A DNA stretch of 64,000 nucleotides from Natrarchaeobius chitinivorans. GTDB lineage: Archaea > Halobacteriota > Halobacteria > Halobacteriales > Natrialbaceae. This document shows positions 1-64,000 of this stretch, piece after piece. The notes beneath the pieces were generated by a model, which had not been told where the DNA came from, made no database searches, and saw nothing but the letters and a program-made list of their open reading frames with translations. The stretch covers positions 1 to 64,000 of the forward strand of contig NZ_REGA01000012.1 of assembly GCF_003841505.1 (NCBI RefSeq), given 5' to 3'. A program made the position numbers and the translations under genes. Each line of letters begins with the position of its first letter. The stretch's first letter is position 1.

Positions 1-249
1 GGTGAGCCAGCGGTCTCCCCGACGAACAACGCAGCTGAGAATGCACTTCGTGAACCAGTCGTTCTCCGGAAAATCATCGGGACACTCCGGAACGATCGAG
101 GTATGTTCGTTCACGAGACGATCTTGTCCCTGCTGGCGACATGGCGCCAGCAGGGACGCAATCCCTACGAAGAACTTCGCCGAGTCGTCAGCAACAATGA
201 GATGATCTCACGGGCTCACGCTGTACCGGCTGTCGAGACTTCGGGGTAA
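1..249 (+). pseudogene. IS66-family transposase, C-terminal fragment
   Basis: The frame is open from the first base of the window and ends at TAA 247-249, giving 82 residues. It contains SPTNNAAENALR followed by VLRKIIGTLRNDRG and a TWRQQGRNPYEELRR-like tail, which is the usual C-terminal arrangement of IS66 transposases (the Asn-Asn-Ala-Glu stretch belongs to the DDE catalytic core region). The rest of the gene lies upstream of the window, so I cannot say whether the copy is intact. No clear right inverted repeat was found after the stop codon. The element marks the left edge of the window as mobile DNA. Confidence 0.8.
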
Positions 250-526
250 ACTCATACCACGAAGGTAACCTACGTGAATACTTCCCAGTCACATAATTGT
301 TAACTTCAACCCCGGTAGTGGATATGGTACGGGCTAACACCGGCCCAAGATTACAGGGACTAGCGGCAAGACGCCCGATTATCGGCACGCGACGGGGGAC
401 TATCCGGCCGATTTTCTGTCGACGACCGACACTCGAGTGTGGATTTCATACTGCCGGAGAAAACGCCTCACACAATCGCCCTCGAGGGTGATCCGTACGA
501 AGGCGACGCGAATCGAGAGACGATCG

Positions 527-1231
527 TTATCCACCGAGGAAGTCCTGGCGAACCTGCTCGTCGGCGAGCAACTCGTCGCCGCTTTCCTCGTATCGGTTCT
601 GGCCCTGAACGAGGACGTATCCGCGGTCACAGCGTCGCAACGCCTCTTTCGCGTTCTGTTCGACGAGCAACACGGCCGTTCCGTCGGCGTTGATCTCGTC
701 GATCCGGTCGAACATGTCGTCGACCAGATCCGGGGCCAACCCGGCACTCGGCTCGTCGAGCATGAGCAACTCCGGTTCGAGCATGAGCGCCCGACCCATC
801 GCGAGCATCTGCTGTTGGCCGCCGCTCATGGTCCCCGCCTTCTGTTCTTTGCGCTCACGGAGGATCGGGAATCGATCGAAGACGTCCTCGAGTCGGTCTT
901 CGGGAACCTCGTCGAGGATGTACGCGCCCATCTCGAGGTTTTCCATGACCGACAGCGACGGGAACACGTTGTCGTTCTGTGGAACGTAGCCGACGCCGGT
1001 CTGGATGATGTCCTCGGGTCGGTAGCCGTGGATCTCCCTGCTGTCGAAGACGATGGATCCGCCCATGTACTCCGTCAAACCGAAGATCGACTTCATCACC
1101 GTCGACTTGCCGGCCCCGTTGGGGCCGACGATCGTCACGTACTCGCCGTCCGCGACGTCGAGGTCGACGCCCTCGAGAATCTGGAGGTCGCCGTAGCCAG
1201 CATCGAGGTCGGAGACTTCGAGCAACACCAT
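527..1231 (-). CDS. livF: LivF-type ABC transporter ATP-binding protein
   Basis: ATPase of a branched-chain amino-acid (HAAT) type importer; it hydrolyses ATP at the cytoplasmic face and pairs with the LivG-type ATPase. The 234-residue protein has Walker A GPNGAGKST at residues 36-44, signature MSGGQ at 135-139 and Walker B LLMLDEP at 155-161. Length and the short LivF-like C terminus match the family. It is the last gene of a four-gene operon read leftwards, and its ATG overlaps the livG stop codon (TGATG), so translation is probably coupled. HAAT systems also carry urea or short amides, so the substrate is inferred only as branched-chain amino acid or similar. Confidence 0.92.
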   Translation of the reverse strand: MVLLEVSDLDAGYGDLQILEGVDLDVADGEYVTIVGPNGAGKSTVMKSIFGLTEYMGGSIVFDSREIHGYRPEDIIQTGVGYVPQNDNVFPSLSVMENLEMGAYILDEVPEDRLEDVFDRFPILRERKEQKAGTMSGGQQQMLAMGRALMLEPELLMLDEPSAGLAPDLVDDMFDRIDEINADGTAVLLVEQNAKEALRRCDRGYVLVQGQNRYEESGDELLADEQVRQDFLGG

Positions 1232-2106
1232 CAGATCTCACCTCCGAGGTAGGCCTCGATCACTTCTTCGTTGGATTTGATGTCCGCCGGATCCCCTTCG
1301 GCGAGAACCGTTCCCTGGTGCATGACGATGACGTGTTCGCAGTGGTTCATGATGACGTCCATATCGTGCTCGACGAGCAGGAACGTGTAGCCCCGTTCCT
1401 GTAGTTCGTGGACGTGCGAGAGGAGTTTCTTCTCGAGCGACGGGTTCACTCCCGCCATCGGCTCGTCCAGTAACAACATCTCGGGATCGGTCAACAGCGC
1501 CCGTGCGAGTTCGAGCAGTTTTCGCTGGCCACCCGAGAGATTTCCGGCGTACTCACCCGCGAGATGATCGATCTCGAAGAACTCGAGCATCTCCCACGCG
1601 CGCTCTCGAAGCTGTTCTTCCTGATCGACGACCTCCCGGCGGGCGATCGGCACGACGGATCGCCACAGCGACTCCCCGAGCTGGTTTTTCGGCGCGAGCA
1701 TCATGTTCTCGAGAACGGTCATCTCGGGAAGTTCGCGGGCGATCTGGAAGGTCCGGACGAGCCCCTGGTTTGCGACCCAGTGTGGGTCCCGACCGGTGAT
1801 GTCGGTTCCGTCGAAGACGACGGCCCCGTCGTTCGGGTCGTAGACGCCGGTGATGCAGTTGAACGTCGTCGATTTGCCGGCGCCGTTGGGACCGATGAGT
1901 CCCGTTATGCTCCCTCGTTCGACCTGGAAGTTCGCGCCGTCGACGGCGGTGATGCCGCCGAAGTGTTTGACGAGGTTTTCGACCCGGAGAATCGGATCGT
2001 CGACGGGACCACGACCCGTCCGTTCGGTCGCAGATTCGGCTGATTCCGCCGCCTGGTGAGGAGTCGCGGCGGCCTCGGATTCTGCTGTCTGTTCCGAGTC
2101 ACTCAT
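1231..2106 (-). CDS. livG: LivG-type ABC transporter ATP-binding protein
   Basis: Second ATPase of the HAAT-type importer, 291 residues. Walker A GPNGAGKST is at 72-80, LSGGQ at 190-194 and Walker B LLLDEP at 211-216. The C-terminal part has the LivG-type segment with VIVMHQGTVLAEGDP. The first 38 residues are an Ala/Glu/Thr-rich extension before the ATPase domain, unusual in bacteria but common in halophile proteins. I chose ATG 2106, which overlaps the livM stop by 8 nt (ATGAGTGA); a GTG three codons upstream at 2115 is possible. Confidence 0.92.
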   Translation of the reverse strand: MSDSEQTAESEAAATPHQAAESAESATERTGRGPVDDPILRVENLVKHFGGITAVDGANFQVERGSITGLIGPNGAGKSTTFNCITGVYDPNDGAVVFDGTDITGRDPHWVANQGLVRTFQIARELPEMTVLENMMLAPKNQLGESLWRSVVPIARREVVDQEEQLRERAWEMLEFFEIDHLAGEYAGNLSGGQRKLLELARALLTDPEMLLLDEPMAGVNPSLEKKLLSHVHELQERGYTFLLVEHDMDVIMNHCEHVIVMHQGTVLAEGDPADIKSNEEVIEAYLGGEI

Positions 2107-3430
2107 CGGTGTCACCTCCGTCGGTCGCCGTCGGTCGACGGGAGAGATCCGTGGCGGCGGCGAGTTCCTTTCGGTGACCCAGGAGTCCGTCGGGTTTCCA
2201 GATCATGAGCACGATCAAAACGACGCCGACGAGGACGAACCTGAGTTCGTCGAGCGTTCCGATCACGTAGCCCAAAAGCGGGAGTGGATCGCCAGCGGCG
2301 AGTTCGACCCCGGCGTCGTAGATCGTCTGCGGGGCTCGAACGTCGACGTTGGCCCGAACGATGCTCCTGATGAACCGCGGCCCCTGCCAGAGGAACGCGG
2401 CGAACACGAACGCACCGACGATGCTACCAGTGTTCGATCCGGATCCACCGACGATGAGCGCGACGAAGATGTAAAACGTCACGATCGGCATGAAGCTATC
2501 GGGGTTGACCCGACTCTGACTTCCCATCCAGAGGATTCCGGCGAGTCCCATCAACGCACAGCCGACGACGAAGACCGTGATCTTCACGCGGTCGGTGTTT
2601 TTCCCGAGCGATCGGGCCGCGAGTTCGTCCTCGCGGATCGCTTTCAGCACGCGACCGAACGGCGAGTACGCGATCCGGGTGAGAAACAGGTAAAACGCGA
2701 CGACGAAGAGGAGCAACACGCCCGTGTACAGACCGCTCTGGATGATCGACGACTCGATGCCGACCATGTCCCCGAGTGCGAACAACTGATCGCCGGCGAA
2801 ACCGATAATCGGTCGCTCGAGCAGCCACGGAATCACGCTGTCGACAGGCGTGTAACTGATACCGCTTCCGCCGCCGGTGCCGTACTCGGTGTCCCCGACT
2901 TCGACGGAGCGAAGCGATCCGGAGAGCAACGCGAGTCGGATGATTTCGGAGAGACCGAGCGTGACGATCGCGAAGTAATCGGCTCTGACCCTGAGGGCGG
3001 GAAGCGCCGCGACGAGTCCGACGAGACCGGCGGCGATCATTCCGCCGACGACGCCGATCGGGATCGGCAGTCCGAGGCCAGCGGGCGACCCGTCCGGCGA
3101 CGCGGTCAGAAACGCCATCGTGTACACCCCGACGGCCATGAACCCGGCGACGCCGATGTTGAACATCCCGGTGTATCCCCAGTGTAAGTTCAACGCGAGG
3201 ACGACTAGGGCGTAGACGGCGGCGAAAAACGTGACCAGACGCATGAAGCCGACGGTCTCGTTCAGGCCGACACCGGTCAGCAGACCGATAATGGCGAACA
3301 TGGCGTACGTCGCGACGACGATGCCCGCGATCAACACCAGGTCCGAGGCCCACTGTGGCAGGTCGGTTTCCTCGAGCGGGTTGAGAGAGTTCCCCGCGTT
3401 TTCGCCGTCCAGTTTCGACGATCCGCTCAT
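2099..3430 (-). CDS. livM: LivM-type branched-chain amino-acid ABC permease
   Basis: Membrane permease of the HAAT importer, 443 residues with about nine to ten hydrophobic segments. The family hallmarks are visible: the LNLHWGYTGMFNIGVAGFM stretch, ALRVRADYFAIVTLGLSE and the cytoplasmic loop with GRVLKAIREDELAARSLGKN that contacts the ATPase. An N-terminal hydrophilic stretch and a C-terminal tail of about 25 polar residues flank the membrane part. The ATG overlaps the livH stop by 4 nt (ATGA). It acts as the heterodimer partner of LivH. Confidence 0.92.
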   Translation of the reverse strand: MSGSSKLDGENAGNSLNPLEETDLPQWASDLVLIAGIVVATYAMFAIIGLLTGVGLNETVGFMRLVTFFAAVYALVVLALNLHWGYTGMFNIGVAGFMAVGVYTMAFLTASPDGSPAGLGLPIPIGVVGGMIAAGLVGLVAALPALRVRADYFAIVTLGLSEIIRLALLSGSLRSVEVGDTEYGTGGGSGISYTPVDSVIPWLLERPIIGFAGDQLFALGDMVGIESSIIQSGLYTGVLLLFVVAFYLFLTRIAYSPFGRVLKAIREDELAARSLGKNTDRVKITVFVVGCALMGLAGILWMGSQSRVNPDSFMPIVTFYIFVALIVGGSGSNTGSIVGAFVFAAFLWQGPRFIRSIVRANVDVRAPQTIYDAGVELAAGDPLPLLGYVIGTLDELRFVLVGVVLIVLMIWKPDGLLGHRKELAAATDLSRRPTATDGGDTDE

Positions 3431-4557
3431 GCCGTTTCCACCCCGCTGAACAGGCCGTCAGGCCGGAAGATCAACACGATGATCATCAACGTGAACGCGG
3501 CGATCTCGTTCAGGTCCGAGGGGATCCAGATCAACGAGAGGTTGATCGTCAACCCGATGACGAGCGATCCCGCGAGCGCGCCGTAGATGGATCCGATCCC
3601 GCCGAGGATAACCGCTGCGAAGATCAACAGCAGCAGGAACCAGCCGAGGTTGATCGTGATCTGGCCGCGGTCGAGGACGATCAGGTAGCCGGCAACCCCG
3701 GCCAGACCGGATCCGATCACCCACGTCGCGAAGATAACTCGCTCGGTCGGAATACCGGTGATGAGCGCGAGGTCTTTGTTGTCGGACATCGCCCGCATCG
3801 ATTTCCCGAGTTTCGTATACTGCAACAGGAGGTGAACGCCCAGAATCAGTGCGAGCGCGGCGATCACGAGCGTAGCCTCGTGGAGATTGATCGTCCGTTC
3901 GGCGAGAAACGCCGGCAACTCGAGCCAGACGAGCTCCGACAGCTCCGGCTGTGGCGGCGACGCGACGACGATTCGCGTGTCGGTCGTGTAGACGAACGCG
4001 ATCAGATACCGAAGCGCGAGCGCGACGCCGACGCTGGCGATCAACAGCGGAATGCCGCCCGCATCCCGGAGTTGGCGGTAGACGAGTCGGTCGATCGCGA
4101 GCGCGACCAGAATCGTGACGATCGCAGCGACGACGAGTCCGAGAATAATCGCAACGGGCGCGGCCAGCACGTCCATTCCGACGCTTCCGGGCTGTGCACC
4201 GCCGTCCGCTCGAAGCAACAGTCGACTGCTCAGATCCGCGATCCCGATCCCACCGACGAGATACGCGACCGTCCACCCGGAGAACGCACCGGTCGTCACC
4301 AGATCACCGTGTGAGAAGTTCGCGAATCGCAGGATGCTGTAGGTCATCGAGAGGCCGATCGCGGCCAGCCCGATGTACAGCGAATCGACGATCCCGTTCC
4401 ACGTGAACGACCACAGTCGACTGAGCGGAAGTTCGCCAGTGACGAGCAACCGGACCAGATCGAGAATAAGAATCCCGATCAGAGCCAGCAAGAGACCTCC
4501 CACGACCTCTTGTGCTGTGACGTTCGAAAGACGCCCCCTTCCGTACCCTGTACTCAT
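3427..4557 (-). CDS. livH: LivH-type branched-chain amino-acid ABC permease
   Basis: First gene of the transporter operon, 376 residues, multi-spanning. It shows the LivH pattern: an N-terminal GLAAIGLSMTYSILRFANFSHGD segment (split here for reading as GLAAIGLSMTYSILRF then ANFSHGD), KLGKSMRAMSDNKDLALITG in the ATPase-contact loop, and AAVILGGIGSIYGALAGS. No periplasmic (LivJ/K-like) binding protein is encoded next to the operon within this window, so that component must be elsewhere or has been lost. Start ATG 4557 is preceded by an ATTTCA box about 27 nt upstream. Confidence 0.92.
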   Translation of the reverse strand: MSTGYGRGRLSNVTAQEVVGGLLLALIGILILDLVRLLVTGELPLSRLWSFTWNGIVDSLYIGLAAIGLSMTYSILRFANFSHGDLVTTGAFSGWTVAYLVGGIGIADLSSRLLLRADGGAQPGSVGMDVLAAPVAIILGLVVAAIVTILVALAIDRLVYRQLRDAGGIPLLIASVGVALALRYLIAFVYTTDTRIVVASPPQPELSELVWLELPAFLAERTINLHEATLVIAALALILGVHLLLQYTKLGKSMRAMSDNKDLALITGIPTERVIFATWVIGSGLAGVAGYLIVLDRGQITINLGWFLLLLIFAAVILGGIGSIYGALAGSLVIGLTINLSLIWIPSDLNEIAAFTLMIIVLIFRPDGLFSGVETA

Positions 4558-4579
4558 ACGTGCGAGTGTTACACCGCGA

Positions 4580-4592
4580 GTTGAAATAGTTC
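4580..4592 (-). promoter_or_regulatory. Candidate promoter of the liv operon
   Basis: On the minus strand an AT-rich box (AACTATTTCAAC) lies about 25-30 nt before the livH ATG in otherwise GC-rich DNA. That spacing fits a haloarchaeal TATA box driving a leaderless mRNA. Assignment is by position and composition only. Confidence 0.4.
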
Positions 4593-4633
4593 ACGCCGCG
4601 CCTCCCCCGATTTCGGCCGGGAGCGTCCGAACA

Positions 4634-4671
4634 GTTCACGGGCGGTTCCCCGTCGGCGGGAACCGGTGAAC
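4634..4671. terminator. Inverted repeat between rpe and the liv operon
   Basis: GTTCACGGGCGGTTCCC is followed after seven bases by GGGAACCGGTGAAC, an almost complete inverted repeat that can form a GC-rich hairpin. It lies just after the stop codon of the rpe gene and before the liv promoter, so a transcription-end or processing role is plausible. There is no obvious T-run on the minus strand. Confidence 0.4.
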
Positions 4672-4688
4672 GGCTCCGACAATCCCGA

Positions 4689-5510
4689 TCAGACGTCGCC
4701 GTAGGTGCCGAGACGGGTTCCGTCGAGCAGGTACGCCTCGGCGTCTGCGATCCCTCGAGGAAGAAACGGCGAGAGAAACGACCGGTCGGAGACGTTGACC
4801 CACGTTCCGCCGACGAGGTCGTTAAACGCCGGGACGACGACGAGCTGTGGTGGCGTTCCGTCCTCGAGCCAGGCCACGTCCTCGTACTCGGGGCGTGCGC
4901 GAAACGGCTCCGGATCGGCACGTCCCCGCAGCCACGCTCGTTCGACCCGACTGCCGCCGATTTCGTCCTCGAGACGGACGCGAGGGTGTTCGTGTCCGAG
5001 ACAGATCACGTCGCTCTCGAGGACCGACGGCGCCGGCCAGGTGTGTCCGTGACAGATGCCGAGTCCGTCGAGCGCGACGCCCTCGCCCGGAACGACGGTC
5101 ACGGTGTTATCCTCGTCGTTCGATACGTCATCACCGAGCCAGGTTTCGATGAGCCCGTCGTGGTTTCCCTTGACGATCGTCACATCGAGTGTGGCCGGAA
5201 CGGACTCGAATAGCACCTCGAGCTCGCCGCGCTCGGCACCGCCCGGATCGCCGATCGAGTGCATCAGATCGCCGAGAACGACCAGCCGATCCGGTTCGGT
5301 GCGCGCGACGAGTTCGAGCAATCGGCGCCGTCGGTCGGGACCGCGGCTGGGAACGTCGACGCCACGTTCGTATCGGAGAGCGTGTTCGTAGCCGGCGTGA
5401 TAATCCGCCACGAGCAGCGCTCGCTCGGCGCCGTCGGTTGCGATCGCCGCGGGCTCGCCGGGGACGGGCTCGATCCGCGTACCCGATCCGGGTCGGTCGT
5501 CCGGTTTCAC
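4689..5510 (-). CDS. RPA-associated metallophosphoesterase (Rpe-like)
   Basis: Calcineurin-like metallophosphoesterase of the COG1407 type, 273 residues. The metal ligands are visible in order: DYH at 36-38, GDLMH at 80-84, GNHD at 115-118, HGH at 154-156 and GHEH at 172-175. It is the third gene after an RPA homologue and an RPA-associated protein. The same gene order (rpa1-rpap1-rpe) is described in Haloferax volcanii, where rpe names this phosphoesterase. The in vivo substrate is unknown; association with single-stranded-DNA repair is inferred from the conserved operon. It starts 7 nt after the upstream stop codon. Confidence 0.85.
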   Translation of the reverse strand: MKPDDRPGSGTRIEPVPGEPAAIATDGAERALLVADYHAGYEHALRYERGVDVPSRGPDRRRRLLELVARTEPDRLVVLGDLMHSIGDPGGAERGELEVLFESVPATLDVTIVKGNHDGLIETWLGDDVSNDEDNTVTVVPGEGVALDGLGICHGHTWPAPSVLESDVICLGHEHPRVRLEDEIGGSRVERAWLRGRADPEPFRARPEYEDVAWLEDGTPPQLVVVPAFNDLVGGTWVNVSDRSFLSPFLPRGIADAEAYLLDGTRLGTYGDV

Positions 5511-5517
5511 GTCGAAT

Positions 5518-7362
5518 TCAGATCGGTTTCAACGTGCCGTCGTCGGGTTCGTAACACCGCCCGCCCATCAGCGCATCCTGGATGGCGTCTTCGACGTCGG
5601 CCGACGGTGCGCCGGTTTCCGACTCGACTTTTTCGACGACCGAGTCCCGATCCGCGCCGTCGCCGTCGTCCAGTTCCGTCATCGCTTCGACGACGTACTC
5701 CTGCAGATCGACGTCCTCGGCCGGCTCGTCGTCTTCGGGCTCGTCGGCGATTTCCCCGGCTTCGTCCTCCTCGTCGGTGGCATCGGTTTCGTCCTCGGTA
5801 GCGGCGATTTCGGCCTCGTCGTCCGTCTCGGCGGTTGCCCCGGCTTCGTCCTCGGTAGCGGCGATTTCGGCCTCGTCGTCCGTCTCGAGGTCGGTTGTCT
5901 CCTCGACGGGTGAGCTCACCGACTCTTCGTCGAGCGCCTCGTCGCCGGAGGATCCCACCGACTCCGCGTCGGCCGTCGATTCGTCCCCGAGCCGCGACGC
6001 CGGCGGGGCCCCGAGTTCGTCCTCGTCGTCGGATTCGGGCGTCGCGGTTCCGGTTTCCGATTTAGCGACGTCATCGGTCACGTCGGCACCCGACGCGCTC
6101 GAGGCGGATTCCGCGTCGTCGGCTCCGGAAGCGTCGTCGGCGTCCGGAACGTCGATGTCCGCCTCGCCGGGGTCGTCGACTTCGCTTCCCGTCGTAAACT
6201 CGGTGCCGAACTCCGACTCGAGCCGTTCGCGCTCGTCGTCGTCCATTTCGTACATCCCTGCGTCGGAATCGAGGTCGTCCTCGGTCTCTTCGCCTGCTGG
6301 TTCGGCCACGTCGTCTCCGTCCTCGAGAGAGGGGCCTGTCGTCGCGTCGGCCTTTTCGGCGGCGGAATCACTCGCCGAATCGGTGTCCGTTTCGGGCGCT
6401 GTAGCGGCAGGTTCCGTTAGATCCGCGCTATCACCGTCGGAACTCGATTCTACCGAAGTCGGTTCGTCCCTCGACCCGCCGTCCGGATCCGATTCGTCGA
6501 CGGTACCGCCGCCGGCCGTTCCCGCGACCTGTCCCGCCTCCGCCGGGGTCGTTTCGGCGGGAGCGTTCGCAACCGGCTCTGCCGGCGCTTCGCTCGTCTC
6601 GAGGGCGTCGAAGCGAACGCTGGCGAGATTCGAAAGCGATTCGAACGTCGAATCTCCGGAGACGGAGTCGGACGGACCGACGTCGAGGGCGCTCACCTGG
6701 TCGCGCTCGTCGGCGACGACCTCGACCGCCTCGAGCGCACAGTCCCGGAGCGAAGCGAGGTAGGCGGGTGTCGTCCCGTAATGGTTCTGTGCGAGCGGGA
6801 TGCCGGCCGCGAGGCCGTGCTCGACGTCCGACGCGAGCAGCGCCTCGGTGAGCGCCTCTCCGCCCGCCTCGAGGTTTGCAGCGCCGGCGTACGTGCCGAT
6901 GCGGTCGAGGGTTTGCTCGGCGGCGCTGACGACCCAGCGATCTCGGGTGTCCGCGTCGACGGTCGCGATGCTCTCCGGGCGTACCGACGTGTAGATCCGA
7001 TCGGAGTCGTCGGGCTGGAAGGTGCGTGCCTTGCCAGTCACCGCGACGAACGCCGGCGGCTCGAGCCCTTCGAGGACGGCCAGTTCGTCCGGCTGGTACT
7101 GGCCGGCGTAGACGACGAACGCGCCGGTCGGGTCGACGATTCGTGCCCGAACCATCTCGTCGTTGACCGACGTCACTTCGGTGAGCGTCCCGACGACGAA
7201 CAGGCGGTTCACCCGAGCGCCAGTCGGCGTGACGACGTAGTTGGGCGCTCGCTCCTCGTCGCTTTCGGTGTGTGAAAGCGTCGCGTCGTCGTACTCGGCC
7301 GCAAAGAGGCGATAGGCGAGTTCGCGTCCCTGGAACTCGTCGTCGTCACCGTTCGCGCTCAT
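5518..7362 (-). CDS. RPA-associated protein with long acidic linker
   Basis: 614-residue RPAP-type (COG3390) protein that in Haloferax partners with the neighbouring RPA subunit. The N-terminal ~165 residues look like an OB-fold (NRLFVVGTLTEV, RARIVDPTGAFVVYAGQY). A helical segment follows to about residue 250. Residues ~260-545 are an extremely Glu/Asp/Ala/Ser/Thr-rich linker, and the last ~65 residues form a small helical domain (EYVVEAMTEL, GRCYEP). Inside the linker a 19-codon segment containing TDDEAEIAATEDE is directly duplicated. Most family members have a shorter linker. ATG 7362 overlaps the rpa stop by 4 nt. Confidence 0.87.
   Translation of the reverse strand: MSANGDDDEFQGRELAYRLFAAEYDDATLSHTESDEERAPNYVVTPTGARVNRLFVVGTLTEVTSVNDEMVRARIVDPTGAFVVYAGQYQPDELAVLEGLEPPAFVAVTGKARTFQPDDSDRIYTSVRPESIATVDADTRDRWVVSAAEQTLDRIGTYAGAANLEAGGEALTEALLASDVEHGLAAGIPLAQNHYGTTPAYLASLRDCALEAVEVVADERDQVSALDVGPSDSVSGDSTFESLSNLASVRFDALETSEAPAEPVANAPAETTPAEAGQVAGTAGGGTVDESDPDGGSRDEPTSVESSSDGDSADLTEPAATAPETDTDSASDSAAEKADATTGPSLEDGDDVAEPAGEETEDDLDSDAGMYEMDDDERERLESEFGTEFTTGSEVDDPGEADIDVPDADDASGADDAESASSASGADVTDDVAKSETGTATPESDDEDELGAPPASRLGDESTADAESVGSSGDEALDEESVSSPVEETTDLETDDEAEIAATEDEAGATAETDDEAEIAATEDETDATDEEDEAGEIADEPEDDEPAEDVDLQEYVVEAMTELDDGDGADRDSVVEKVESETGAPSADVEDAIQDALMGGRCYEPDDGTLKPI
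5788..5887 (-). repeat. 57-bp direct duplication within the rpap linker
   Basis: A 43-bp segment at 5788-5830 recurs without change at 5845-5887, a period of 57 bp (19 codons). It encodes the duplicated acidic segment of the RPA-associated protein. Perfect identity at DNA level suggests a recent slippage or unequal-crossover event; the period being a multiple of three keeps the frame. Confidence 0.8.
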
Positions 7363-8633
7363 GCGTCTACCCCCTCGAGGAAGGCGGTCGCACGCGCCTC
7401 GGGATCGTCGCTACTCTCCTCGAAGGTTTCGGCGTCGAGGTTCGCCCCGTACTCGTCGACCGAGAGGTGACCGCGTACGCGGTACTCCCGCCCGACGATC
7501 CGCTCGCGGATCCGGTCGGCGACGACCTCCTGATCCATCGCTTCGCGGGCCTGTTCGAGGGCGTCCTCGAGCGTTCCGCCGTAGACGTCCTGGGTGAGTT
7601 CGTCGTCGAGGACGACGGTGACGGCTCCGGTTCCGTCGTCGAGGATCGCTTTCACGCGCATGTCGTCGACCCCGTCGACCTCGCCGTGGGTTCGGCACTG
7701 TCCTTTCTGGATGACGCGGTGACACTCCGGACAGCGCTGGATGAGCCCGGAGCCGTCCCGGACCGCGATGAGGTTGCCGACGACCTCGACGTCGTAGATG
7801 CCGCCGGTTGCGACCGCTTCGCCGACGCCCATCTTCGTCGTGTCTGCACCGACGTCGATCTCCTCGTCGAGCGTCGTGACCGTCGAGAACTCCGAGACGT
7901 TGACCTCGGGGACGCCACGAAACTCCTGGACGTAAGCGTTTTCGATACGAACCGGGCCGCCGTTTTCGATTTCGGGTGCTGGTTCCCAGTTCGTAAACGG
8001 GAGACGCCCGCTCTCGTCGCCGAAGACACCGCTCAGGATCTCGGTCTCGCCGTCGCGTCCGTCGATCGTCCGTCGCTCACACTCGAGGACGGCCACGTCG
8101 ACGGTCATCGCACGGTCGCCCGTCTCGAGGTCTGCGAGCCGCGCGTTGCCGCCGATCTCGTGTTGGATTTCGGGGGCGTCGTCGGTAAACGAGAGCGACG
8201 TGCTCTCGCCGAGGTTGAGTTCGGGTTCGCCGTCCCACTCGCGGACGCCGGCGTTGCCCGCTGTGATCGCGTCCCCGGGCGAGAGTCCGAAGTCCTCCCA
8301 CGCGGTGTAATCGATGACACCCGTTTCGTCGCCGAGTCTCCCCTCGACGATGACGTGGTCGTCACCCTGGTACCGGATCGACCGCTTGCCGGCCGTCAGC
8401 ACGACGCCGGAGACCGTGACGTTTCCGTCGTCGGGGTCGATGTCGGCGACGTCTTTCGTCGACGGCGCTGTGGCCCCGCCGCTCGAGCCGTCGCCGTACT
8501 TTCGTCGGAGACTCCCTTTGGCCTCGTCGATCGGGACACTGTACTCTACCAGGTTCTGCAGGTCGGATTTGACCTCCTCTTTGTCGACACCGAGGTCGGA
8601 GGCGAGATCCTCGGCATGATCGTCGAGTTCCAT
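7359..8633 (-). CDS. rpa1: Single-stranded DNA-binding protein, RPA (Rpa1-like)
   Basis: Replication protein A homologue, 424 residues, binding single-stranded DNA in replication and repair. After a short N-terminal helix region there are three OB-fold-like units (around residues 70-160, 170-255 and 275-345; for example VIDYTAWEDFGLSPGD and GVFGDESGRLPFTNWEPA). A zinc-finger pattern lies within the third unit: C301, C304, C313 and H316 (CPECHR...CRTH). I chose ATG 8633 because protein similarity begins at MELDDHAEDLASDLG; upstream codons in the same frame are Arg-rich and unlike a halophile protein. It leads the rpa-rpap-rpe operon. Confidence 0.93.
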   Translation of the reverse strand: MELDDHAEDLASDLGVDKEEVKSDLQNLVEYSVPIDEAKGSLRRKYGDGSSGGATAPSTKDVADIDPDDGNVTVSGVVLTAGKRSIRYQGDDHVIVEGRLGDETGVIDYTAWEDFGLSPGDAITAGNAGVREWDGEPELNLGESTSLSFTDDAPEIQHEIGGNARLADLETGDRAMTVDVAVLECERRTIDGRDGETEILSGVFGDESGRLPFTNWEPAPEIENGGPVRIENAYVQEFRGVPEVNVSEFSTVTTLDEEIDVGADTTKMGVGEAVATGGIYDVEVVGNLIAVRDGSGLIQRCPECHRVIQKGQCRTHGEVDGVDDMRVKAILDDGTGAVTVVLDDELTQDVYGGTLEDALEQAREAMDQEVVADRIRERIVGREYRVRGHLSVDEYGANLDAETFEESSDDPEARATAFLEGVDA

Positions 8634-8764
8634 CACTCGGTTTTTCGGGCGGGGGCGTAAAAAGCGTTCCCGCACGCGTGACCGTCGTCGATCCCGATAC
8701 CGTCTGCGGTGGTGCCCGAAAGAATCGCCTCGGAAGCGGCCGGCCCGCGACCCTCGGTCCGCGA

Positions 8765-9493
8765 TCAGGGCACGTCGTACGTCCGCTCGAGGTGATCGAT
8801 CAACTCGATTACTCGTTCGGACTCGTACGTCCAGAACCCGTAGTATCGTCCCTCCGATCGTTCCTCTGCGAGTAACGCACAGCACTGACGTTCGTCGTTA
8901 CCGCCGTCGAAGACGACGAACCAGAAGTCGCCGAGTTCGCTGCCAGGTTCCGAGACGACGGCGACGTCTTCGACGGTCTCGTCCCAGTCGTCGTCGATGA
9001 ACACCGTGATGGACAGGGTTCCGCGGCCGGCGAGCCGTTCGTAGACGTCTCGCTGTTCGAGAAACGGCGTCTTCCGCTGGAAACCGGTGTACAGCCGTCC
9101 GTCTCCCACCCGCCACGCTCGGTCTTCGATCTCTCGAGTCGTCGCCAGCATCTGTCGGCGATCGTACGCGGCAAACAGCGTATTCTCGAGGAAATCGAAC
9201 AGGTCCTCCGTCTCGATTCCCGTGTCTCTCAACTCCCACGGCGGGTGTATCTCCGGAGAGAGAACGGCACCGAACTGGTCGAGTCCGAGCGCCCCCCGGA
9301 ACGCTCCGTCCGGACCCCGTACGACGACGAACCCCGGCTCGCGCAGGCCGGTCACCGGGTTGTGAACGACGTCGACGTTGACCGTCGAAAACTGCTCTCG
9401 AAGCTCGCCCGCCACGTGGTCATCGGTCGTGTACACCGTCAGGTTCGATCGGCGTCGTTCGACGGCGTCGATAGCGTCGCAGAGGCTATTCAT
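8765..9493 (-). CDS. DICT-domain sensory protein
   Basis: 242 residues. The protein has the DICT-type layout (domain found in diguanylate cyclases and two-component systems): an N-terminal helix, strands around LTVYTTDD, the segment GFVVVRGPDGAFRGALGL, and a C-terminal part ending in GFWTYESERVIELIDHL. In haloarchaea such proteins are thought to be sensory and are often next to HTH regulators. Here ATG 9493 overlaps the stop codon of the upstream HTH gene by 8 nt, so both are probably made together. The ligand is unknown. Confidence 0.75.
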   Translation of the reverse strand: MNSLCDAIDAVERRRSNLTVYTTDDHVAGELREQFSTVNVDVVHNPVTGLREPGFVVVRGPDGAFRGALGLDQFGAVLSPEIHPPWELRDTGIETEDLFDFLENTLFAAYDRRQMLATTREIEDRAWRVGDGRLYTGFQRKTPFLEQRDVYERLAGRGTLSITVFIDDDWDETVEDVAVVSEPGSELGDFWFVVFDGGNDERQCCALLAEERSEGRYYGFWTYESERVIELIDHLERTYDVP

Positions 9494-9848
9494 CGGTATC
9501 GACCCCGAGGAAGGTGTAGATCGGTTCGGGAACGTTCCGTTTTGCAACCGTCCCCGCCTTCGGGTCGAACTCGAGGAAGCCGTGATCCTCGAGGCGAGGA
9601 AGCGTCGAATGATAGAGGTGAGTCCGGGCGCGGTCGTACTCGGATTCGGTCGCCATAGACGCTTCGGAAACGGCGTCGTTCGCCGCGATAATCGCTGCGA
9701 GTTGATCGGCCGTCGTATCCGGATGGTCGTAGAGATAGATGATCGTAAGACGCGTCGCTGGCACCGAGAGCAAACGCAGCAGTTCGTCGACGGAGAGGTG
9801 GGTATCCGCCTCCTCGAGAACGCCGACTGGTCCGAGATCGTCGTCCAT
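9486..9848 (-). CDS. HTH transcriptional regulator (DUF7344-like)
   Basis: 120-residue acidic protein with a winged-helix pattern: LSVDELLRLLSVPATRLTII, a DQLAAIIAAND helix, and DRARTHLYHSTLPRLEDHGF as recognition helix and wing. This resembles the DUF7344 group of haloarchaeal DNA-binding proteins. It is cotranscribed with the downstream DICT gene, so the pair may act as a sensor-regulator unit. The target is unknown; the AT-rich region just upstream is a candidate site of autoregulation. Confidence 0.75.
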   Translation of the reverse strand: MDDDLGPVGVLEEADTHLSVDELLRLLSVPATRLTIIYLYDHPDTTADQLAAIIAANDAVSEASMATESEYDRARTHLYHSTLPRLEDHGFLEFDPKAGTVAKRNVPEPIYTFLGVDTDE

Positions 9849-10099
9849 TTCGGTTCCCCTTCGTTGTTGGTAGCTTCGTTATCAACGGACAAGTACTCAC
9901 TGCCATAACTGTTCATATAGGCTGTCAAGACGCCAGATATTTGCATTACATGTGTATAAGAGGATAAATAAGCCACAATCGAGTTAACATTCCCACAGCA
10001 GCCGAACGCATAGCGGTCCGACGAACCGATACTCTAGTCTGCGTCTTTTGTGGCACGTGCAGGCAACAGGATATCGTTCTGACTCGATGAATCGTTCGT
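9849..10099. promoter_or_regulatory. AT-rich divergent control region
   Basis: The 250 bp between the HTH/DICT operon and the next rightward gene are much more AT-rich than their surroundings, especially 9900-9990 (CATATAGG, GATATTTGC, GAGGATAAATAAG). Several TATA-like boxes occur on both strands. No gene is visible in it. Confidence 0.45.
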
Positions 10100-10456
10100 A
10101 TGGTCGTCGCCACAGCAGTCGTCTTCCTCGTCAGCCTCCTGCTCGGAGCAGTGGGTATCTACGCAGGCGCACGAATCATCGTCGGCGCGAACGACTTCGA
10201 TCACGCGATCGTCACCGCCCTGCTCGGTGCGATCGTCTGGACCGTCGTCGGCTACCTCGTCGGCTGGATTCCCCTACTCGGTCCGGTCGTCGCGCTCGTC
10301 GCTTACGTCGGCGTGATCAACTGGCGGTACTCCACCGACTGGACCGCGGCCGCGATGATCGGTCTCCTCGCGTGGATCACGGTTCTCGCCGTGTTGTACG
10401 TCCTCGCGTTGGTCGGGGTCACCGGGTTCGAGGCGGTCGGCGTCCCCGGCGTCTAG
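10100..10456 (+). CDS. Small conserved haloarchaeal membrane protein
   Basis: 118 residues with four predicted membrane segments (around 3-27, 36-56, 61-78 and 83-108), the third starting with LLGPVVALVAYVGVINW. Only short loops connect them and there is no enzymatic motif. Proteins of this layout are widespread in haloarchaea without known function. It is monocistronic as far as can be seen. I know of no specific name for it. Confidence 0.65.
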   Translation: MVVATAVVFLVSLLLGAVGIYAGARIIVGANDFDHAIVTALLGAIVWTVVGYLVGWIPLLGPVVALVAYVGVINWRYSTDWTAAAMIGLLAWITVLAVLYVLALVGVTGFEAVGVPGV

Positions 10457-10660
10457 TGGCGGTCCAAGACTGAACTTCACGGGGAGTGGCGGTTCAAGCA
10501 TGGACTGACGGGCAAAATCATGTGGTGGGGCTCGATTCCGCTCATCAGTCGATGGTCGGAACGGATGATTCGTCACGTCTGGGCGAGCGAACGACCCGAG
10601 AGCGGTTACCCGGCTCCACTCAGACGGTGAATTCATTTGAGTGGCCGATCCGGTGTATCT

Positions 10661-10870
10661 ATGGAACGAATCGGCGCGGCGCTGGGCGGACTCGCGTTCG
10701 TCGCGGCGATCTTCGGCGGCATCGTCGTCATCAGAATCCTCACGCGGGCACTGTACGCCGCTATCTGGTTCGCCGAGACGGTCGCGACGCTCGGGTTCGC
10801 CCTCCTGATCGGCTACGTCGTCTACCGCATCCTGCTCGGCTCGAGCGACGATCCCCGCCGGATCGATTGA
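10661..10870 (+). CDS. Small two-helix membrane protein
   Basis: 69 residues starting MERIGAALGG, with two hydrophobic helices (about 5-28 and 38-58) and a charged tail SSDDPRRID. I selected ATG 10661 because the membrane helix begins directly after it; TTG and GTG codons upstream are possible but add unlikely residues. Function unknown. Confidence 0.55.
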   Translation: MERIGAALGGLAFVAAIFGGIVVIRILTRALYAAIWFAETVATLGFALLIGYVVYRILLGSSDDPRRID

Positions 10871-11249
10871 GCTCTGTCGGACACTCGACCACGGATCGCT
10901 CGAGCGCGGCCGTCTCCGCCAGTAACGGCCGCCGCGGTTACGTAGTACGCTCGAGTTGGTACTCGGTCCAACTGCGACTAACGAACAATATCCTAACGTT
11001 CTTTACGTTGGTTGAATAACGTACAGACGCGCACTTAAGATGCGCAGGAGCCGGAGTTCTAGCTTGGAGGCTCAGACTCCGGCTCGTACGACTCCCGCGG
11101 AGCGGGAGCAATCCACCATAGAAAGCGGCGAAATAAAGACCTACCGACGTGTCGTCGACTCACGGTCGTCGTCGGTCCCCGAACCAGCAGCGACTGCTTT
11201 GGGTCTCTGGCTGGATCGTTCCCCGCTCCGTCGGGTCTCATCACTACAC
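10871..11249. other. Intergenic region with inverted repeat
   Basis: No convincing gene. At about 11049-11084 AGCCGGAGT pairs with ACTCCGGCT and could form a hairpin. An AT-richer patch (10981-11040) with TTCTTTACG and TTGAATAACG may contain a promoter for the zinc-ribbon gene that follows. Confidence 0.35.
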
Positions 11250-11447
11250 ATGAGCACACAACTCACGATCCACTGCGACTGTGGTACCGACGTCCGGACG
11301 GAGACGACCGACGATGCGGTCGCCGGCGAGAGCGCGATCGTTTGTCCCGACTGCGAATCGGTGTTCGCGACGACGATCGTCGAACTCACTACCGATCAGG
11401 AGAGGCCCCGCACTCGCCACGGCATTCGCTCGTGTCGCGGCCCGTGA
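11250..11447 (+). CDS. Zinc-ribbon microprotein
   Basis: 65 residues from ATG 11250. The first Cys pair is CDCG (9 and 11) and the second CPDC, spaced by about 21 residues, with beta-strand-like segments QLTIHC and FATTIVEL; this is a compact zinc-ribbon layout common in haloarchaeal microproteins. The C-terminal 15 residues are Arg-rich and atypical for a halophile. Because an unrelated open frame follows, a frameshift near the 3' end cannot be excluded. Function unknown. Confidence 0.5.
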   Translation: MSTQLTIHCDCGTDVRTETTDDAVAGESAIVCPDCESVFATTIVELTTDQERPRTRHGIRSCRGP

Positions 11448-11479
11448 GGGCCTCGACCGGCCGGCTGCCACCGCTGTAA

Positions 11480-11701
11480 GAGTACGGAGACACCGAGGCG
11501 CGAACGTCGCTGCTCGAGTTTCCCGGCGGCGTCTCGGTTTGGTTCGAGTACGAGGACTACCGCGTCGTGTTCGGGCTCGAGTTCACTGGGGCCTACATCT
11601 TCGTTCAGATATCTCTCGCCGGTATTCGTCGGGGGATCATATCCGTCATCGGTACGGTCGAGAAATCCACTGCATCGGCAGTCGGTTCGAACCTGCTATA
11701 G
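11480..11701 (+). pseudogene. Gene remnant interrupted by a family A element
   Basis: A 73-codon open stretch without its own start codon encodes segments such as SLLEFPGGVSVWFEYEDYR and GLEFTGAYIFVQISLAGI, which look like real beta-rich protein. It ends at a TAG that is the first three bases of the 183-bp family A element. Removing that element with one TA lets the frame continue for GILAC and stop at 11899-11901. I do not recognise the family. It could also be the frameshifted end of an older, longer gene. Confidence 0.4.
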
Positions 11702-11881
11702 TAACAACTGGAACTTTTTTACACTGATCGCACAGCTCACGGCTCACTTCGTTCCCCGCTCGCAATTCCGCGGTTCTCGCTCGTTCCACTCGCTCCGAAC
11801 CGCGCACGCTCCGAACCGCGCACGCTCCGAACCGCGCTCTCGTCGTGCGATCAGGTGTGCAGTGACTTCCAGTGGCTACTA
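11699..11881. mobile_element. Family A palindromic element, long 183-bp form
   Basis: The element begins TAGTAACAACTGGAAC and ends GTTCCAGT-like in inverse sense (CTTCCAGTGGCTACTA), with arms of about 37 bp that pair through GATCGCAC/GTGCGATC. It is flanked by TA at 11697-11698 and 11882-11883. About 108 extra bases occupy the centre, including a 16-bp unit (CGAACCGCGCACGCTC) repeated. The outer arms match the 80-bp copies elsewhere in the window, so this may be a less reduced relative. No transposase is encoded. Confidence 0.75.
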
Positions 11882-11965
11882 TAGGTATACTTGCGTGTTG
11901 ACCGCCGGCGGTTCTGGAAATTCTGACACCCATTTACAAGATTTTTAATACTTGTGTCATCTTGT

Positions 11966-12449
11966 ATGGATATGCTGTCTGCCCTCCACTCACGTAGCAT
12001 TTCTCAGGTATGGCAGATTGCGATATCCGGTATGCTGGTCGCACTATAGTAACAACTGAAACGATTGACACACCGATCGCCGATCTGTCTGGCGATCGGG
12101 TGTGCAATGACTTTCAGTGGCTACTATAGTTGTCAGTGTTATTCTCGGCTGGGTGCTGGAATTTGAAACGGACGGGTTGATAACGGTAATCGGTGCAGTC
12201 ATTGCAGGAGGGATCGCAGGTACTCGGTCGGTTGACCCGAGCGCTGCTGGACTCCGCACCGGGCTTTTCGGTGCTAGTATCGGAATTTTGTTCTCCCTTT
12301 CCGACGTACTGATGATTGTTACGGAGTCAGCGGGCGTCATACCTGTGTTTATTTATACTAGTGGGTTCGCGCTGGTCGTAATGTCCCTGTTGGGGTGGGT
12401 CTTTGGTCGTCTTGGCGGGTGGGTGACGAATACGTTGAGTACACGCTGA
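11966..12449 (+). pseudogene. DUF5518-like membrane protein gene, split by family A element
   Basis: The N-terminal part (ATG 11966, MDMLSALHSRSISQVW...) runs to codon 12044-12046 and is then stopped by the TAG that opens the element at 12047. The C-terminal part resumes at 12129 with VVSVILGWVLEF and ends at TGA 12447-12449. Deleting 12047-12128 (80-bp element plus one TA) joins ...GMLVAL to VVSVILG in frame, giving about 133 residues with three to four membrane helices and the IAGGIAGTRS motif typical of DUF5518-like haloarchaeal proteins. The 82-bp insertion is not a multiple of three. The downstream half could still be translated from GTG 12117 inside the element. Confidence 0.8.
12047..12126. 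mobile_element. Family A palindromic element, 80-bp copy
   Basis: TAGTAACAACTGAAACGATT opens the left arm and the right arm closes with AATGACTTTCAGTGGCTACTA in inverse sense; the centre GATCGCC...GGCGATC forms the top of the hairpin. TA dinucleotides flank it at 12045-12046 and 12127-12128. The copy at 18628-18707 is its exact reverse complement over all 80 bp. Size, inverted ends and TA duplication are those of a MITE mobilised by a TA-targeting transposase (IS630/Tc1-like or similar). Confidence 0.88.
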
Positions 12450-12687
12450 CCTGTACTGACCGGCAAATCAGTAGTCCACTGATCGGGGATAGTCGGTCAA
12501 ACTACGTGGTAATCGGGAAATCACGGACGTACACTACATTTGCTTAGTGACCGCTTGGGTTCCTACCAATCAGCGTACCTCTTCGAAAAGTCGTGATGGA
12601 TACAGGGCGCGAATGTGGCACAGACTAAGGGGCAATCTGCGAGGGGAGTGACCGATCAGCACAGACTATCAAAGTAAGTCTCTGAAC

Positions 12688-13062
12688 TCAATCTACAGTA
12701 AGATCGTTCACTCGTTCGTATGCTGTTTCGAGACGTTCATTTTCGTGATAACGGATCGTTTGGCTCCGAATATCGTAGTCAATAACGCCTGCATCGGCCA
12801 TTTTCGGGAGATGATGGTGCTGGAGATCAACCTGAATGTCGTCGTGATTCGGTTGTACACCTCGTCTCTTTCCTATTTTCAGTATTGTATGCTCGGTCGC
12901 TTCTTCAAACGATCCGCTATTCTCGGGTTTGTCCCACAGGTATTCTAATAGAAAGCGACGACGGTGATTTGCCAAAATGTCGAGAACGGCATCAAGAGAT
13001 AACGGGATTTCGTGAAGCGACTGCTCCCCTGACTCGTCCGATGACTCGTTATTGGGTGTCAT
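12688..13062 (-). CDS. Winged-helix regulator, DUF7344 type
   Basis: 124 residues. LSLDAVLDILANHRRRFLLE opens the DNA-binding domain, followed by QVDLQHHHLPKMADAGVIDYD (recognition helix and wing) and a short C-terminal helix. This arrangement is that of the haloarchaeal DUF7344 winged-helix proteins. I selected ATG 13062; a GTG two codons upstream is possible. A TATA-like ATTATACA lies about 30 nt upstream. Codon use is less GC-biased than in the core genes, in line with accessory DNA. Confidence 0.75.
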   Translation of the reverse strand: MTPNNESSDESGEQSLHEIPLSLDAVLDILANHRRRFLLEYLWDKPENSGSFEEATEHTILKIGKRRGVQPNHDDIQVDLQHHHLPKMADAGVIDYDIRSQTIRYHENERLETAYERVNDLTVD

Positions 13063-13270
13063 TCTCACTCACAGCCACTATCGTGTATAATATCCGAACA
13101 GATAGAGTTACGCCCGTAGGTTCGTGACGTTCCGTTCACAGGTTTCTACACCGGATGGTTCGAGGACAAATATCAAAGGCTAGCTGCACTCCTTCTCTGG
13201 ATTCAGCAGGCATTTTCTGACAGAATCCGAGTAGGACTTCAGTCTTTGTTGAATGCATAGCGGGTCTGCA

Positions 13271-14068
13271 TCAAAGAGATTCGACGAAGTCGCTCACCAC
13301 ATCATTAAACCGTTCTGGTTCCTCGACAGTTAGACAATGCCCGCTTTCCTCGAAGAGTTCGACTTTGGCGTCAGGGATCAGTTCCGCCGCGTGCTCAACC
13401 GCCGGGACACTTCGCCACTTCTCGTCTGCTCCGGCGCACACGAGTGTCGGGACGTCGATGGCAGGTAAGACGTCGCGGTAATCGCAGAGCAACTCGAGAA
13501 GCATCGCACTCTTGATCGATGGAGGCGTTCGAGACATTTCGTCGAACATCATCGTTCGCAGTTCCCGGGAGGACGCGTCTTTGAGCAGCAGGTCAATCGT
13601 CCGTTCGATGACTTCTGCCGGCTCCGACTGAATACGCCGGTGTAACTCTGTGAGTCCATCGACGTTGTATGACCCGTGCTCGTTGTCGTCGCGCTCCATC
13701 GGTGATGGCTCCATGTCCACATCAACGAGTGCTCGCACGCATTCGGTACCGAACCGGTCGATATACTCCCACGAGACGATTGCGCCCAGCGACCAGCCGA
13801 CGATGACGACATCATCAAGATCGAGGTGATCGAGAATGGCGTGAACATCTTGGGCATATTGTGCGAGGGTATGACCGACTTCTGTCTTCGTCGACCGACC
13901 GTGGCCTCGAAAATCGAACGCGATGGTGCGGTACTCGGGGGAAAGGCCGGTTAGCTGGGCCTCGAAATATCGGCACCCTGCCCACGCGCCATGGAGGAAG
14001 AGAATCGGTTTCCCTGTTCCGTGATCCTCATAATAGATCTCTGCATCGTTGCAGCGCACGAGTGGCAT
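13271..14068 (-). CDS. Alpha/beta-hydrolase
   Basis: 265 residues with the full alpha/beta-hydrolase layout: oxyanion-hole HG at 26-27 (FLHGAWAG), FDFRGHGRS at 51-59, nucleophile elbow GWSLG with Ser93, acid Asp215 (CAGADEK) and His244 (SGHCL). A cap region between about 120 and 195 is predicted. Ester or haloperoxidase-like substrates are possible; the specificity cannot be read from the sequence. It stands alone, transcribed leftwards. Confidence 0.85.
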   Translation of the reverse strand: MPLVRCNDAEIYYEDHGTGKPILFLHGAWAGCRYFEAQLTGLSPEYRTIAFDFRGHGRSTKTEVGHTLAQYAQDVHAILDHLDLDDVVIVGWSLGAIVSWEYIDRFGTECVRALVDVDMEPSPMERDDNEHGSYNVDGLTELHRRIQSEPAEVIERTIDLLLKDASSRELRTMMFDEMSRTPPSIKSAMLLELLCDYRDVLPAIDVPTLVCAGADEKWRSVPAVEHAAELIPDAKVELFEESGHCLTVEEPERFNDVVSDFVESL

Positions 14069-14336
14069 AACAGTGATTACAGGCTGTACAAGTACATAAT
14101 CATATCACGTACAACCGTAATGAAATGTTGCATCCACCCTCTGTATCTTGCAAGGACTCTTTGCCTGCTTCAGGATAGAGTGAGCGAGGCATGCGAGATA
14201 CACGGTGCGAATGTCGCACGAGATATGGCCAAGAAATAGTTGAGCATAGTGTTTCCTAAAACAAGCAGTCCAAGGGACGTACGGTTTCTACGTCTGGATC
14301 TGAGTAGACATCAAGCCATGTACTAGCCGATAGAAG

Positions 14337-14651
14337 TCACTCAGAAGGCGTAACAGTCACAGCATCATCGTCGATTGTGATGCTACATCCCTCATATTGA
14401 AATGGCATCAAGCAGTTGGTCTGCTCTCCCGGTTCAGGGGTGAGAAGTGTATTAAGCGCGTCAGGATCGATGGCTTCGTAAAGCGGGGATAACGCGGCCA
14501 CCTCATCCTCATCGCTACCAATTTCTGGAGTGATGGATTTTCCTGTTACGTTAGATACTGCAATTACAACCGACTCACTTGGCGATTCATCGAAATCACG
14601 TTCGTATCGAATCGGACTCGTACTGCCGATCTCCGAGTCCTTCTCGTTCAT
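14337..14651 (-). CDS. HalOD1 output-domain protein
   Basis: About 104 residues. The region SVVIAVSNVTGKSI, the LSPLYEAIDPDALNTLL helix and the final beta-hairpin FQYEGCSITIDDDAVTV match the HalOD1 domain, a haloarchaeal module proposed as a signalling output. ATG 14651 is chosen; ATG 14666 would add five residues. Free-standing HalOD1 proteins are common in haloarchaea and their partners are mostly unknown. Confidence 0.75.
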   Translation of the reverse strand: MNEKDSEIGSTSPIRYERDFDESPSESVVIAVSNVTGKSITPEIGSDEDEVAALSPLYEAIDPDALNTLLTPEPGEQTNCLMPFQYEGCSITIDDDAVTVTPSE

Positions 14652-14780
14652 ATTGGAAAGGCCCATTATAGAAATTGTCGAACGAAAATTGACCGGGAGT
14701 TAGTCAGTTACCCTGAAGATTCACCAGATGGCCGTCCGAAGGGTACACTGGTAACGAAGTATCAGAAGAACAGATAACGC

Positions 14781-15743
14781 TCACCCATACCGTTCCGTGG
14801 AAATGACGTCCAACTGGTTATCGTACGTGAGGTTGAGTTCCTCATCCTCCAGGTGGATCGTCATCCGGATACGAAGGGGATCCTCCGAAAGGAGCTCTTT
14901 CTCTACGTCAAGGAGGAGACCGAATTGTTCGGGCGTCCCAAAGTCGAATTCAACCCCGTGATCGTAGTAAAATGCAGCCACCGCCGGTTCTCTCGTCAGA
15001 TAATTGGATATCGGCATCGACCAGCGGTACTCACACTGCTTACAGACGTGAGTCACGAGTATCCAGAAAATCGACTCGCAGTGCTCACAGAACTGGTATT
15101 CCTCCCAATCGGGCTGGTGATCATCACAGATATAGATCGAAGTGATGGGCATGTCACCCGCACACTCCGGACACACGCCATCAATGACCGATACCCGACG
15201 GTGGGCAGCCCAGATCCAATCAGCGTGGCCAATCTCGTTCGGGGTCCGGTTCCGCACTCCCGACGGCGGGAACTCGCTCATGCTGATGACGCCCGGGGGA
15301 AAGCTCGGGACACACCGCACGTCACAGTCGGTGCATTCTAGATAGCGCCATCCATCCCGGTAGCTGCACAGCGTCTGTCCACCACAATACGGACACGAGA
15401 CGTCGATCTCGACCGGTTCGATCTCTGGATGCTCCAGGGCGATACCGGAGAGGAGCATTCGGACGATCCGTTTGCCCGATTCCCTGAGTTCGTAGCCCTC
15501 CTCGGAGTTGCGAACGAAGTGGGCCGTGAGTTTATCCAGGTGATAGTGGATTTGACCGGGGTCGTCGACGGTGACTCGCTCCCGGAGATCGGCGAACCGC
15601 ATCGGCGACGAATCCGTCGGATCGTCGCCCTCCCAGAGGGCTTCCAATAATTCGAGCCGGGTTTCGTCGGATAGCAGCTTGAAGGCCTCGGTTGTGGCGG
15701 CCGTATCCGGTTGGCTCGTATCCTTCCGGGGCGATCCCTCCAT
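14781..15743 (-). CDS. ArsR-like winged-helix protein with zinc-ribbon C-terminal region
   Basis: 320 residues. An N-terminal winged helix (TEAFKLLSDETRLELLEAL, then QIHYHLDKL) resembles ArsR regulators. It is followed by multiple Cys pairs: CPYC, CTDC, CPEC, CEHC and CKQC between about residues 115 and 260, indicating two to three zinc ribbons. The C-terminal ~60 residues form a beta-rich domain. This architecture is typical of a haloarchaeal regulator family of unknown target. It is divergent from the SnoaL gene to its right. Confidence 0.8.
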   Translation of the reverse strand: MEGSPRKDTSQPDTAATTEAFKLLSDETRLELLEALWEGDDPTDSSPMRFADLRERVTVDDPGQIHYHLDKLTAHFVRNSEEGYELRESGKRIVRMLLSGIALEHPEIEPVEIDVSCPYCGGQTLCSYRDGWRYLECTDCDVRCVPSFPPGVISMSEFPPSGVRNRTPNEIGHADWIWAAHRRVSVIDGVCPECAGDMPITSIYICDDHQPDWEEYQFCEHCESIFWILVTHVCKQCEYRWSMPISNYLTREPAVAAFYYDHGVEFDFGTPEQFGLLLDVEKELLSEDPLRIRMTIHLEDEELNLTYDNQLDVISTERYG

Positions 15744-16069
15744 ACGTGTTGTTGACTAGCACGGCACAAAAACCCCCACCGCACGTCACTACGATCAAGT
15801 GCCGCGTTGGGTTCGGGCTCAGACCCCAGTAGATCGTCAGCCCAAACCTCAACAGCTAGTATACCTTATTGAAGATTCGTTCTATCGAAATTCCGATTGA
15901 AACCTCATTCAAATAACATTTATTTCGGAGTCCGTCGAATGGTAGTTGAGGATTGACGATGAGGGGTATGGAGACCCGAGCTGACCCCAACCAAGTCCGC
16001 GATAACCGAGGGCTCACTGAGCGAGCACTTGGTAGTCCGGTCAATCTTCAGCCCTCGAGGAGGCAATAC
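15744..16069. promoter_or_regulatory. Divergent promoter region with Shine-Dalgarno site
   Basis: This 326-bp gap separates the ArsR-like gene from the SnoaL gene. Around 15855-15935 the DNA is AT-rich (TATACCTTATTG, ATAACATTTATTTC) and could hold promoters for both. CGAGGAGGCAATAC directly before ATG 16070 is an unusually strong Shine-Dalgarno sequence for this window, so the rightward transcript probably has a leader of about 100 nt. Confidence 0.5.
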
Positions 16070-16939
16070 ATGTCACAGACACAAAAACAACGAGAAGCGA
16101 ATAAACGAGCCGCACACCAGGTCTACGACGTTTGGGACGGTGGCGATATTGAGTCGCTTGACGACATCATCGCCGAGGACGTTGTACTCCATGGTCCCGA
16201 GCCGGTCGGGACCGTTCACGGGCGGGAGGCGTACACGGACAATCTCCGGATGATCCGGGCGGGATTTCCGGACTTGTCCTTCGAAGCCCACGATGTCGTC
16301 GCCGAAGGCGACACGGTGATGGCGAATTGCACGTTCGGGGGCACTCATAAGGGCGAACTGATGGGAATCGAACCGACCGGAACCTCGGTCGAGGTAAGGT
16401 GGTTCGGAAGCTACCGGTTCGACGACGGAGAGTTGGTCGAAGTGACCGGCCTCCCCGACCTGTTCGGCGCCTTCCTGCAAGTCGGCGCCGTCGACCCGCC
16501 TGGAAGCCCGTCAACAACGGAAGCCGAAAACAAGGAGATCGCCCGTACCTACGCACACGAAGTCATTAGTGAGGGTAACCTAGACCTTATTGATGAACTC
16601 TTTGCAGACGATTACGTCGAGTACAATTCTGCCCTCCCCGAGCCAATTCACGGCCCGGAGGGGGTCGAGGAATACGTTACGAAGCTTCGATCCGCGGTTC
16701 CGGATATCAATTGTGGGGTCGAGGATCTGATCGCCGAGGGCGACATGGTGGTCAGACGAGACCGGGCTACCGGGACCCACGAAGGCGGGTTCATGGGGGT
16801 CGAAGCGACGGGGGAGGCCGTGGTAGAGGGCCACCACATCCACCGAATCGAGGACGGGCAGTTCGTCGAGTCGTGGGCTCAAAACGACGTGATGGGGCTC
16901 CTGATGCAACTCGGTGTCGTCGAGCCACCCGGAAAATAA
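16070..16939 (+). CDS. Tandem SnoaL-fold (ester cyclase-like) protein
   Basis: 289 residues made of two copies of a SnoaL/NTF2-like domain (about 5-140 and 150-288). Each copy has an N-terminal helix, a VxGRE/IHGPEGVEEYV motif, AEGD(T/M)V, and a conserved GELMGIEPTG or GGFMGVEATG stretch. The copies end in VGAVDPPG and LGVVEPPGK. Family members include ester cyclases and hydratases acting on polyketides, but many are orphan small-molecule-binding proteins. A third copy is encoded just downstream. Start chosen for its AGGAGG site. Confidence 0.82.
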   Translation: MSQTQKQREANKRAAHQVYDVWDGGDIESLDDIIAEDVVLHGPEPVGTVHGREAYTDNLRMIRAGFPDLSFEAHDVVAEGDTVMANCTFGGTHKGELMGIEPTGTSVEVRWFGSYRFDDGELVEVTGLPDLFGAFLQVGAVDPPGSPSTTEAENKEIARTYAHEVISEGNLDLIDELFADDYVEYNSALPEPIHGPEGVEEYVTKLRSAVPDINCGVEDLIAEGDMVVRRDRATGTHEGGFMGVEATGEAVVEGHHIHRIEDGQFVESWAQNDVMGLLMQLGVVEPPGK

Positions 16940-17223
16940 CGCGACCCACCGTTCAATATTTTCTTCCTCGACGAATCGAAAACTCGAGGGGTGACAACGT
17001 GATAGATATATGCTCTGTGCTCTAAGTCGGTCACGCAGGTTCTGACAGTGATCAGAAGGATTGTTCGGGGGCTGCTGCAGAGAGAGCGCGAATGCAGCAC
17101 AAGCTTCCTGTTCCGCTTGATGTTCGGTAGTCCTTATCATGGTGTGTGTCATAGAGCACATTAGTCCTTACTCGGAGTCCCCATTGGAGGCAGATTCCTT
17201 GTTTTGGGCACCTGGGGAAAACA

Positions 17224-17658
17224 ATGGCAACAACAGCAGATACAGCGGAGAACAAACGAATTTCACGACGGTTTCCAGAAGAAGTCGCAACCGAGCGTAA
17301 CCTAGACCTCATCGATGAGATCTGTGCCGAAGGTGTGATCGATCACAGCCCGCTTGGAGAGATGAAAAGCCGCGAGGAACTCAAGGAACAAATCGAGTAC
17401 CTTCACACAGCGTTTGAGGACTTCTCCGCGACCGTCGAGGACATCGTCGCCGAAGGAGATACCGTCGCTATGCGTGTACTCCTTCGAGGGAGGCACAATG
17501 GAGAGTTCATGGGTGTTGCGCCTACTGGAGAAGAATTTGAGGTCGAAAATATGGTCTTCACCCGTATTGAAGAACGCAAAATCGTCGAACGATGGGTCCA
17601 GCCTGACATGCTCGGATTGTTTGTACAGCTAGGGATCATCGAACCACCCGGAGAATAA
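17224..17658 (+). CDS. SnoaL-fold (ester cyclase-like) protein
   Basis: 144 residues, one SnoaL/NTF2-like domain. It shares VIDHSPLGEMKSREELKE, VAEGDTVAMRV, GEFMGVAPTGEEFEV and the final LGIIEPPGE with the second half of the upstream tandem protein, so the two genes came from duplication. ATG 17224 follows a weak CTGGGG site. The reaction is unknown. Confidence 0.82.
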   Translation: MATTADTAENKRISRRFPEEVATERNLDLIDEICAEGVIDHSPLGEMKSREELKEQIEYLHTAFEDFSATVEDIVAEGDTVAMRVLLRGRHNGEFMGVAPTGEEFEVENMVFTRIEERKIVERWVQPDMLGLFVQLGIIEPPGE

Positions 17659-17820
17659 TCCGGCCACCCCAATATTTCACTCCACACGAGTAAGTTATCT
17701 CAGTCACTGTCGATACTGCTTTGCCAAATTTAGGTCTGTATCGCGTCCGCTATTCCCCCAACTCCCGAATAGGTTGGCCGTCTAGTTCAATGACAAAATC
17801 GCGTATTCAGCAGCGGCGTT

Positions 17821-18444
17821 TTAGGCCGTCCCGTCTTCCAGTCTCTCGGCAAGCCGCGGCCTCGGTTCAGTCCGGAGAGCGGTGCCAACGCCAAGTAGTA
17901 CGAGTCCCCATAGCACCATCATCACGAGAGCAACCACTTCGAGTTCCCAGAGAATCGTATTAGCGATGTAAACAAGAAGGAACACCCCTCCCGCCACCAA
18001 TAATCCCCCAGTAATGCGTTTGACGGCCTCAGTCTTCCAGATGGCGGCCCCGAATGCCAGAAACCCGAGGGCGAGGGCAGCTAACGTCCCCATCCAAATG
18101 ACGAGTTCGAGAATCCCGGGGTTCCAGCCGGTAACCGAAACGACTGCAAGCATGACCAACGCAAGGAGAGCACCGACGATAGCAATCGCTGCTCCGAGGG
18201 TACCGACATCGGTTAATCGAGCGGCACGATGCTGCAATTTCGGACGGAGTCCACCCATTCCAACCGCGACGAGCACGAATACGGCCACCAATGCCAGTTC
18301 GAGACCGATCTCTGGCACGGTCTCTCCGAGGGCGATGAGGCTTACTACGACGAGCGTGAATAACACGCCTCCGAGGAGGAATGCCAGGGCACTCGACTGT
18401 TCGAATGTCTCCCACTGTGGCTTGGTAACAATTCTCGTAGACAT
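17821..18444 (-). CDS. Haloarchaeal six-helix membrane protein
   Basis: 207 residues with about six hydrophobic segments (for example ALAFLLGGVLFTLVVVSLIA, LALVAVFVLVAVGMGGL, VALVMMVLWGLVLLGVG). Charged residues are limited to the N terminus, the loop near 70 and the C terminus. No catalytic or transporter signature is visible. It is flanked by similar ATTCAGCAGC-containing sequences at 17805 and 18590. Function unknown. Confidence 0.65.
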   Translation of the reverse strand: MSTRIVTKPQWETFEQSSALAFLLGGVLFTLVVVSLIALGETVPEIGLELALVAVFVLVAVGMGGLRPKLQHRAARLTDVGTLGAAIAIVGALLALVMLAVVSVTGWNPGILELVIWMGTLAALALGFLAFGAAIWKTEAVKRITGGLLVAGGVFLLVYIANTILWELEVVALVMMVLWGLVLLGVGTALRTEPRPRLAERLEDGTA

Positions 18445-18849
18445 ATGGTTGGTACGCGACTCAAGAAGATCAGCGTATATATTGGTCTGAAAACCAGATT
18501 GAAGGGATCACCGTAGGTATCTGCCTCACGTAATCGTTGGAAATATACGAAATTGACGCGACCACCTTGAGGAATACACGCTCTATATTCAGCAGCCGAC
18601 TTTTAGCACATTTCGGATAGGCCAATATAGTAGCCACTGAAAGTCATTGCACACCCGATCGCCAGACAGATCGGCGATCGGTGTGTCAATCGTTTCAGTT
18701 GTTACTATAGCTGCTTCGGTAATTGCTTACCCTGTACTTACCGTCGTTGATGGATCGTTGATCCCTCCGGGTTCCAAATCTTCGGTGTCCGCGCCCAGAT
18801 CTCGAGTCAGGACGCGGGTGTTCTTTAGGATGGGCGACGAGCACCACCT
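18445..18849. other. Intergenic region holding a family A element
   Basis: No gene is visible. It contains an ATTCAGCAGC...TTTTAG sequence (18589-18607), the 80-bp family A copy (18628-18707), and at 18818-18830 a TTCTTTAGG box about 30 nt before the reductase ATG that could be its promoter. Confidence 0.5.
18628..18707. mobile_element. Family A palindromic element, 80-bp copy (inverse)
   Basis: Exact reverse complement of the copy at 12047-12126. It starts TAGTAGCCACTGAAAGTC and ends CGTTTCAGTTGTTACTA, with TA at 18626-18627 and 18708-18709. Complete identity of two copies 6.5 kb apart points to recent transposition or gene conversion. Confidence 0.88.
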
Positions 18850-19527
18850 ATGCACGTCGTCGTCAACGCGGCAATGAGCGCGGACGGCAAACTCTCTTCG
18901 AGACGCCGCGAGCAGATCGCGATCAGCGGCGAGGAGGACTTCGCCCGGGTCGATCGACTCCGAGCCGACAGCGACGCAGTCGTCGTCGGCGTCGGCACCG
19001 TCCTGGCGGACGACCCGAGTCTCACCGTCAAGGACGAACGGCTGTGTGAACGCCGACTCGCGAACGGCCGGTCGAAACACCCTGCGCGAGTCGTCGTCGA
19101 CTCGAAGGCGCGAACGCCCTCGGACGCCGTAGTCCTCGACGACGCGGCGTCGACGTTCGTCTGCGTCGGCGAGGTCGCCCCCGTCGACGAACGCATGGAT
19201 CTGGCCGCACACGCAGAGCTCGTGACGGCGGGCGAGGAACGCGTCGACCTCCTACGCGCGTTCGCGGCCCTCGAGTCGGCCGGACTCGAACGGATCATGG
19301 TCGAGGGCGGGGGCGAACTCATCTTCTCGCTTTTCGAAGTCGGGCTGGTCGACGAACTCAAGGTGTTCGTCGGCCCGAAACTGATCGGTGGCCGGGAGGC
19401 TCCGACGCTCGCCGACGGCGACGGTTTCGTCGCCGAGTTCCCGACGCTGACCCTCGAGTCCCTCGAACGGCTCGACGACGGGGCGTTGCTCACGTGGTCT
19501 GCCGGCGGTTCGTCGACGGACACGTGA
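18850..19527 (+). CDS. 2,5-diamino-6-ribosylaminopyrimidinone 5'-phosphate reductase
   Basis: 225-residue RibD_C/RIB7-type reductase acting early in archaeal riboflavin and F420 synthesis, reducing the ribosyl side chain with NAD(P)H. The opening VVNAAMSADGKLSS, SGEEDFARVDRLRADSDAVVVG, TVLADDPSLTV and the nucleotide-binding IMVEGGGELIFSLFE follow the archaeal family order. There is no deaminase domain, as expected for archaea. It is probably leaderless from a TTCTTTAGG box about 30 nt upstream. It has no riboflavin neighbours here. Confidence 0.88.
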   Translation: MHVVVNAAMSADGKLSSRRREQIAISGEEDFARVDRLRADSDAVVVGVGTVLADDPSLTVKDERLCERRLANGRSKHPARVVVDSKARTPSDAVVLDDAASTFVCVGEVAPVDERMDLAAHAELVTAGEERVDLLRAFAALESAGLERIMVEGGGELIFSLFEVGLVDELKVFVGPKLIGGREAPTLADGDGFVAEFPTLTLESLERLDDGALLTWSAGGSSTDT

Positions 19528-19639
19528 TCCGGATAGATTTCGAACCGTGTGACACCGGCCCGTATAAACCGACCGTCGACGACAGGCACTAACCTCGTTT
19601 CCCGTCACACCTTTCCTCGAGCGGGGCCTACGACCGGCT

Positions 19640-20173
19640 ATGAAACGAGCGACGTTCGGCGGCGGCTGTTTCTGGTGTGTCGAAGCGGCTTTCGAGGAAC
19701 TCGGTGGCGTGGAATCCGTGACCTCGGGCTACGCGGGTGGCGATACCGAGGAACCGACCTACGAGGCCGTCTGTTCGGGGAAAACCGGACACGCGGAGGT
19801 CGTCCAGATCGAGTACGATCCCGACCGGATCGCTTACGAGGACCTCCTCGAGGTGTTCTTTACGATCCACGACCCGACGACGCTGAACCGGGAAGGCCCC
19901 GACGTGGGCAGCCAGTATCGGTCCGCGATCTACGCCCACGGCGACGACCAGCTCGAGACGGCCGAGGCGTTCGCCGAGGAACTCGAGGCCGAAGGAGTGT
20001 ACGACGGGATCGTTACCGAAATCGAACCGCTCGACACCTTCTACGAGGCCGAGGAGTACCACCAGAACTACTTCGAGAAGAATCCGACCGACGCGTACTG
20101 CCGGATGCACGCCGCGCCGAAAGTCGAGAAGGTTCGCGAGACGTTCGCGTCGAAGACGACGGGCGGCGACTGA
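19640..20173 (+). CDS. msrA: Peptide methionine sulfoxide reductase MsrA
   Basis: 177 residues. The active-site GGGCFWC carries the nucleophile Cys10, followed by GYAGGDTEEPTYEAVCSGKTGH and EYDPDRIAYEDLLEVFF, all hallmarks of MsrA, which repairs methionine S-sulfoxide in proteins with a thioredoxin-type reductant. EYHQNYFEKNP near the C terminus is the usual substrate-pocket motif. It stands alone between the riboflavin and cobalamin genes. Confidence 0.95.
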   Translation: MKRATFGGGCFWCVEAAFEELGGVESVTSGYAGGDTEEPTYEAVCSGKTGHAEVVQIEYDPDRIAYEDLLEVFFTIHDPTTLNREGPDVGSQYRSAIYAHGDDQLETAEAFAEELEAEGVYDGIVTEIEPLDTFYEAEEYHQNYFEKNPTDAYCRMHAAPKVEKVRETFASKTTGGD

Positions 20174-20264
20174 CGGGGGCCGTGAGCGGAGATCCGGTGT
20201 CCGGAGACGACCAGGCCACCGCGAATCGGACAGCTACATGTACGGTCGGCGCCAGATCATCCGT

Positions 20265-20954
20265 ATGAACGACGATCGGCAGTCCGAGGCGACGCTCGAG
20301 AACACGCCGGGGCAGGGGCGGTCACCGGAGGCCAGCCGAATCGAAGCCGACGCGCCGGAGGAGTTCGGCCTCGTCCAGGTCTGGTGGGGTGACGGCAAGG
20401 GAAAGACGACGGCCACCCTCGGAATGGGGATGCGGGCCGCGGGCCACGGCTACCGGGTCCACGTCCTCCAGTTCATGAAAGGCGGTGCCTCGAGCGTCGA
20501 GGCGGTTCGGGGCGAGTACAACGCCATCGAGGCCCTGCCGGGGATCAGCTACGAGAACCTCGGCCACTACGGCTGGCACGGGATGGCCGACGGGAGCGAC
20601 GAAGCAGACCACGAGCGCCAGGCCCAGGCGGGCCTCGACCGGGCGGAAACGCTGCTCGAGTGCGGCACAAATGCGGACCTCGATGCGCCGATCGCACTCG
20701 GTGCGCCGCCGGAAGACGGCGTTCACATGCTGATTCTCGACGAAGTGCTGTACGCCGCCGATCGGGGGCTGATCGAGACGGACGACGTTCTCGCGTTGAT
20801 CGACGCGAAACCGGACTCGCTCGAACTCGTGCTCTCGGGAAGTCACGAACCGCCGACGTATCTCGAGGATCGGGCCGACCTGATCACGAACGTTCGCAAG
20901 GAGAAACACCCGATCGAGGACGGACAGCGAGCGAGACGAGGAACGGAGTACTGA
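20265..20954 (+). CDS. cobO: Cob(I)yrinic acid a,c-diamide adenosyltransferase
   Basis: 229 residues, CobA/CobO-type ATP:corrinoid adenosyltransferase that attaches the upper adenosyl ligand in cobalamin synthesis or salvage. P-loop GDGKGKTT is at 42-49, followed by HVLQFMKGG, LILDEVLYAADRGLI and ELVLSGSHEPP, in family order. ATG 20265 is chosen because the protein family begins with a variable acidic tail before VQVWWGDGKG; ATG 20238 is possible. Its stop codon is the first three bases of a family B repeat. CbiP of the same pathway lies 3 kb downstream. Confidence 0.93.
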   Translation: MNDDRQSEATLENTPGQGRSPEASRIEADAPEEFGLVQVWWGDGKGKTTATLGMGMRAAGHGYRVHVLQFMKGGASSVEAVRGEYNAIEALPGISYENLGHYGWHGMADGSDEADHERQAQAGLDRAETLLECGTNADLDAPIALGAPPEDGVHMLILDEVLYAADRGLIETDDVLALIDAKPDSLELVLSGSHEPPTYLEDRADLITNVRKEKHPIEDGQRARRGTEY

Positions 20955-21053
20955 GACGGTTTGCTGTCGGTCAGTGTCGGCGTAGCGGCCGTCCGAGTCA
21001 CTGATGTGCCGGTACATCGGTCGATGCGCGGTACATCGGTACAGTAATTCGTA
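20952..21053. repeat. Family B palindromic repeat after cobO
   Basis: Starts with TGAGACGGTTTGCTGTCGG, where TGA is the cobO stop codon, and ends near TCGGTACAGTAATTCGTA. The core is degenerate (two GCCGGTACATCGG-type units). It is about 100 bp, longer than the usual 83-86 bp. Confidence 0.65.
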
Positions 21054-21213
21054 GTTACAGAAATTCGTAGGAGGCGGTCTGTTGAGGCGGTCGGCGACGG
21101 CGAACTCGCTCGAGCCGGCGCGCTGTCTGTCGACGAGTCCAGCCCACTCGAGGCGTCACCAAGGGCGCAACGCCGGTACGGTTATTATCTATCTCTGATA
21201 ACAACATCGCCCG

Positions 21214-21969
21214 ATGGACGCAATCCGCGTCGACGAGTTGTGCAAGTCCTACGGCAGCGTGCGTGCGGTCGACGGCATGAGTTTCGGCGTCGAACGCGGC
21301 GAACTCTTCGGTTTTCTCGGGCCGAACGGAGCCGGAAAGACCACGACGATACGTTCGCTGACTGGGCAGATACGTCCCGATAGCGGCGAGATAACCGTTC
21401 TCGGAACCGACCCGATTACGGATCCCCTCGAGACGCGACGGCGGGTCGGCATCCTGCCGGAACAGGGATCACCGCCGAGCTTTCTGACCCCGCGTGAGTA
21501 CCTCGAGTTCGTCGGGACCGTCCGGGACCTCGAACCGGACCGTATCCGCGAGAACACCGAGCGCTGGGCTGATCGACTCGGCTTTCAGAACAAACTCGAG
21601 ACGCTTCACACGGACCTCTCACGGGGCCAACAGCAGAAGGTGATGATCGCGCAGGCGTTCGTCCACGACCCCGAGGTCGTCCTCATCGACGAACCCCTGG
21701 CGAATCTCGACCCGCTGGTTCAAGAACAGGTCAAGCGGTTCCTCGTCGACTACGCGGCAAAGGGCAACGCCGTCTTCGTCTCGACGCACAACATCGACGT
21801 CGCGGAGTCGATCTGTACCCGCGTCGGCATCGTCGCCGACGGTGCGATCGTCGCCGAGCGATCGCTCGAGGACGGGGTCGACGACGCGTCGCTGCTCGAG
21901 GTATTTCTCGAACACGTCGGGGACGCGGACGCCCGGGACCTCCCGGCGACGGGATCGATCCGTCCATGA
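21214..21969 (+). CDS. ABC-2 type transporter ATP-binding protein
   Basis: 251 residues. Walker A GPNGAGKTT is at 36-44, the signature is LSRGQQQK (the usual SGG is SRG here) and Walker B is VVLIDEP followed by LANLDP. The sequence resembles CcmA/DrrA-like ATPases of ABC-2 exporters. It overlaps the permease gene by 4 nt (ATGA). A TATA-like TTATTATCTA is about 25-30 nt before the ATG, fitting a leaderless start. Confidence 0.88.
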   Translation: MDAIRVDELCKSYGSVRAVDGMSFGVERGELFGFLGPNGAGKTTTIRSLTGQIRPDSGEITVLGTDPITDPLETRRRVGILPEQGSPPSFLTPREYLEFVGTVRDLEPDRIRENTERWADRLGFQNKLETLHTDLSRGQQQKVMIAQAFVHDPEVVLIDEPLANLDPLVQEQVKRFLVDYAAKGNAVFVSTHNIDVAESICTRVGIVADGAIVAERSLEDGVDDASLLEVFLEHVGDADARDLPATGSIRP

Positions 21970-23459
21970 CGTCCGGTTCCCCCCGGACCGATCCGTCCGC
22001 GACGCCCGATTCCGCCCGCTCGTCGAACACCGGACGGACGTCGAACTGGTTGTTGTTCGTGACGCTCCTCCGCGAGGAGTGGCGACTCCACACGAGACTG
22101 TTCGGAGGGTGGCGGTTCGCGCTCTTTCCGGTCGTGATCGCTGGCCTCTCGGTCGCCGCGTCGGTCGCACTCCTCGAAACCGGAACGCCGGCCGAGCGAA
22201 TCGGCCGGTGGGGCCACGTTCTGGCGCTCGGCTTCGGCCTCTACAGCGGAACGGCCGCCTTCGCCGGATCGGACATGCTCGAGAACGTGTTCGGTCGGCT
22301 CTCGCTCGTGCTCTCGACGTCGTCGACGTTGCCGCTGTCCCGAAAACGACTCCTGAGCGTGTTTCTGGTCAAAGACGGGCTCTTCTACGCGCTCGTCGTC
22401 GTGCTTCCGATGGCGATGGCTGCCGTTCCGTTCGGCGAGCTATCCGGGTCGACGCCCGTGACGGTGCTCGGGTACTGGCTCTCGCTCTCGCTCGTCTTCG
22501 CGTTCGGGATGGCGGTAACCGTCGCGCTGGTCGCCGTTCGAAGCCGCGGCGTCCCGACGGTGGCCGTCCTCGGCGGGCTCGGAACCGGTGCGGTCGCCGC
22601 GATAGCGACTGGCTCCGCCGGAACGGTTCGACGCCTGCTCGTTCCGCTGGAGGCGGCGACGGTCGACGCGCTGGTTCTCGGACTCGTCACGGTGATCGTC
22701 GCCGTCGGGGCGCTCGCGACGTACGATCCGACGTACGGCACACCGACGCGGACGGCGAGCGATCGGTTCGCCCGACTGAGCGACACCCTTCCCGTCGGTG
22801 ACGACGCGCTGGTCGCGAAGACGTTGCTCGACCTCGCGCGGTCGTCGGGAGGGGTCTGGAAGCCGTTCGTCTCGGCTGGAATCTTGCTCGCGCTCGTCGC
22901 AGCGCTCGTCGGCGTCGTCGACGCGATCACCGGAATCGAGCCCGCGCCGGGGGTCTTCTTCGGCGGCGTCCTCGGCCTGTCGGCGTTTACGACCTACAAC
23001 TGGCTCACCCAGTTCGACTCGCTCGAGGCGTACCTCGTCTACCCCGTCTCCGTCGAAGCGGTGTTTCGTGCGAAACGAACCGCGTTCGTCCTCGTCGGCG
23101 TTCCGACCGTCGGCGTCCCGTATCTCGTGGCGGTCGTCTGGTTCGACGCGACGGCGGTCGACGCCGGCGCAGGCGCGATGATACTCGCAGGGTACGCCCT
23201 GTATTACTACGGCCTCACCGTCTATCTCGCCGGCTTCTCGCCCAACGAGTTCCTCTTCGACGCCGTCCGGTTCGCGACGTTTACCGCCGGCGTCGCCCTT
23301 CCGCTCGTCCCCACGCTGGTCGCCGGCTTCGTCGTCGTGCCGCCGTCGACGACCGTCGCCGTCGGTCTCGCACTCGCCGGCATCGGGTTCGCCATCGTTG
23401 GATACGCCCTCTCGAGTCGCGCGGGGCCTCGGTGGGAACGGCGACTCCTCGAGCGCTAG
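21966..23459 (+). CDS. ABC-2 type transporter permease
   Basis: 497 residues with about twelve hydrophobic segments and a hydrophilic N-terminal tail of about 30 Ser/Thr/Pro-rich residues. The segment SMLENVFGRL-like (DMLENVFGRLSLVLSTSS) and the PLSRKRLLSVFLVKD loop resemble haloarchaeal ABC-2 permeases that work with CcmA-like ATPases. Coupled to the preceding ATPase. The cargo is unknown. Confidence 0.8.
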   Translation: MTSGSPRTDPSATPDSARSSNTGRTSNWLLFVTLLREEWRLHTRLFGGWRFALFPVVIAGLSVAASVALLETGTPAERIGRWGHVLALGFGLYSGTAAFAGSDMLENVFGRLSLVLSTSSTLPLSRKRLLSVFLVKDGLFYALVVVLPMAMAAVPFGELSGSTPVTVLGYWLSLSLVFAFGMAVTVALVAVRSRGVPTVAVLGGLGTGAVAAIATGSAGTVRRLLVPLEAATVDALVLGLVTVIVAVGALATYDPTYGTPTRTASDRFARLSDTLPVGDDALVAKTLLDLARSSGGVWKPFVSAGILLALVAALVGVVDAITGIEPAPGVFFGGVLGLSAFTTYNWLTQFDSLEAYLVYPVSVEAVFRAKRTAFVLVGVPTVGVPYLVAVVWFDATAVDAGAGAMILAGYALYYYGLTVYLAGFSPNEFLFDAVRFATFTAGVALPLVPTLVAGFVVVPPSTTVAVGLALAGIGFAIVGYALSSRAGPRWERRLLER

Positions 23460-23598
23460 CGCGACTTTCCTCACGGAGGTCGAGAGTCGTCGACGAGACG
23501 ATCGCACCGAATCGAGGGCCACAACCCACAGTCGATCCTGAAACTCCCTTTCGCTTGCAAGGCGGATCGGGAACAGCCAGTACGTCGATACGAATCGT

Positions 23599-23811
23599 AT
23601 GAAAGTCGTCTTCAAACCCGGAAACGCGTACGAGGAGATCAACTGCTTCGACTTCCGCGAGTACGACCACGGAATCGTTCTCCACGACGAACAGGGGTAC
23701 AACATCGGCTACGTCCCACACGAAATTCTGAGCCACATCGAGCCACACTCCGGGGAAGAAGTGGCGTTCGAAGGCGGTGAGCCACCCGAACGAGCGGACG
23801 AAGAGGACTGA
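23599..23811 (+). CDS. Small conserved haloarchaeal protein
   Basis: 70 residues (MKVVFKPGNAYEEINCFDF..., then GIVLHDEQGYNIGYVPHEIL), a compact predicted alpha/beta fold with an acidic tail. Proteins of this kind recur in haloarchaea without known function. The TGA stop is the start of a family B repeat. ATG 23599 is the first codon after a short leader. Confidence 0.65.
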   Translation: MKVVFKPGNAYEEINCFDFREYDHGIVLHDEQGYNIGYVPHEILSHIEPHSGEEVAFEGGEPPERADEED

Positions 23812-23892
23812 TTCGGATCGCCGTCACTGTGGACCTGAGACCGCGGGACGGCTCTCGGTCGCTTCGGACATGACGTACAGTAACCCGTCTGA
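23809..23892. repeat. Family B palindromic repeat, 84 bp
   Basis: Runs from TGATTCGGATCGCCGTCACTG (TGA is the stop codon of the preceding gene) to GACGTACAGTAACCCGTCTGA. The right half, read in reverse complement, parallels the copy at 42726. A further TGATACGGTTT start begins at its last three bases. Confidence 0.7.
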
Positions 23893-23964
23893 TACGGTTT
23901 CGCGCGACGGAGTCTGAGAATCGACAGGTCGATAGCCCCGCCCGGTCGAGTCGGTACCACGCAG

Positions 23965-25638
23965 ATGACCCGGACGCTCCTCGTCGCCGGGACGGCGAGT
24001 CACGTCGGCAAGTCGACCGTCGCCGCCGGCCTCTGTCGACTGCTCGCCGACCGCGGCGTCTCCGTCGCCCCGTTTAAAGCACAGAACATGAGTAACAACG
24101 CTCGAGTCGTCGTTCGCCCTGACGGGGCGCCAGACAACGGAGCGAGGGACGACGTCGCCGGGAACGCCAGCGGGGCGGAGCGAAACGATCGACTGGATGC
24201 GGGAAACTGGGGGGAGATCGGCGTCTCACAGTTCGTACAGGCTCGAGCGGCGCGAACGACGCCGACGACCGACTGCAATCCCGTGCTGTTGAAACCGCGC
24301 GGCGATGGCGAGAGCCAGCTCGTAATCGACGGGGTGGCACGCGGGCACATGGCAGCGGGGAGCTACTACGAAGATCACTGGGAACGCGCTCGTACCGTCG
24401 CCGAGGCCGCGTATCGGCGGCTCGCGGCCGACCACGACGTGATCGTCGCCGAAGGGGCGGGCAGTATCGCGGAGATCAACCTCCACGACCGGGATCTGGC
24501 GAACGTCGAGACCGCTCGCTTCGCCGACGCCGACATCGTTCTGCTCGTAGATATCGAACGCGGCGGCGCGTTCGCGAGCCTCTACGGGACGCTCGAACTC
24601 GTGCCCGAGGCTCTGAACGAACGGGTCGTCGGCGCGGCGATCACGAAGTTTCGCGGTGATCCATCGTTGCTCGAGCCGGGTATCCGGGAGATCGAAGCCC
24701 GAACCGGCGTTCCGATCGTCGGCGTCATCCCGTACGACGACCCCGGGCTCCCCGAGGAGGATAGCGTCTCGCTCCCCGATTCCGAAAGCGGGGGCGTTCT
24801 CGGGGATGACGACGGCGTCCCGGACGACCGGCGCGTCACCGTCGCAGTCCCCCGGCTCCCGCGACTCTCGAACGCCACCGATATCGAGGCGCTGGCGGAC
24901 GAATCGGGCGTCTCCGTGGCCTTCGTTCCGGTCGATCCCAACGGAATCGACGCGTCGTCCGAGACGTCGGGAAATCCGTTCCGTGGGGTCGACGCGGACG
25001 CGGTCCTGATTCCGGGAACCAAAAACACCGTCGACGACCTGCTCGCGCTCCGGAAGGCCGGATTCGAGGAGTTCTTGCGGGACTTCGACGGACCGATCGT
25101 CGGCATCTGTGGCGGCTACCAGATACTCGGCGAACGGATCACCAACGCTTCCCTCGAGGGGGTCGGCACGGCGGAGACTGTCGAGGGACTGGGTCTGTTA
25201 CCGGTCGAGACCAGATTCGAGTCGGAGAAACACCTCGAGCGGACGTCGGTTCCGGTCGACGGATCTGTGACGCCGGTGCTCGCCGGTGCCGACGGGACCG
25301 CGTCGGGATACGAGATTCACGCCGGTCGGACGCGCGTCCTCGAGGGTGCGGACGTCGGCCGTCCGCTCGGTGACTCGAGTGCCGCGTCTGGCCTGGTTCT
25401 GGGGACGTATCTCCACGGATTGTTCGACAACGACGCCGTTCGGAAGGCGTTTATCGCGTCCGCTGCGGACGACGCGAGCCCCGAGGGACCGACTCGAGGC
25501 GAGCGTCCGGTCACGCCGTCCCCTGCTGGTCGGGAACGCGGACGGACGCCGTACGATCGAGCGGCGACACTCGTCGGCGACCACCTCGATCTGGACGCAC
25601 TCGGCGGCCTCGCTGACGTGTGGACGGACGGTCGTTGA
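23965..25638 (+). CDS. cbiP: Cobyric acid synthase
   Basis: 557-residue CbiP/CobQ glutamine amidotransferase that amidates adenosylcobyrinic acid a,c-diamide. The N-terminal dethiobiotin-synthetase-like domain has [12 protein letters not shown] at 7-18 and KAQNMSNN at 38-45. The C-terminal class I-like amidotransferase domain has [10 protein letters not shown] (Cys382) and TYLHGLFDN. Compared with bacterial proteins there is an insertion of roughly 30 residues after KAQNMSNN (residues ~48-82) and an acidic loop at ~266-290. It follows the ABC-2 operon and probably has its own promoter. Confidence 0.94.
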
Positions 25639-25729
25639 CACTATCGGACAGGCGTCAGTAAGAGCTGGTCGCGAATTTTCGGCCGCCGCCACCTGAGTCG
25701 GTCGCAGGAGGGCGACCGATCTTCACAGA

Positions 25730-25770
25730 TAGTAACAACTGCAACTATCGTTCTGTGCGATAGTGTGAGA
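25730..25770. repeat. Family A element remnant with hairpin
   Basis: TAGTAACAACTGCAAC matches the left end of family A, but the right end is absent. Inside it, ACTATCG and CGATAGT form a perfect 7-bp stem with a 7-base loop (25744-25764). It lies between convergent genes and could act as a terminator. Confidence 0.5.
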
Positions 25771-25775
25771 ATCCG

Positions 25776-26165
25776 CTATTCGGTTCCGTTTCGATAGGTT
25801 CCGAGCAGTTCCTCGAGGACGATACACTCCTGATCGGTCGCCTCGTAGTGGGTATCGATGAATCGTTCCGCTGCCTCGTAGTTACCACGAAGCCCCTGCT
25901 TTCGGACCGTGATTACGGCGTCGAGAAAGAACGTCCCGCCGTCGGTTCCGAGCGCCCGTGCGTGATCCGATTCCGAGATGTCGAGTTCCGATTTGATCTC
26001 CTCGAAGTTGAACGTCCTGACGTCGTGTTCCGGGTTGATGAGCGAGAGAACGTACTCCGCGGAGAACCGATAGAACTCGGATTTGCTCTCGAACATACCG
26101 TCGTCGACGAGCGTATCGATCTCCTCGACCACCTCGTCTGGGTACCTGACGGTATCTTTCGCCAT
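25776..26165 (-). CDS. Ribbon-helix-helix regulator, CdrL-like
   Basis: 129 residues. MAKDTVRYPDEVVEEIDTLV and SKSEFYRFSAEYVL form a ribbon-helix-helix DNA-binding domain like that of the haloarchaeal CdrS/CdrL cell-division regulators. A C-terminal ~70-residue helical domain (from about NFEEIKSELD) makes it the long version. CdrL in Haloferax controls cdrS-ftsZ2; no ftsZ is nearby here, so equivalence is inference. ATG 26165 sits about 27 nt after ATAATTAA, a good TATA-like box. Confidence 0.72.
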   Translation of the reverse strand: MAKDTVRYPDEVVEEIDTLVDDGMFESKSEFYRFSAEYVLSLINPEHDVRTFNFEEIKSELDISESDHARALGTDGGTFFLDAVITVRKQGLRGNYEAAERFIDTHYEATDQECIVLEELLGTYRNGTE

Positions 26166-26311
26166 GAGAAGAAATTCCACACCGCTCATTAATTATTGTT
26201 TCGGAGAACGCTCCAGACCGATCCTGTCCGGAAGATAGTAGGTTCACGCGCCTCGCCGGCGGTTCAACTACCTACAAATTTATTATTTATCGGGCGTAAG
26301 TGGATCACGCG
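26166..26311. promoter_or_regulatory. Divergent promoter pair
   Basis: Two AT-rich boxes, ATTAATTATTG (about 26187-26197, driving the leftward RHH gene) and TTTATTATTTATC (about 26279-26291, driving the rightward gene), lie about 25 nt from the respective ATG codons. Both genes therefore look leaderless. Confidence 0.55.
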
Positions 26312-26563
26312 ATGACAGATGAAGACGAAATCCGCGAGCAGATGATCGACGCGTTCGAAGGCGCCGATTACCCGATCTCGAGTCCGATGGATCTCGTTCC
26401 GGCGCTCCCGGACGGACCCGGAACGAAATTCGAGTCCGGGGAGTTCTCGATGACGGCGATGGAACTGAATACGAAGACCTCCGGCGGTGAGTTCCCATAC
26501 GACGACGTCGAGACGTTCGTCGACGACGTCATCGAGGATCTCAAAGAGCAAGGCGAATTGTAG
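26312..26563 (+). CDS. MTH865-family protein
   Basis: 83 residues with DEDEIREQMIDAFEGADYPI, SPMDLVPALPDGPGTKF and YDDVETFVDDVIEDL, matching the small helical MTH865 (DUF) family found in archaea. Its role is unknown. ATG 26312 is preceded by a TATA-like box at the leaderless distance. Confidence 0.8.
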   Translation: MTDEDEIREQMIDAFEGADYPISSPMDLVPALPDGPGTKFESGEFSMTAMELNTKTSGGEFPYDDVETFVDDVIEDLKEQGEL

Positions 26564-27086
26564 CTCCCAGTTCGAAACGAATCCCCGGAAATCAGTTCCG
26601 TCACACCTTGACTCGTCTGTGTCTGTGCCGACAAATCGTCACGACACACCGCCGGAGTGATCCGGCCTCTGTTATGGAAACCGGGAGACGACAAACGGAA
26701 GAATCGCGCTCCCAGGGTACCGACGGAGTCCGTGTGGATTCGGCGAGCGAAACACCTCTCATACGGTTTACTGTCAGTCCTTACCGGCGCACCCGCCGCC
26801 CGAGTGGTCTGCATAAGTTCTGAACAAGCACCAAAGCTCGCTCAGGATCTTCTCTTTTCGGACGTGGTTTGCTCTCTCACTCAAGGGGTTCAGCTGTTGC
26901 GCTGATCACTCTGGTCGCGGGTGCGCCGGTAAACAGTGACAGTAATCCGTATCACGTGACGACCGCCGGAACGCGACGACGACAGCTCAACACCGGACCA
27001 TCGGGTTTTTTATCCTACAACATTATTTTGAGTAGAAGGGAGAGGTGCGCTTGGAGAGTGAGATCCGGCGCGACCCTCCGAAACGC
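26564..27086. other. Long intergenic region with an interrupted family B repeat
   Basis: Nothing that looks coding. The notable content is the split family B repeat (26759-26954). Before ATG 27087 a stretch (27005-27040, TTTTTTATCC and ATTATTTTGAG) is a plausible promoter for the Bat-like regulator. Confidence 0.5.
26759..26954. repeat. Family B repeat split by a 102-bp insertion
   Basis: Left half TCATACGGTTTACTGTCAG to CCGCCCGAGTGGTC; right half TGGTCGCGGGTGCGCC to CAGTAATCCGTATCA. Joining the halves restores a normal hairpin. The intervening 26810-26911 is bounded by the direct repeat TGGTC (26805-26809 and 26912-26916), which looks like a 5-bp target duplication. The insert has no evident inverted ends and no gene. 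Confidence 0.7.
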
Positions 27087-29084
27087 ATGGTGTCTATCGA
27101 CGGTATGAACGGTGACAGTGGTACCGGATTGATCGTCCTCGTAACCGACTCTCGAGGGGGAGAGTGCCGTACTGTCGAGGATCTGCGAGGTCGAACGGAG
27201 TACCGAGTTCGTCGTATTTCGGTCGACGCTCTCGGGAGCGTACTCGACGAGCGATGCCCGGACGGCATCGTACTGGCACTCGACGATCCCGAAACCGTTC
27301 GGGAACAGGGCGAACTGATCAACGGCCGGACGATAGACGTTCCGGTGGTCGTCGCACCCAGCGCCGGAGGGGAAGCACTCGCGATCGCTGCACTCCGTAT
27401 CCGGGCAGCCGAGTACGTTCGGTCGACCGCCGACCGGCGCGTCGATCGGATCGTCGAGGCCATCGAAGCCGACTCACACGCGGATCGAGTTCGGGACGAC
27501 GAATTTCGTCGGATCCTGGCCACCGAACTTCCCGACGAGGCCTTCGTCATCGGCGAAGACGGCACGTATCTCGAGGCGAGAGTTCGGCCGGAGTCGGAGG
27601 ATCTGTACGAGATGGACGCTGCGGACCTCGTCGGCATGGAACTCGAGGGCGTTTTCCCGAACGACACCGCAGAGACGCTCCAGGATTGTATCGACACCGC
27701 GATACGAACGGACGAAATCCAGTCGGTGGAGTACGACGCCCAGACGAACGACGACTGGCTTCGGTTCGAGGCCCGCGTCGTCCCGATCGACGGCTGGATC
27801 GACGGCCAACGCGCCGTCGTCTGGCTCGCACGGGAGATCACCGAACGAGTGAAACGCGAACTCGAACTCCGGGCTCGTCAGGCGGAACTCGAGACGTTGA
27901 ACCGGATCAACGCGATCGTGCGACAGGTGATCGAGACGCTGGTCGACGCCCCGAGCCGGAACGCGATCGAACGCGACGTCTGTCGACAGCTCGTCGATTC
28001 GGAACTGTACTGTGGCTCGTGGATCGCCGAGTGGACCGGTGACGGCCAGCTCAGATACCGGACCGGTGCCGGCGAAGCGACGGCCTACCTCGAGTACGTT
28101 CGCGAACGGACTCCCGACGGCAACCGCCCGTTCAGGCGGGCAGCGAGAACCGGTGAGATTCAGACGGAAAATTACGGTGTCGAGCGAGAATCGGTCCCCG
28201 AACCGCTTCGGGATGCCGTCCGCGAAGACGACGTGCGAGGCGTCGTCGCGGTTCCGATCACTCACGAGGGCACGGACTTCGGCGTCCTCACGGTCCTCGC
28301 CAGTCGCGACGATGCGTTCAGCGAGAGCGAGCGGGCCGGATTCAGACTGCTCGGCGAAACGATCGGATTTACGATCATGGCCGTCAAGAACCGCCAGCTG
28401 TTGTTCGCCGATACGGTCGTGGAACTCGAGTTTCGGATCGACGGCGGCGACACGTTCTCGTTCGACCTCTCCCGGGAGTACGATTGTACGTGTTCGCTCG
28501 AGTGGGCCGGGACGACCGCGAACGGACGTGCGTTCCAGTTCGTCACTATCGACGGTCTCGACGGGGAGACGGTGATCACGGAAGCCGCCGACCACGACTC
28601 GGTCGAGGAGTGTCGGCTCGTCCACGACGGTACCACCGGCTGTACGATCGAAATCCGCCTCTGTGAATCGGGCGTTCGGACGCTTACGAACCACGGCGTG
28701 ACGATCCGCGACGTGACGGTCGAAGACGACGTCGGCACCTGTCTGATCGAAGTCCCACAGAACGCAAACGTCAGGGAGGTCGCGGACGCGCTGTCCGCTG
28801 TCTACGAGAACACGGAACTGGCCGCCCGCCGCGAAGTCGACCGGGAAGTCCAGACCGCGGCCGAACGTCGCAACCGAATTCTCGACGAACTCACCGACCG
28901 ACAGCTCACGACCCTCCGACTCGCGTACTACGGCGGCTTTTTCGACTGGCCTCGCGAGAGTACCGGCGAAGAGGTCGCGGAGGCCATGGACGTCTCACCG
29001 CCGACGATGCACCAGCACCTTCGAAAGGGACTCAAAACGATTCTCGGCGAGTTCTTCGAGGCGGGTGCCGGGACGGTCGATTGA
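27087..29084 (+). CDS. Bat-like multi-domain transcriptional regulator
   Basis: 665 residues of the bacterioopsin-activator type. In order: a receiver-like but degenerate domain (~7-130; LIVLVTDSRG, DVPVVVAPSAG), a PAS domain (~145-265; GEDGTYLEARV to VVWLAREITERVK), a GAF domain (~285-445; YCGSWIAEW to LGETIGFTIMAVK), the Bat sensor/binding region (~450-600) and the C-terminal HTH_10 (LTDRQLTTLRLAYYGGFFDW, then GEEVAEAMDVSPPTMHQHLR). HTH_10 proteins in haloarchaea regulate genes in response to light, oxygen or other cues. ATG 27087 is chosen; GTG 27045 and ATG 27105 are alternatives. Confidence 0.85.
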   Translation: MVSIDGMNGDSGTGLIVLVTDSRGGECRTVEDLRGRTEYRVRRISVDALGSVLDERCPDGIVLALDDPETVREQGELINGRTIDVPVVVAPSAGGEALAIAALRIRAAEYVRSTADRRVDRIVEAIEADSHADRVRDDEFRRILATELPDEAFVIGEDGTYLEARVRPESEDLYEMDAADLVGMELEGVFPNDTAETLQDCIDTAIRTDEIQSVEYDAQTNDDWLRFEARVVPIDGWIDGQRAVVWLAREITERVKRELELRARQAELETLNRINAIVRQVIETLVDAPSRNAIERDVCRQLVDSELYCGSWIAEWTGDGQLRYRTGAGEATAYLEYVRERTPDGNRPFRRAARTGEIQTENYGVERESVPEPLRDAVREDDVRGVVAVPITHEGTDFGVLTVLASRDDAFSESERAGFRLLGETIGFTIMAVKNRQLLFADTVVELEFRIDGGDTFSFDLSREYDCTCSLEWAGTTANGRAFQFVTIDGLDGETVITEAADHDSVEECRLVHDGTTGCTIEIRLCESGVRTLTNHGVTIRDVTVEDDVGTCLIEVPQNANVREVADALSAVYENTELAARREVDREVQTAAERRNRILDELTDRQLTTLRLAYYGGFFDWPRESTGEEVAEAMDVSPPTMHQHLRKGLKTILGEFFEAGAGTVD

Positions 29085-29177
29085 CCGGAATGGACTGGCG
29101 TGCGTCAGTACCGCTATAAGACCGTATGTCCCGTCGGCGGGCGTTTCGCCGGCGTTCGGCCGACACTACCCCCCTCG

Positions 29178-29287
29178 TACAGATCGCCGTACTGATGTAC
29201 CGCTACACCCGCCACCCGGTGATGTACCGCCACATCCGTCGCCCGGCTCGCAGATGCGCCGAAACTGACGGACAGTAAACCGTATCA
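29178..29287. repeat. Family B repeat between convergent genes
   Basis: The minus-strand reading starts with TGATACGGTTTACTGTCCG, where TGA (29285-29287) is the hutH stop codon. The other arm contains two GATGTACCGCYACA units and a degenerate end near 29178. It fills most of the gap between the Bat-like gene and hutH. Confidence 0.65.
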
Positions 29288-30916
29288 GTCGGTCGCCTGT
29301 TCGAGTTCGTCGGCGACCACTCCGTCGGAGACGAGGTCGGCAACCCGCTGTACGTCGTCGGCCGGGGACCGATCGCCGGAAAGCGGTGGGACGACGTCCC
29401 GGATCAGGTCGTAGAGCGCCCCCGTTCCCATGCCGAGCGAGAGGCGGTCGGTCGTATCGAAGGCGTCCTGGACGTACTCCGCGGCCTCGGCGGCACAGAC
29501 CAGTTCGGCGGCGACGACCCAGGTCGCGTCCTCGAGTGCCCGCCGGACGTGAAAGGCGGACTGGGCACTCATGCTGACGTGATCTTCCTGCCCGCCGCTG
29601 ACGGGCGTGTTGTCCGTCGACGCCGGCCCGAGCGAGCGCAACTCGTTGACGAGCGACGCAGCCGTGTACTGGACGATCATGTACCCCGATTCGACGCCGC
29701 CGTCCGCTGCGAGAAACGGAGGGAGATGGGGCTCTTGCAGGTTCGGATTCAACAGCCGGTCGATCCGCCGTTCGGCGATCGCCGCGAGGTCGACCAGCGC
29801 GAGACGGACGTACTCGAGGCGCGTTGCCAGCGGTGCGCCGTGGAAGTTCCCACCGGAGAGGACCGATGCGTTGTCGGTCCCCGACGCGCGCTCGTCGACG
29901 CGGTCGGCCGCGAAGACCAGCGGGTTGTCGGTCGCGCTGTTGAGTTCGATCTCGACGGCCTCCCAAAGGTGGGAAACGGCGTCCCTGACCGCCCCGTGGA
30001 CCTGGGGAAGACAGCGAAGCGAGTAGGCGTCCTGGACGCGATCGCAGTTGCGGTGGGCCTCGACGATATCGCTGCCCGCCGTGAACCGCCGGACGTTCGC
30101 CGCGGTCGTGCGCTGTCCCGAGTGCGGACGGACGTCCTGGATGGCGCGGTCTGACGTCGCGGTCGTCGCGAGCGTCGTCTCGGTGGTCAACGAACCGGCC
30201 CCGTCTGCGGCGAGGAGGAGACGTCGGCTGTCGACGACTGCCAACGCCGCCAGCCCGGTGGTCAACTGCGTGCCGTTGATCAGCGCCAGCCCCTCCTTCG
30301 GCGCGAGCGAGAGGGGCTCGAATCCGATCTCCTCGAGCGCTCGGTCACCGGCGAGGCGTTGTGCCGGCTCCGACCGGTCTGCGGTCGATTCGCCGGCCGC
30401 GGATTCCGCCCCCGCGGGCGGTTCGACGAACGCCTCGCCGTCGCCGATGAGGACGAGAGACAGGTGGGCAAGCGGCGCGAGGTCGCCGCTCGCGCCGAGG
30501 CTGCCTCGCGATCTGACGACCGGATGGACCCCGCCGTTACACATCGCGACGAGGTGATCGACGACGGCCTCGCGGATGCCGGAGTGGCCCGTCACGAGTG
30601 CGTTGATCCGAGCGACCATCATCGCCCGTACCTCCTCGCGGGTGAGCGTCCGACCCGCGCCGGCCGCGTGGCTGCGAAGGAGGTTGTGCTGGAGCGCCTC
30701 GAGTTTCTCCGGCGGTATCCGCTCGTCGACCAGTTCGCCAAAGCCGGTGTTGAGTCCGTACACCGGTTCGCCGCTCTCGACGACGTCCTCGACTCGCCGC
30801 CGCGACTCCCGAACGCGCTCGCGAGCGGCCTCCGAGACCTCGATTCGAACTCCGTCTCTTGCGACCGCGGCGACGGCTTCGGGCGTGAGGGTGTTTCCGT
30901 CCAGTTCGACGGTCAT
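29285..30916 (-). CDS. hutH: Histidine ammonia-lyase
   Basis: 543 residues; deaminates histidine to urocanate, the first step of histidine breakdown. GLNTGFGELVD (54-64), and SRGSLGASGDLAPLAHLS with Ala142-Ser143-Gly144 that cyclise into the MIO cofactor, are present, as are NGTQ and an NPLVF stretch. Residues ~165-200 carry a halophile-type acidic/Ala insert. No hutU, hutI or hutG is nearby, so the rest of the pathway is unlinked. The stop codon is inside a family B repeat. Confidence 0.94.
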   Translation of the reverse strand: MTVELDGNTLTPEAVAAVARDGVRIEVSEAARERVRESRRRVEDVVESGEPVYGLNTGFGELVDERIPPEKLEALQHNLLRSHAAGAGRTLTREEVRAMMVARINALVTGHSGIREAVVDHLVAMCNGGVHPVVRSRGSLGASGDLAPLAHLSLVLIGDGEAFVEPPAGAESAAGESTADRSEPAQRLAGDRALEEIGFEPLSLAPKEGLALINGTQLTTGLAALAVVDSRRLLLAADGAGSLTTETTLATTATSDRAIQDVRPHSGQRTTAANVRRFTAGSDIVEAHRNCDRVQDAYSLRCLPQVHGAVRDAVSHLWEAVEIELNSATDNPLVFAADRVDERASGTDNASVLSGGNFHGAPLATRLEYVRLALVDLAAIAERRIDRLLNPNLQEPHLPPFLAADGGVESGYMIVQYTAASLVNELRSLGPASTDNTPVSGGQEDHVSMSAQSAFHVRRALEDATWVVAAELVCAAEAAEYVQDAFDTTDRLSLGMGTGALYDLIRDVVPPLSGDRSPADDVQRVADLVSDGVVADELEQATD

Positions 30917-31270
30917 CGACGATCAACTCGGTAACTGATTCGTCTCGCGTGAGTTCCGATACCGGCCTCGGTCGAAGGGACCATATCCGACCCGTACGCT
31001 CGGGACGCTCAAGGAAATTCGGGTGATCCGAGAACACCGTCGGCCATTTCCCCAGGGGGCAGATCGGGTACAGTAATCCGTATGAAACGATTTCCACACC
31101 GGTCGCCGAGCCACCTGGCGATCGGGTGTGCAGTGACGTTCAGTGGCTACAGTACGCAGCTTCGTTCGGACTCCCGGACAGTCTCGATAGTATAAAAGTC
31201 TCCATTGTGAACCCGAGCGCCGATGTGGTCCAGACCGTATCGTCCGAACGAACATGACCGGCCGTCGCAG
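30917..31270. other. Intergenic region with a fused B/A repeat
   Basis: No gene is seen. The region 31066-31154 joins the right end of a family B repeat to most of a family A element; an AT-rich patch at about 31190-31205 (TATAAAAGTC) is a candidate promoter for the next gene. Confidence 0.5.
31066..31154. repeat. Chimeric family B / family A repeat
   Basis: GGTACAGTAATCCGTATGA (right end of family B) runs directly into AACGATTTCCACACC of family A, and the rest of the A hairpin follows to CAGTGGCTACAGTA. TGAAACG is shared at the junction. The left A terminus (TAGTAACAAC) is missing. Confidence 0.65.
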
Positions 31271-31564
31271 ATGGGGAGCGCCTGTGGTGACCGATCCGTG
31301 AACGTCGTCGAGTCCGTGTACGAGGCATCGAACGGTCGGTACTACACCGACTGGCAACTCCACCGGCGACTCGAGAGCGGGCGCTGGCGGCGCTGTCTCT
31401 CCCAGCGCGATCCCGATCGGCGACTGGTCGAGGCGGACGGCGGGGAACTGCTCTTTCTCACTCCCGTCGACCCGGAGGAGTTGCCGAACTGGACCGAAAT
31501 CCGTATCGAACGGCGAGCCGCCCACGTCGTCGAGACGCGCCAACCACTGTGCGGGCCGCGGTGA
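31271..31564 (+). CDS. Hypothetical haloarchaeal protein
   Basis: 97 residues from ATG 31271 (MGSACGDRSVNVVESVYEA...), followed by YTDWQLHRRLESGRWRRCL and ELLFLTPVDPEELPNWTEI. GTG and ATG codons farther upstream (31223) would lengthen it to 113 residues. The TATAAAAG box at about 31191 could serve either. I recognise no family; composition is more basic than typical for this genome. Confidence 0.45.
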   Translation: MGSACGDRSVNVVESVYEASNGRYYTDWQLHRRLESGRWRRCLSQRDPDRRLVEADGGELLFLTPVDPEELPNWTEIRIERRAAHVVETRQPLCGPR

Positions 31565-31625
31565 CTCGAGTCCCCTCTCTCCCTTTCGGTCATAAAACGT
31601 GAATATGGTAACCGATACATAGAGT

Positions 31626-32441
31626 GTGCTCCACTCGCTACCGAACCCCGTGAATCGGCGGCACGTGCTGGGAGCGCTCGGTTCGTTCGCCTCGGTCGGG
31701 ACGCTCGCGTACGCGACCCGCGACCCCGTCGAAACGCTCGAGTGTCGGATCTGGCTCTCCGAGCGCGCCGCCGAGTACGACCGCGTCGCAGACAGGGCAC
31801 TCGAGTACGTCCAACGGCTCCTCGAGTTCGAGTTCTGGTCTCTCGAGGCCTCGATCGGCGGGACCGTTTCGGTCTCCACCGAAGACGGGGCTCGCGTGAC
31901 GAGCGGCGGGGAGTGGCCGCTTGCCGTCACGATGGGAGCAGTCGGCTCCAGCGACCTCGACCCCGTCGCGGACGTCAACCTCCTCGTTACGGACGGCCAG
32001 ATGAAGCGGGCACCGACGGGGTACGGGCTGCCACACATTGCCTCCGTCGGCGGTGCGCGGTACATCGACCGACTCCCTCCTTTCGACGAACTCGTCGGTT
32101 CGGGCCCCGAGGGAGACGTCGACCGACGACTCGTTGCGCTGACGACGCCGACGCGGACGATGCAGGTGCTCCTCCACGAGGTGGGTCACGCGCTGGGGTT
32201 GCACCACGACCACGGCGTCGCATTTCGCTACGGGGACGCCGTCGTGGCGACGCCGATGCTCAGCACCTACGCGTTCGATCCGGAGTATCGAGGCGATCGC
32301 TCACGGTGTGGAACGAACTACCCCGATCCGAACGGGCTAGAGCGACAGCTCAGTCTGGCGTTTTCCACCTGCGCACGTCGCGAACTCTCGACGTACAGCG
32401 GTGGAGTTCGGGTTCGAGACCAGTGTTGTGACGGTCTGTAA
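31626..32441 (+). CDS. Secreted zinc metalloprotease (metzincin type)
   Basis: 271 residues. After a basic start, RRHVLGALGSFASVGTLAYA (about 11-30) is a twin-arginine-like signal segment. The catalytic HEVGHALGLHH at 184-194 is the metzincin HExxHxxGxxH motif, with Glu185 as catalytic base. The C-terminal region has Cys pairs (CGTNYPDPNGL, CARR, CC) that may form disulfides outside the cell. Start is GTG 31626 or 31650; the latter begins MNRRHVLG. The substrate is unknown; matrixin- or archaemetzincin-like grouping is inference. Confidence 0.75.
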   Translation: MLHSLPNPVNRRHVLGALGSFASVGTLAYATRDPVETLECRIWLSERAAEYDRVADRALEYVQRLLEFEFWSLEASIGGTVSVSTEDGARVTSGGEWPLAVTMGAVGSSDLDPVADVNLLVTDGQMKRAPTGYGLPHIASVGGARYIDRLPPFDELVGSGPEGDVDRRLVALTTPTRTMQVLLHEVGHALGLHHDHGVAFRYGDAVVATPMLSTYAFDPEYRGDRSRCGTNYPDPNGLERQLSLAFSTCARRELSTYSGGVRVRDQCCDGL

Positions 32442-32758
32442 GGGTGACACCCGCACAATCCCGGTCGCCCGCTACGATCCCGGCCGTTTCGGGCAGATCG
32501 ACTCGTGCCGTTCTAACCGTCGACTGACGAGCGATATCGGCTCCCTCCGCACGAGTTCGCTCACCAGTCCAGGGTCAAAACGCCACTCGAGGGACTGCAG
32601 ACGAAGCGCCCTCACGAGATGCCGGTACGACCCCGATCGGTCTTCGATCGTATCGTCACCGAGTTACAACGCACCGACTCATACCGATTGCTGTCCCCGT
32701 CTACCGGAGCGCCCAGGACCGTCCCGCGGTCTTCGGAACCGACGTACAGCAGTCCGTA
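32442..32758. other. Intergenic region, convergent
   Basis: No coding signal in 32442-32678. The right part is a family B repeat (32679-32761). Short Arg-rich open frames in this stretch do not look like halophile proteins. Confidence 0.4.
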
Positions 32759-32761
32759 TCA
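32679..32761. repeat. Family B palindromic repeat, 83 bp
   Basis: Runs from TCATACCGATTGCTGTCCCC to GACGTACAGCAGTCCGTATCA. On the minus strand it opens with TGATACGGACTGCTGTACG, where TGA is the stop codon of the PhiH1-like regulator. The core GGAGCGCCC...GGTCTTCGG forms an imperfect hairpin. Confidence 0.75.
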
Positions 32762-33118
32762 CTCGCCGTCGCCGTTCCCGTCGGAGTCGTCGCCGCGGGC
32801 GAAACTCGCCTGGGCGTCGACAGTTTCGTCGACGTCTGCCGCGGACGGACCTTCGATGAGCGACTCGAAGTCGTCTGCGTCGTCGTACTGGTCCCGGTAA
32901 ACGAGTGCCGCTTTGCCGAGGGTCGTAATCTCGTACAGTCCCGATCGTTCGGCGGGACCGATTTTCTCTACGAGCCCGTAATCCTCGAGCACAGGCAGTC
33001 TCGTGTTGATGTTCTTTCGGCTTTTGCCCGTGTGGGCGGCGAGGTTCGTCGCGACGTTCCGGCCCTTGTCCTCCAGCGCATCGAGGATCAAGAAATCAGT
33101 TGGTTGTCGTAATTTCAC
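32759..33118 (-). CDS. PhiH1-repressor-like winged-helix protein
   Basis: 119 residues from GTG 33118: MKLRQPTDFLILDALEDKGRNV, LAAHTGKSRKNINTRLPVLEDYGLVEKIG and LYEITTLGKAALVY match the PhiH1-like repressor group of haloarchaea. The acidic Ser/Asp/Gly tail (about 85-119) is unstructured. The family name comes from a phage repressor, but chromosomal copies are common. Stop codon lies in a family B repeat. Confidence 0.85.
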   Translation of the reverse strand: MKLRQPTDFLILDALEDKGRNVATNLAAHTGKSRKNINTRLPVLEDYGLVEKIGPAERSGLYEITTLGKAALVYRDQYDDADDFESLIEGPSAADVDETVDAQASFARGDDSDGNGDGE

Positions 33119-33226
33119 GGTCGTTCACTCTCTAGACACACTATATTTCCAGTGGTAACTAATACTTTCGGCTCGTTCCGGTTAATTACCAATGGGGGTG
33201 GCTAACACTTTCCGGAATGGAGCGGC

Positions 33227-34129
33227 TCATCCATCACGACTTTTCGGGAAGTACTCGAGATCGATCTGTCCCCGTGACGGGTACGCTCTCGGGGGGTCCA
33301 CAGGGGTTTCGTCGCGTCGTCCGGACTGCTCGATCAGATCGACGCCGGCCGACCCGAGCCACTGTAAAAACGACACGACGTCGGTGGGCGAGCGAACTCG
33401 ACAGGATGCGGCGGACGGATCGTCGGCGCCGACGCGAACGCCGATCCCGGCTGGTTCGACGACGCGAAATGCCGACTCGTCGGTCACGTCGTCGCCGACG
33501 TACACCGTTGCCGCGTCGTCCGGCAGTCCGGATGCGATCAGTTCGACTGCGTTGCCTTTCCCCCACGGAATCGCAGGACCGATCTCGAGGACGCGTTTCC
33601 CCCGTGATAACTCGAGTTCGTCATCGCCGAACCGATCGAGGATCGTCGTCGTTCGTCGATGAACGATCGGCCGAAGGGGCTCCGGGACGTTTCTGGTGTG
33701 GACCGTCGCGGTCAAGCGCTTGTTTTCGATGCGACTACCGGGGACCGGGGAGAGAACGGGCTCGAGTGCCGAGCAAACCTCGTCGATCGAGGCGGCTCGT
33801 TTGCGAGCGATCGGGTGAACCGAAACCGCTCCGGAACGGGCGAGTTCGAGGCCGTGATTGCCGGCGTAGGCGTCCGCCTCGTCGATACGGTTCCGAACGT
33901 CCGGCAGGGACCGACCGCTGACGATGGCCGTCGAAACGGTCGGTTCCGCTACGAGTTCCGAGAGGGCCCGCTCGTTCGCCTCGAGGGGTGTCGCCTCGTC
34001 CGGTTCGTCGACGATCGGGGCGAGCGTTCCGTCGAAGTCGAGACAGACGAGCAGGTCCGATGCTCTGGCGAGGCGTGATCGAATCTGTGGCAGTTGCTCG
34101 TCGAGTCGTGGTGGCGGTTCCTCAGACAT
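33227..34129 (-). CDS. otsB: Trehalose-6-phosphate phosphatase
   Basis: 300 residues, HAD superfamily. LLVCLDFDGTLAPIVDEPDEA carries the catalytic Asp pair; TAIVSGRSLPDVR, AGNHGLE and VYVGDDVTDESAF are typical of OtsB. It removes phosphate from trehalose-6-phosphate, the product of the neighbouring otsA. Trehalose is a compatible solute used by some haloarchaea. It follows otsA with a 3-nt gap, so the two form an operon. Confidence 0.93.
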   Translation of the reverse strand: MSEEPPPRLDEQLPQIRSRLARASDLLVCLDFDGTLAPIVDEPDEATPLEANERALSELVAEPTVSTAIVSGRSLPDVRNRIDEADAYAGNHGLELARSGAVSVHPIARKRAASIDEVCSALEPVLSPVPGSRIENKRLTATVHTRNVPEPLRPIVHRRTTTILDRFGDDELELSRGKRVLEIGPAIPWGKGNAVELIASGLPDDAATVYVGDDVTDESAFRVVEPAGIGVRVGADDPSAASCRVRSPTDVVSFLQWLGSAGVDLIEQSGRRDETPVDPPRAYPSRGQIDLEYFPKSRDG

Positions 34130-34132
34130 GAC

Positions 34133-35761
34133 TCACACCCGTGGCGTATACTCGGGAGAGTCGGGGTCAGTGTCGGGATCCTGATCGATCGCTTCCGAAC
34201 TCGAGCCCTCGTGTATGCTTTGAATCCAGTCGAACTGGCTATCCATCCACGATCCGATGTCGTTTTCGAAGACGCGGTGTCGAAGCGTGTTCATCCGTCG
34301 CCGTCGCTCGTGGCGTGGCATCGACAGTGATTCGGCTATCCGTCGAGCGAAGGCGTCGGTGTCGGTCGGGTCGATACCGAGTGCGTGTGAGCCGAGTCGT
34401 TCGTATGCGCCGGTTCGATCGCTCAACAGCAACGCTCCGTCACAGTCGACACTCGCCGCCAGGTACTCCTGTGCGACGAGGTTCATTCCGTCGATGATCG
34501 GGCTTACGATCATCACGTCCGCCTGCCGGTACAGCGCACAGAGGTCGTCGGGTTCGACGTACTCCTCGGTGTAGACGATCGGTTTCCAGTCGCCGGATTC
34601 GAACCGTCCGTTGATTCGTTCGACTTCGTTTCGGACGAACTCCCCGTAGCGCTCGTACGTCGGGATTTCCGTGCGCGAGGGAGTCGCTTTCTGAACGAAC
34701 GTGAACTCGCCACACCAGTCGGGGTTGCGTTCGAAAAACCGCTCGAGCGCGGCCAGCCGTTCCGGAATACCTTTCGTGTAATCGAGGCGGTCGACGCCGA
34801 GCCCGACGACGGTTTCCTCCGAGACCGCGTCCGTCAAAAGCGCCGACGGATTCCGTCGATCGGCTGCACGTGCGCGCCGGTCGAAAGACGCGGCGTCGAC
34901 ACCCATCGGCGTTGCGACGACCGTCGTCGGCTCGCCCTCGTAGCGGACGAGTCGCTGGTCCCGGTCGACTGTCGCGTTCGGAACGTATCTCTGTACGCAC
35001 TCGAGGAAGTTCTCCACGTATCGATCCACGTGAAAGCCGAGCAGATCGTTTCCGAGCACCCCCTCCAGCACATCGACGCCGGCGGGGCAATCCCGGAAGG
35101 TTTCGGGCGCCGGCCACGGGATGTGCCAGAACTGTGCGACGGTTGCCGAAGGCGGGATCGAATCACGGACGAGTCGCGGTGCGAGCGCGAAGTGATAGTC
35201 CTGAATCCAGACGACCGAGTCGTCGGTCGCGTGGTCCGCGACGGCAGACGCGAAGCGTTCGTTGACGGTTCGGTACCACTCGAAATCGGTCGGTCGATCC
35301 TCGAGGAGATCCGAGAAACCGTGGCAGATCGGCCAGAGAACGCGGTTGCTGAACCCGCGATAGTACGAGTCGACGGCCGCTTCCGAGAGGTCGAGTCGGT
35401 GGAGCGTGTACCCCTCCGAATCCGGCGGAACCGACACGCAGTTTCGGTCGTCGGTGACGTCGAAGTCGGCGCTGCCGTCACCCCAGGCGATCCAGGTTCC
35501 GTCGGTTCGCTTACAGACTGGGTCGAGACCTGCGGTCAGTCCGCCCGTCGGTTCGTCGACCGTCACCGATCGTTCGGTGTCGTCCTCCGCGTCGGCATCG
35601 TCGTACTCGTGGCGATACGGTTGCCGATTCGAGACGACGATGAGCGGGCCGGGACAGGCCGCTTCGTCGGAGGCGTCGTCGCTCGTTCGCCCTCGTCCGT
35701 CGCACCGCAACTGTCGGCTATACGGGTTCGTCAACGACAAACGCTCGTCGGGAAAGCGCAT
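34133..35761 (-). CDS. otsA: Trehalose-6-phosphate synthase
   Basis: About 542 residues from ATG 35761 (ATG 35836 would add 25). GT20 glycosyltransferase using UDP- or GDP-glucose and glucose-6-phosphate. Hallmarks: IVVSNRQPYRHE near the start, VWIQDYHFALAPRLVRD, AQFWHIPWPAPETFR, VGLGVDRLDYTKGIPERL and DGMNLVAQEYLA. The segment EDDTERSVTVDEPTGGLTAG includes the GGL loop that contacts the sugar nucleotide. Upstream DNA to 36141 holds no other gene. Confidence 0.93.
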   Translation of the reverse strand: MRFPDERLSLTNPYSRQLRCDGRGRTSDDASDEAACPGPLIVVSNRQPYRHEYDDADAEDDTERSVTVDEPTGGLTAGLDPVCKRTDGTWIAWGDGSADFDVTDDRNCVSVPPDSEGYTLHRLDLSEAAVDSYYRGFSNRVLWPICHGFSDLLEDRPTDFEWYRTVNERFASAVADHATDDSVVWIQDYHFALAPRLVRDSIPPSATVAQFWHIPWPAPETFRDCPAGVDVLEGVLGNDLLGFHVDRYVENFLECVQRYVPNATVDRDQRLVRYEGEPTTVVATPMGVDAASFDRRARAADRRNPSALLTDAVSEETVVGLGVDRLDYTKGIPERLAALERFFERNPDWCGEFTFVQKATPSRTEIPTYERYGEFVRNEVERINGRFESGDWKPIVYTEEYVEPDDLCALYRQADVMIVSPIIDGMNLVAQEYLAASVDCDGALLLSDRTGAYERLGSHALGIDPTDTDAFARRIAESLSMPRHERRRRMNTLRHRVFENDIGSWMDSQFDWIQSIHEGSSSEAIDQDPDTDPDSPEYTPRV

Positions 35762-36141
35762 TCGCTGGAACAACACAGCGTCCCCACGGGTTGATTCGCG
35801 GCCTGCACCCGCATGGAAGTCTAATACGCACCCCATACCGTTCAGCTTCGATGGACTGTCCGGTCAGACGGTCTGTTGGAACCGATTACTGGTAGGGAGT
35901 CTCGGAGGAGTTCCCGTACGAAGAACGCGACCCACTGTGGAAGGCCGGGCTTTGGAATCTCCGATCGGCTATGCGACTCCCTATGACTTCACCGATACGT
36001 CGTTCCGACAGACCCGTCACTCCCGACGAATGAGGCGGATAACAGCCCGCCCCATACGAATCGCTGTACCGATGTACCGGCGCACCCGCGACCCTGGGGC
36101 GGGTGTGCCGACAATGACGGACAGCAGTACAGCAAACCGTC
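35762..36141. other. Intergenic region with family B repeat
   Basis: Up to 35836 this may include an extended otsA start. 35837-36050 holds no gene I can support. A family B repeat occupies 36052-36144. Confidence 0.45.
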
Positions 36142-36144
36142 TCA
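36052..36144. repeat. Family B palindromic repeat, 93 bp
   Basis: From CCATACGAATCGCTGTACCG to AGCAAACCGTCTCA. GGCGCACCCGCG pairs with GGCGGGTGTGCC. The right end carries a small internal duplication (ACAGCAG TACAGCAA). On the minus strand it opens TGAGACGGTTTGCTG, whose TGA is the stop codon of the zinc-ribbon gene. Confidence 0.75.
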
Positions 36145-36318
36145 GTAGTAGTAGAGCTCGAGTTCGTGCCCGCAGTCTCGACAGACGGTTTCGCGTCCTT
36201 GCAATCGGTTCGAGTCGCTCTCTTCGTCGATTCCGGGCCCAGGCGGAACCGACGCGTTCACGATTCCACCACAGGCGGGGCACCCGACGTGCATCGCCGC
36301 ACGGTTCGACTTCGACAT
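36142..36318 (-). CDS. Zinc-ribbon microprotein (58 aa)
   Basis: A 58-residue open frame from ATG 36318 to TGA 36142-36144: MSKSNRAAMHVGCPACGG, a Gly/Pro/Asp/Glu loop, then ETVCRDCGHELELYYY. CPAC and CRDC form a two-knuckle zinc ribbon. Haloarchaea encode many such one-domain proteins; functions are mostly unknown. Its stop codon is the first codon of a family B repeat. It is divergent from the SCO operon. Confidence 0.75.
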   Translation of the reverse strand: MSKSNRAAMHVGCPACGGIVNASVPPGPGIDEESDSNRLQGRETVCRDCGHELELYYY

Positions 36319-36521
36319 GTCCGTAAGATAGACGACACCGTTCGATAGTTATACCAGCCGTACTATCCGGTTGCAGATCGTTTCGAATCGTTCGTCCTTC
36401 GTACGGTCGGATTTACCGATCGGACGAGCGGCGGTTTCGAGGCGGCGAGTTCGCTCGAGCGGCCGAACGGTTCGAAACGCGAACCAACGAACCTTTGATC
36501 GTCCCAGCCGAGACGTCGAGT

Positions 36522-37250
36522 ATGGAACGACGGACGTATCTTCACTCGCTGGGGGCCGCGGGAATCGCGGGGATCGCAGGCTGTCTCGACGACGTCCCCC
36601 TCGTCGGCGGTGACAGCCGAACCGTCCTCGGGCCGCCGGACGAAAGGCGGGGGGACCCGATTCATCCGACCCACGGCGACGAGTTCCCCTCGTTTACGCT
36701 CCCGGATCCGCTGGCGGACGAGACCGTCTCGCTCGAGGACGTCACCGGCGACCGGGCGTTTCTGATGACGTACTTCTTTACCGCCTGTCCGGACGGTGCC
36801 TGTCCCGCATTGCTGTTGCGACTCCGTCGGACGCAAGCAGACGCGATCGAACGGGGATACGACGACGACATCGCGTTGCTCGCGATGACCTTCGATCCCG
36901 AGCGGGACACGCCGGAGGTCATAGAGGAGTACGCCGGCCAGCAAGGGGTCGACCACGAGGCGGACAACTGGCACTTCCTTCGCCCGGAAAGCTACGAGGA
37001 GGGGAAGCAACTGCTCGACGACACGTTCGGGATGCCGATCCAGCGTATCGAAGACTCTGACGACCACGACCACGACGATTCCGAAGACGACCACGACCAC
37101 GGCGAGTACACGTTCGAACATTTCAACCTGGTGATGCTCGTCAACCACGACGGGGTCGTCGAGCGGGCCTACCCCAACGCAGTCGATCAACGGGAGGCGG
37201 TCAGCATCGAAACGATCGTCGAGGACGCCAGAACGGTCGCACAACGATAA
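36522..37250 (+). CDS. SCO1/SenC-family copper-thiol lipoprotein
   Basis: 242 residues, first of a three-gene operon. The signal segment RTYLHSLGAAGIAGIAGC with Cys21 is a twin-arginine-like lipobox, so it is probably membrane-anchored outside the cell. The thioredoxin fold has TYFFTACPDGACP (Cys89, Cys94), MTFDPERDTPEVIEEYA and NLVMLVNHDGVVERAY. SCO proteins normally have CxxxC; here one extra residue separates the cysteines. A His/Asp cluster (HDHDDSEDDHDHGEYTFEH) near 190-207 could bind copper. It likely helps copper delivery or thiol chemistry. Confidence 0.85.
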   Translation: MERRTYLHSLGAAGIAGIAGCLDDVPLVGGDSRTVLGPPDERRGDPIHPTHGDEFPSFTLPDPLADETVSLEDVTGDRAFLMTYFFTACPDGACPALLLRLRRTQADAIERGYDDDIALLAMTFDPERDTPEVIEEYAGQQGVDHEADNWHFLRPESYEEGKQLLDDTFGMPIQRIEDSDDHDHDDSEDDHDHGEYTFEHFNLVMLVNHDGVVERAYPNAVDQREAVSIETIVEDARTVAQR

Positions 37251-37252
37251 TC

Positions 37253-37804
37253 ATGCGCCGACGGGAGATCATCGCCGGCATCGGAAGTGCGGGTGTCGTC
37301 GTCGGAGCCGGTGCACTCGCCGTCGTCGGCGTCCCGTCCGGTGACGATCTGTTCGGCACGGACCGGGAGTACGATCCGCTCGAGATCGAAACGGTCGACG
37401 CGCCGGGAAGCGAGGCTGGTGAGGTTCTCGTTCCGCCGGGCGATCGGGTTGCGTTCGTCGACATCTTCGGCACCTGGTGTCCACCCTGTATCGAACAGAT
37501 GCCGGCACTGGCCGAGGCGAACGAGCGCGTCAGCGACGACGTGCTCTTTCTGTCGGTGACCAACGAATCGGTCGGCGAGAACGGCGCGATCACCGAGGAC
37601 GAACTCGTCGAGTGGTGGAACGACCACGACGGGAACTGGACGCTGGGACTCGATCCGACGGCAGAGCTGACCGAACGGTATCTGGCCGGCGGCTATCCGA
37701 CCGCCGTCGTCATCGACGCCTCCGGTCGAGTACACTGGTCGGACGACGGGGTCAAGACGGCGGACGAACTCGTCAGTCGAATAACGGACGCCCAGGAGGA
37801 GTAA
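37253..37804 (+). CDS. TlpA/ResA-like thioredoxin-fold protein
   Basis: 183 residues. An N-terminal MRRREIIAGIGSAGVVVGAG signal-anchor directs it outside. DIFGTWCPPCIEQMPAL has the WCPPC active site (Cys76, Cys79), and GGYPTAVVIDASGRV contains the cis-Pro. It would reduce or hand on thiols, receiving electrons through the CcdA protein encoded next. It follows the SCO gene by 2 nt. Confidence 0.88.
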   Translation: MRRREIIAGIGSAGVVVGAGALAVVGVPSGDDLFGTDREYDPLEIETVDAPGSEAGEVLVPPGDRVAFVDIFGTWCPPCIEQMPALAEANERVSDDVLFLSVTNESVGENGAITEDELVEWWNDHDGNWTLGLDPTAELTERYLAGGYPTAVVIDASGRVHWSDDGVKTADELVSRITDAQEE

Positions 37805-37805
37805 G

Positions 37806-38480
37806 ATGCTCGACGCACCGCTCGTACTGACGCTCGCGTTCGCGTTACAGGCCGGTTTCATCACGTTCTTCTCGCCGTGTGCCTATCCGCTGTTGCCCGG
37901 TTACGTCGGCTTTTACGTCAGTCAGACCGAGGGGAAAGAGCCGTCGCTCGGCGGAGCGCTGGGTCGAGGGATGATCGCCGGTGCCGGCGTTCTCCTCACG
38001 CTCGCCGTCCTCTTCGGGGCGGCGTTCTGGGTCGGTCACTCGACGATTACGAACGTCACCCTGTTCGAGCCCATCGTCGGCGCGCTTCTCGTGATCTTCG
38101 GTGTCCTCGTGGTGTTCGACCGCGCTCCCTCGGTGTCGATCGCGCTCCCGAAACGGCGTTCGGGCCTCCTCGGGTTCGGGATATTCGGCGTCGGCTACGC
38201 GCTGGCCGCCGCAGGCTGCGTCGCACCGCTTTTCGGCACGGTGGTCGCGAGCGCCCTCTCGTACCCGACGGTGCCGGCGATGTTGATCGTCGGAACCTAC
38301 GTCGGCAGCGTCGTCGCGTTGATGGTCTCACTGACCGTCGCGACGGGAATGGGGCTCGTCGCCAGCACCGGGACGCTTATGGCCTACAGTCACCACCTCA
38401 AACGAATCGCAGGGGGAGTCATGATCGTCGCCGGGCTCGGTCAGTTGTACCTCGCGATCTTCGTCCTCGACGTGATCTGA
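37806..38480 (+). CDS. ccdA: CcdA-like thiol-disulfide transporter
   Basis: 224 residues, six predicted membrane helices. AGFITFFSPCAYPLLPGYVGFYVSQ (Cys25; read in two parts) and AAAGCVAPLFGTVV (Cys138) are the two half-repeats with redox-active cysteines that carry electrons across the membrane in the DsbD/CcdA family. It starts 1 nt after the TlpA-like gene. Together, the three genes form an extracytoplasmic reduction module, usually serving cytochrome c or copper-oxidase maturation. Confidence 0.9.
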   Translation: MLDAPLVLTLAFALQAGFITFFSPCAYPLLPGYVGFYVSQTEGKEPSLGGALGRGMIAGAGVLLTLAVLFGAAFWVGHSTITNVTLFEPIVGALLVIFGVLVVFDRAPSVSIALPKRRSGLLGFGIFGVGYALAAAGCVAPLFGTVVASALSYPTVPAMLIVGTYVGSVVALMVSLTVATGMGLVASTGTLMAYSHHLKRIAGGVMIVAGLGQLYLAIFVLDVI

Positions 38481-38546
38481 CGATCCGTCGTGCGTCCAAA
38501 TCCCGTTAGCCCCGCTTTCTTCGGCCGACGGTGAACCCCACAGGGC

Positions 38547-38741
38547 GTGACTGCCGTCCGGTGTCCCAGTTGTCTCGAGGACGAACGCACGGAACTCGAG
38601 CGTATCGTGACGGATTCGGGACTCAAGCGAACGTTCGAGTGTCGAAACTGCGGTCATCGCTGGGCGGTCTTTTTCTATAGTAACAACTGCAACGATGTAC
38701 ACACCCATCGCCGAACAGTCTGGCGATCCGGTGTGCAATGA
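38547..38741 (+). CDS. Zinc-ribbon protein with tail added by a family A element
   Basis: From GTG 38547: TAVRCPSCLEDERTELERIV, then FECRNCGHRWAVFF. CPSC and CRNC form a zinc ribbon of TFIIS-like spacing. The original stop codon TAG is split: its TA (38676-38677) is the target of the family A element at 38678. Reading now continues for YSNNCNDVHTHRRTVWRSGVQ-like residues (21 in all) to 38741. With the element removed the protein would end at ...WAVFF, 43 residues. Whether the longer form is stable is unknown. Confidence 0.6.
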   Translation: MTAVRCPSCLEDERTELERIVTDSGLKRTFECRNCGHRWAVFFYSNNCNDVHTHRRTVWRSGVQ

Positions 38742-38757
38742 CGTGCAGTGGCTACTA
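38678..38757. mobile_element. Family A palindromic element, 80-bp copy in a stop codon
   Basis: TAGTAACAACTGCAACGATG to GACGTGCAGTGGCTACTA, flanked by TA (38676-38677 and 38758-38759). It differs from the copy at 12047 by a handful of bases, some of them compensatory (CTGCAACG/CGTGCAG), which suggests the stem is maintained. Confidence 0.85.
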
Positions 38758-38833
38758 TAGGTAGCTCGATTTCAAGACCCAGCATCGGCAAGTCAGGTGT
38801 GTATCCGGCCGGCGGACGAACGGTAACCGAGTG

Positions 38834-39256
38834 ATGTATCACGACCTCTTGCTCGCGACCGACGGGAGTGACGGCGCTCGGCGTGCGACTCAACACGCGG
38901 TATCACTCGCGAACCGTCTCGACGCGACCGTCCACGTCCTCTCGGTCGTCGAGGAGGGCCCTCACAGTTCCGAAAAGCGCGACGAACTCCGATCCGACCC
39001 CGAACAGGAAGCGACCGAAGCCGTCGAAGCGGCCGAACGGGTCGCGACCGCCGAAGGCGTCGACGTGACGACGGCGATCCGAAGCGGTGTCCCACAGGAG
39101 GAGATACTCGACGCTGCAGACGCCACCGGCGCCGATCTGATCGTCGTCGGAACGGTCGGTCGGACAGGTCTCGATCAGTTGATCGTCGGGAGCGTCGCGG
39201 AGGAGGTCGTGCGTCACGCCACGGTTCCCGTCGTGACGGTCAGGGAAAATCCCTGA
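38834..39256 (+). CDS. Universal stress protein UspA family
   Basis: 140 residues. MYHDLLLATDGSDGARRA and IVVGTVGRTGLDQLIVGSVAEEVVRHATVPV show the UspA fold with its ATP-binding G-2x-G-9x-G(S/T) pattern (GTVGRTGLDQLIVGSV). Such proteins act as small ATP-binding stress or regulatory subunits. ATG 38834 is preceded by an in-frame GTG; the ATG gives the usual family start. Confidence 0.92.
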   Translation: MYHDLLLATDGSDGARRATQHAVSLANRLDATVHVLSVVEEGPHSSEKRDELRSDPEQEATEAVEAAERVATAEGVDVTTAIRSGVPQEEILDAADATGADLIVVGTVGRTGLDQLIVGSVAEEVVRHATVPVVTVRENP

Positions 39257-39341
39257 CGGTTCTCGCCGGTTTCGACCCCTCGTAGGTCTGGTGTGACGGG
39301 TTTCCGATGGAATCGAAAACGGGTCCCAACCTCACCGGAGC

Positions 39342-39427
39342 TGATACGGATTACTGTACCGATGTCTCGGCACACCCGCGATCCGGACGGCGGGTGCGCC
39401 GGCAATGACGGACAGCAAACCGTATGG
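39342..39427. repeat. Family B palindromic repeat, 86 bp
   Basis: TGATACGGATTACTGTACCG to GACAGCAAACCGTATGG, core GGCACACCCGCG / CGGGTGCGCCGG. It lies about 90 bp after uspA and before the Bat-like gene; here the TGA end does not coincide with a stop codon. Confidence 0.78.
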
Positions 39428-39581
39428 GACACCGATCGCTGAACTCGAGGGCCGACCCCAATCGAAATCGAGTACTACCCGTGAGTATCGAACCGATAAT
39501 TTTCCCACTCGACGGAAAATCGGAACCCACCGTGGCCGCCCGTCTCGAGTCAGTTCTCGCGGAATCAGGGGTGAGCATCCG

Positions 39582-42500
39582 GTGAGCGACAGCGCTACGG
39601 CCGCCGTTTCCGACGTGTACAACGTCCTCGCCGTCGGCGAATCGGTGGCGATCGAAGACACCGTCGACGTCCTCGAGTCGGCGTTCGGTCACGAATCGCT
39701 GTGGCACGAACGGACGACAGTTGAGGCGCGGGAACGCCTGCGTTCGACCGAGATCCACTGTGTCGTCTGCGAGTTCGATCCGTCAAAAATCGACTCGACG
39801 TTCGAGGACCTCGCGGCGTACGCGGGCGAGGTTCCGATCGTGGCCGTTACGGATGGAACGTCGTCGGGGGCGGCGATCGAAGCGGGCGCAACGGACGTCA
39901 TCGAGTCGACCGACGCCCGGCCGGTCGTCGCCGCTCGCGTCGAGAACGCGGCCAGCGGATACCGCCGCGTCGACGAGCGACCTGATCGGCGATACCGATC
40001 GATCCTCGAGAACGCCGACGCGGTCGTCGTGGTCCTCGAGACAGACGGAACGGTGACGTACGCCAGTTCGGCCGCCGAAAGTCGAACTGGATACACCCCC
40101 GACGAACTCGAGCGAACGCCAGTTACGCGACTCGTCCACGCCGACGACCGCGAGCGCGTTCGCGAGACGCTCGCCCGGGTCAGCGAATCTCCCCTCGGCT
40201 CGAGCGAGAGGGTCGACGTCCGGGTTCGGGCGGACGACGGGACGTGGCCGCTTTCCGAACTGACCGTCGTCAACCGCCTCGACGATCCCCTCATCGAGGG
40301 CCTCGTCGGAACCGTCTCGGAAGCGGTGGCAACGAACGACGCACTCGAGACGGCGATCGACCGGCTTCGCGATCCGGTGTGTACACTGGGGACGGAGTTC
40401 GAAGTGGTGTACGCAAACGAGGCTGCAGGGCAGTTGTTCGACGCGGAGCCACAGCGAGGAACTGCCGTCTGGAACGCCGTTCCGGACGCGGTCCGTTCGG
40501 TCTTTCGAGAGCGGCTTCGAGAGGCGAACGCGAGCGGGGAACCCCTCGAGTTCGAAACCACGCATCCCCAGTTCGCAGGTCGAATCGTGGTTTCGGTCTT
40601 CCCGGGAGAAGACGGAGTCTCGATACACGCGCGGGAATCGACTGGCGACGACGTTCCGGACGAATCTCACCGCGAGGCAGACCGTCTCGACCTCCTCGAG
40701 TCGACGATCGACGCTCTCGGTGACGGCGTGGCTGTCCTCGAGGGTGCGTCGATCCACCTGGCGAACGGGGCCCTGTTCGAACTGACCGGGGCCGAGCGGC
40801 TGATCGGCCGGGAGATCGACGAGGTGTTCGACGACGAACTCGCCGCGGCGGTACGCGACCGACTGGAATCGCCCGCCGTCAGGTGGATGGAACCGGTGTC
40901 TGGGACGCTCACGACCGGCGACGATCGGCCGGTCGACGTGTTCGTGACGCCGTTTTCCGACCGCGACGGGGCGGTCTGCGTGGTCCGGGATCGACGGCGC
41001 TCGGGAGCAACGCTGCGTTCGGCCGTCACCGACGTGCTCGGAGAACTCCGCCACGTCGAGACTATCTCCGGGATCCACCGGTCGGTCGTCGACGCCGTTC
41101 TCACCGCCACGGGTGGTGTGTTCGTCGGCTGGTACCGACTCGCTGGCGACCGACTCGAACCCGTTGCGGTTTCGACGGCCGACTCGAGGCCGAGACCCGA
41201 CCCGCCGCCGGTGTCGGTAGACGGCACGCGGATCGAGGGCGTTCTCGAGGACGATGGCGCAGTCGTCACCGATCCATCGATTTCGGAACCACTCCTCGCA
41301 AGCGCGGGCGTTCGTGCCGACCGCGTCCTCGCCCTCCCGATAGACGACGAGAACCTGATCCTCGCAACCAGCACGGAACCGCTGGCGTTCGAATCCCTCG
41401 ATCTCGGCCCGATCGAGGCCCTCGCGGACGCGGCGTCGATCGCACTCCACTCGCTCGAGAGCCGTCTGCAGATCCGGGAGTTCGACTACGAACGGGAGCG
41501 ATTCGAAACGCTCGTCGACCGGTACGATCGCCTTCGAGCCGACGAGCGAGCGATGCTGACTGCGGAGACGAAAGCCGACGTCGACCGATTGCTGTGTGAA
41601 GCGGTTGCCTCGTTGACGTCCGCCGAATCCACCGGATCGATCGCGCTGGCGACGGTCGGACGGGTCGACACGGGAGGCGATGCGATCACGCCGTCTACCT
41701 GGGCCGGCGACGACGCCGAGTTCCTCACCTCGGTGACGATTCCGGCCGACGTGGGCGGAGACGACGAAACCGACGCGCCTTCGAACCGGCCCGAGCCAAC
41801 CGTGATCGCGGACCTCGAACGCGTTCGAGACGAGCCACCCGACGAACGGTCGGAGTGGAAACGCGAGGCCCTCAGACGCGGGCTCCGATCCGTGCTGTGG
41901 GTGCCGATCGAGTACGAGGGATTTCGGTACGGAACGCTGATCGCATTCGCGGATCGCCCGTCGTCGTTCGACGATCGGACGCGAGAGATCTGCCGACACC
42001 TGACGACGGTCGCCGCCTGTGCGATCGTCGCGATCGAACGGAAACGCGCGTTGCTCTCCGAGGCCACCGTCGAACTCGAGGTGGTCCTCCGCGACCCCGA
42101 GGAACCGCTGTCGACGATCGCACACCACCTGGGCGGCCCCGTCGAGGTCCGAGCAGCCGTCCCTCGGTCGTCGGGCGGATCGACCGTCTACTGTACGGTC
42201 CCCGGCGACGGCCCGCTCCAGTCGGCGACCGAAGCGATCGACGCCGTCGAATCGACGCGCCGACTCGACGCCGACTCGATCGACGCTCCGGTCGAGTTCG
42301 TCCTCAATACGCCGACGATAGCCGAGAAAATCGCGGATTACGGGGGCACGATTCGGTCGATCACCCCCGTCGACGACCGAACGAGAATCGTCCTCGAACT
42401 ACCGAACGCCGTTGCGGTTCGCCCGTTCGTTCGGATGCTCGATCGAACGTATCGAGGGGCGGAACTGCTCGCTCGGCGGGAACGGGACCGATCCGGCCCC

Positions 42501-42728
42501 CAGGCCCGGACGTTCGACGCCGAATTGCGGGATCGACTCTCCGAACGACAACTGCGAACGCTCGAGGCGGCGTACTACGGCGGATTCTTCGAGTGGCCGC
42601 GGGAAAGCACGGGCGAGGAGATCGCACAGTCCCTCGGCGTCTCCCAGCCGACGTTTAGCCGCCACTCGCGTCTGGCACAGCGAAAACTGTTCGAATTGCT
42701 GTTCGACCGACGAGTGAGCGAGGAGTGA
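39582..42728 (+). CDS. Large PAS/GAF Bat-type regulator
   Basis: 1048 residues from GTG 39582. In order: a receiver-like domain without a full phosphorylation pocket (~5-125), three PAS-like domains (~140-255, ~260-350 and ~365-465; RYRSILENADAVVVVLETDG, TIDALGDGVAVLEGASIHLANG), two GAF domains (~475-620 and ~640-800; VFVGWYRLAGDRLEPVAVS, RSVLWVPIEYEGFRYGTLIAFA), the Bat region (~800-950) and HTH_10 (LSERQLRTLEAAYYGGFFEW, QSLGVSQPTFSRHSRLAQ). It is a cytoplasmic multi-sensor transcription factor; ligands are unknown. The stop TGA opens a family B repeat. The frame extends upstream through repeat DNA, which supports the GTG start. Confidence 0.85.
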   Translation: MSDSATAAVSDVYNVLAVGESVAIEDTVDVLESAFGHESLWHERTTVEARERLRSTEIHCVVCEFDPSKIDSTFEDLAAYAGEVPIVAVTDGTSSGAAIEAGATDVIESTDARPVVAARVENAASGYRRVDERPDRRYRSILENADAVVVVLETDGTVTYASSAAESRTGYTPDELERTPVTRLVHADDRERVRETLARVSESPLGSSERVDVRVRADDGTWPLSELTVVNRLDDPLIEGLVGTVSEAVATNDALETAIDRLRDPVCTLGTEFEVVYANEAAGQLFDAEPQRGTAVWNAVPDAVRSVFRERLREANASGEPLEFETTHPQFAGRIVVSVFPGEDGVSIHARESTGDDVPDESHREADRLDLLESTIDALGDGVAVLEGASIHLANGALFELTGAERLIGREIDEVFDDELAAAVRDRLESPAVRWMEPVSGTLTTGDDRPVDVFVTPFSDRDGAVCVVRDRRRSGATLRSAVTDVLGELRHVETISGIHRSVVDAVLTATGGVFVGWYRLAGDRLEPVAVSTADSRPRPDPPPVSVDGTRIEGVLEDDGAVVTDPSISEPLLASAGVRADRVLALPIDDENLILATSTEPLAFESLDLGPIEALADAASIALHSLESRLQIREFDYERERFETLVDRYDRLRADERAMLTAETKADVDRLLCEAVASLTSAESTGSIALATVGRVDTGGDAITPSTWAGDDAEFLTSVTIPADVGGDDETDAPSNRPEPTVIADLERVRDEPPDERSEWKREALRRGLRSVLWVPIEYEGFRYGTLIAFADRPSSFDDRTREICRHLTTVAACAIVAIERKRALLSEATVELEVVLRDPEEPLSTIAHHLGGPVEVRAAVPRSSGGSTVYCTVPGDGPLQSATEAIDAVESTRRLDADSIDAPVEFVLNTPTIAEKIADYGGTIRSITPVDDRTRIVLELPNAVAVRPFVRMLDRTYRGAELLARRERDRSGPQARTFDAELRDRLSERQLRTLEAAYYGGFFEWPRESTGEEIAQSLGVSQPTFSRHSRLAQRKLFELLFDRRVSEE

Positions 42729-42811
42729 TACGGTTTACTGTACGTCATTACCGGAGCGACCGCGGGACGGCGCCCGGTCGCTCCGGTAAACAGTTACAGC
42801 AATCCGTATGA
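42726..42811. repeat. Family B palindromic repeat, 86 bp, followed by a degenerate copy
   Basis: TGATACGGTTTACTGTACG to CAGTTACAGCAATCCGTATGA, with the stem GGAGCGACCG...CGGTCGCTCC. TGA is the stop of the Bat-type gene. A second, worn copy begins at the last TGA (42809; TGAGACGGTCTGCGATCCG) and fades out near 42870. Confidence 0.82.
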
Positions 42812-43210
42812 GACGGTCTGCGATCCGTCATCGCCGGCCGGGGGCGACCCACCAGTAAATCGGTACACACGGACTCTCCGGTACAGACACGATTGTACTG
42901 GGCCATCGCTGACGGTTGTGCCTACGAGTCGATCGACCGGTTGTATTCAGCCTGACTTTCAGGTCAGTCGCCCCGTTTATCAGGCTATTACTGACTGGTC
43001 GAGAGGGATTTCAACGAGTAACTGGGTGTTTCTTTCTCGGACGAACGGTCTCGATTTCGGACGGATGAATCAGTATTGAGCGACGATCACCGACGACTTT
43101 GCTGTATAGCCCCTCCGACCATGTGGCTACGCTCTAATCAACCGTTTAATGAGTGAATCCACGGTAACGACCGATTACGCAGCGTTCTCGTCACGCGGAG
43201 AGGTGATTCG
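42729..43210. other. Long intergenic region between two Bat-type genes
   Basis: The first ~140 bp are family B repeats. 42870-43210 has no recognisable gene; TTTAATGAG at 43143-43151 is a possible promoter element, about 60 nt before the GTG start of the next gene. Confidence 0.4.
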
Positions 43211-43909
43211 GTGAGCATCGAACTCGCCGAGACGAACGGCGATCGAACGACGTTGCAATCCCAGGCGGACGGCGGGATCGTCGCACAGGTCCGCCTCGAC
43301 CACAGCGACCTCGTCTTGCGACCGACACTCGAACGCGCCCCCGACGTCACCGTCAAACCGGAGTACTGGACGACCCTCGAGACCGGGCGGACGCTCCTGT
43401 TCGTGACTGCGCACGCTGACGAATTCGGCGGCCTCGAGGCCGCACTCGAAACCGATCCGACGGTCCGGGAGCCGATACTGGTCGACCGATATCCGGACAG
43501 ACGCGTCTACCGGGTTACGCTGACCGACCGCGCGCTGACGTTCACCGCGAGCGCCGCCGAAGTCGGCGGTCGACTGCTCGAGGTCACGAGTTCTCGAGAC
43601 GGGTGGCTCGCCCAGTTTCGGTTCCCGAGTCGTGACGCGCTCGTGGCGTTCAACGAGATCTGTCGCGACGACGGCATCTCCGTGTCGGTCGAGCACTTGC
43701 GCGTCTCCGACGACGGCGACGACGGCGTCGTTACGCTGACCGAAAAGCAACAGACCCTCCTCGCGGTCGCTTACGAAGAGGGGTACTTCGACGTTCCGCG
43801 GGGGATCTCACAGGACGAACTCGCGGATCGACTCGGCGTCTCCAAGTCGGCGATCTCCCAGCGACTTCGGCGAGCGATTCGCGAACTCTGTACGGCTTCG
43901 CTCACGTGA
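43211..43909 (+). CDS. Bat-type HTH_10 regulator
   Basis: 232 residues from GTG 43211. The N-terminal ~165 residues are the Bat-associated ligand-binding-like region (LVLRPTLERAPDVTVKPEYW, LLFVTAHADEFGGLEAALE), and the C terminus is HTH_10 (LTEKQQTLLAVAYEEGYFDV, ELADRLGVSKSAISQRLRR). It lacks PAS and GAF domains, so any signal is sensed by the N-terminal region itself. Its TGA stop begins a family B-type end. Confidence 0.85.
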   Translation: MSIELAETNGDRTTLQSQADGGIVAQVRLDHSDLVLRPTLERAPDVTVKPEYWTTLETGRTLLFVTAHADEFGGLEAALETDPTVREPILVDRYPDRRVYRVTLTDRALTFTASAAEVGGRLLEVTSSRDGWLAQFRFPSRDALVAFNEICRDDGISVSVEHLRVSDDGDDGVVTLTEKQQTLLAVAYEEGYFDVPRGISQDELADRLGVSKSAISQRLRRAIRELCTASLT

Positions 43910-44024
43910 TGCGGATTGCTGTCTGATACGGGCCACTGTGATACGGTTTACTGTAAATCAGTACCGGCGCACCCGCGACCCGGGCGGCGGGTGCGCCGGG
44001 AGATCGGTACAGCAATCCGTATGA
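43907..44024. repeat. Nested family B repeats
   Basis: Three left ends follow each other: TGATGCGGATTGCTGTC at 43907 (TGA is the stop of the regulator), TGATACGGGCCACTG at 43924, and the complete 86-bp copy TGATACGGTTTACTGTAAATC ... GGTACAGCAATCCGTATGA at 43939-44024 with the GCGCACCCGC/GCGGGTGCGCC stem. Confidence 0.78.
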
Positions 44025-44139
44025 GAGGGATCGTCGTCCCCGAGCGGTGATCTCTCCGACGGATCGATGAACGATATGCGGCCGTGGCCCTCCGCACTCG
44101 AGGGTTCGGCCGAGCAGGTCGATAGTAAGCGGTGGAAAG

Positions 44140-44147
44140 TTTATACG
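44140..44147 (+). promoter_or_regulatory. TATA-like box of the 59-aa membrane protein gene
   Basis: TTTATACG lies 23-30 nt upstream of ATG 44170 in GC-rich DNA, the expected spacing for a leaderless haloarchaeal transcript. Confidence 0.55.
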
Positions 44148-44169
44148 TACGACACGTATTCGTGCAGGT

Positions 44170-44349
44170 ATGGTAAGCAGAGAAAACCAGATCCTGGGGG
44201 GTTTCATCCTGATCGCTGCCGTCGTCTTCCTCCTGCTGACTGGCTTTACCGAACTGAGTTCGGTCGCGATCATCGGTATCGTCCTCGTAATCGGCGTTAT
44301 CGTTCCACAACTGCTGTTTCAGCTGACCGACGTCGGCTCCGACCGGTGA
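44170..44349 (+). CDS. Two-helix membrane microprotein (59 aa)
   Basis: ATG 44170 to TGA 44347-44349, 59 residues. MVSRENQILGG is followed by two hydrophobic helices (about 10-26 and 31-49, FILIAAVVFLLLTGF and VAIIGIVLVIGVIVPQLLF) and a short polar tail. A good TATA-like box supports it. Similar tiny membrane proteins are common in haloarchaea; function unknown. Confidence 0.7.
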   Translation: MVSRENQILGGFILIAAVVFLLLTGFTELSSVAIIGIVLVIGVIVPQLLFQLTDVGSDR

Positions 44350-44459
44350 CGGGGAGCATCTCCACGTTGGTTCGACACAACGACGTATTACCCGCGTTCG
44401 GAGGGTGACTGCCAGCAGTTCGCCGGTTACGACGCGCTCGAGTCGAGGCAGAATCGAGC

Positions 44460-44828
44460 CTACTCCGCGAGCCCCTCGATGAGAAACGCCGCCGAGGCGA
44501 GGTTCGTCGCGAGCGCGGTGTCGTGAACGTCGCAGATGCGCAACAGCGCCGAGATGTCGGGCTCGTGGGGCTGGGCGCGAAGCGGATCCCTGAGAAAGAC
44601 GATGCCGTCCAGTTTCCCCGCTGCGACCTCGGCACCGATCATCAGGTCGCCCCCGAGCGGCCCTGATTCCTTGCGTTCGACCTCGAGATCCGTCTCCTCG
44701 GTCAGCCGTTTACCGGTCGTCCCGGTGGCGATCAACTCGTAGCGACGCAACTGATCCTCGTGCGTTCGAGCGAAGTCAATGAGATCAGGCTTCTTTTCGT
44801 CGTGAGCGATGAGCGCGACGCGCGTCAT
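44460..44828 (-). CDS. mgsA: Methylglyoxal synthase
   Basis: 122 residues. [45 protein letters not shown] and [15 protein letters not shown] are the MgsA family motifs; the enzyme turns dihydroxyacetone phosphate into methylglyoxal and phosphate. The phosphate-binding TGTTGKRL and the catalytic Asp in GGDLMIGA are present. ATG 44828 is chosen over longer frames for its match to the family start. It is divergent from a VOC-fold gene. Confidence 0.92.
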
Positions 44829-45029
44829 ACCCCACGGTTCGTTCGAACCGAAAATAGGTGTGGTGCTACGCGAGCGAACGACCAGGCACAAACCGCGATC
44901 CATCTGCACGTCGTCATCCCGCCGCGGCTCGAGTACGGCGCCACCTCGCCGGGACTCGAGTACGACGCCACCCCGTCACAGCCCACCCGAACGGAACCAT
45001 TTACCTCGGTGGTCGCGCGAGAGGTGGGT

Positions 45030-45455
45030 ATGTCCGAGACAGATCTTAGCGCGCACCACGTCGGAATCACCGTCAGCGACCTCGAGTCCACGCTTCCGTT
45101 CTACCGGGACGTCCTGGGCCTCTCGGTCGTCGATCGGTTCACCGTCTCCGGAGACGCCTTCTCCGACGCCGTCGACGTCGACGGCGCGAGTGCGGATTTC
45201 GTTCACCTCGAGGCCGACGGAATACGGATCGAACTCGTCGAGTACGAACCCGAGGGTCGTCGCTCCCCGGCGACGGGACTCAACCAGCCCGGGGCGGCAC
45301 ACCTCGGGCTCACCGTCCCCGATCTCGACTCGTTTGTCGACGGACTGCCCGAGGACGTCCCCGCGCTCAGCGAGCCGCGAACGACCGAAAGCGGGAGTTC
45401 CATCGTGTTCGTCCGAGACCCCGAGGACAACCTCGTCGAACTGCTCGAGCGCTGA
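45030..45455 (+). CDS. VOC (glyoxalase/bleomycin-resistance) family protein
   Basis: 141 residues with two beta-alpha-beta-beta-beta modules: LSAHHVGITVSDLESTLPFY, ELVEYEPEG, GAAHLGLTVPDLDSFVDGL and FVRDPEDNLVELLE. His residues in HHVGI and HLGL and Glu residues in IELVE and LVELLE are in the metal-ligand positions of glyoxalase I and methylmalonyl-CoA epimerase. Next to mgsA, a role in methylglyoxal detoxification is attractive but unproven. Confidence 0.85.
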   Translation: MSETDLSAHHVGITVSDLESTLPFYRDVLGLSVVDRFTVSGDAFSDAVDVDGASADFVHLEADGIRIELVEYEPEGRRSPATGLNQPGAAHLGLTVPDLDSFVDGLPEDVPALSEPRTTESGSSIVFVRDPEDNLVELLER

Positions 45456-45536
45456 CCGAACGGGTGGAATCGTTTGGTTTCTCGTGCTCCCGGCTGTAAG
45501 TCAGTCGCTGAAATCCGCCAGCCGTGACCGGTCCCG

Positions 45537-45653
45537 TCACTCGAGGACGGCGTCCGGACGAACGACGAAGACGTCGGCTGGCGCTTCGTTGACGACGTAC
45601 TTGGCGACCGTCCCGAGCAGTTTCTCGGTCACGTCGGACGCTCGTCGTCGGCG
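45537..45653 (-). pseudogene. UspA-like C-terminal fragment
   Basis: On the minus strand, about 38 codons before a TGA at 45537-45539 read RRRRASDVTEKLLGTVAKY then VVNEAPADVFVVRPDAVLE, closely resembling the last part of UspA domains, including those attached to cation transporters. No UspA start or ATP-binding core precedes it. I take it as the leftover of a gene that once adjoined the antiporters. Confidence 0.5.
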
Positions 45654-45739
45654 GATCGCGAATGAATCGCGGCGAAATACGGCACGGAAGACAACGCATA
45701 AAGTCGGGATACACAAAGGGGGAGGTGAACTGACACTCG

Positions 45740-47473
45740 ATGAGTGAAATTGCTCTCGCTGCCGATTTCGCGATCATCGTCGTCGTCGCGACGACTGTCG
45801 GCCTCGTCGCCCGACAGACGGGACAGCCGACGATCATCGCCTACATTCTGACCGGATTGATTCTCGGCCCGGTGATGTTCGGAATCGTCACCGAAGAGGG
45901 CCTCGTCGAGAGCATGGCCGAACTCGGACTCGGCTTTTTGTTGTTTCTGCTCGGAATGAAGATGCGGTTCGAGGACATCAGGGAAATCCTTCGACCGATC
46001 GTCAATATCGCCGTCTGGCAGACGATTCTCCAAACGGCGCTCGCGCTCGCGGTCGCGTGGGCGCTTGGATTCGATCCAACCGAGATCGTCGTGATCGCCC
46101 TGGCGACGGTCTTCGGCGCGACGCCGATCATCGTCAAAATACTCACCGACAAAGACGAGATCACGTCCCTTCCCGGAAAGATCGACGTCGGCGTCCTCAT
46201 CGTCCAGGACATCTATCTCGTGGTCGTCCTCGCCCTGCTCGGAGCCGACGAACTCGGCAGCGCGAGTGAGATTGCCACGACGCTCGCGGTCATCGCCGTT
46301 ATGATGGCGTTCATCGGACTGTTCTCGATCGCTTCCTCGCGGTACCTCCTGCCGGGACTGTTTCGCCGGATCGCGGACGACAAGGACGTCTTCCTCGTCG
46401 TCGCCATCGCGTGGGCGTTCCTGTTCATCGCCGTCTCCGAACAGTTCGATCTCTCCCTCGAGGTCGGTGCCTTCCTCGCCGGCATCAGCATCGCCCAGTT
46501 GCCCTACAGCACGGAACTCGAGGATCGAATCACGCCGATCACCGACTTCTTCATCCTCGTCTTCTTCGCGAGCATCGGTCTGCGCCTCGAAGCCGGCGAC
46601 CTGCTCGCGTACTGGCTCGAGGCGATCGTCGCCTCGGTCGTCCTCATGATCGGAAACTTCTGGATCATGTTCTACCTGATCGACCGGGAGGAGTTCAGCG
46701 TCGAAACGTCGTTTCTCGGCGCGGTGAACATGGTCCAGGTGAGCGAGTTCTCGCTCGTCGTCGGCGCACTCGCCGTCAGCCGTGAGTTCATCGGCACGGA
46801 AGTTCTCGGCTATCTCAGCCTGATGGCACTGCTAACGATGAGCGTCTCGACGTACATCATCAACTACAATCACGCGATCTACGATCGTGTGAAACCGTGG
46901 TTCAGCCGATTCGAGTCCGAGGAGAAAGGGGACGTCGACCTCGAGAAGTATTCGAATCACGCGATCGCGATCGGGTACGACGAGATCACCGAGCGCGCGC
47001 TCCCGATTCTGGAAGACGAGTACGGCGAGGTCGTGATCATCGACCGACGAACCGACCACATCGACGCGCTGGCGGAAGCCGATCGGTACGAGTACATTTA
47101 CGGCGACTTCCGTCACGGCGAAATACGCAAGGAGGCGAACTTGAAGGGTGCATCCTTCGTTCTAAGTTCGACCGTCCAGCCCGACGTCAATCGCGCGTTG
47201 TTGGACGAAGTCTCCGACGAGACGACCGTGTTCGTCGAAGCAGAACGGATCGACGACGCGCGCGATCTCTACGATCGCGGTGCCGCGTACGTCGTGATGA
47301 GTACACACCTGACCGGCGAAAAGTTGAGCGAGTACGTAGAACAGTACTTTACCGACCGCGACGCGTTTCGGAGCTCGATCGAGGCTGACATCGATCGAAT
47401 ACAGCAGCGCGTCAACGGTGAGACGCCGCGTCGTCTCTCACGAACACAGTCGGGGGGTGACGACGATGACTGA
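45740..47473 (+). CDS. CPA2 cation/proton antiporter, subunit A type
   Basis: 577 residues. About twelve membrane helices (1-375) with the CPA2 pattern GQPTIIAYILTGLILGP, ATVFGATPIIVKILTDKDE, GVLIVQDIYLVVVLALL (Gln-Asp pair) and FLAGISIAQLPYS. A cytoplasmic TrkA_N/RCK-like domain follows (~385-510), but its glycine loop reads AIAIGYDEITERAL in place of GxGxxG. The acidic tail ends in GGDDDD. The next gene overlaps by 8 nt. It probably exchanges K+ or Na+ for H+. A homologous pair lies convergently at 50958-52715. Confidence 0.9.
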   Translation: MSEIALAADFAIIVVVATTVGLVARQTGQPTIIAYILTGLILGPVMFGIVTEEGLVESMAELGLGFLLFLLGMKMRFEDIREILRPIVNIAVWQTILQTALALAVAWALGFDPTEIVVIALATVFGATPIIVKILTDKDEITSLPGKIDVGVLIVQDIYLVVVLALLGADELGSASEIATTLAVIAVMMAFIGLFSIASSRYLLPGLFRRIADDKDVFLVVAIAWAFLFIAVSEQFDLSLEVGAFLAGISIAQLPYSTELEDRITPITDFFILVFFASIGLRLEAGDLLAYWLEAIVASVVLMIGNFWIMFYLIDREEFSVETSFLGAVNMVQVSEFSLVVGALAVSREFIGTEVLGYLSLMALLTMSVSTYIINYNHAIYDRVKPWFSRFESEEKGDVDLEKYSNHAIAIGYDEITERALPILEDEYGEVVIIDRRTDHIDALAEADRYEYIYGDFRHGEIRKEANLKGASFVLSSTVQPDVNRALLDEVSDETTVFVEAERIDDARDLYDRGAAYVVMSTHLTGEKLSEYVEQYFTDRDAFRSSIEADIDRIQQRVNGETPRRLSRTQSGGDDDD

Positions 47474-49142
47474 ACTGATTACGACGCTCGCGGTCGTCTT
47501 CATCACCGCCGGTCTCTTCTTGCTGATCGCGAACCAGCTCTCGCTGTCACCGATTCCCTTCTTCCTCGTCGCGGGACTGGTGACGGGACGGTTCATCGAA
47601 GATCCGGAGCTCGTCGAACTCGCTCAATGGGGCATCGCGTTTCTGGTATTTACGTTCGGCTTCCGGACGGACTTCGGGTCGGTCGAAGGAGTTATTCGAG
47701 ACGCCGAAACCGCCGCGGTGACGCAACTCGTCGTCGTCGGCCCGATCGCGTTCGCCGTCGCGACCCTGTTCGGGTACGGCGTAGAGAACGCCGTCTACTT
47801 CGCGGTCGCTGCGACGTTGAGTTCGACCATCGTCGGCGCGCGGGAACTCGAACAGGAGATTCGGAACAACCTGGTGTACGGACGACTCGCATCGTCCGTC
47901 CACCTCTTCGACGACCTGCTCGCGATCGGGCTGATCGTCGTACTCTCAGCCGATCAGTACACGACGACGATCGTAACCTCGAAGATCGGCTTCGGCGTCA
48001 TCTTCCTGCTCGCGGCGTTGCTCGTCTATCGTCACGGATTTCCGCTGTTGGTCCGCCTCGCGGGCGGCTCCGACGAACTCGTCATGATGGGGAGTATCTC
48101 GATCCTCATCGCCTTTATCGCGGGTGCCGAATTCGCCGACGTCTCGATCGTCGTCGGCGCGTTCGCCGCAGGCATCGCGGTCCGCGGCGACGACGTCTCG
48201 TCGATCGGCGTCCGCAACGGAATCGCCTCGATTCGGGACTTCTTCGTGGCGATCTTCTTCGTCACCCTGGGGGCGCTCGTCTCGATTCCGAGCGTCGAGG
48301 TGCTCGTCGTCGCCGCCACGCTCGCTGTACTCGTCCTCTTCGTCAATCCGCTCGTTCTCATGATCGCGTTCGTCTTCGAGGGGTACGACGCCCGAACGGC
48401 CTTTTTCGCCAGTACGAGCCTCAATCAGGTGAGCGAACTCTCGCTCGTCGTCGCGATACAGGCGTGGTTGCTCGGGACCATCACGGAGGCGCTGTTCGAC
48501 GCGATCATCCTCGCGGCGGCGGCAACGATGATCCTGACGTCGGTCGCGCGAAGATACGAGGAACCGGTCTACCGATCGATAGTCGGACGGATTCTCGAGG
48601 AACGTCAGACGCAAAAGATCGACGATCGGAGTTATGTCGAATCCGACCTGACCGACCACATCGTGATCGTCGGCTACGGCCGTCAAGGCCGTCGCCTCGT
48701 GGAGACGTGCGAACGACTCGATCCCGAGTACGTCGTCGTCGAGAACGACCCGGTCCTCTGGGACGACATGCGCGCCGAGTGCGAAAACTACGTGTTCGGC
48801 GACGCCATGTCGCGGTATCCCCTCGAGAAAGCCAGGATCGGTGCAGCCGCGTTGGTCGTCTCGACGGTCGATCACCGTCCCCTTTCGGAGGCGCTTCTCG
48901 AGATCGAAACCGACGCGGATCTCGTCCTCCGAACGGAAACGTCCGTCGAGGCCCACGAACTGCTCGATTCGGACGTGACGTACGTCAGCGTCCCGAACGT
49001 GCTCGCCTCAGATCAGCTGTCGGATACGGTCGAAGCCGTGGTACGTGGGGAACTCGACGAAGCTGACGCGAGAGCCGAACACCTCGAGACGCTAGAGACC
49101 CTCGAACGGTACAAGCTCGATGCACGGTTCGGTAACCGATAA
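47466..49142 (+). CDS. CPA2 cation/proton antiporter, subunit B type
   Basis: 558 residues from ATG 47466, overlapping the preceding stop codon by 8 nt. The membrane domain (1-380) has SLSPIPFFLVAGLVTGRF, ATLSSTIVGARELEQEI, ASSVHLFDDLLAIGLIVVL (an Asp-Asp pair) and GAFAAGIAVRGDD. The RCK-like domain has a standard glycine loop (HIVIVGYGRQGRRLVETC) and VENDP. Compared with subunit A the family resemblance is clear but sequence differs widely. Pairing with subunit A is inferred from the overlap and the duplicated arrangement. Confidence 0.9.
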   Translation: MTELITTLAVVFITAGLFLLIANQLSLSPIPFFLVAGLVTGRFIEDPELVELAQWGIAFLVFTFGFRTDFGSVEGVIRDAETAAVTQLVVVGPIAFAVATLFGYGVENAVYFAVAATLSSTIVGARELEQEIRNNLVYGRLASSVHLFDDLLAIGLIVVLSADQYTTTIVTSKIGFGVIFLLAALLVYRHGFPLLVRLAGGSDELVMMGSISILIAFIAGAEFADVSIVVGAFAAGIAVRGDDVSSIGVRNGIASIRDFFVAIFFVTLGALVSIPSVEVLVVAATLAVLVLFVNPLVLMIAFVFEGYDARTAFFASTSLNQVSELSLVVAIQAWLLGTITEALFDAIILAAAATMILTSVARRYEEPVYRSIVGRILEERQTQKIDDRSYVESDLTDHIVIVGYGRQGRRLVETCERLDPEYVVVENDPVLWDDMRAECENYVFGDAMSRYPLEKARIGAAALVVSTVDHRPLSEALLEIETDADLVLRTETSVEAHELLDSDVTYVSVPNVLASDQLSDTVEAVVRGELDEADARAEHLETLETLERYKLDARFGNR

Positions 49143-49270
49143 TTCGAGGAGACGACCCTTACCAGGAGATACCGCTGAGAGCGATCGTCCCGCGTCGAAG
49201 TCGACTCGATGACGGCGAAACGTCCATCGTCATCCAAAACACCGGTCGAGTAACCGCTGGACCGTTCGAC

Positions 49271-50965
49271 TTACCGGAGGTGAAGCGGCACGTGATCGGC
49301 GCGTCGCTCGAGTTCGGCTCGCTGGTTCTCCCGGAGTTCCTCGCGCGTCAGGTCGCCGTCGAACAGGTCGCGAATCTGCTGGGCCAACTGCTGGCCCGCG
49401 AGCAGATCCGGGTGGCCGACGTACAACGCGCCCTCGTCGACGAGTTCCAAAGCGGTCTTTCGATCGCCGGCCCGCAGCGTCACGTCGGCATCGAGGCCGA
49501 GCGAGAGGATACGTCGTGAGACTGGTCGCGAATCAACCGTCGAGACGACGAGTCGTGCGTCGACTGCGTTCGCCTTCTCCCAGGTGTAGCTCTCCATCGC
49601 ATCCCCGACGACGACGGCGTCGCACTCCCTGTTGACGATCTCCCTGCGGGCAGGGTCGTTTTCGATGACGACGTAGGGTTGATTTAGCTCTTCAAAGGTT
49701 TCGACCACTTTCTGTCCCTGCCGACCGTAGCCGACGATCACGACGTGGTCGGCGATGTCGTCCGGCACGTCGCTCCACTCGTCGACCCGGTCGTGTCGGC
49801 CCGAAACCACGCCGCGGTTCGCGAGGGCGCGGTAGATCTCCTCGTCGTACCGCTGGCTCAGACTCGAGGTCACCATCGTTACCGCCGCAGCCAGGATGAT
49901 CGCGTCGAAGACGGCCGAACTCAGCGCCTCGAGCAGGAACGCCTGAATGGCGATGATCAGGGCGAACTCGCTGATCTGGTCGATACTGAGGCTGGCGAGC
50001 GTCGCCGACCGGGCCTCGTACCCGCGGTAGATCAGTATCGCCGTGGTGACGGCCGGTTTCACCACCGCGGTCAGGACGACGAGCCCGGCGACGAGCACCA
50101 ACTTATCGACGGATTCGGCCCATCCGATGTCGCCGATGAACGGGAAGACGACGAGTGCGCCGATCGTGACGAAGAAGATGGCGACGAAGAAGTCCCTGAT
50201 CGACTGGAGACCGTTGAATAGCCCGAGATACTCGACCGGGTCGTGACGCACGGCGAGACCGGCCGCGAACGCGCCGACGACGATGGAGATACCTGCGAAC
50301 TCGGCCGCGCCGACGAACACGGCGAGCAACGAGACGACCGCAAGAATCATGAGTTCGTCAGAGCTGCCGGCGAACCGTCCGATGGCGTCGAACAGGTATC
50401 GGTTGACGAGGACGGCCGCGAGAAGCAACGCGAGGCCGCCGGCGATCGCCGTCGCCACGTAGCCGGACTCGAGGGTACCGGCACCAAGGAGGAGTATCGC
50501 GAGGATTGCGATCAGGTCCTGTACGAACTGGATCGACGAGGCCAATCGACCGCGAACGAGTCCCTGATTTATTTCCGTTTGTAACAGCGCTGTTCCGACG
50601 ATCGTCGACGAGAGCGCGGCCGCAATACCGACGTAAATCGCCTCGGTCGGAGAAATTCCGAGGGCTACGCCGATCCCGACGCCGAGCGAGCCAACGACGA
50701 GAATCTGGCCGATCGCTGCCAGTTCGCCGTCGAGGAGCACCGACCGAATCGCAGCGAGATCGATCCGGGTTCCGAACGTGAACACGAGCAGCGCAATCCC
50801 GTAGTACGCGAGTTCGAGCAGTATGTCCGGGTCGATGACCGAGCCACCGACGACCCCGGCCACGACGAAAACCGGCACCGTCGGCAGATCGAATCGATTC
50901 GCGACGACCAGGAGGGGTCCAGTTACGATGAAGAGGATCGAGACTGCGGTGAGTAGCTCACTCAT
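49271..50965 (-). CDS. CPA2 cation/proton antiporter, subunit B type (second pair)
   Basis: 564 residues from ATG 50965. DLPTVPVFVVAGVVGGSVID, AALSSTIVGTALLQTEI, ASSIQFVQDLIAILAIL (Gln-Asp rather than the Asp-Asp of the first pair) and GAFAAGLAVRHD mark the membrane domain; VVIVGYGRQGQKVVETF and VIENDP mark an intact Rossmann loop. It overlaps the upstream subunit A gene by 8 nt (ATGAGTGA), exactly as in the other pair. It ends 128 bp from the end of its convergent paralogue. Confidence 0.9.
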   Translation of the reverse strand: MSELLTAVSILFIVTGPLLVVANRFDLPTVPVFVVAGVVGGSVIDPDILLELAYYGIALLVFTFGTRIDLAAIRSVLLDGELAAIGQILVVGSLGVGIGVALGISPTEAIYVGIAAALSSTIVGTALLQTEINQGLVRGRLASSIQFVQDLIAILAILLLGAGTLESGYVATAIAGGLALLLAAVLVNRYLFDAIGRFAGSSDELMILAVVSLLAVFVGAAEFAGISIVVGAFAAGLAVRHDPVEYLGLFNGLQSIRDFFVAIFFVTIGALVVFPFIGDIGWAESVDKLVLVAGLVVLTAVVKPAVTTAILIYRGYEARSATLASLSIDQISEFALIIAIQAFLLEALSSAVFDAIILAAAVTMVTSSLSQRYDEEIYRALANRGVVSGRHDRVDEWSDVPDDIADHVVIVGYGRQGQKVVETFEELNQPYVVIENDPARREIVNRECDAVVVGDAMESYTWEKANAVDARLVVSTVDSRPVSRRILSLGLDADVTLRAGDRKTALELVDEGALYVGHPDLLAGQQLAQQIRDLFDGDLTREELRENQRAELERRADHVPLHLR

Positions 50966-52715
50966 CGCCACCACCCCCGAGCCGTCCGTTGACGTCCGGG
51001 AAGAGTTCCGGCGTCGCCAGCAGTTCGATGTCACCGTCGATCGCCGCTTCCAGGACGTCCACATCGTCCTCGAGGTACGCCCGGAGATACTCGGAGAGTC
51101 TGTCTGCCGCGAGGTAGGGAGTCATGACGACGCAGTGAGCACCGGCGTCGTAGAGGTCACGGGCGTGTTCGATTCGGTTGGCCTCGACGAACACCGTCGC
51201 GTCCTCGCTCACTTCTCGGAGCAGCGCCTTGTTCACTTCCGGCTGGACCGACGAGGAGAGGACGAAATCGGCCTTTTTGACCGCCACGTCCTTCCGGATC
51301 GTGGAGTTCCGGAAGTCCCCGTAAATCGCGTCGTACCCCTCTTCCTCGAGGGCTTCGATGTGACTGACCGTACGATCGACGACGACGACGTCCTCGTAGC
51401 GATCCGCGAGCAGCGGGAGGGCGTTTTTCGTCACCTCGTCGTAGCCGATGACGACGGCGTGGTCACGGTACTCCCGTTTCCCGCCCTCGAACTCTCCGTC
51501 GCCGGTCCACCTGTTGATCGTCGGCTCGAACCGTTCGAACAGCGCGTGGTTGAACTCGATGAAATACACCGAGACGCCCATCGTGAAGATGGCGAGCAGC
51601 GTCATGAACCCGAGCACTTCCGGCTCGATGAACCCGCCTTCGAACGCGACGGCGGCGACGATGATGCCGAACTCGCTGACCTGGATCATGTTGATCGAGC
51701 CGAGGAACGTCGTCTCGTGATCGAAGCCCTGCCAGTCGATCAGATAGAAGAAGACGAGGAACTTCACGGGCATCAACACCAGCGCGGCGACGATCGCCTC
51801 CTGCCAGTGTGCCAGCAACTGGGCCGCCTCGAGGTCGAGTGCGACCGAGACGAAAAACACCATGACGAACAGGTCGGTCAGTGGATTGACCCGATCCTGT
51901 AGTTCCTTGCTGTAGGGAAGCTGTGCGATGGCCAATCCTGCCATAAATGCCCCCATCTCGATCGAGAGGTACGCCTCGATACCGAGCGGCGCGAGAAAGA
52001 GGTTGACGTTGTCGGAGACGAACACGAAGAGGAACGCCCACGAGACTGCGACGAGGAAAAACACCTCCTTGTTGTCGGCGATCCGCCGGAAGACGATCGG
52101 CAGCAGGGTCCGGGACGCGAGGATTGCGGCGACGGTGATCAACGCGACCAAAACGAGCACGATGGCGAGCGTCGTCGCGACTTCTGCCAGATCGTCGGGT
52201 CGTCCGGCCGCGAGTACCGCCAGAATGATGACCACGACGATGTCCTGGACGAGCAAGACGCCGACGTCGATCTTGCCGTGCAGCGAGGTCGCTTCGTCCT
52301 TGTCCGTGAGCATCTTGATCACGACCGCCGTGGAGCTGTACATCACCGCGAGTCCGATCAAAAACGCCTCGAGGGGGTCGAAGCCGAGCGCGAGGGACAG
52401 GCCCGCGCCCGCGATGAAAACCGCTGCCATCTGCGGGATCGAGATCTTGACGATCGGCTTGAGGACGTGTTGGACCTCGTCGAGGCGCATCTTGATCCCG
52501 AGCAGAAACAGGAGGAACGCGAGTCCGAGTTCGGACAGCAACTCGGTGAGTTCGCTCACTTGGACGATGCCGAGGGCAGCCGGACCCAGCACCACTCCCG
52601 CGAGGATGTAGGCGATGATCGTCGGCTGGCCCGTCTTCTTCGCGAGGAAGCCGACGAACGTCGCACTCAGTAGAATGATTGCGAAATCGGCGGTGAGTGC
52701 CGGCTCGGCGACCAT
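50958..52715 (-). CDS. CPA2 cation/proton antiporter, subunit A type (second pair)
   Basis: 585 residues. GQPTIIAYILAGVVLGPAAL, VMYSSTAVVIKMLTDKDEA, GVLLVQDIVVVIILAVL and FMAGLAIAQLPYS are the CPA2 membrane signatures; the cytoplasmic domain begins HAVVIGYDEVTKNALPLL, again with GYDE in the glycine loop. The extra segment FVSDNVNLFLAPLGIEAYLSIE has no match in the first pair. First gene of a two-gene operon. Confidence 0.9.
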   Translation of the reverse strand: MVAEPALTADFAIILLSATFVGFLAKKTGQPTIIAYILAGVVLGPAALGIVQVSELTELLSELGLAFLLFLLGIKMRLDEVQHVLKPIVKISIPQMAAVFIAGAGLSLALGFDPLEAFLIGLAVMYSSTAVVIKMLTDKDEATSLHGKIDVGVLLVQDIVVVIILAVLAAGRPDDLAEVATTLAIVLVLVALITVAAILASRTLLPIVFRRIADNKEVFFLVAVSWAFLFVFVSDNVNLFLAPLGIEAYLSIEMGAFMAGLAIAQLPYSKELQDRVNPLTDLFVMVFFVSVALDLEAAQLLAHWQEAIVAALVLMPVKFLVFFYLIDWQGFDHETTFLGSINMIQVSEFGIIVAAVAFEGGFIEPEVLGFMTLLAIFTMGVSVYFIEFNHALFERFEPTINRWTGDGEFEGGKREYRDHAVVIGYDEVTKNALPLLADRYEDVVVVDRTVSHIEALEEEGYDAIYGDFRNSTIRKDVAVKKADFVLSSSVQPEVNKALLREVSEDATVFVEANRIEHARDLYDAGAHCVVMTPYLAADRLSEYLRAYLEDDVDVLEAAIDGDIELLATPELFPDVNGRLGGGGDE

Positions 52716-53029
52716 GTCGTACGGACGAATCAGGTCTGGCGAATTAACGGTGTCGATACCTACTGTGCGAGAGACTCGAGTCGGACTCGAGCGCCGACCC
52801 CGGACGCGGTAGGTTCGGACTACTGGACGTCATTGTCGGTGGGGCCGAAGACGGATTATGGCTCCACCGGGAAGTCGCTACGAGAGGCCGTACCCGTTAC
52901 CGTCGCGAGCCACCATCACACGGTTAGCCGATTTCCGCCCGGAACCGTTCGAGAGATCCCCCGTCGTGGCGTTCGAGCCGGTCGGATCGAAGGGATAGCT
53001 TCAACTCCCTCGAGTCCTCTCTGACACCC
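52716..53029. other. Intergenic region, divergent
   Basis: No gene is visible. A sequence at about 52812-52845 (GGACTACTGGACGTCATTG) resembles a decayed family B left end. No clear promoter motif for the HAD gene could be picked. Confidence 0.35.
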
Positions 53030-53695
53030 ATGCCACGGGCGATCGTCTTCGATCTCGATTACACGCTTGCAGTGCCGCGCCGGGACAGGGAGACGATCCT
53101 CCAGGAGGCGGTCGACGCGACCGACGCGCCCCACCTGAGTCGGGCCGAGTACGTCGAGGCCCACCGCGAGAACCTCACCCGCGAGACGCGCGAGCCGATC
53201 TTCGCCGACCTGCTCGACGGCCGCGAGAGCGACGCGGACCCGGCGGCACTCGCGACGGCCTACCGGGAGACGATCGCCGACGCGATCGAACCCCTGCCGG
53301 GGGTCGAGGGGATGCTCGAGGAGCTACGAGCGGAGTACCGCGTCGGATTGCTCACCAACGGTCCCGTCCGCGCCCAGCGGGACAAACTCGCGACCCTCGG
53401 CTGGGAGCGGTCGTTCGACGCCGCGCTGGTCACGGGCGAACTCGAGGCGGGCAAACCCGATCCGCGCGCGTTCGAGGCGATCGCGGACGAACTCGGCGTC
53501 GACCCCGCGGACGCCGTCTACGTCGGCGACGACGTCGACGCCGACGTCGCGGGCGCGACGAACGTCGGCATGCGGGCGATCCAGGTCCTCCTCGAGGACG
53601 GGCCGGACCCCGACCCTCGAGCCGTCGCCCACGTCGAACAGGCGGAAGTCACGACGGCGGTACCGACGATCGTCGCGGACCTCGAGCGGACGTGA
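53030..53695 (+). CDS. HAD-superfamily hydrolase
   Basis: 221 residues. AIVFDLDYTLAVP has the nucleophile Asp8 and acid Asp10; GLLTNGPVRAQRDKL carries motif II Thr; GKPDPRAFEAI motif III Lys; VYVGDDVDADVAGA motif IV. A helical cap lies between residues ~15 and 85. This is a haloacid-dehalogenase type I phosphatase (YjjG/phosphoglycolate phosphatase-like). Substrate unknown. Confidence 0.88.
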   Translation: MPRAIVFDLDYTLAVPRRDRETILQEAVDATDAPHLSRAEYVEAHRENLTRETREPIFADLLDGRESDADPAALATAYRETIADAIEPLPGVEGMLEELRAEYRVGLLTNGPVRAQRDKLATLGWERSFDAALVTGELEAGKPDPRAFEAIADELGVDPADAVYVGDDVDADVAGATNVGMRAIQVLLEDGPDPDPRAVAHVEQAEVTTAVPTIVADLERT

Positions 53696-53944
53696 ACCGG
53701 TAAATCGGTACAATAGATCGTCTTTGGCTCGGACCGTTCTTCCGCTCTGCTGTACCACTACTCGAAATTTCTTCACATATAAGTTTCGTACTGTGTGACA
53801 CTGTGCTCCGACGCGTCGAACTCGAGGTGCTCTCACATGGATCAGCCACGAACCGTTACCGACGTCGCCGAACGGATCGGCAACTGTTAATCCACACCAG
53901 CTATCAATATAAAATTTTTATAGGAGTGAGCCGTTTGGTGGCAT
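53696..53944. other. Intergenic region with repeat remnant and promoter
   Basis: The first 30 bases (ACCGGTAAATCGGTACAATA) resemble the right half of family B. A 17-codon frame (53837-53890, MDQPRTVTDVAERIGNC) may be the start of a lost HTH gene. TATAAAATTTTTATAGGAGTG at 53909-53929 (20-21 bases, an AT-rich box merging into a ribosome-binding-like AGGAG) precedes the nucleotidyltransferase. Confidence 0.4.
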
Positions 53945-54640
53945 ATGAGCCATCAGACGAATTCTGACGGCGGCAATGGAACTTCGATATCCTTGTCTAT
54001 ACCCGTACTGGACCCCGATTTGTTCAAGAGAAAGGCAACAGATGATGCTCTTCTCTTTTTAACTAACCACCGGTTCAGGCAGTTCTCACTCAGGGAGGTT
54101 GCAAACCAAATAGGACATTCTCAGCAGACCGTTCGCAGAGCCATCGACACCCTAATCGAGAACGACCTAGTGGTCGAATCCCCGGACGGAAATCAGCGAC
54201 TCGTCCAGATCAATCGGCAACGGCTATCAATTCCAGACGATCCGCTTCTCCGAATCCCACAGGCCGATTTTCAAGAACCGGTGAAAGCCGCCGTGGATAG
54301 TCTCGCTACTGCCCTCGATGATCTCTTGGCGGTTGTCCTGTACGGAAGTGTCGCACGTGGCGAGGCCGACCGGCGCAGCGATATCGACCTGTGGGTGCTC
54401 ACCCGGAAGAACCGAGCCGCAAACCAACGCGAGGCAAATGCAGTCGCTCGAGACCTCGAAGAGGAAGAATTTGATGGGGACAGGTACGCCTACGATATCG
54501 ATGTCGAAACAGTACAAGCGATCCCCACGTACACAGAAGATATCCGTGAAATTGTCGTCTCTGGCATTCCAGTTTACAGGACTGATGACTTCGCGACCGT
54601 CGAAAACCTGCTCCTTACGGAGTGTGGTGAGGGTGAGTAA
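53945..54640 (+). CDS. HTH-fused minimal nucleotidyltransferase (MNT)
   Basis: 231 residues. An N-terminal winged helix (~30-95; QFSLREVANQIGHSQQTVRR) is joined to a nucleotidyltransferase domain with VVLYGSVARGEADRRSDIDL (Gly134-Ser135, Asp146, Asp148). MNT proteins paired with HEPN proteins form toxin-antitoxin modules in which the MNT modifies the HEPN partner. Here the next gene overlaps by 8 nt, as in such modules. The HTH may repress the operon. GC content is lower than that of the neighbours, suggesting transfer. Confidence 0.82.
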   Translation: MSHQTNSDGGNGTSISLSIPVLDPDLFKRKATDDALLFLTNHRFRQFSLREVANQIGHSQQTVRRAIDTLIENDLVVESPDGNQRLVQINRQRLSIPDDPLLRIPQADFQEPVKAAVDSLATALDDLLAVVLYGSVARGEADRRSDIDLWVLTRKNRAANQREANAVARDLEEEEFDGDRYAYDIDVETVQAIPTYTEDIREIVVSGIPVYRTDDFATVENLLLTECGEGE

Positions 54641-54869
54641 TGGATCTGACCCGGCTGCTATCCGTGACGCGCTCACCCGCGCTCAAGATGCCTTCGAGAT
54701 GGCCGGTCGTGGACACGTAGAGTTCGAGGCCGGGATCAGTGGGGACGATGATTGGGAAACTCAACTGACGAAAGCGTGCCGGCTCCTCGAGGTCGTCGAT
54801 GCGTTCCAGTCCCAGGGCGATTGCAGCCGTTATCTAAATACAGCTGCCTTTCTTCACAAATACCAGTAG
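54633..54869 (+). CDS. HEPN-like partner of the MNT, apparently truncated
   Basis: 78 residues from GTG 54633, overlapping the MNT stop. It starts SNGSDPAAIRDALTRAQDAF, EMAGRGHVEFEAGIS, then WETQLTKACRLLEVVDAF, the N-terminal helices seen in haloarchaeal HEPN partners of this MNT type (recalled, not searched). After about residue 60 the sequence SRYLNTAAFLHKYQ ends abruptly. Family members are normally about 130-150 residues and carry the Rx4-6H catalytic motif beyond this point, so a 3' truncation is likely. Confidence 0.6.
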   Translation: MSNGSDPAAIRDALTRAQDAFEMAGRGHVEFEAGISGDDDWETQLTKACRLLEVVDAFQSQGDCSRYLNTAAFLHKYQ

Positions 54870-54900
54870 TTATATTATTGTGTAGTACAAACGTCACGAT

Positions 54901-54984
54901 GGAAGCTGCCCGCCGAAAATGCGTAGCAGGGGCGTGCACGCGAAAACGCCCCGGGTGTTGCACCACCCGAGGCGGGTGGCTTCC
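54901..54984. other. Highly structured palindromic region
   Basis: Three stems overlap: GGAAGCTGCCCGCC (54901) with GGCGGGTGGCTTCC (54971-54984); GGGGCGT (54929) with ACGCCCC (54946-54952); and CGCCCCGGGTG (54947) with CACCCGAGGCG (54964-54974). This could be a structured RNA, a strong terminator or the end of a lost insertion sequence of the IS200/IS605 kind. Confidence 0.5.
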
Positions 54985-55161
54985 AAGCTCACACCTGGTT
55001 GCCATGCTTTCGTTACCGCTACCGAGACAAAAAGCTCTCGCACGACGGTCACGTATCGCGTTCGAACAGCGGCCGCTTCGATCGGAGCGCCCGTTCGTCC
55101 GGAGCCACGGCGAACGACGCCGCCCGAATCGCCGCCGCCCACGCCTCGAGGGGCGATCCCG

Positions 55162-55407
55162 ATGAGTTCCGGTCGCGAAGCCGCCGACGCGGGACGCGTC
55201 GAGGCTCCGCCCGACCCCGTCTGCGATCGCTGCGGCGATCCGATTCCGGCCGAACGGGTGATTTTCCTCTCGAGTGAGCCCTGTGCCGCGCTTGCCGACC
55301 GGTACGATCCGGTCACGGCGACGTACTGTCCCGACTGCATCGCCGGCATCGGTATGCTCGCGCTCGGAGCCGAGACTCGAGCGCCCGCATCGATGGAAGC
55401 GGAGTGA
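55162..55407 (+). CDS. Zinc-ribbon protein
   Basis: 81 residues from ATG 55162. CDRCGDPIPAERVIFL and YCPDCIAGIGMLALG contain the CxxC pairs of a zinc ribbon; the linker is acidic. The frame is open upstream but those residues are Arg/Pro-rich and unlike protein from this genome. Function unknown. Confidence 0.6.
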   Translation: MSSGREAADAGRVEAPPDPVCDRCGDPIPAERVIFLSSEPCAALADRYDPVTATYCPDCIAGIGMLALGAETRAPASMEAE

Positions 55408-55430
55408 CGGCCCCTCGAGCGACCGACTGA

Positions 55431-56558
55431 TCAGTTGTTGGGGGAAGTTGCGGTCGGAAGCGTAAACGAGAACGTCGACCCCCGTTCAGATTCGGATTCG
55501 ACCCAGATCTCCCCGCCGTGTCGGTCGACGATCCGGTCGCACAGCGCGAGACCGATCCCCGTCCCGGGGTGTTCGTCCCGGCTGTGCAACCGGTTGAAGA
55601 TCTCGAATATTTCGTCCTGTTTCTCCGGCTCGATACCGATTCCGCTGTCGCGGACCGAGACGACCGACTCGGACCCGTTTCTCTCCGCGGAGACGTGGAT
55701 CCGGGGCGGATCGTCGGTGTACTCGAGCGCGTTACTCACCACGTTCAGAAGCAGCTGGTACAGCTGGTCCTCGTCGCCTTCGACGTGGGAGAGGTCGTCC
55801 ACGGTGACTTCGGCGTCGGCCTCGTCGATCCGCACCTGCAGGTCGGTGACGACGTCCGCCGCGACGTCGTCCAGATCGACCGCGGCAAACGACTGCCCCT
55901 CCGAATCGATTCGCGAGTAGACGAGCAGGCTCTCGACCATCTCGTGCATCCGGTCGGCACCGTCGACGGCGAACTCGAGGAACTCCTGGTTCTCCTCCGA
56001 GAGGTCGTCCGACCGTTTTTCGATGAGCCGCAGGTACGCCGACACCATCCGAAGCGGCTCCTGGAGGTCGTGTGAGGCCGCGTACGCGAACTGCTCGAGG
56101 CGCTGGTTCGACTCCTCGAGGCGTGCGATCGTGTTTTCGACTTCCCGTTTGCTCGTCTCCGTTCGTCCCTCGCGTATCCCCAACCAGAATCCCGCGAGTG
56201 AACTGAAGGCGGGTAGAATCGTAAACGCCCTGTCAGGGTTGGTGATTCCGCCCTCCACGATGAAATCGTACACGATCAGGAACAGTACCATAGAGACGAA
56301 CCCGCCGAGGGTCCACTTCGTCACCGTCGAGTGAAAGTCGGGGTGGATGTCGGTTTTCGGGAGACGATAGCCGCCGTAGACCAGCACCACGCCCGGGATG
56401 GTGACGAAGACCGAGACGAAAACCGCACTCGACAGGGGCGTACCCAGGTCGACCCGGAGGTATCCCCGTATCAACGCAGCCGTGATGAACACGGTCCCGA
56501 GGAGGATGATGATACGTCTCCCTCCGACTCGTTCGATGAGACGCCCCTCAAAATTCAT
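55431..56558 (-). CDS. Membrane sensor histidine kinase
   Basis: 375 residues. Four to five membrane helices (13-30, 42-63, 82-102, 113-128) are followed by a coiled segment, the DHp box FAYAASHDLQEPLRMV with His163, and a HATPase domain with NVVSNALEY, DSGIGIEPEKQ and GTGIGLALCDRIV. No separate ligand domain is seen, so the membrane part itself may sense. ATG 56558 is chosen; ATG 56597 would add 13 residues. No response regulator is adjacent. Confidence 0.88.
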   Translation of the reverse strand: MNFEGRLIERVGGRRIIILLGTVFITAALIRGYLRVDLGTPLSSAVFVSVFVTIPGVVLVYGGYRLPKTDIHPDFHSTVTKWTLGGFVSMVLFLIVYDFIVEGGITNPDRAFTILPAFSSLAGFWLGIREGRTETSKREVENTIARLEESNQRLEQFAYAASHDLQEPLRMVSAYLRLIEKRSDDLSEENQEFLEFAVDGADRMHEMVESLLVYSRIDSEGQSFAAVDLDDVAADVVTDLQVRIDEADAEVTVDDLSHVEGDEDQLYQLLLNVVSNALEYTDDPPRIHVSAERNGSESVVSVRDSGIGIEPEKQDEIFEIFNRLHSRDEHPGTGIGLALCDRIVDRHGGEIWVESESERGSTFSFTLPTATSPNN

Positions 56559-56858
56559 TGGTAGGTATGACGCGACCTCGAACTTGTACCTTTTCATCAA
56601 CCACGAGTCATTATGTGAAAATAGACGAGGGCAGTCCGATTCCGGTTCACATTCGGCGTGCTCCTGTTCACATTCGGCATGCTCCTGCCACCCTCGACGC
56701 GTTCCCCGTGAGCGCCCGGCGGGCGGGATTGCGGTGGGTGACGGATCACACCGAACAGGCACCGTCGTCGAGTTCGTCGTGCACGGCCTCTCCGGCTACA
56801 CGTACTCTCTGGCACAACTCCCGAGAGAAAGACCGAGTCTCTCCGCGACGACTTCGCT
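56559..56858. other. Intergenic region with 21-bp tandem repeat
   Basis: Contains GTTCACATTCGGCGTGCTCCT and a near-copy directly after it (56645-56665 and 56666-56686; one difference). No gene is supported here. A TATTTTCACATAATG stretch may be the kinase promoter. Confidence 0.4.
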
Positions 56859-57254
56859 CTACTCGTGCGTTCGAACCACTGCCTGGACGACGTCCGTCGC
56901 CCGCTTGACCGCCGCGCCGGACTCGAGCAATACGCTCGTCCGCGACGTCTCACCCTCGTTCGACCGAACGCGCAGGTCGACGTCCGCGGCCGCCTCGGCC
57001 GCGACGGCCGGTTCGACCGAAAACTCGAGTCTGGCGTGATCCTCGTGGACGAAGACGCGGGCGATCCGTTCGTCAGATCCGGACGGTGTGCCTCGAGTGA
57101 CGTCGTACGCGCGAGCGCCGCCGGCCGTCGGCTCGACGTCCCGGTCGGCGTTCGCCACCGCGACCGACTCGAGTTCGCCGTCGTCGCGGCCTTCGAGTTC
57201 GGACGCGAGCAACTGGGCGATCCGTTTGCCGTCGGTGATCCGTTTTTCGACCAT
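56859..57254 (-). CDS. Conserved haloarchaeal protein
   Basis: 131 residues: MVEKRITDGKRIAQLLASEL, AVANADRDVEPTAGGARAY and ARVFVHEDHARLEFSVEP. Predicted alpha/beta, highly acidic. Similar proteins are found through haloarchaea next to DUF2240 genes, as here (stop of DUF2240 gene region is 23 nt to its right). No function is known to me. Confidence 0.65.
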   Translation of the reverse strand: MVEKRITDGKRIAQLLASELEGRDDGELESVAVANADRDVEPTAGGARAYDVTRGTPSGSDERIARVFVHEDHARLEFSVEPAVAAEAAADVDLRVRSNEGETSRTSVLLESGAAVKRATDVVQAVVRTHE

Positions 57255-57277
57255 GAGGGCCGTCGGACCGGCAGGGA

Positions 57278-57736
57278 TTAACCAGCTTCGTCTGCGGCCA
57301 GCGCGTCTTTCGCGACCGGGACGAGTTCGCTGACGTCGATTCCCTCTCGTCGGGCGTACACCACGGCGGCGGCTTCGATCGTCACCTCGAGTTCGCTCTG
57401 CAGAGCGTTGATCGCACCCACCGCCTCGTGTTTTTCCATCCCCTCGGCGACGAGGTCGCCGAGGACGCGCTCGAAGGCGGATCGCTCGCGGAGCAGGTCC
57501 TCGTCGGGGACGAACTCCTCGGGGACGGTTATCTCGCCCGGGTCGAACGCGGCGACGAGTTCGTCGCCCTCGTGTTCGAGTAACCCTTCGCCGGCGGCGA
57601 CGTCGATCAGTCGCTTCGATTGATCGGGGGAAAACCAGTCGCGCTCGAGCGAGAGGGAGACGACGAACTCGCTCTCCTCGAGTCGTGACGTGCCGTTCTG
57701 GATGAACGGTGCGGCGACCGCGACGCGAAGGCTCAT
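57278..57736 (-). CDS. DUF2240 family protein
   Basis: 152 residues: MSLRVAVAAPFIQNGTSRLE, FVVSLSLERDWFSPDQSKRLI, EITVPEEFVPDEDLLRERSAF and AVGAINALQSELEVTIEAAA. This matches the archaeal DUF2240 family, largely helical, possibly nucleic-acid related. ATG 57736 is chosen as the start of similarity. It lies between the RNase H-like gene and the small acidic protein, all transcribed leftwards. Confidence 0.8.
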   Translation of the reverse strand: MSLRVAVAAPFIQNGTSRLEESEFVVSLSLERDWFSPDQSKRLIDVAAGEGLLEHEGDELVAAFDPGEITVPEEFVPDEDLLRERSAFERVLGDLVAEGMEKHEAVGAINALQSELEVTIEAAAVVYARREGIDVSELVPVAKDALAADEAG

Positions 57737-57803
57737 CGACGACGACTCTCTCGACACACGAGAAAACGATGACGGTTCACGGTGGTCGACCTCGCTCGTA
57801 CAC

Positions 57804-58442
57804 TCAATCGGACGCGCGCCCGCTCCCGCCGTTGCGGTCGGCCCGGGACGGCGGCGGGAACTCCGTCGCCGTGTGTTCGATCGGGTCCGGAAGCACGCAG
57901 CGGTCGGGCTCGCTGTTGACGTGTTCGTAGCGGTCAGGCGTGTTCGCGAGCGGGTGTGCCGGGTTCTGATCGCTGTCGATTCGGGCGGCACGGACGGCAC
58001 CGAACCCGCTGAGACGGGCCTGAATGCCTCGCCAGTGGTAGCCGGTCGCCGCCGGGACCGACAGCGGTCGCGGCGATTTTCCCTCCGGATGGTTCGTCGC
58101 GAGAACGGCGTTGTTGACGTTGCTCGCGAGCGCGTCGTGGTCGACGAGGACGCCGACACTCACGTCTCGAGGAGCCCGTGCCGCGAGGACGTCGAGCCCC
58201 AGATGCAACGCCCGATACTCGGCGACGTTGTTGTCCGGGGGCGTATCCGCCGTCGCGATTCGGGCGACGCGAGTCCCATCGCGCGTCTCGATGACGGCAC
58301 CCAGCCCACCACCGGACGTCCGGAACGACCCGTCGGTCGCGACGTAGAAGTCTCGGTGGTGGGTTCGCGGGGGATGGGCGATGTGAGGGGTGGGCGACTC
58401 GTCGAACAGGTCCCGCAGTGCGGGCCGGCCGTGAGCGGCCAT
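57804..58442 (-). CDS. Ribonuclease H-like protein
   Basis: 212 residues from ATG 58442. DFYVATDGSFRTSGGGLGAVIE carries the first catalytic Asp of the RNase HI fold, PDNNVAEYRALHLGLDVL the Glu, and GVLVDHDALASNV the second Asp; a final Asp (IDSDQNPAHPL) is also visible. It would cut the RNA strand of RNA-DNA hybrids. The C-terminal ~40 residues are an acidic/polar tail. The short N-terminal part (~45 residues) has no clear fold. Confidence 0.8.
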   Translation of the reverse strand: MAAHGRPALRDLFDESPTPHIAHPPRTHHRDFYVATDGSFRTSGGGLGAVIETRDGTRVARIATADTPPDNNVAEYRALHLGLDVLAARAPRDVSVGVLVDHDALASNVNNAVLATNHPEGKSPRPLSVPAATGYHWRGIQARLSGFGAVRAARIDSDQNPAHPLANTPDRYEHVNSEPDRCVLPDPIEHTATEFPPPSRADRNGGSGRASD

Positions 58443-58612
58443 AGTAGCGTGTAAGTTCCTACTCCACTTAACTATTCTGTCTGCGTTAACATCAACCACG
58501 GCATCAGTCTGTGCTTTCGGTCGCTGCCCACCGCAACACAGTCAGTCGGCGGGAGGTACCACTCTCAGCGCCGGATCGGTACCGTTTCACACCCCCGGCG
58601 AGTGGTCATCGC

Positions 58613-58960
58613 ATGGACGACGATATCTCGCTCGACGGACGGACGTTCGTCGGCGTCGAAAACAGCGATAGCGGGGACGTCGGGTCGGACACCCGGTTTC
58701 GCTACGAACAGGACGGAAACCGCGTCTACGCGAACTACGCTGGCGACGGAATCGTCGACGGACATCTGGTCGGGACGTTCGACGGCGAACGACTGGACAT
58801 CCGGTACGCCCAGCTAACCGAAGACGGCGAAACGGCGACCGGACACTCCGTCGGCCGGGTCGAACGCCTCGAGGACGGCCGACTCAGGATCGAAGACGAG
58901 TGGGAGTGGGAGTCCAAACCCGGATCTGGTGTGTCAGTACTCGAGGAGATCCACGACTGA
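58613..58960 (+). CDS. Small beta-rich haloarchaeal protein
   Basis: 115 residues: MDDDISLDGRTFVGVENSDSG, TRFRYEQDGNRVYANYAGDGI, VDGHLVGTFDGERLDIRYAQ and RLRIEDEWEWESKPGSG. Repeated beta-hairpins suggest a small barrel. Databases often label such proteins as n-acetylglutamate synthase, but no acetyltransferase motif is present. The TGA stop is the first base triplet of a family B repeat. Confidence 0.7.
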   Translation: MDDDISLDGRTFVGVENSDSGDVGSDTRFRYEQDGNRVYANYAGDGIVDGHLVGTFDGERLDIRYAQLTEDGETATGHSVGRVERLEDGRLRIEDEWEWESKPGSGVSVLEEIHD

Positions 58961-59082
58961 GACGGATTTCTGTCCCGATATATCCGCGCAACCGCCGCCC
59001 GGGTCGCAGGTGTGCGGGAACCGCCGACAGCAGGATGTCAGTGCCGACCAGCAGGATATCAGTGCCAACCAGCAGGATGTCA
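58958..59082. repeat. Family B repeat joining two convergent stop codons, with a 21-bp tandem repeat
   Basis: TGAGACGGATTTCTGTCCCG starts at the stop codon of the rightward gene. The stem CGCAACCGCC/GCAGGTGTGCGG is worn. The right end is a triplicated ~21-bp unit (ACCAGCAGGATGTCAGTGCC type) which on the minus strand reads TGACATCCTGCTG; the outermost TGA (59080-59082) is the radB stop codon. Confidence 0.65.
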
Positions 59083-59859
59083 GTGGTGAGCCGTGCCGTC
59101 TTCGCCGTCGATTCCGGCGTCCGTGATCCGGAACGTGGTAGACTCCCCGACCGGTTTCGATCGGTGTTTCTCGAGGGTTGCCCGTCGGTTGCCACCCCGA
59201 AAGCGCTCGAGGCGAACGACGACGCCGGTCCAGTGTTCTAAGGTGTTCCCGCCGAGCGCTCGAGTTCGATCGGAGTCGGGATCGGCGAACACCTGGTTCG
59301 TGAGGACGACCGCGAGGTCGTGTTTGCGAGCCAGCGAGAGGAGATGGGTCACCTGCCGGGCGACGCGGCGCAGCGATTCACCGCCGTCGTCGTCTTCGGT
59401 TCGCTCGAGGCGGTAAAATCCGGTCGCACTGTCGAGAACGACCAGATCCGCCCGTTCGGCGAACTCCTCGACGTCCCTGACGGCCTCTGCTTGCTCCTCG
59501 AAATCCAGCGCGTCCTCGACGACGATCCGGGAGGCGACCGACTGGACGGTCTCGTCTTCGTCGCCTCCCGTTCGATCCGGATCGGCCTCGAGTTCGCCGG
59601 TCACACCCGCGGTCTTCGATGGGGTGGCATCGACTCGAGCCGACAGCAGTTGCTCGAAGCGATCGATCGAGATCCCCTCCGTATCGATGTAGACGACGGT
59701 CCCGCCGTCTGCAGCGGTTTCGACCGCGGCCGAAAGCACCACGTTGGTCTTGCCCGCGGCCGGCGGTCCGTACACCTGCGTGACGGTTCCGCGCTCGAAT
59801 CCCCCGCCGAGTAACTCGTCGACCGGGTCACAGCCGGTCGAAATCGGCTCGTCGTTCAC
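59080..59859 (-). CDS. radB: DNA repair and recombination protein RadB
   Basis: 259 residues from GTG 59859. RecA-fold recombinase paralogue: STGCDPVDELLGGGFERGTV, Walker A YGPPAAGKTN (31-38), LVVLDSATGFYRLE as Walker B and VVLTNQVF as loop 2 region. RadB lacks the N-terminal DNA-binding domain of RadA and assists it. A loop of about 30 acidic residues (~80-115) is a halophile insertion. The stop codon lies in a repeat shared with the convergent gene. Confidence 0.92.
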   Translation of the reverse strand: MNDEPISTGCDPVDELLGGGFERGTVTQVYGPPAAGKTNVVLSAAVETAADGGTVVYIDTEGISIDRFEQLLSARVDATPSKTAGVTGELEADPDRTGGDEDETVQSVASRIVVEDALDFEEQAEAVRDVEEFAERADLVVLDSATGFYRLERTEDDDGGESLRRVARQVTHLLSLARKHDLAVVLTNQVFADPDSDRTRALGGNTLEHWTGVVVRLERFRGGNRRATLEKHRSKPVGESTTFRITDAGIDGEDGTAHH

Positions 59860-60059
59860 GGGTTCCGTTCGGATCGTTCGCGCAAAAACCCCCCGGAACG
59901 CGTCTGCCCCGTGTGCCGCGGAATCCGAGCGAAGACGAGCAGACCGAAACATCCGAGGGAAGACGAGCAGATCGGAACTTCCGGCTCGAAGACGAGTAGA
60001 CCGCCGACCGCCCCGGGCGGTCGAACACGTTTATTCGCTCTCGAGACGAACGCCGATAC

Positions 60060-60836
60060 GTGATCGTCGTCGCCACGTCGGATTTCGAGGTGTACCACGG
60101 CGTCGTCAACGAGCTGCGCGACCGCGGTGCGACGTTTACGACCGTCGAACCCGACGAGGAGCTACCGGAGCGAGCGACCGTCGTCGTGACGGACGGGAGT
60201 CACGCCGACGCCTTCGGCGGGGTACCGACGATCGTCGCCGACCCCGACGACCCCCGTCGAGGCGTCGATCGAGCGTTGTCGTCGGTCAGAGGCGACGCCG
60301 GTCGAACGGTCATCGGCGTCGATCCGGGGCGCAAGCCAGGTATCGCCGTACTCAACGTTGGAACGGTCGTCGCAGTCTTTCAGGTTCCGCTCGCCGACGC
60401 CGTCGGCGTCATCGAACGCGAGGTGAGAGAGGCGACCGACCCCGTCGTCCGAATCGGCGACGGCTCGCGGCTCCAGAGCGCGACGCTCGTCAACGACCTC
60501 GAGGACGTCCGCGTCGAACTCGTCGACGAAACCGGAACGACGCCGTATCTCGGGACCGGCGCACGCGGAATGGAGGACGTCCTCGCCGCGGTGAACATCG
60601 CCCGCCTCGAGGGCGAAGTCGTCGAGAGCCGGGAGATCGAACCGACGAAGGGAGAACTCCAGCTCATCAAGGATCGATCGCGCGAACGCAGCGACGAGAA
60701 CCGGGCGATCGACGAACTACTGGCGCGTCGGGTCGCCGCCGGGGAGCTAACGGTCGACGAAGCGCTCGCCGAACACCGGGGGCGTGAGGACGGTGACGAT
60801 CGACGTGACGAACCCGACGGCGCGGACGGGTCGTGA
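60060..60836 (+). CDS. RuvC/RNase H-fold-like haloarchaeal protein
   Basis: 258 residues from GTG 60060. VVATSDFEVYHGVVNELRDRG forms an N-terminal alpha/beta domain; the centre has VIGVDPGRKPGIAVLN, close to the first strand and catalytic Asp of RuvC-like RNase H folds (GxDPG), then VVRIGDGSRLQSATLV and GMEDVLAAVNIARLEG. The acidic Arg/Asp-rich tail is disordered. Conserved in archaea; nuclease activity is only inferred. It ends 1 nt from a convergent gene's stop. Confidence 0.72.
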   Translation: MIVVATSDFEVYHGVVNELRDRGATFTTVEPDEELPERATVVVTDGSHADAFGGVPTIVADPDDPRRGVDRALSSVRGDAGRTVIGVDPGRKPGIAVLNVGTVVAVFQVPLADAVGVIEREVREATDPVVRIGDGSRLQSATLVNDLEDVRVELVDETGTTPYLGTGARGMEDVLAAVNIARLEGEVVESREIEPTKGELQLIKDRSRERSDENRAIDELLARRVAAGELTVDEALAEHRGREDGDDRRDEPDGADGS

Positions 60837-60837
60837 G

Positions 60838-61539
60838 CTACCGCGTCGCCGTCAGCCAGATCTCTCGAGCGATCGGTCGGTTTATCGCCCACCATCCCGC
60901 TGCGCCGCCGACGCAACCGACGAACGCCAGCCAGCCGTCGGTCGTTCCCCCCGTCACGAGGAGCGCGCCGGTGCCGAGAACCGTCGCCAGTCCGAACGCC
61001 CGGATCGGCTCCTCCCCGACCAGATGCTCCGCGAGCAACAGGTAGCCGACGCCGAAGCCGACCGAGGCGAGCACGTCGACGAGGTAGTGGACGCCGAGAG
61101 CGAGCCGCGAGAACCCGACGAGTCCGATCACGCCGACTGCGACGAGGAGTCGAAGGCGAGTTGTCCCCCGGTCGCTCCAGCGGACGAGCGAGAGCCAGAG
61201 CACCGTCGCCGCCATGGTGTGCCCGCTCGGAAATCCGCCGCTCTCTCGAGGGACGGCCTGCAGCGACGACGGCGGTCTCGAGAAGCCAAACGCCGTCTTC
61301 AGGGCGAGCGTGAGCGCGAGTCCGCCGAGGACGATTCCGAGAAGCATTGCCGTTTCACTCGAGAGCGCGCGGTCGGAATCGCGGTGCATCGACCGGGTGA
61401 CTTCGACGGCGACGACGACGCCGAGGACGCCGACGGCAACCAGTTCGTCGCCGAGCAACGCGGTCGTCTCGAACACCGGGACGATCCACTCGGGGAGGAT
61501 CGATCGTATCAGCTCCGTGACGCCGACGTCTCGGTTCAT
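60838..61539 (-). CDS. PAP2-type membrane phosphatase
   Basis: 233 residues with about six to seven membrane helices. The three PAP2 motifs are complete: KTAFGFSRP (81-89), GGFPSGHTMA with His107, and SRLALGVHYLVDV with Arg145, His151 and Asp155. It would remove phosphate from lipid or isoprenoid phosphates at the outer membrane face. Convergent and nearly abutting the RuvC-like gene. Confidence 0.9.
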   Translation of the reverse strand: MNRDVGVTELIRSILPEWIVPVFETTALLGDELVAVGVLGVVVAVEVTRSMHRDSDRALSSETAMLLGIVLGGLALTLALKTAFGFSRPPSSLQAVPRESGGFPSGHTMAATVLWLSLVRWSDRGTTRLRLLVAVGVIGLVGFSRLALGVHYLVDVLASVGFGVGYLLLAEHLVGEEPIRAFGLATVLGTGALLVTGGTTDGWLAFVGCVGGAAGWWAINRPIAREIWLTATR

Positions 61540-61886
61540 ACTGGCAACGCGGGGCGACTCGAGGTCGTAATCGTCGGCTCGAGTCGAGTCGTCGGTTCGC
61601 TACACCGGCCCGGTAGTTAACTCTTGAGCGAATTCGTCACTGCCCGTTCCATCTCAAGCAGGGCCTCTATTTATGCTGTGGTCGTACTGGCGGCGACGAG
61701 CGGGTACGGTCGACTCGACGGCCGCCACGGAACCCACAAACCGGCGGGCGGCCGGCCACGCAATCCGCAAGCTGCCGGACGGTCGGCCACGGAATCCACA
61801 ATCCGGCGGGTGGCCGTGAAAAACCCGCGAACAGGGACAGCCGAGGTATACGCTCGTCCCGACAGACATCGAACCAACCGACATCC
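61540..61886. other. Intergenic region with 31-bp tandem repeat
   Basis: No gene is supported. It contains the three-unit 31-bp tandem repeat at 61724-61816. TTAACTCTTGAGC and TATTTATGC (61617-61680) are the only AT-rich stretches and could include a promoter. Confidence 0.45.
61724..61816. repeat. 31-bp tandem repeat, three units
   Basis: Units start at 61724, 61755 and 61786 with GCCACG followed by (G/C)AA(C/T)CC(A/G)CAA and end in a GCCGG(A/G)C-like run. Units one and three are the most alike. The spacing is exactly 31 bp. The region is not translated in any credible frame. Confidence 0.75.
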
Positions 61887-62714
61887 ATGGCCCCAGCAAT
61901 CGTCCACTTTCTCGTCGGTGCGTCGCTCGTCGTCCTGCTGGCGATGCCACTGGCGCTGCGGGACGGTCACCACGGTCGTCACCTGTGGCTCGTCGCGATC
62001 GGCGGTCTGTGGGGGCTCTTTCCCGACGTTCACTACGTGACGCCGGTTCTCGAAAGCGAACTGACCGCGCTGCACGACTCCCAGTGGGCCAACCTGTTCG
62101 CGTTTCACTACGCGCTCGACCAGCCTCCCATCGCGACGCGACCGCTCGAGGCCACCGCGGCGTCGATTTTGCTCTTTCTCGTGGCGATCGGCATATTCAC
62201 GGGCGCGAGTGTCGTGACCGGGCGGATACGCTCGAGCGCCGACCGACGAGCACCCGTTCCGACGGCGACGCGAATCGTCGCCACGGGCTACGCGATCGCC
62301 GTCGCCGGGATCGTGGCTGGTGTCGCCGCAGGCCTCGTGTTCATCTCGGTCGATGGGATCGAACCGATGTCGACGCTGGTCGGTGCCGAGAGCGCTCGCG
62401 TCGGCTGGCTGGTCCTGTTTGCGCTCTGTCTCGCTGGGAGCGCTGCGTTTGCCGCCCTCGTTTTCGCCGTCACCGCCGTCACCGGATCGCGTCCCCTCCC
62501 CTCGAGTCTCCTCTCGGGATTGCTGTTCGGAACCGTCGTCTGGGTCGGCGCGACGGTCGCGGTTCCGATCTGGATGCACGTCGTCCTGGGCGATGCCCGG
62601 CCGATTCCGTACGTTCACCGGACGGGGCTGGTGGCGCTCGGGACAGTCGTCGTCCTCCTCGCCATCGTTTACCCGCTCGGCTATCGGATGGCAGCCGGAT
62701 CGACAGTCGGATGA
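61887..62714 (+). CDS. Haloarchaeal membrane protein
   Basis: 275 residues with about seven membrane helices. It begins MAPAIVHFLVGASLVVLLAM and has conserved-looking polar spots (GLFPDVHYVTP, HDSQWANLFAFHYALDQP) that recall metal-dependent hydrolase or DUF457-like membrane families (HD/H motifs near membrane ends). I cannot assign a function. Monocistronic. Confidence 0.65.
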   Translation: MAPAIVHFLVGASLVVLLAMPLALRDGHHGRHLWLVAIGGLWGLFPDVHYVTPVLESELTALHDSQWANLFAFHYALDQPPIATRPLEATAASILLFLVAIGIFTGASVVTGRIRSSADRRAPVPTATRIVATGYAIAVAGIVAGVAAGLVFISVDGIEPMSTLVGAESARVGWLVLFALCLAGSAAFAALVFAVTAVTGSRPLPSSLLSGLLFGTVVWVGATVAVPIWMHVVLGDARPIPYVHRTGLVALGTVVVLLAIVYPLGYRMAAGSTVG

Positions 62715-62889
62715 GAATCGCGATAGAAGGTGGTTCGGGTTCTGACCGCGGAATCGCCACTGACCGACAGTCGACTGTCTTCTCCCGACGGACGTTCAGG
62801 CCAGCAGGTCTGTTCACTCCGGATGAAAAAAATATAACACATTGGTTGGGGACGTGTGACACGAATGGGTGCCTTGCAGTGAGAATCGT

Positions 62890-63954
62890 ATGAGCGACTC
62901 GAGTCTATCACCCGGTCGAACGCAAAGCCACGTGAACGCCCCTCGAGCCGTGATCCACAAGAAGATCCTCGACGCCGCAGAATCACGGCCGGAGGTGTCG
63001 ATGGAAGAACTCGCGGAGACGGTCAGCGGCGCAACCACCGAAATGGTCGAAAACGTCCTCGACGAGTACGGCGATCCGGCAGAGTCGGGGGACGACTCCA
63101 GTGGGGAGAACCCGGAGGTCAATTCCAGTAGCGAGAGCCCGGACGACGCCATGGAAGCAGACCAGCCAACCCTGGCAACCACCGACTCGACGGACGAACC
63201 GACGTCTGCGACAGACGACTCGACTGACGAACAGACACCAGCAACTGGCGATTCGACGGACGAACAGCCGTCCGGACCTCGGTCCAGGCCGACGCTCGAG
63301 CCGGACGACGTCACGGAAAAACAACTGGAAACGCTCAGGGAGATTCGCGAGTATCCGACCGCAACGCAAGCGAAACTCGCCGAAAACCTCGGCGTCACCA
63401 GTGCGACGATCAGTCAGCGGGTAAACGGAATCGACGGGTTCGACTGGTCGAACCGACAGCAACTCGTCGCAGAACTGTTCGACCTCGAGGGGAGTTTCGA
63501 TGGCGAAGACGCCCCCACCGAGGGCGGCGATTCGGACGCAGAACTCGCCGGCGAGGCAGTTCGCGATGGAGGCGAAGCCGATGAATCGGAGGCACGAATA
63601 CGGCGACAGAAAGCGTCACCGACCGATTCGGATCCACCAGCCCCCACCGATTCAGATGGTGCCCCGGGACGAGAAGGCGAACGCGGAGACGAAACTGCCG
63701 ATTTCAGCGAGATCGAAACCCAGATCGACGAGTCGCTGGCTGGACTGTCCGAACAGATCACACAGCTCAGCCACCGTCTCGAGACGCTGGAAGCGACCGT
63801 GACGGACAACACCTCGAGGGGAGCCGGTATTCCGTCCGACCCCGAACTGGTCCACAAGATGCTTCACGCGTGTCTCACGTCCGAGCAGATCACCGAGGAC
63901 GAAGAGTTGCGAATCGTCGAAGAGATGCTGGCGACCGACGTCGAACCGACGTAG
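62890..63954 (+). CDS. Acidic winged-helix DNA-binding protein
   Basis: 354 residues from ATG 62890. An N-terminal helical domain (~10-55; VIHKKILDAAESRPEVSMEEL), a Thr/Ser/Asp-rich linker with degenerate repeats of ATTDSTDEPTSATDDSTDEQ type (~85-120), a central winged helix (~135-190; LETLREIREYPTATQAKLAE, NLGVTSATISQRVNGI), a second acidic linker, then a coiled coil (ESLAGLSEQITQLSHRLETL) and a C-terminal helical tail. Haloarchaeal transcription factor-like protein of unknown target. Confidence 0.75.
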   Translation: MSDSSLSPGRTQSHVNAPRAVIHKKILDAAESRPEVSMEELAETVSGATTEMVENVLDEYGDPAESGDDSSGENPEVNSSSESPDDAMEADQPTLATTDSTDEPTSATDDSTDEQTPATGDSTDEQPSGPRSRPTLEPDDVTEKQLETLREIREYPTATQAKLAENLGVTSATISQRVNGIDGFDWSNRQQLVAELFDLEGSFDGEDAPTEGGDSDAELAGEAVRDGGEADESEARIRRQKASPTDSDPPAPTDSDGAPGREGERGDETADFSEIETQIDESLAGLSEQITQLSHRLETLEATVTDNTSRGAGIPSDPELVHKMLHACLTSEQITEDEELRIVEEMLATDVEPT

Positions 63955-64000
63955 CTTCGACTGGCCGTCTCGCGTCCCGATCCGGCGGCTCGAGCGAAAA

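Follow-up and report, generated by a model that had tools for sequence, protein, structure and literature searches.

The window (the whole stretch of 64,000 nucleotides that was analysed) contains a DUF5518 gene in two parts, separated by an 80-bp element that has a TA on either side. The features are collected in Table 1. When 11966-12046 is joined to 12129-12449, the product is 133 amino acids long, with no internal stop and a stop codon at its end, and it matches the Pfam DUF5518 profile over positions 1-112 with 28.5 bits, the cut-off being 27 bits. The downstream piece alone reaches 24.2 bits, which is under this cut-off, and its match starts from profile position 11. The insertion adds 82 bases (27 x 3 + 1), so that the reading frame is shifted in addition to being closed by stops. 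The right end of the element also contains an in-frame GTG, at 12117, from which translation could begin and give a DUF5518 protein shortened to 110 amino acids.

Table 1. Coordinates of the interrupted gene, the inserted element and its relatives in the window
Feature	Position	Strand	Evidence or remark
DUF5518 gene, 5' part (27 codons)	11966..12046	+	Pfam match of joined protein, homologs
DUF5518 gene, 3' part (106 codons and stop)	12129..12449	+	Pfam match of joined protein, homologs
80-bp MITE (AAA subfamily)	12047..12126	+	sequence; empty site in ortholog
Left terminal inverted repeat TAGTAACAACTGAAA	12047..12061	+	places the stops TAG TAA in frame with the gene
Right terminal inverted repeat TAGTAGCCACTGAAA	12112..12126	-	
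TA target duplication, left copy	12045..12046	.	ortholog's empty site has a single TA here
TA target duplication, right copy	12127..12128	.	single TA in empty ortholog
Twin copy, 80/80 bases identical	18628..18707	-	site unoccupied in nine related genomes
More divergent 80-bp copy (ends ...CTGCAA / ...CTGCAC)	38678..38757	+	
183-bp GGAA-subfamily member, same ends, GC-rich repeats mid-element, flanks CTA..TAG	11699..11881	+	

A first-pass annotation, made from the letters alone, had described the coordinates, both 15-bp ends and the flanking TAs as we find them, and the TAG TAA stop pair that it read in the left terminus indeed lies directly after codon 27. It had also proposed that removing the 80 bp and one TA restores a frame of about 133 residues, and this is borne out by the stop-free joined protein that passes the Pfam cut-off. 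Its phrase that excision restores the frame exactly is right about the joined frame, which is intact, but what this frame describes is the allele before insertion and not an observed excision. The word palindrome likewise needs qualifying: the inverted ends are real, but pairing is imperfect, occurring at 22/40 mirrored positions. The strand of the element folds at -36.6 kcal/mol, and its arms have a conserved asymmetry (TAGTAACA vs TAGTAGCC). The 183-bp relative lies just upstream of the 80-bp element.

Empty sites and the target of insertion

An ortholog of the DUF5518 gene was found by protein search in a genome of another genus of the same family (G071, locus L141). It is intact, 133/133 residues aligning gap-free and 90% being identical, and has just one TA at the insertion point. 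At the DNA level the junction reads GCACTA/CCTGTC in the ortholog and, in the present sequence, GCACTA, the 80 bp and then TAGTTGTC, meaning that one TA has been duplicated. The two bases immediately to the right of the insertion are unlike those of the ortholog (GT vs CC), which counts against our best explanation. A further 16 more distant DUF5518 homologs have the junction without an insert, most of them with a complete N-terminus. A DNA search of 40 relatives with the 3' part of the gene gave weak matches only, and a search of genome contigs with the joined protein confirmed no relatives.

Relatives have an unoccupied site for four other insertions of the same MITE family too. For one (L031), the empty site in genome G001 has one TA and flanks that are 100% identical (AACTA/GGCTC). 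For another (L010), the empty site with one TA is found in three genomes, and for the twin copy in the window (L002), likewise with one TA, in nine. The fourth (L014) has an empty site of fitting length in two congeners, but the site there is CTCG and not CTAG, which again counts against our best explanation. Two more copies (L029 and L017) are located within a different dispersed repeat, which in its other occurrences reads GGATTGCTG and not GGATAGCTG; because of this location, the empty-site evidence that they give is weaker. A further pair, L005 vs G001, was dropped because the junction is too divergent.

The insertion of the element at the DUF5518 locus is now demonstrated, and not merely inferred. 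The first-pass annotation had taken the single locus as direct evidence that the palindrome is mobile, which on its own it was not; such evidence comes from the empty sites. It was right, on the other hand, in naming TA as the target, with TA duplicated at the insertions and single in the empty sites. Within the genome, 34/35 copies have TA on both sides. The flanks CTA..TAG were counted in copies found without using the flanks, and are present in 5/17 copies of the same genome and 19/39 of other species (24/56 together); a figure of 18/35 is partly biased, the first query having carried flanks, and these two counts were used instead. Only 1.6% of the TAs in the window are in CTAG. Insertions thus favour CTAG.

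A dispersed family in the genome and the Natrialbaceae

The genome (4.57 Mb in 48 contigs) holds at least 40 copies of the MITE, with about 89-100% identity. The end pattern, allowing one mismatch, has 247 matches in the genome vs 5 for the reversed control pattern, and in the window, allowing two mismatches, the ends occur 10 times vs 0.05 expected. Among the fetched loci, 95 elements are exactly 80 bp long, and 122/123 family ends have a partner end at most 420 bp away, the sole unpaired end being that of a member into which an IS has inserted (L065). Longer members, of 150-343 bp, are mostly of the GGAA subfamily and have GC-rich repeats in the middle. In several of these, which measure 152-343 bp (11699-11881 in the window; L043, L049, L053, L056), the GC-rich loop consists partly of tandem units of about 15 bp, GCACGCTCCGAACCGC, and the length classes suggest gain and loss of units. 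The DUF5518 gene is not the only one affected: another copy (L005, around 1504-1583) lies within a PIN-domain gene and divides it, and the frame obtained by joining the two parts passes the Pfam PIN cut-off.

The copies also have repetitive neighbours. Some MITE copies abut each other (G000:C11:132495-132589 and L065:740-798), consistent with insertion into the TA beside an existing copy. A second family of inverted-repeat elements, of about 85 bp and with ends TAGTACCCTCCCAA / TAGTGGCGTCCCAAG (L003, L006, L008, L011, L028), often directly adjoins the MITE family at a common TA. MITEs also insert into the dispersed repeat mentioned above (..TGATACGGATTGCTGTCCCGATGTCCCGGCGCACCCGCCGC..), many copies of which occur in each of the genus's four genomes (L017, L029; others at L076, L078, L104, L105 and L106).

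At a threshold of E <= 1e-8 the family is found in 96/125 genomes (species) of the host family Natrialbaceae and in 22/29 of its genera, named carriers including Natrinema, Natronorubrum, Natronococcus, Natrialba, Halopiger and Halostella. Plasmids have 173 matching places in 50 records, including ones from Haloarcula and Halomicrobium, and the phage collection has no match. Two plasmids of Natrialba magadii have 16 and 12 matching places; they are from the strain of the genome paper (PMC3403918), in which MITEs are unmentioned.

A candidate IS630 partner

The loci with a DDE_3 transposase in the same genome include an IS630-family element (G000:C3:237289-238343; L065:935-1989), which has itself inserted at a TA, within a MITE of the GGAA subfamily. 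Both of its transposase frames match NCBIfam NF033545 (IS630) above cut-off, with the DDE_3 domain PF13358. Relatives of this IS are present in 68/125 genomes of the family, a distribution that by counts alone does not obviously track that of the MITE (96/125). A sample of 30 copies, namely the one at L065 and 29 relatives (L112-L140), was compared. CTA precedes the left end in 28/30 and TAG follows the right end in 25/30, so that the boundaries are nearly all CTA|TAGTAAC... and ...TACTA|TAG; the left consensus is TAGTAACCGTTAGAA, which is TAGTAAC-like, and the right consensus, read inwards, is TAGTAGACGTTAGAA. In 26/30 copies an A7G heptamer lies where the two transposase frames overlap. Given that the heptamer is kept in so many copies, the two-frame transposase is probably made by programmed -1 frameshifting at this site, and is probably not a product of decay.

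The consensus ends of MITE and IS are alike at 38/54 positions (27 bp per end), and none of 200,000 shuffles was as good. Without the first seven bases the likeness is 25/40 and still significant. Both kinds of element have the same left/right asymmetry, and they differ in one block, TTAGAA in the IS vs CTGRAA in the MITE. No autonomous element with the exact 15-bp ends of the MITE (TAGTAACAACTGRAA / TAGTAGCCACTGRAA) was found among the fetched loci. A search for full-length transposons with the same 15-bp ends, as the earlier reading had advised, gave IS630 elements with related ends and the same TA/CTAG boundaries, but not with identical ends. That reading had also called the element a MITE in need of an autonomous partner. 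There is indeed no transposase in it, and the IS630 group is a candidate partner, but mobilisation in trans is our inference. The likeness of the ends makes it likely that the MITE is moved by the L065 group of IS630 elements, or else by a close relative outside the sample whose ends match exactly.

The bacterial IS630-family element ISY100 provides a model for how this may work. Its transposase is sufficient for cleavage, which falls at the 3' ends and two bases in from the 5' ends, and nearly all of the insertions are at TA, which is duplicated (PMC2170065). The preference of IS630 itself for CTAG is taken here from the title of a paper cited there, 'Preferential transposition of an IS630-associated composite transposon to TA in the 5'-CTAG-3' sequence'. 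By analogy, a transposase of the L065 group or a close relative, produced by -1 frameshifting at the A7G site, would recognise the common terminal 27 bp or so, bind both arms, cut the element out and paste it in at a TA, all in trans. As cleavage is two bases inside the 5' ends, excision by such a route would usually leave a footprint of a few extra bases. The perfect joined frame should for this reason be read as the state before insertion, and is no evidence of a clean exit.

Alternative explanations and known systems

The element is short, non-coding and without a transposase, with imperfect inverted ends of 15 bp; it belongs to many similar dispersed copies of fixed length and ends, has occupied and empty sites that differ by a target duplication, and shares with IS630/Tc1-mariner derivatives a duplicated TA target and a preference for CTAG. 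We hold it to be very probable that a non-autonomous MITE of the IS630/Tc1-mariner type inserted at a CTA-containing site of the DUF5518 gene, duplicating the TA and inactivating the gene. The palindrome could instead be ancestral to the locus, the real gene being the 110-aa frame that starts at the GTG supplied by its right end. As an account of origin this is refuted by the 90% identical ortholog and the 16 homologs without an insert, most with a full N-terminus, and by the dispersal of the family throughout the genome, which leaves it a negligible probability; neither the 82 bp as ancestral sequence nor an intact protein starting downstream in all relatives was found when these were looked for. 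It is equally hard to credit that the element is an extragenic palindrome of the REP, SMR or PATE kind. In its shortness and palindromic form it resembles the SMRs and near-terminal palindromes of Haloquadratum. SMRs and PATEs, however, do not duplicate their target, and PATEs lack terminal inverted repeats (PMC3119063), whereas the element has such repeats and its TA is duplicated.

Being mobile would not prevent the family from having been co-opted as a structured RNA, a terminator or a regulatory hairpin that is kept by selection, and the exact length of 80 bp and the complementarity of the arms, retained across genera, could be read in this way. The element has no match in Rfam, however, the hairpin is explained by the inverted ends, insertions break genes (DUF5518 and the PIN-domain gene), and several sites are empty in relatives; we regard co-option as very unlikely. 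A more serious competitor concerns only the identity of the partner, and holds that a different transposase, for example of another IS630 subgroup with exact ends, mobilises the element. The consistent difference in the TTAGAA / CTGRAA block speaks for this, as does the failure to find an exact autonomous partner among the fetched loci. Against it, the other DDE_3 loci of the genome have no MITE-like ends nearby, and the L065 group agrees with the MITE in target site, terminal heptamer and the asymmetry of left and right, and over much of the subterminal sequence; there is perhaps one chance in a few that it is correct.

Returning to the IS630-type MITE, the resemblance to IS630 and Tc1-mariner elements (ISY100, IS630) lies in the TA target and its duplication, the preference for CTAG, the short inverted ends and the DDE_3 transposase of the presumed partner. 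The differences are that the element has no transposase, that the IS found has ends which are related to the element's 15-bp ends without being the same, and that this IS is split into two overlapping frames. Stowaway-type MITEs of plants also target TA, and are moved by Tc1/mariner-type transposases with similar but non-identical ends; they are eukaryotic, and no close sequence relation is claimed. Among archaea, Methanosarcina mazei is described as having an 89-bp IS630-related MITE derived from ISMma9 (PMC3852290). As far as that description goes, it is similar in length and also transposase-free, but it comes from a different host group, with apparently few copies listed vs dozens here, and the two are likened by description and not by sequence. 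MITEs, SMRs and PATEs are known in the haloarchaeon Haloquadratum walsbyi (PMC3119063). These too are transposase-free, and the definition of MITEs given there (inverted ends shared with a transposon, and target duplication) fits the present element insofar as its ends are related to those of an IS and its target is duplicated; SMRs and PATEs differ from it in making no target duplication, and IS630 is absent from the main text of that paper. No description of the present family was found in the open-licence PMC literature, and one may exist elsewhere (e.g. ISfinder, Filee et al. 2007). Archaea are thus already known to have IS630-derived MITEs of roughly this length, and what we describe is a real, well-supported and widespread family of that kind.

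A more ambitious and rather doubtful combination of ideas is that an 80-bp element of near-invariant length and asymmetric arms colonised at least 22 genera of one haloarchaeal family, passed horizontally to plasmids of other families, and is cross-mobilised by a diverse group of IS630 elements dependent on -1 frameshifting in archaea, while insertion of an IS inside a MITE, as at L065, might create composite transposons with MITE ends.

At the locus itself, a piece of non-coding hitch-hiker DNA, of a familiar kind and well demonstrated, has broken a small membrane-protein gene. More generally, such MITE copies interrupt genes, mislead gene prediction and serve as strain markers, and a high-copy family is here documented with matched empty sites across most of one haloarchaeal family. 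With the candidate IS630 partner, trans-mobilisation can be tested cleanly in archaea, and so can programmed frameshifting, for which the conserved slippery site of this partner offers a case.
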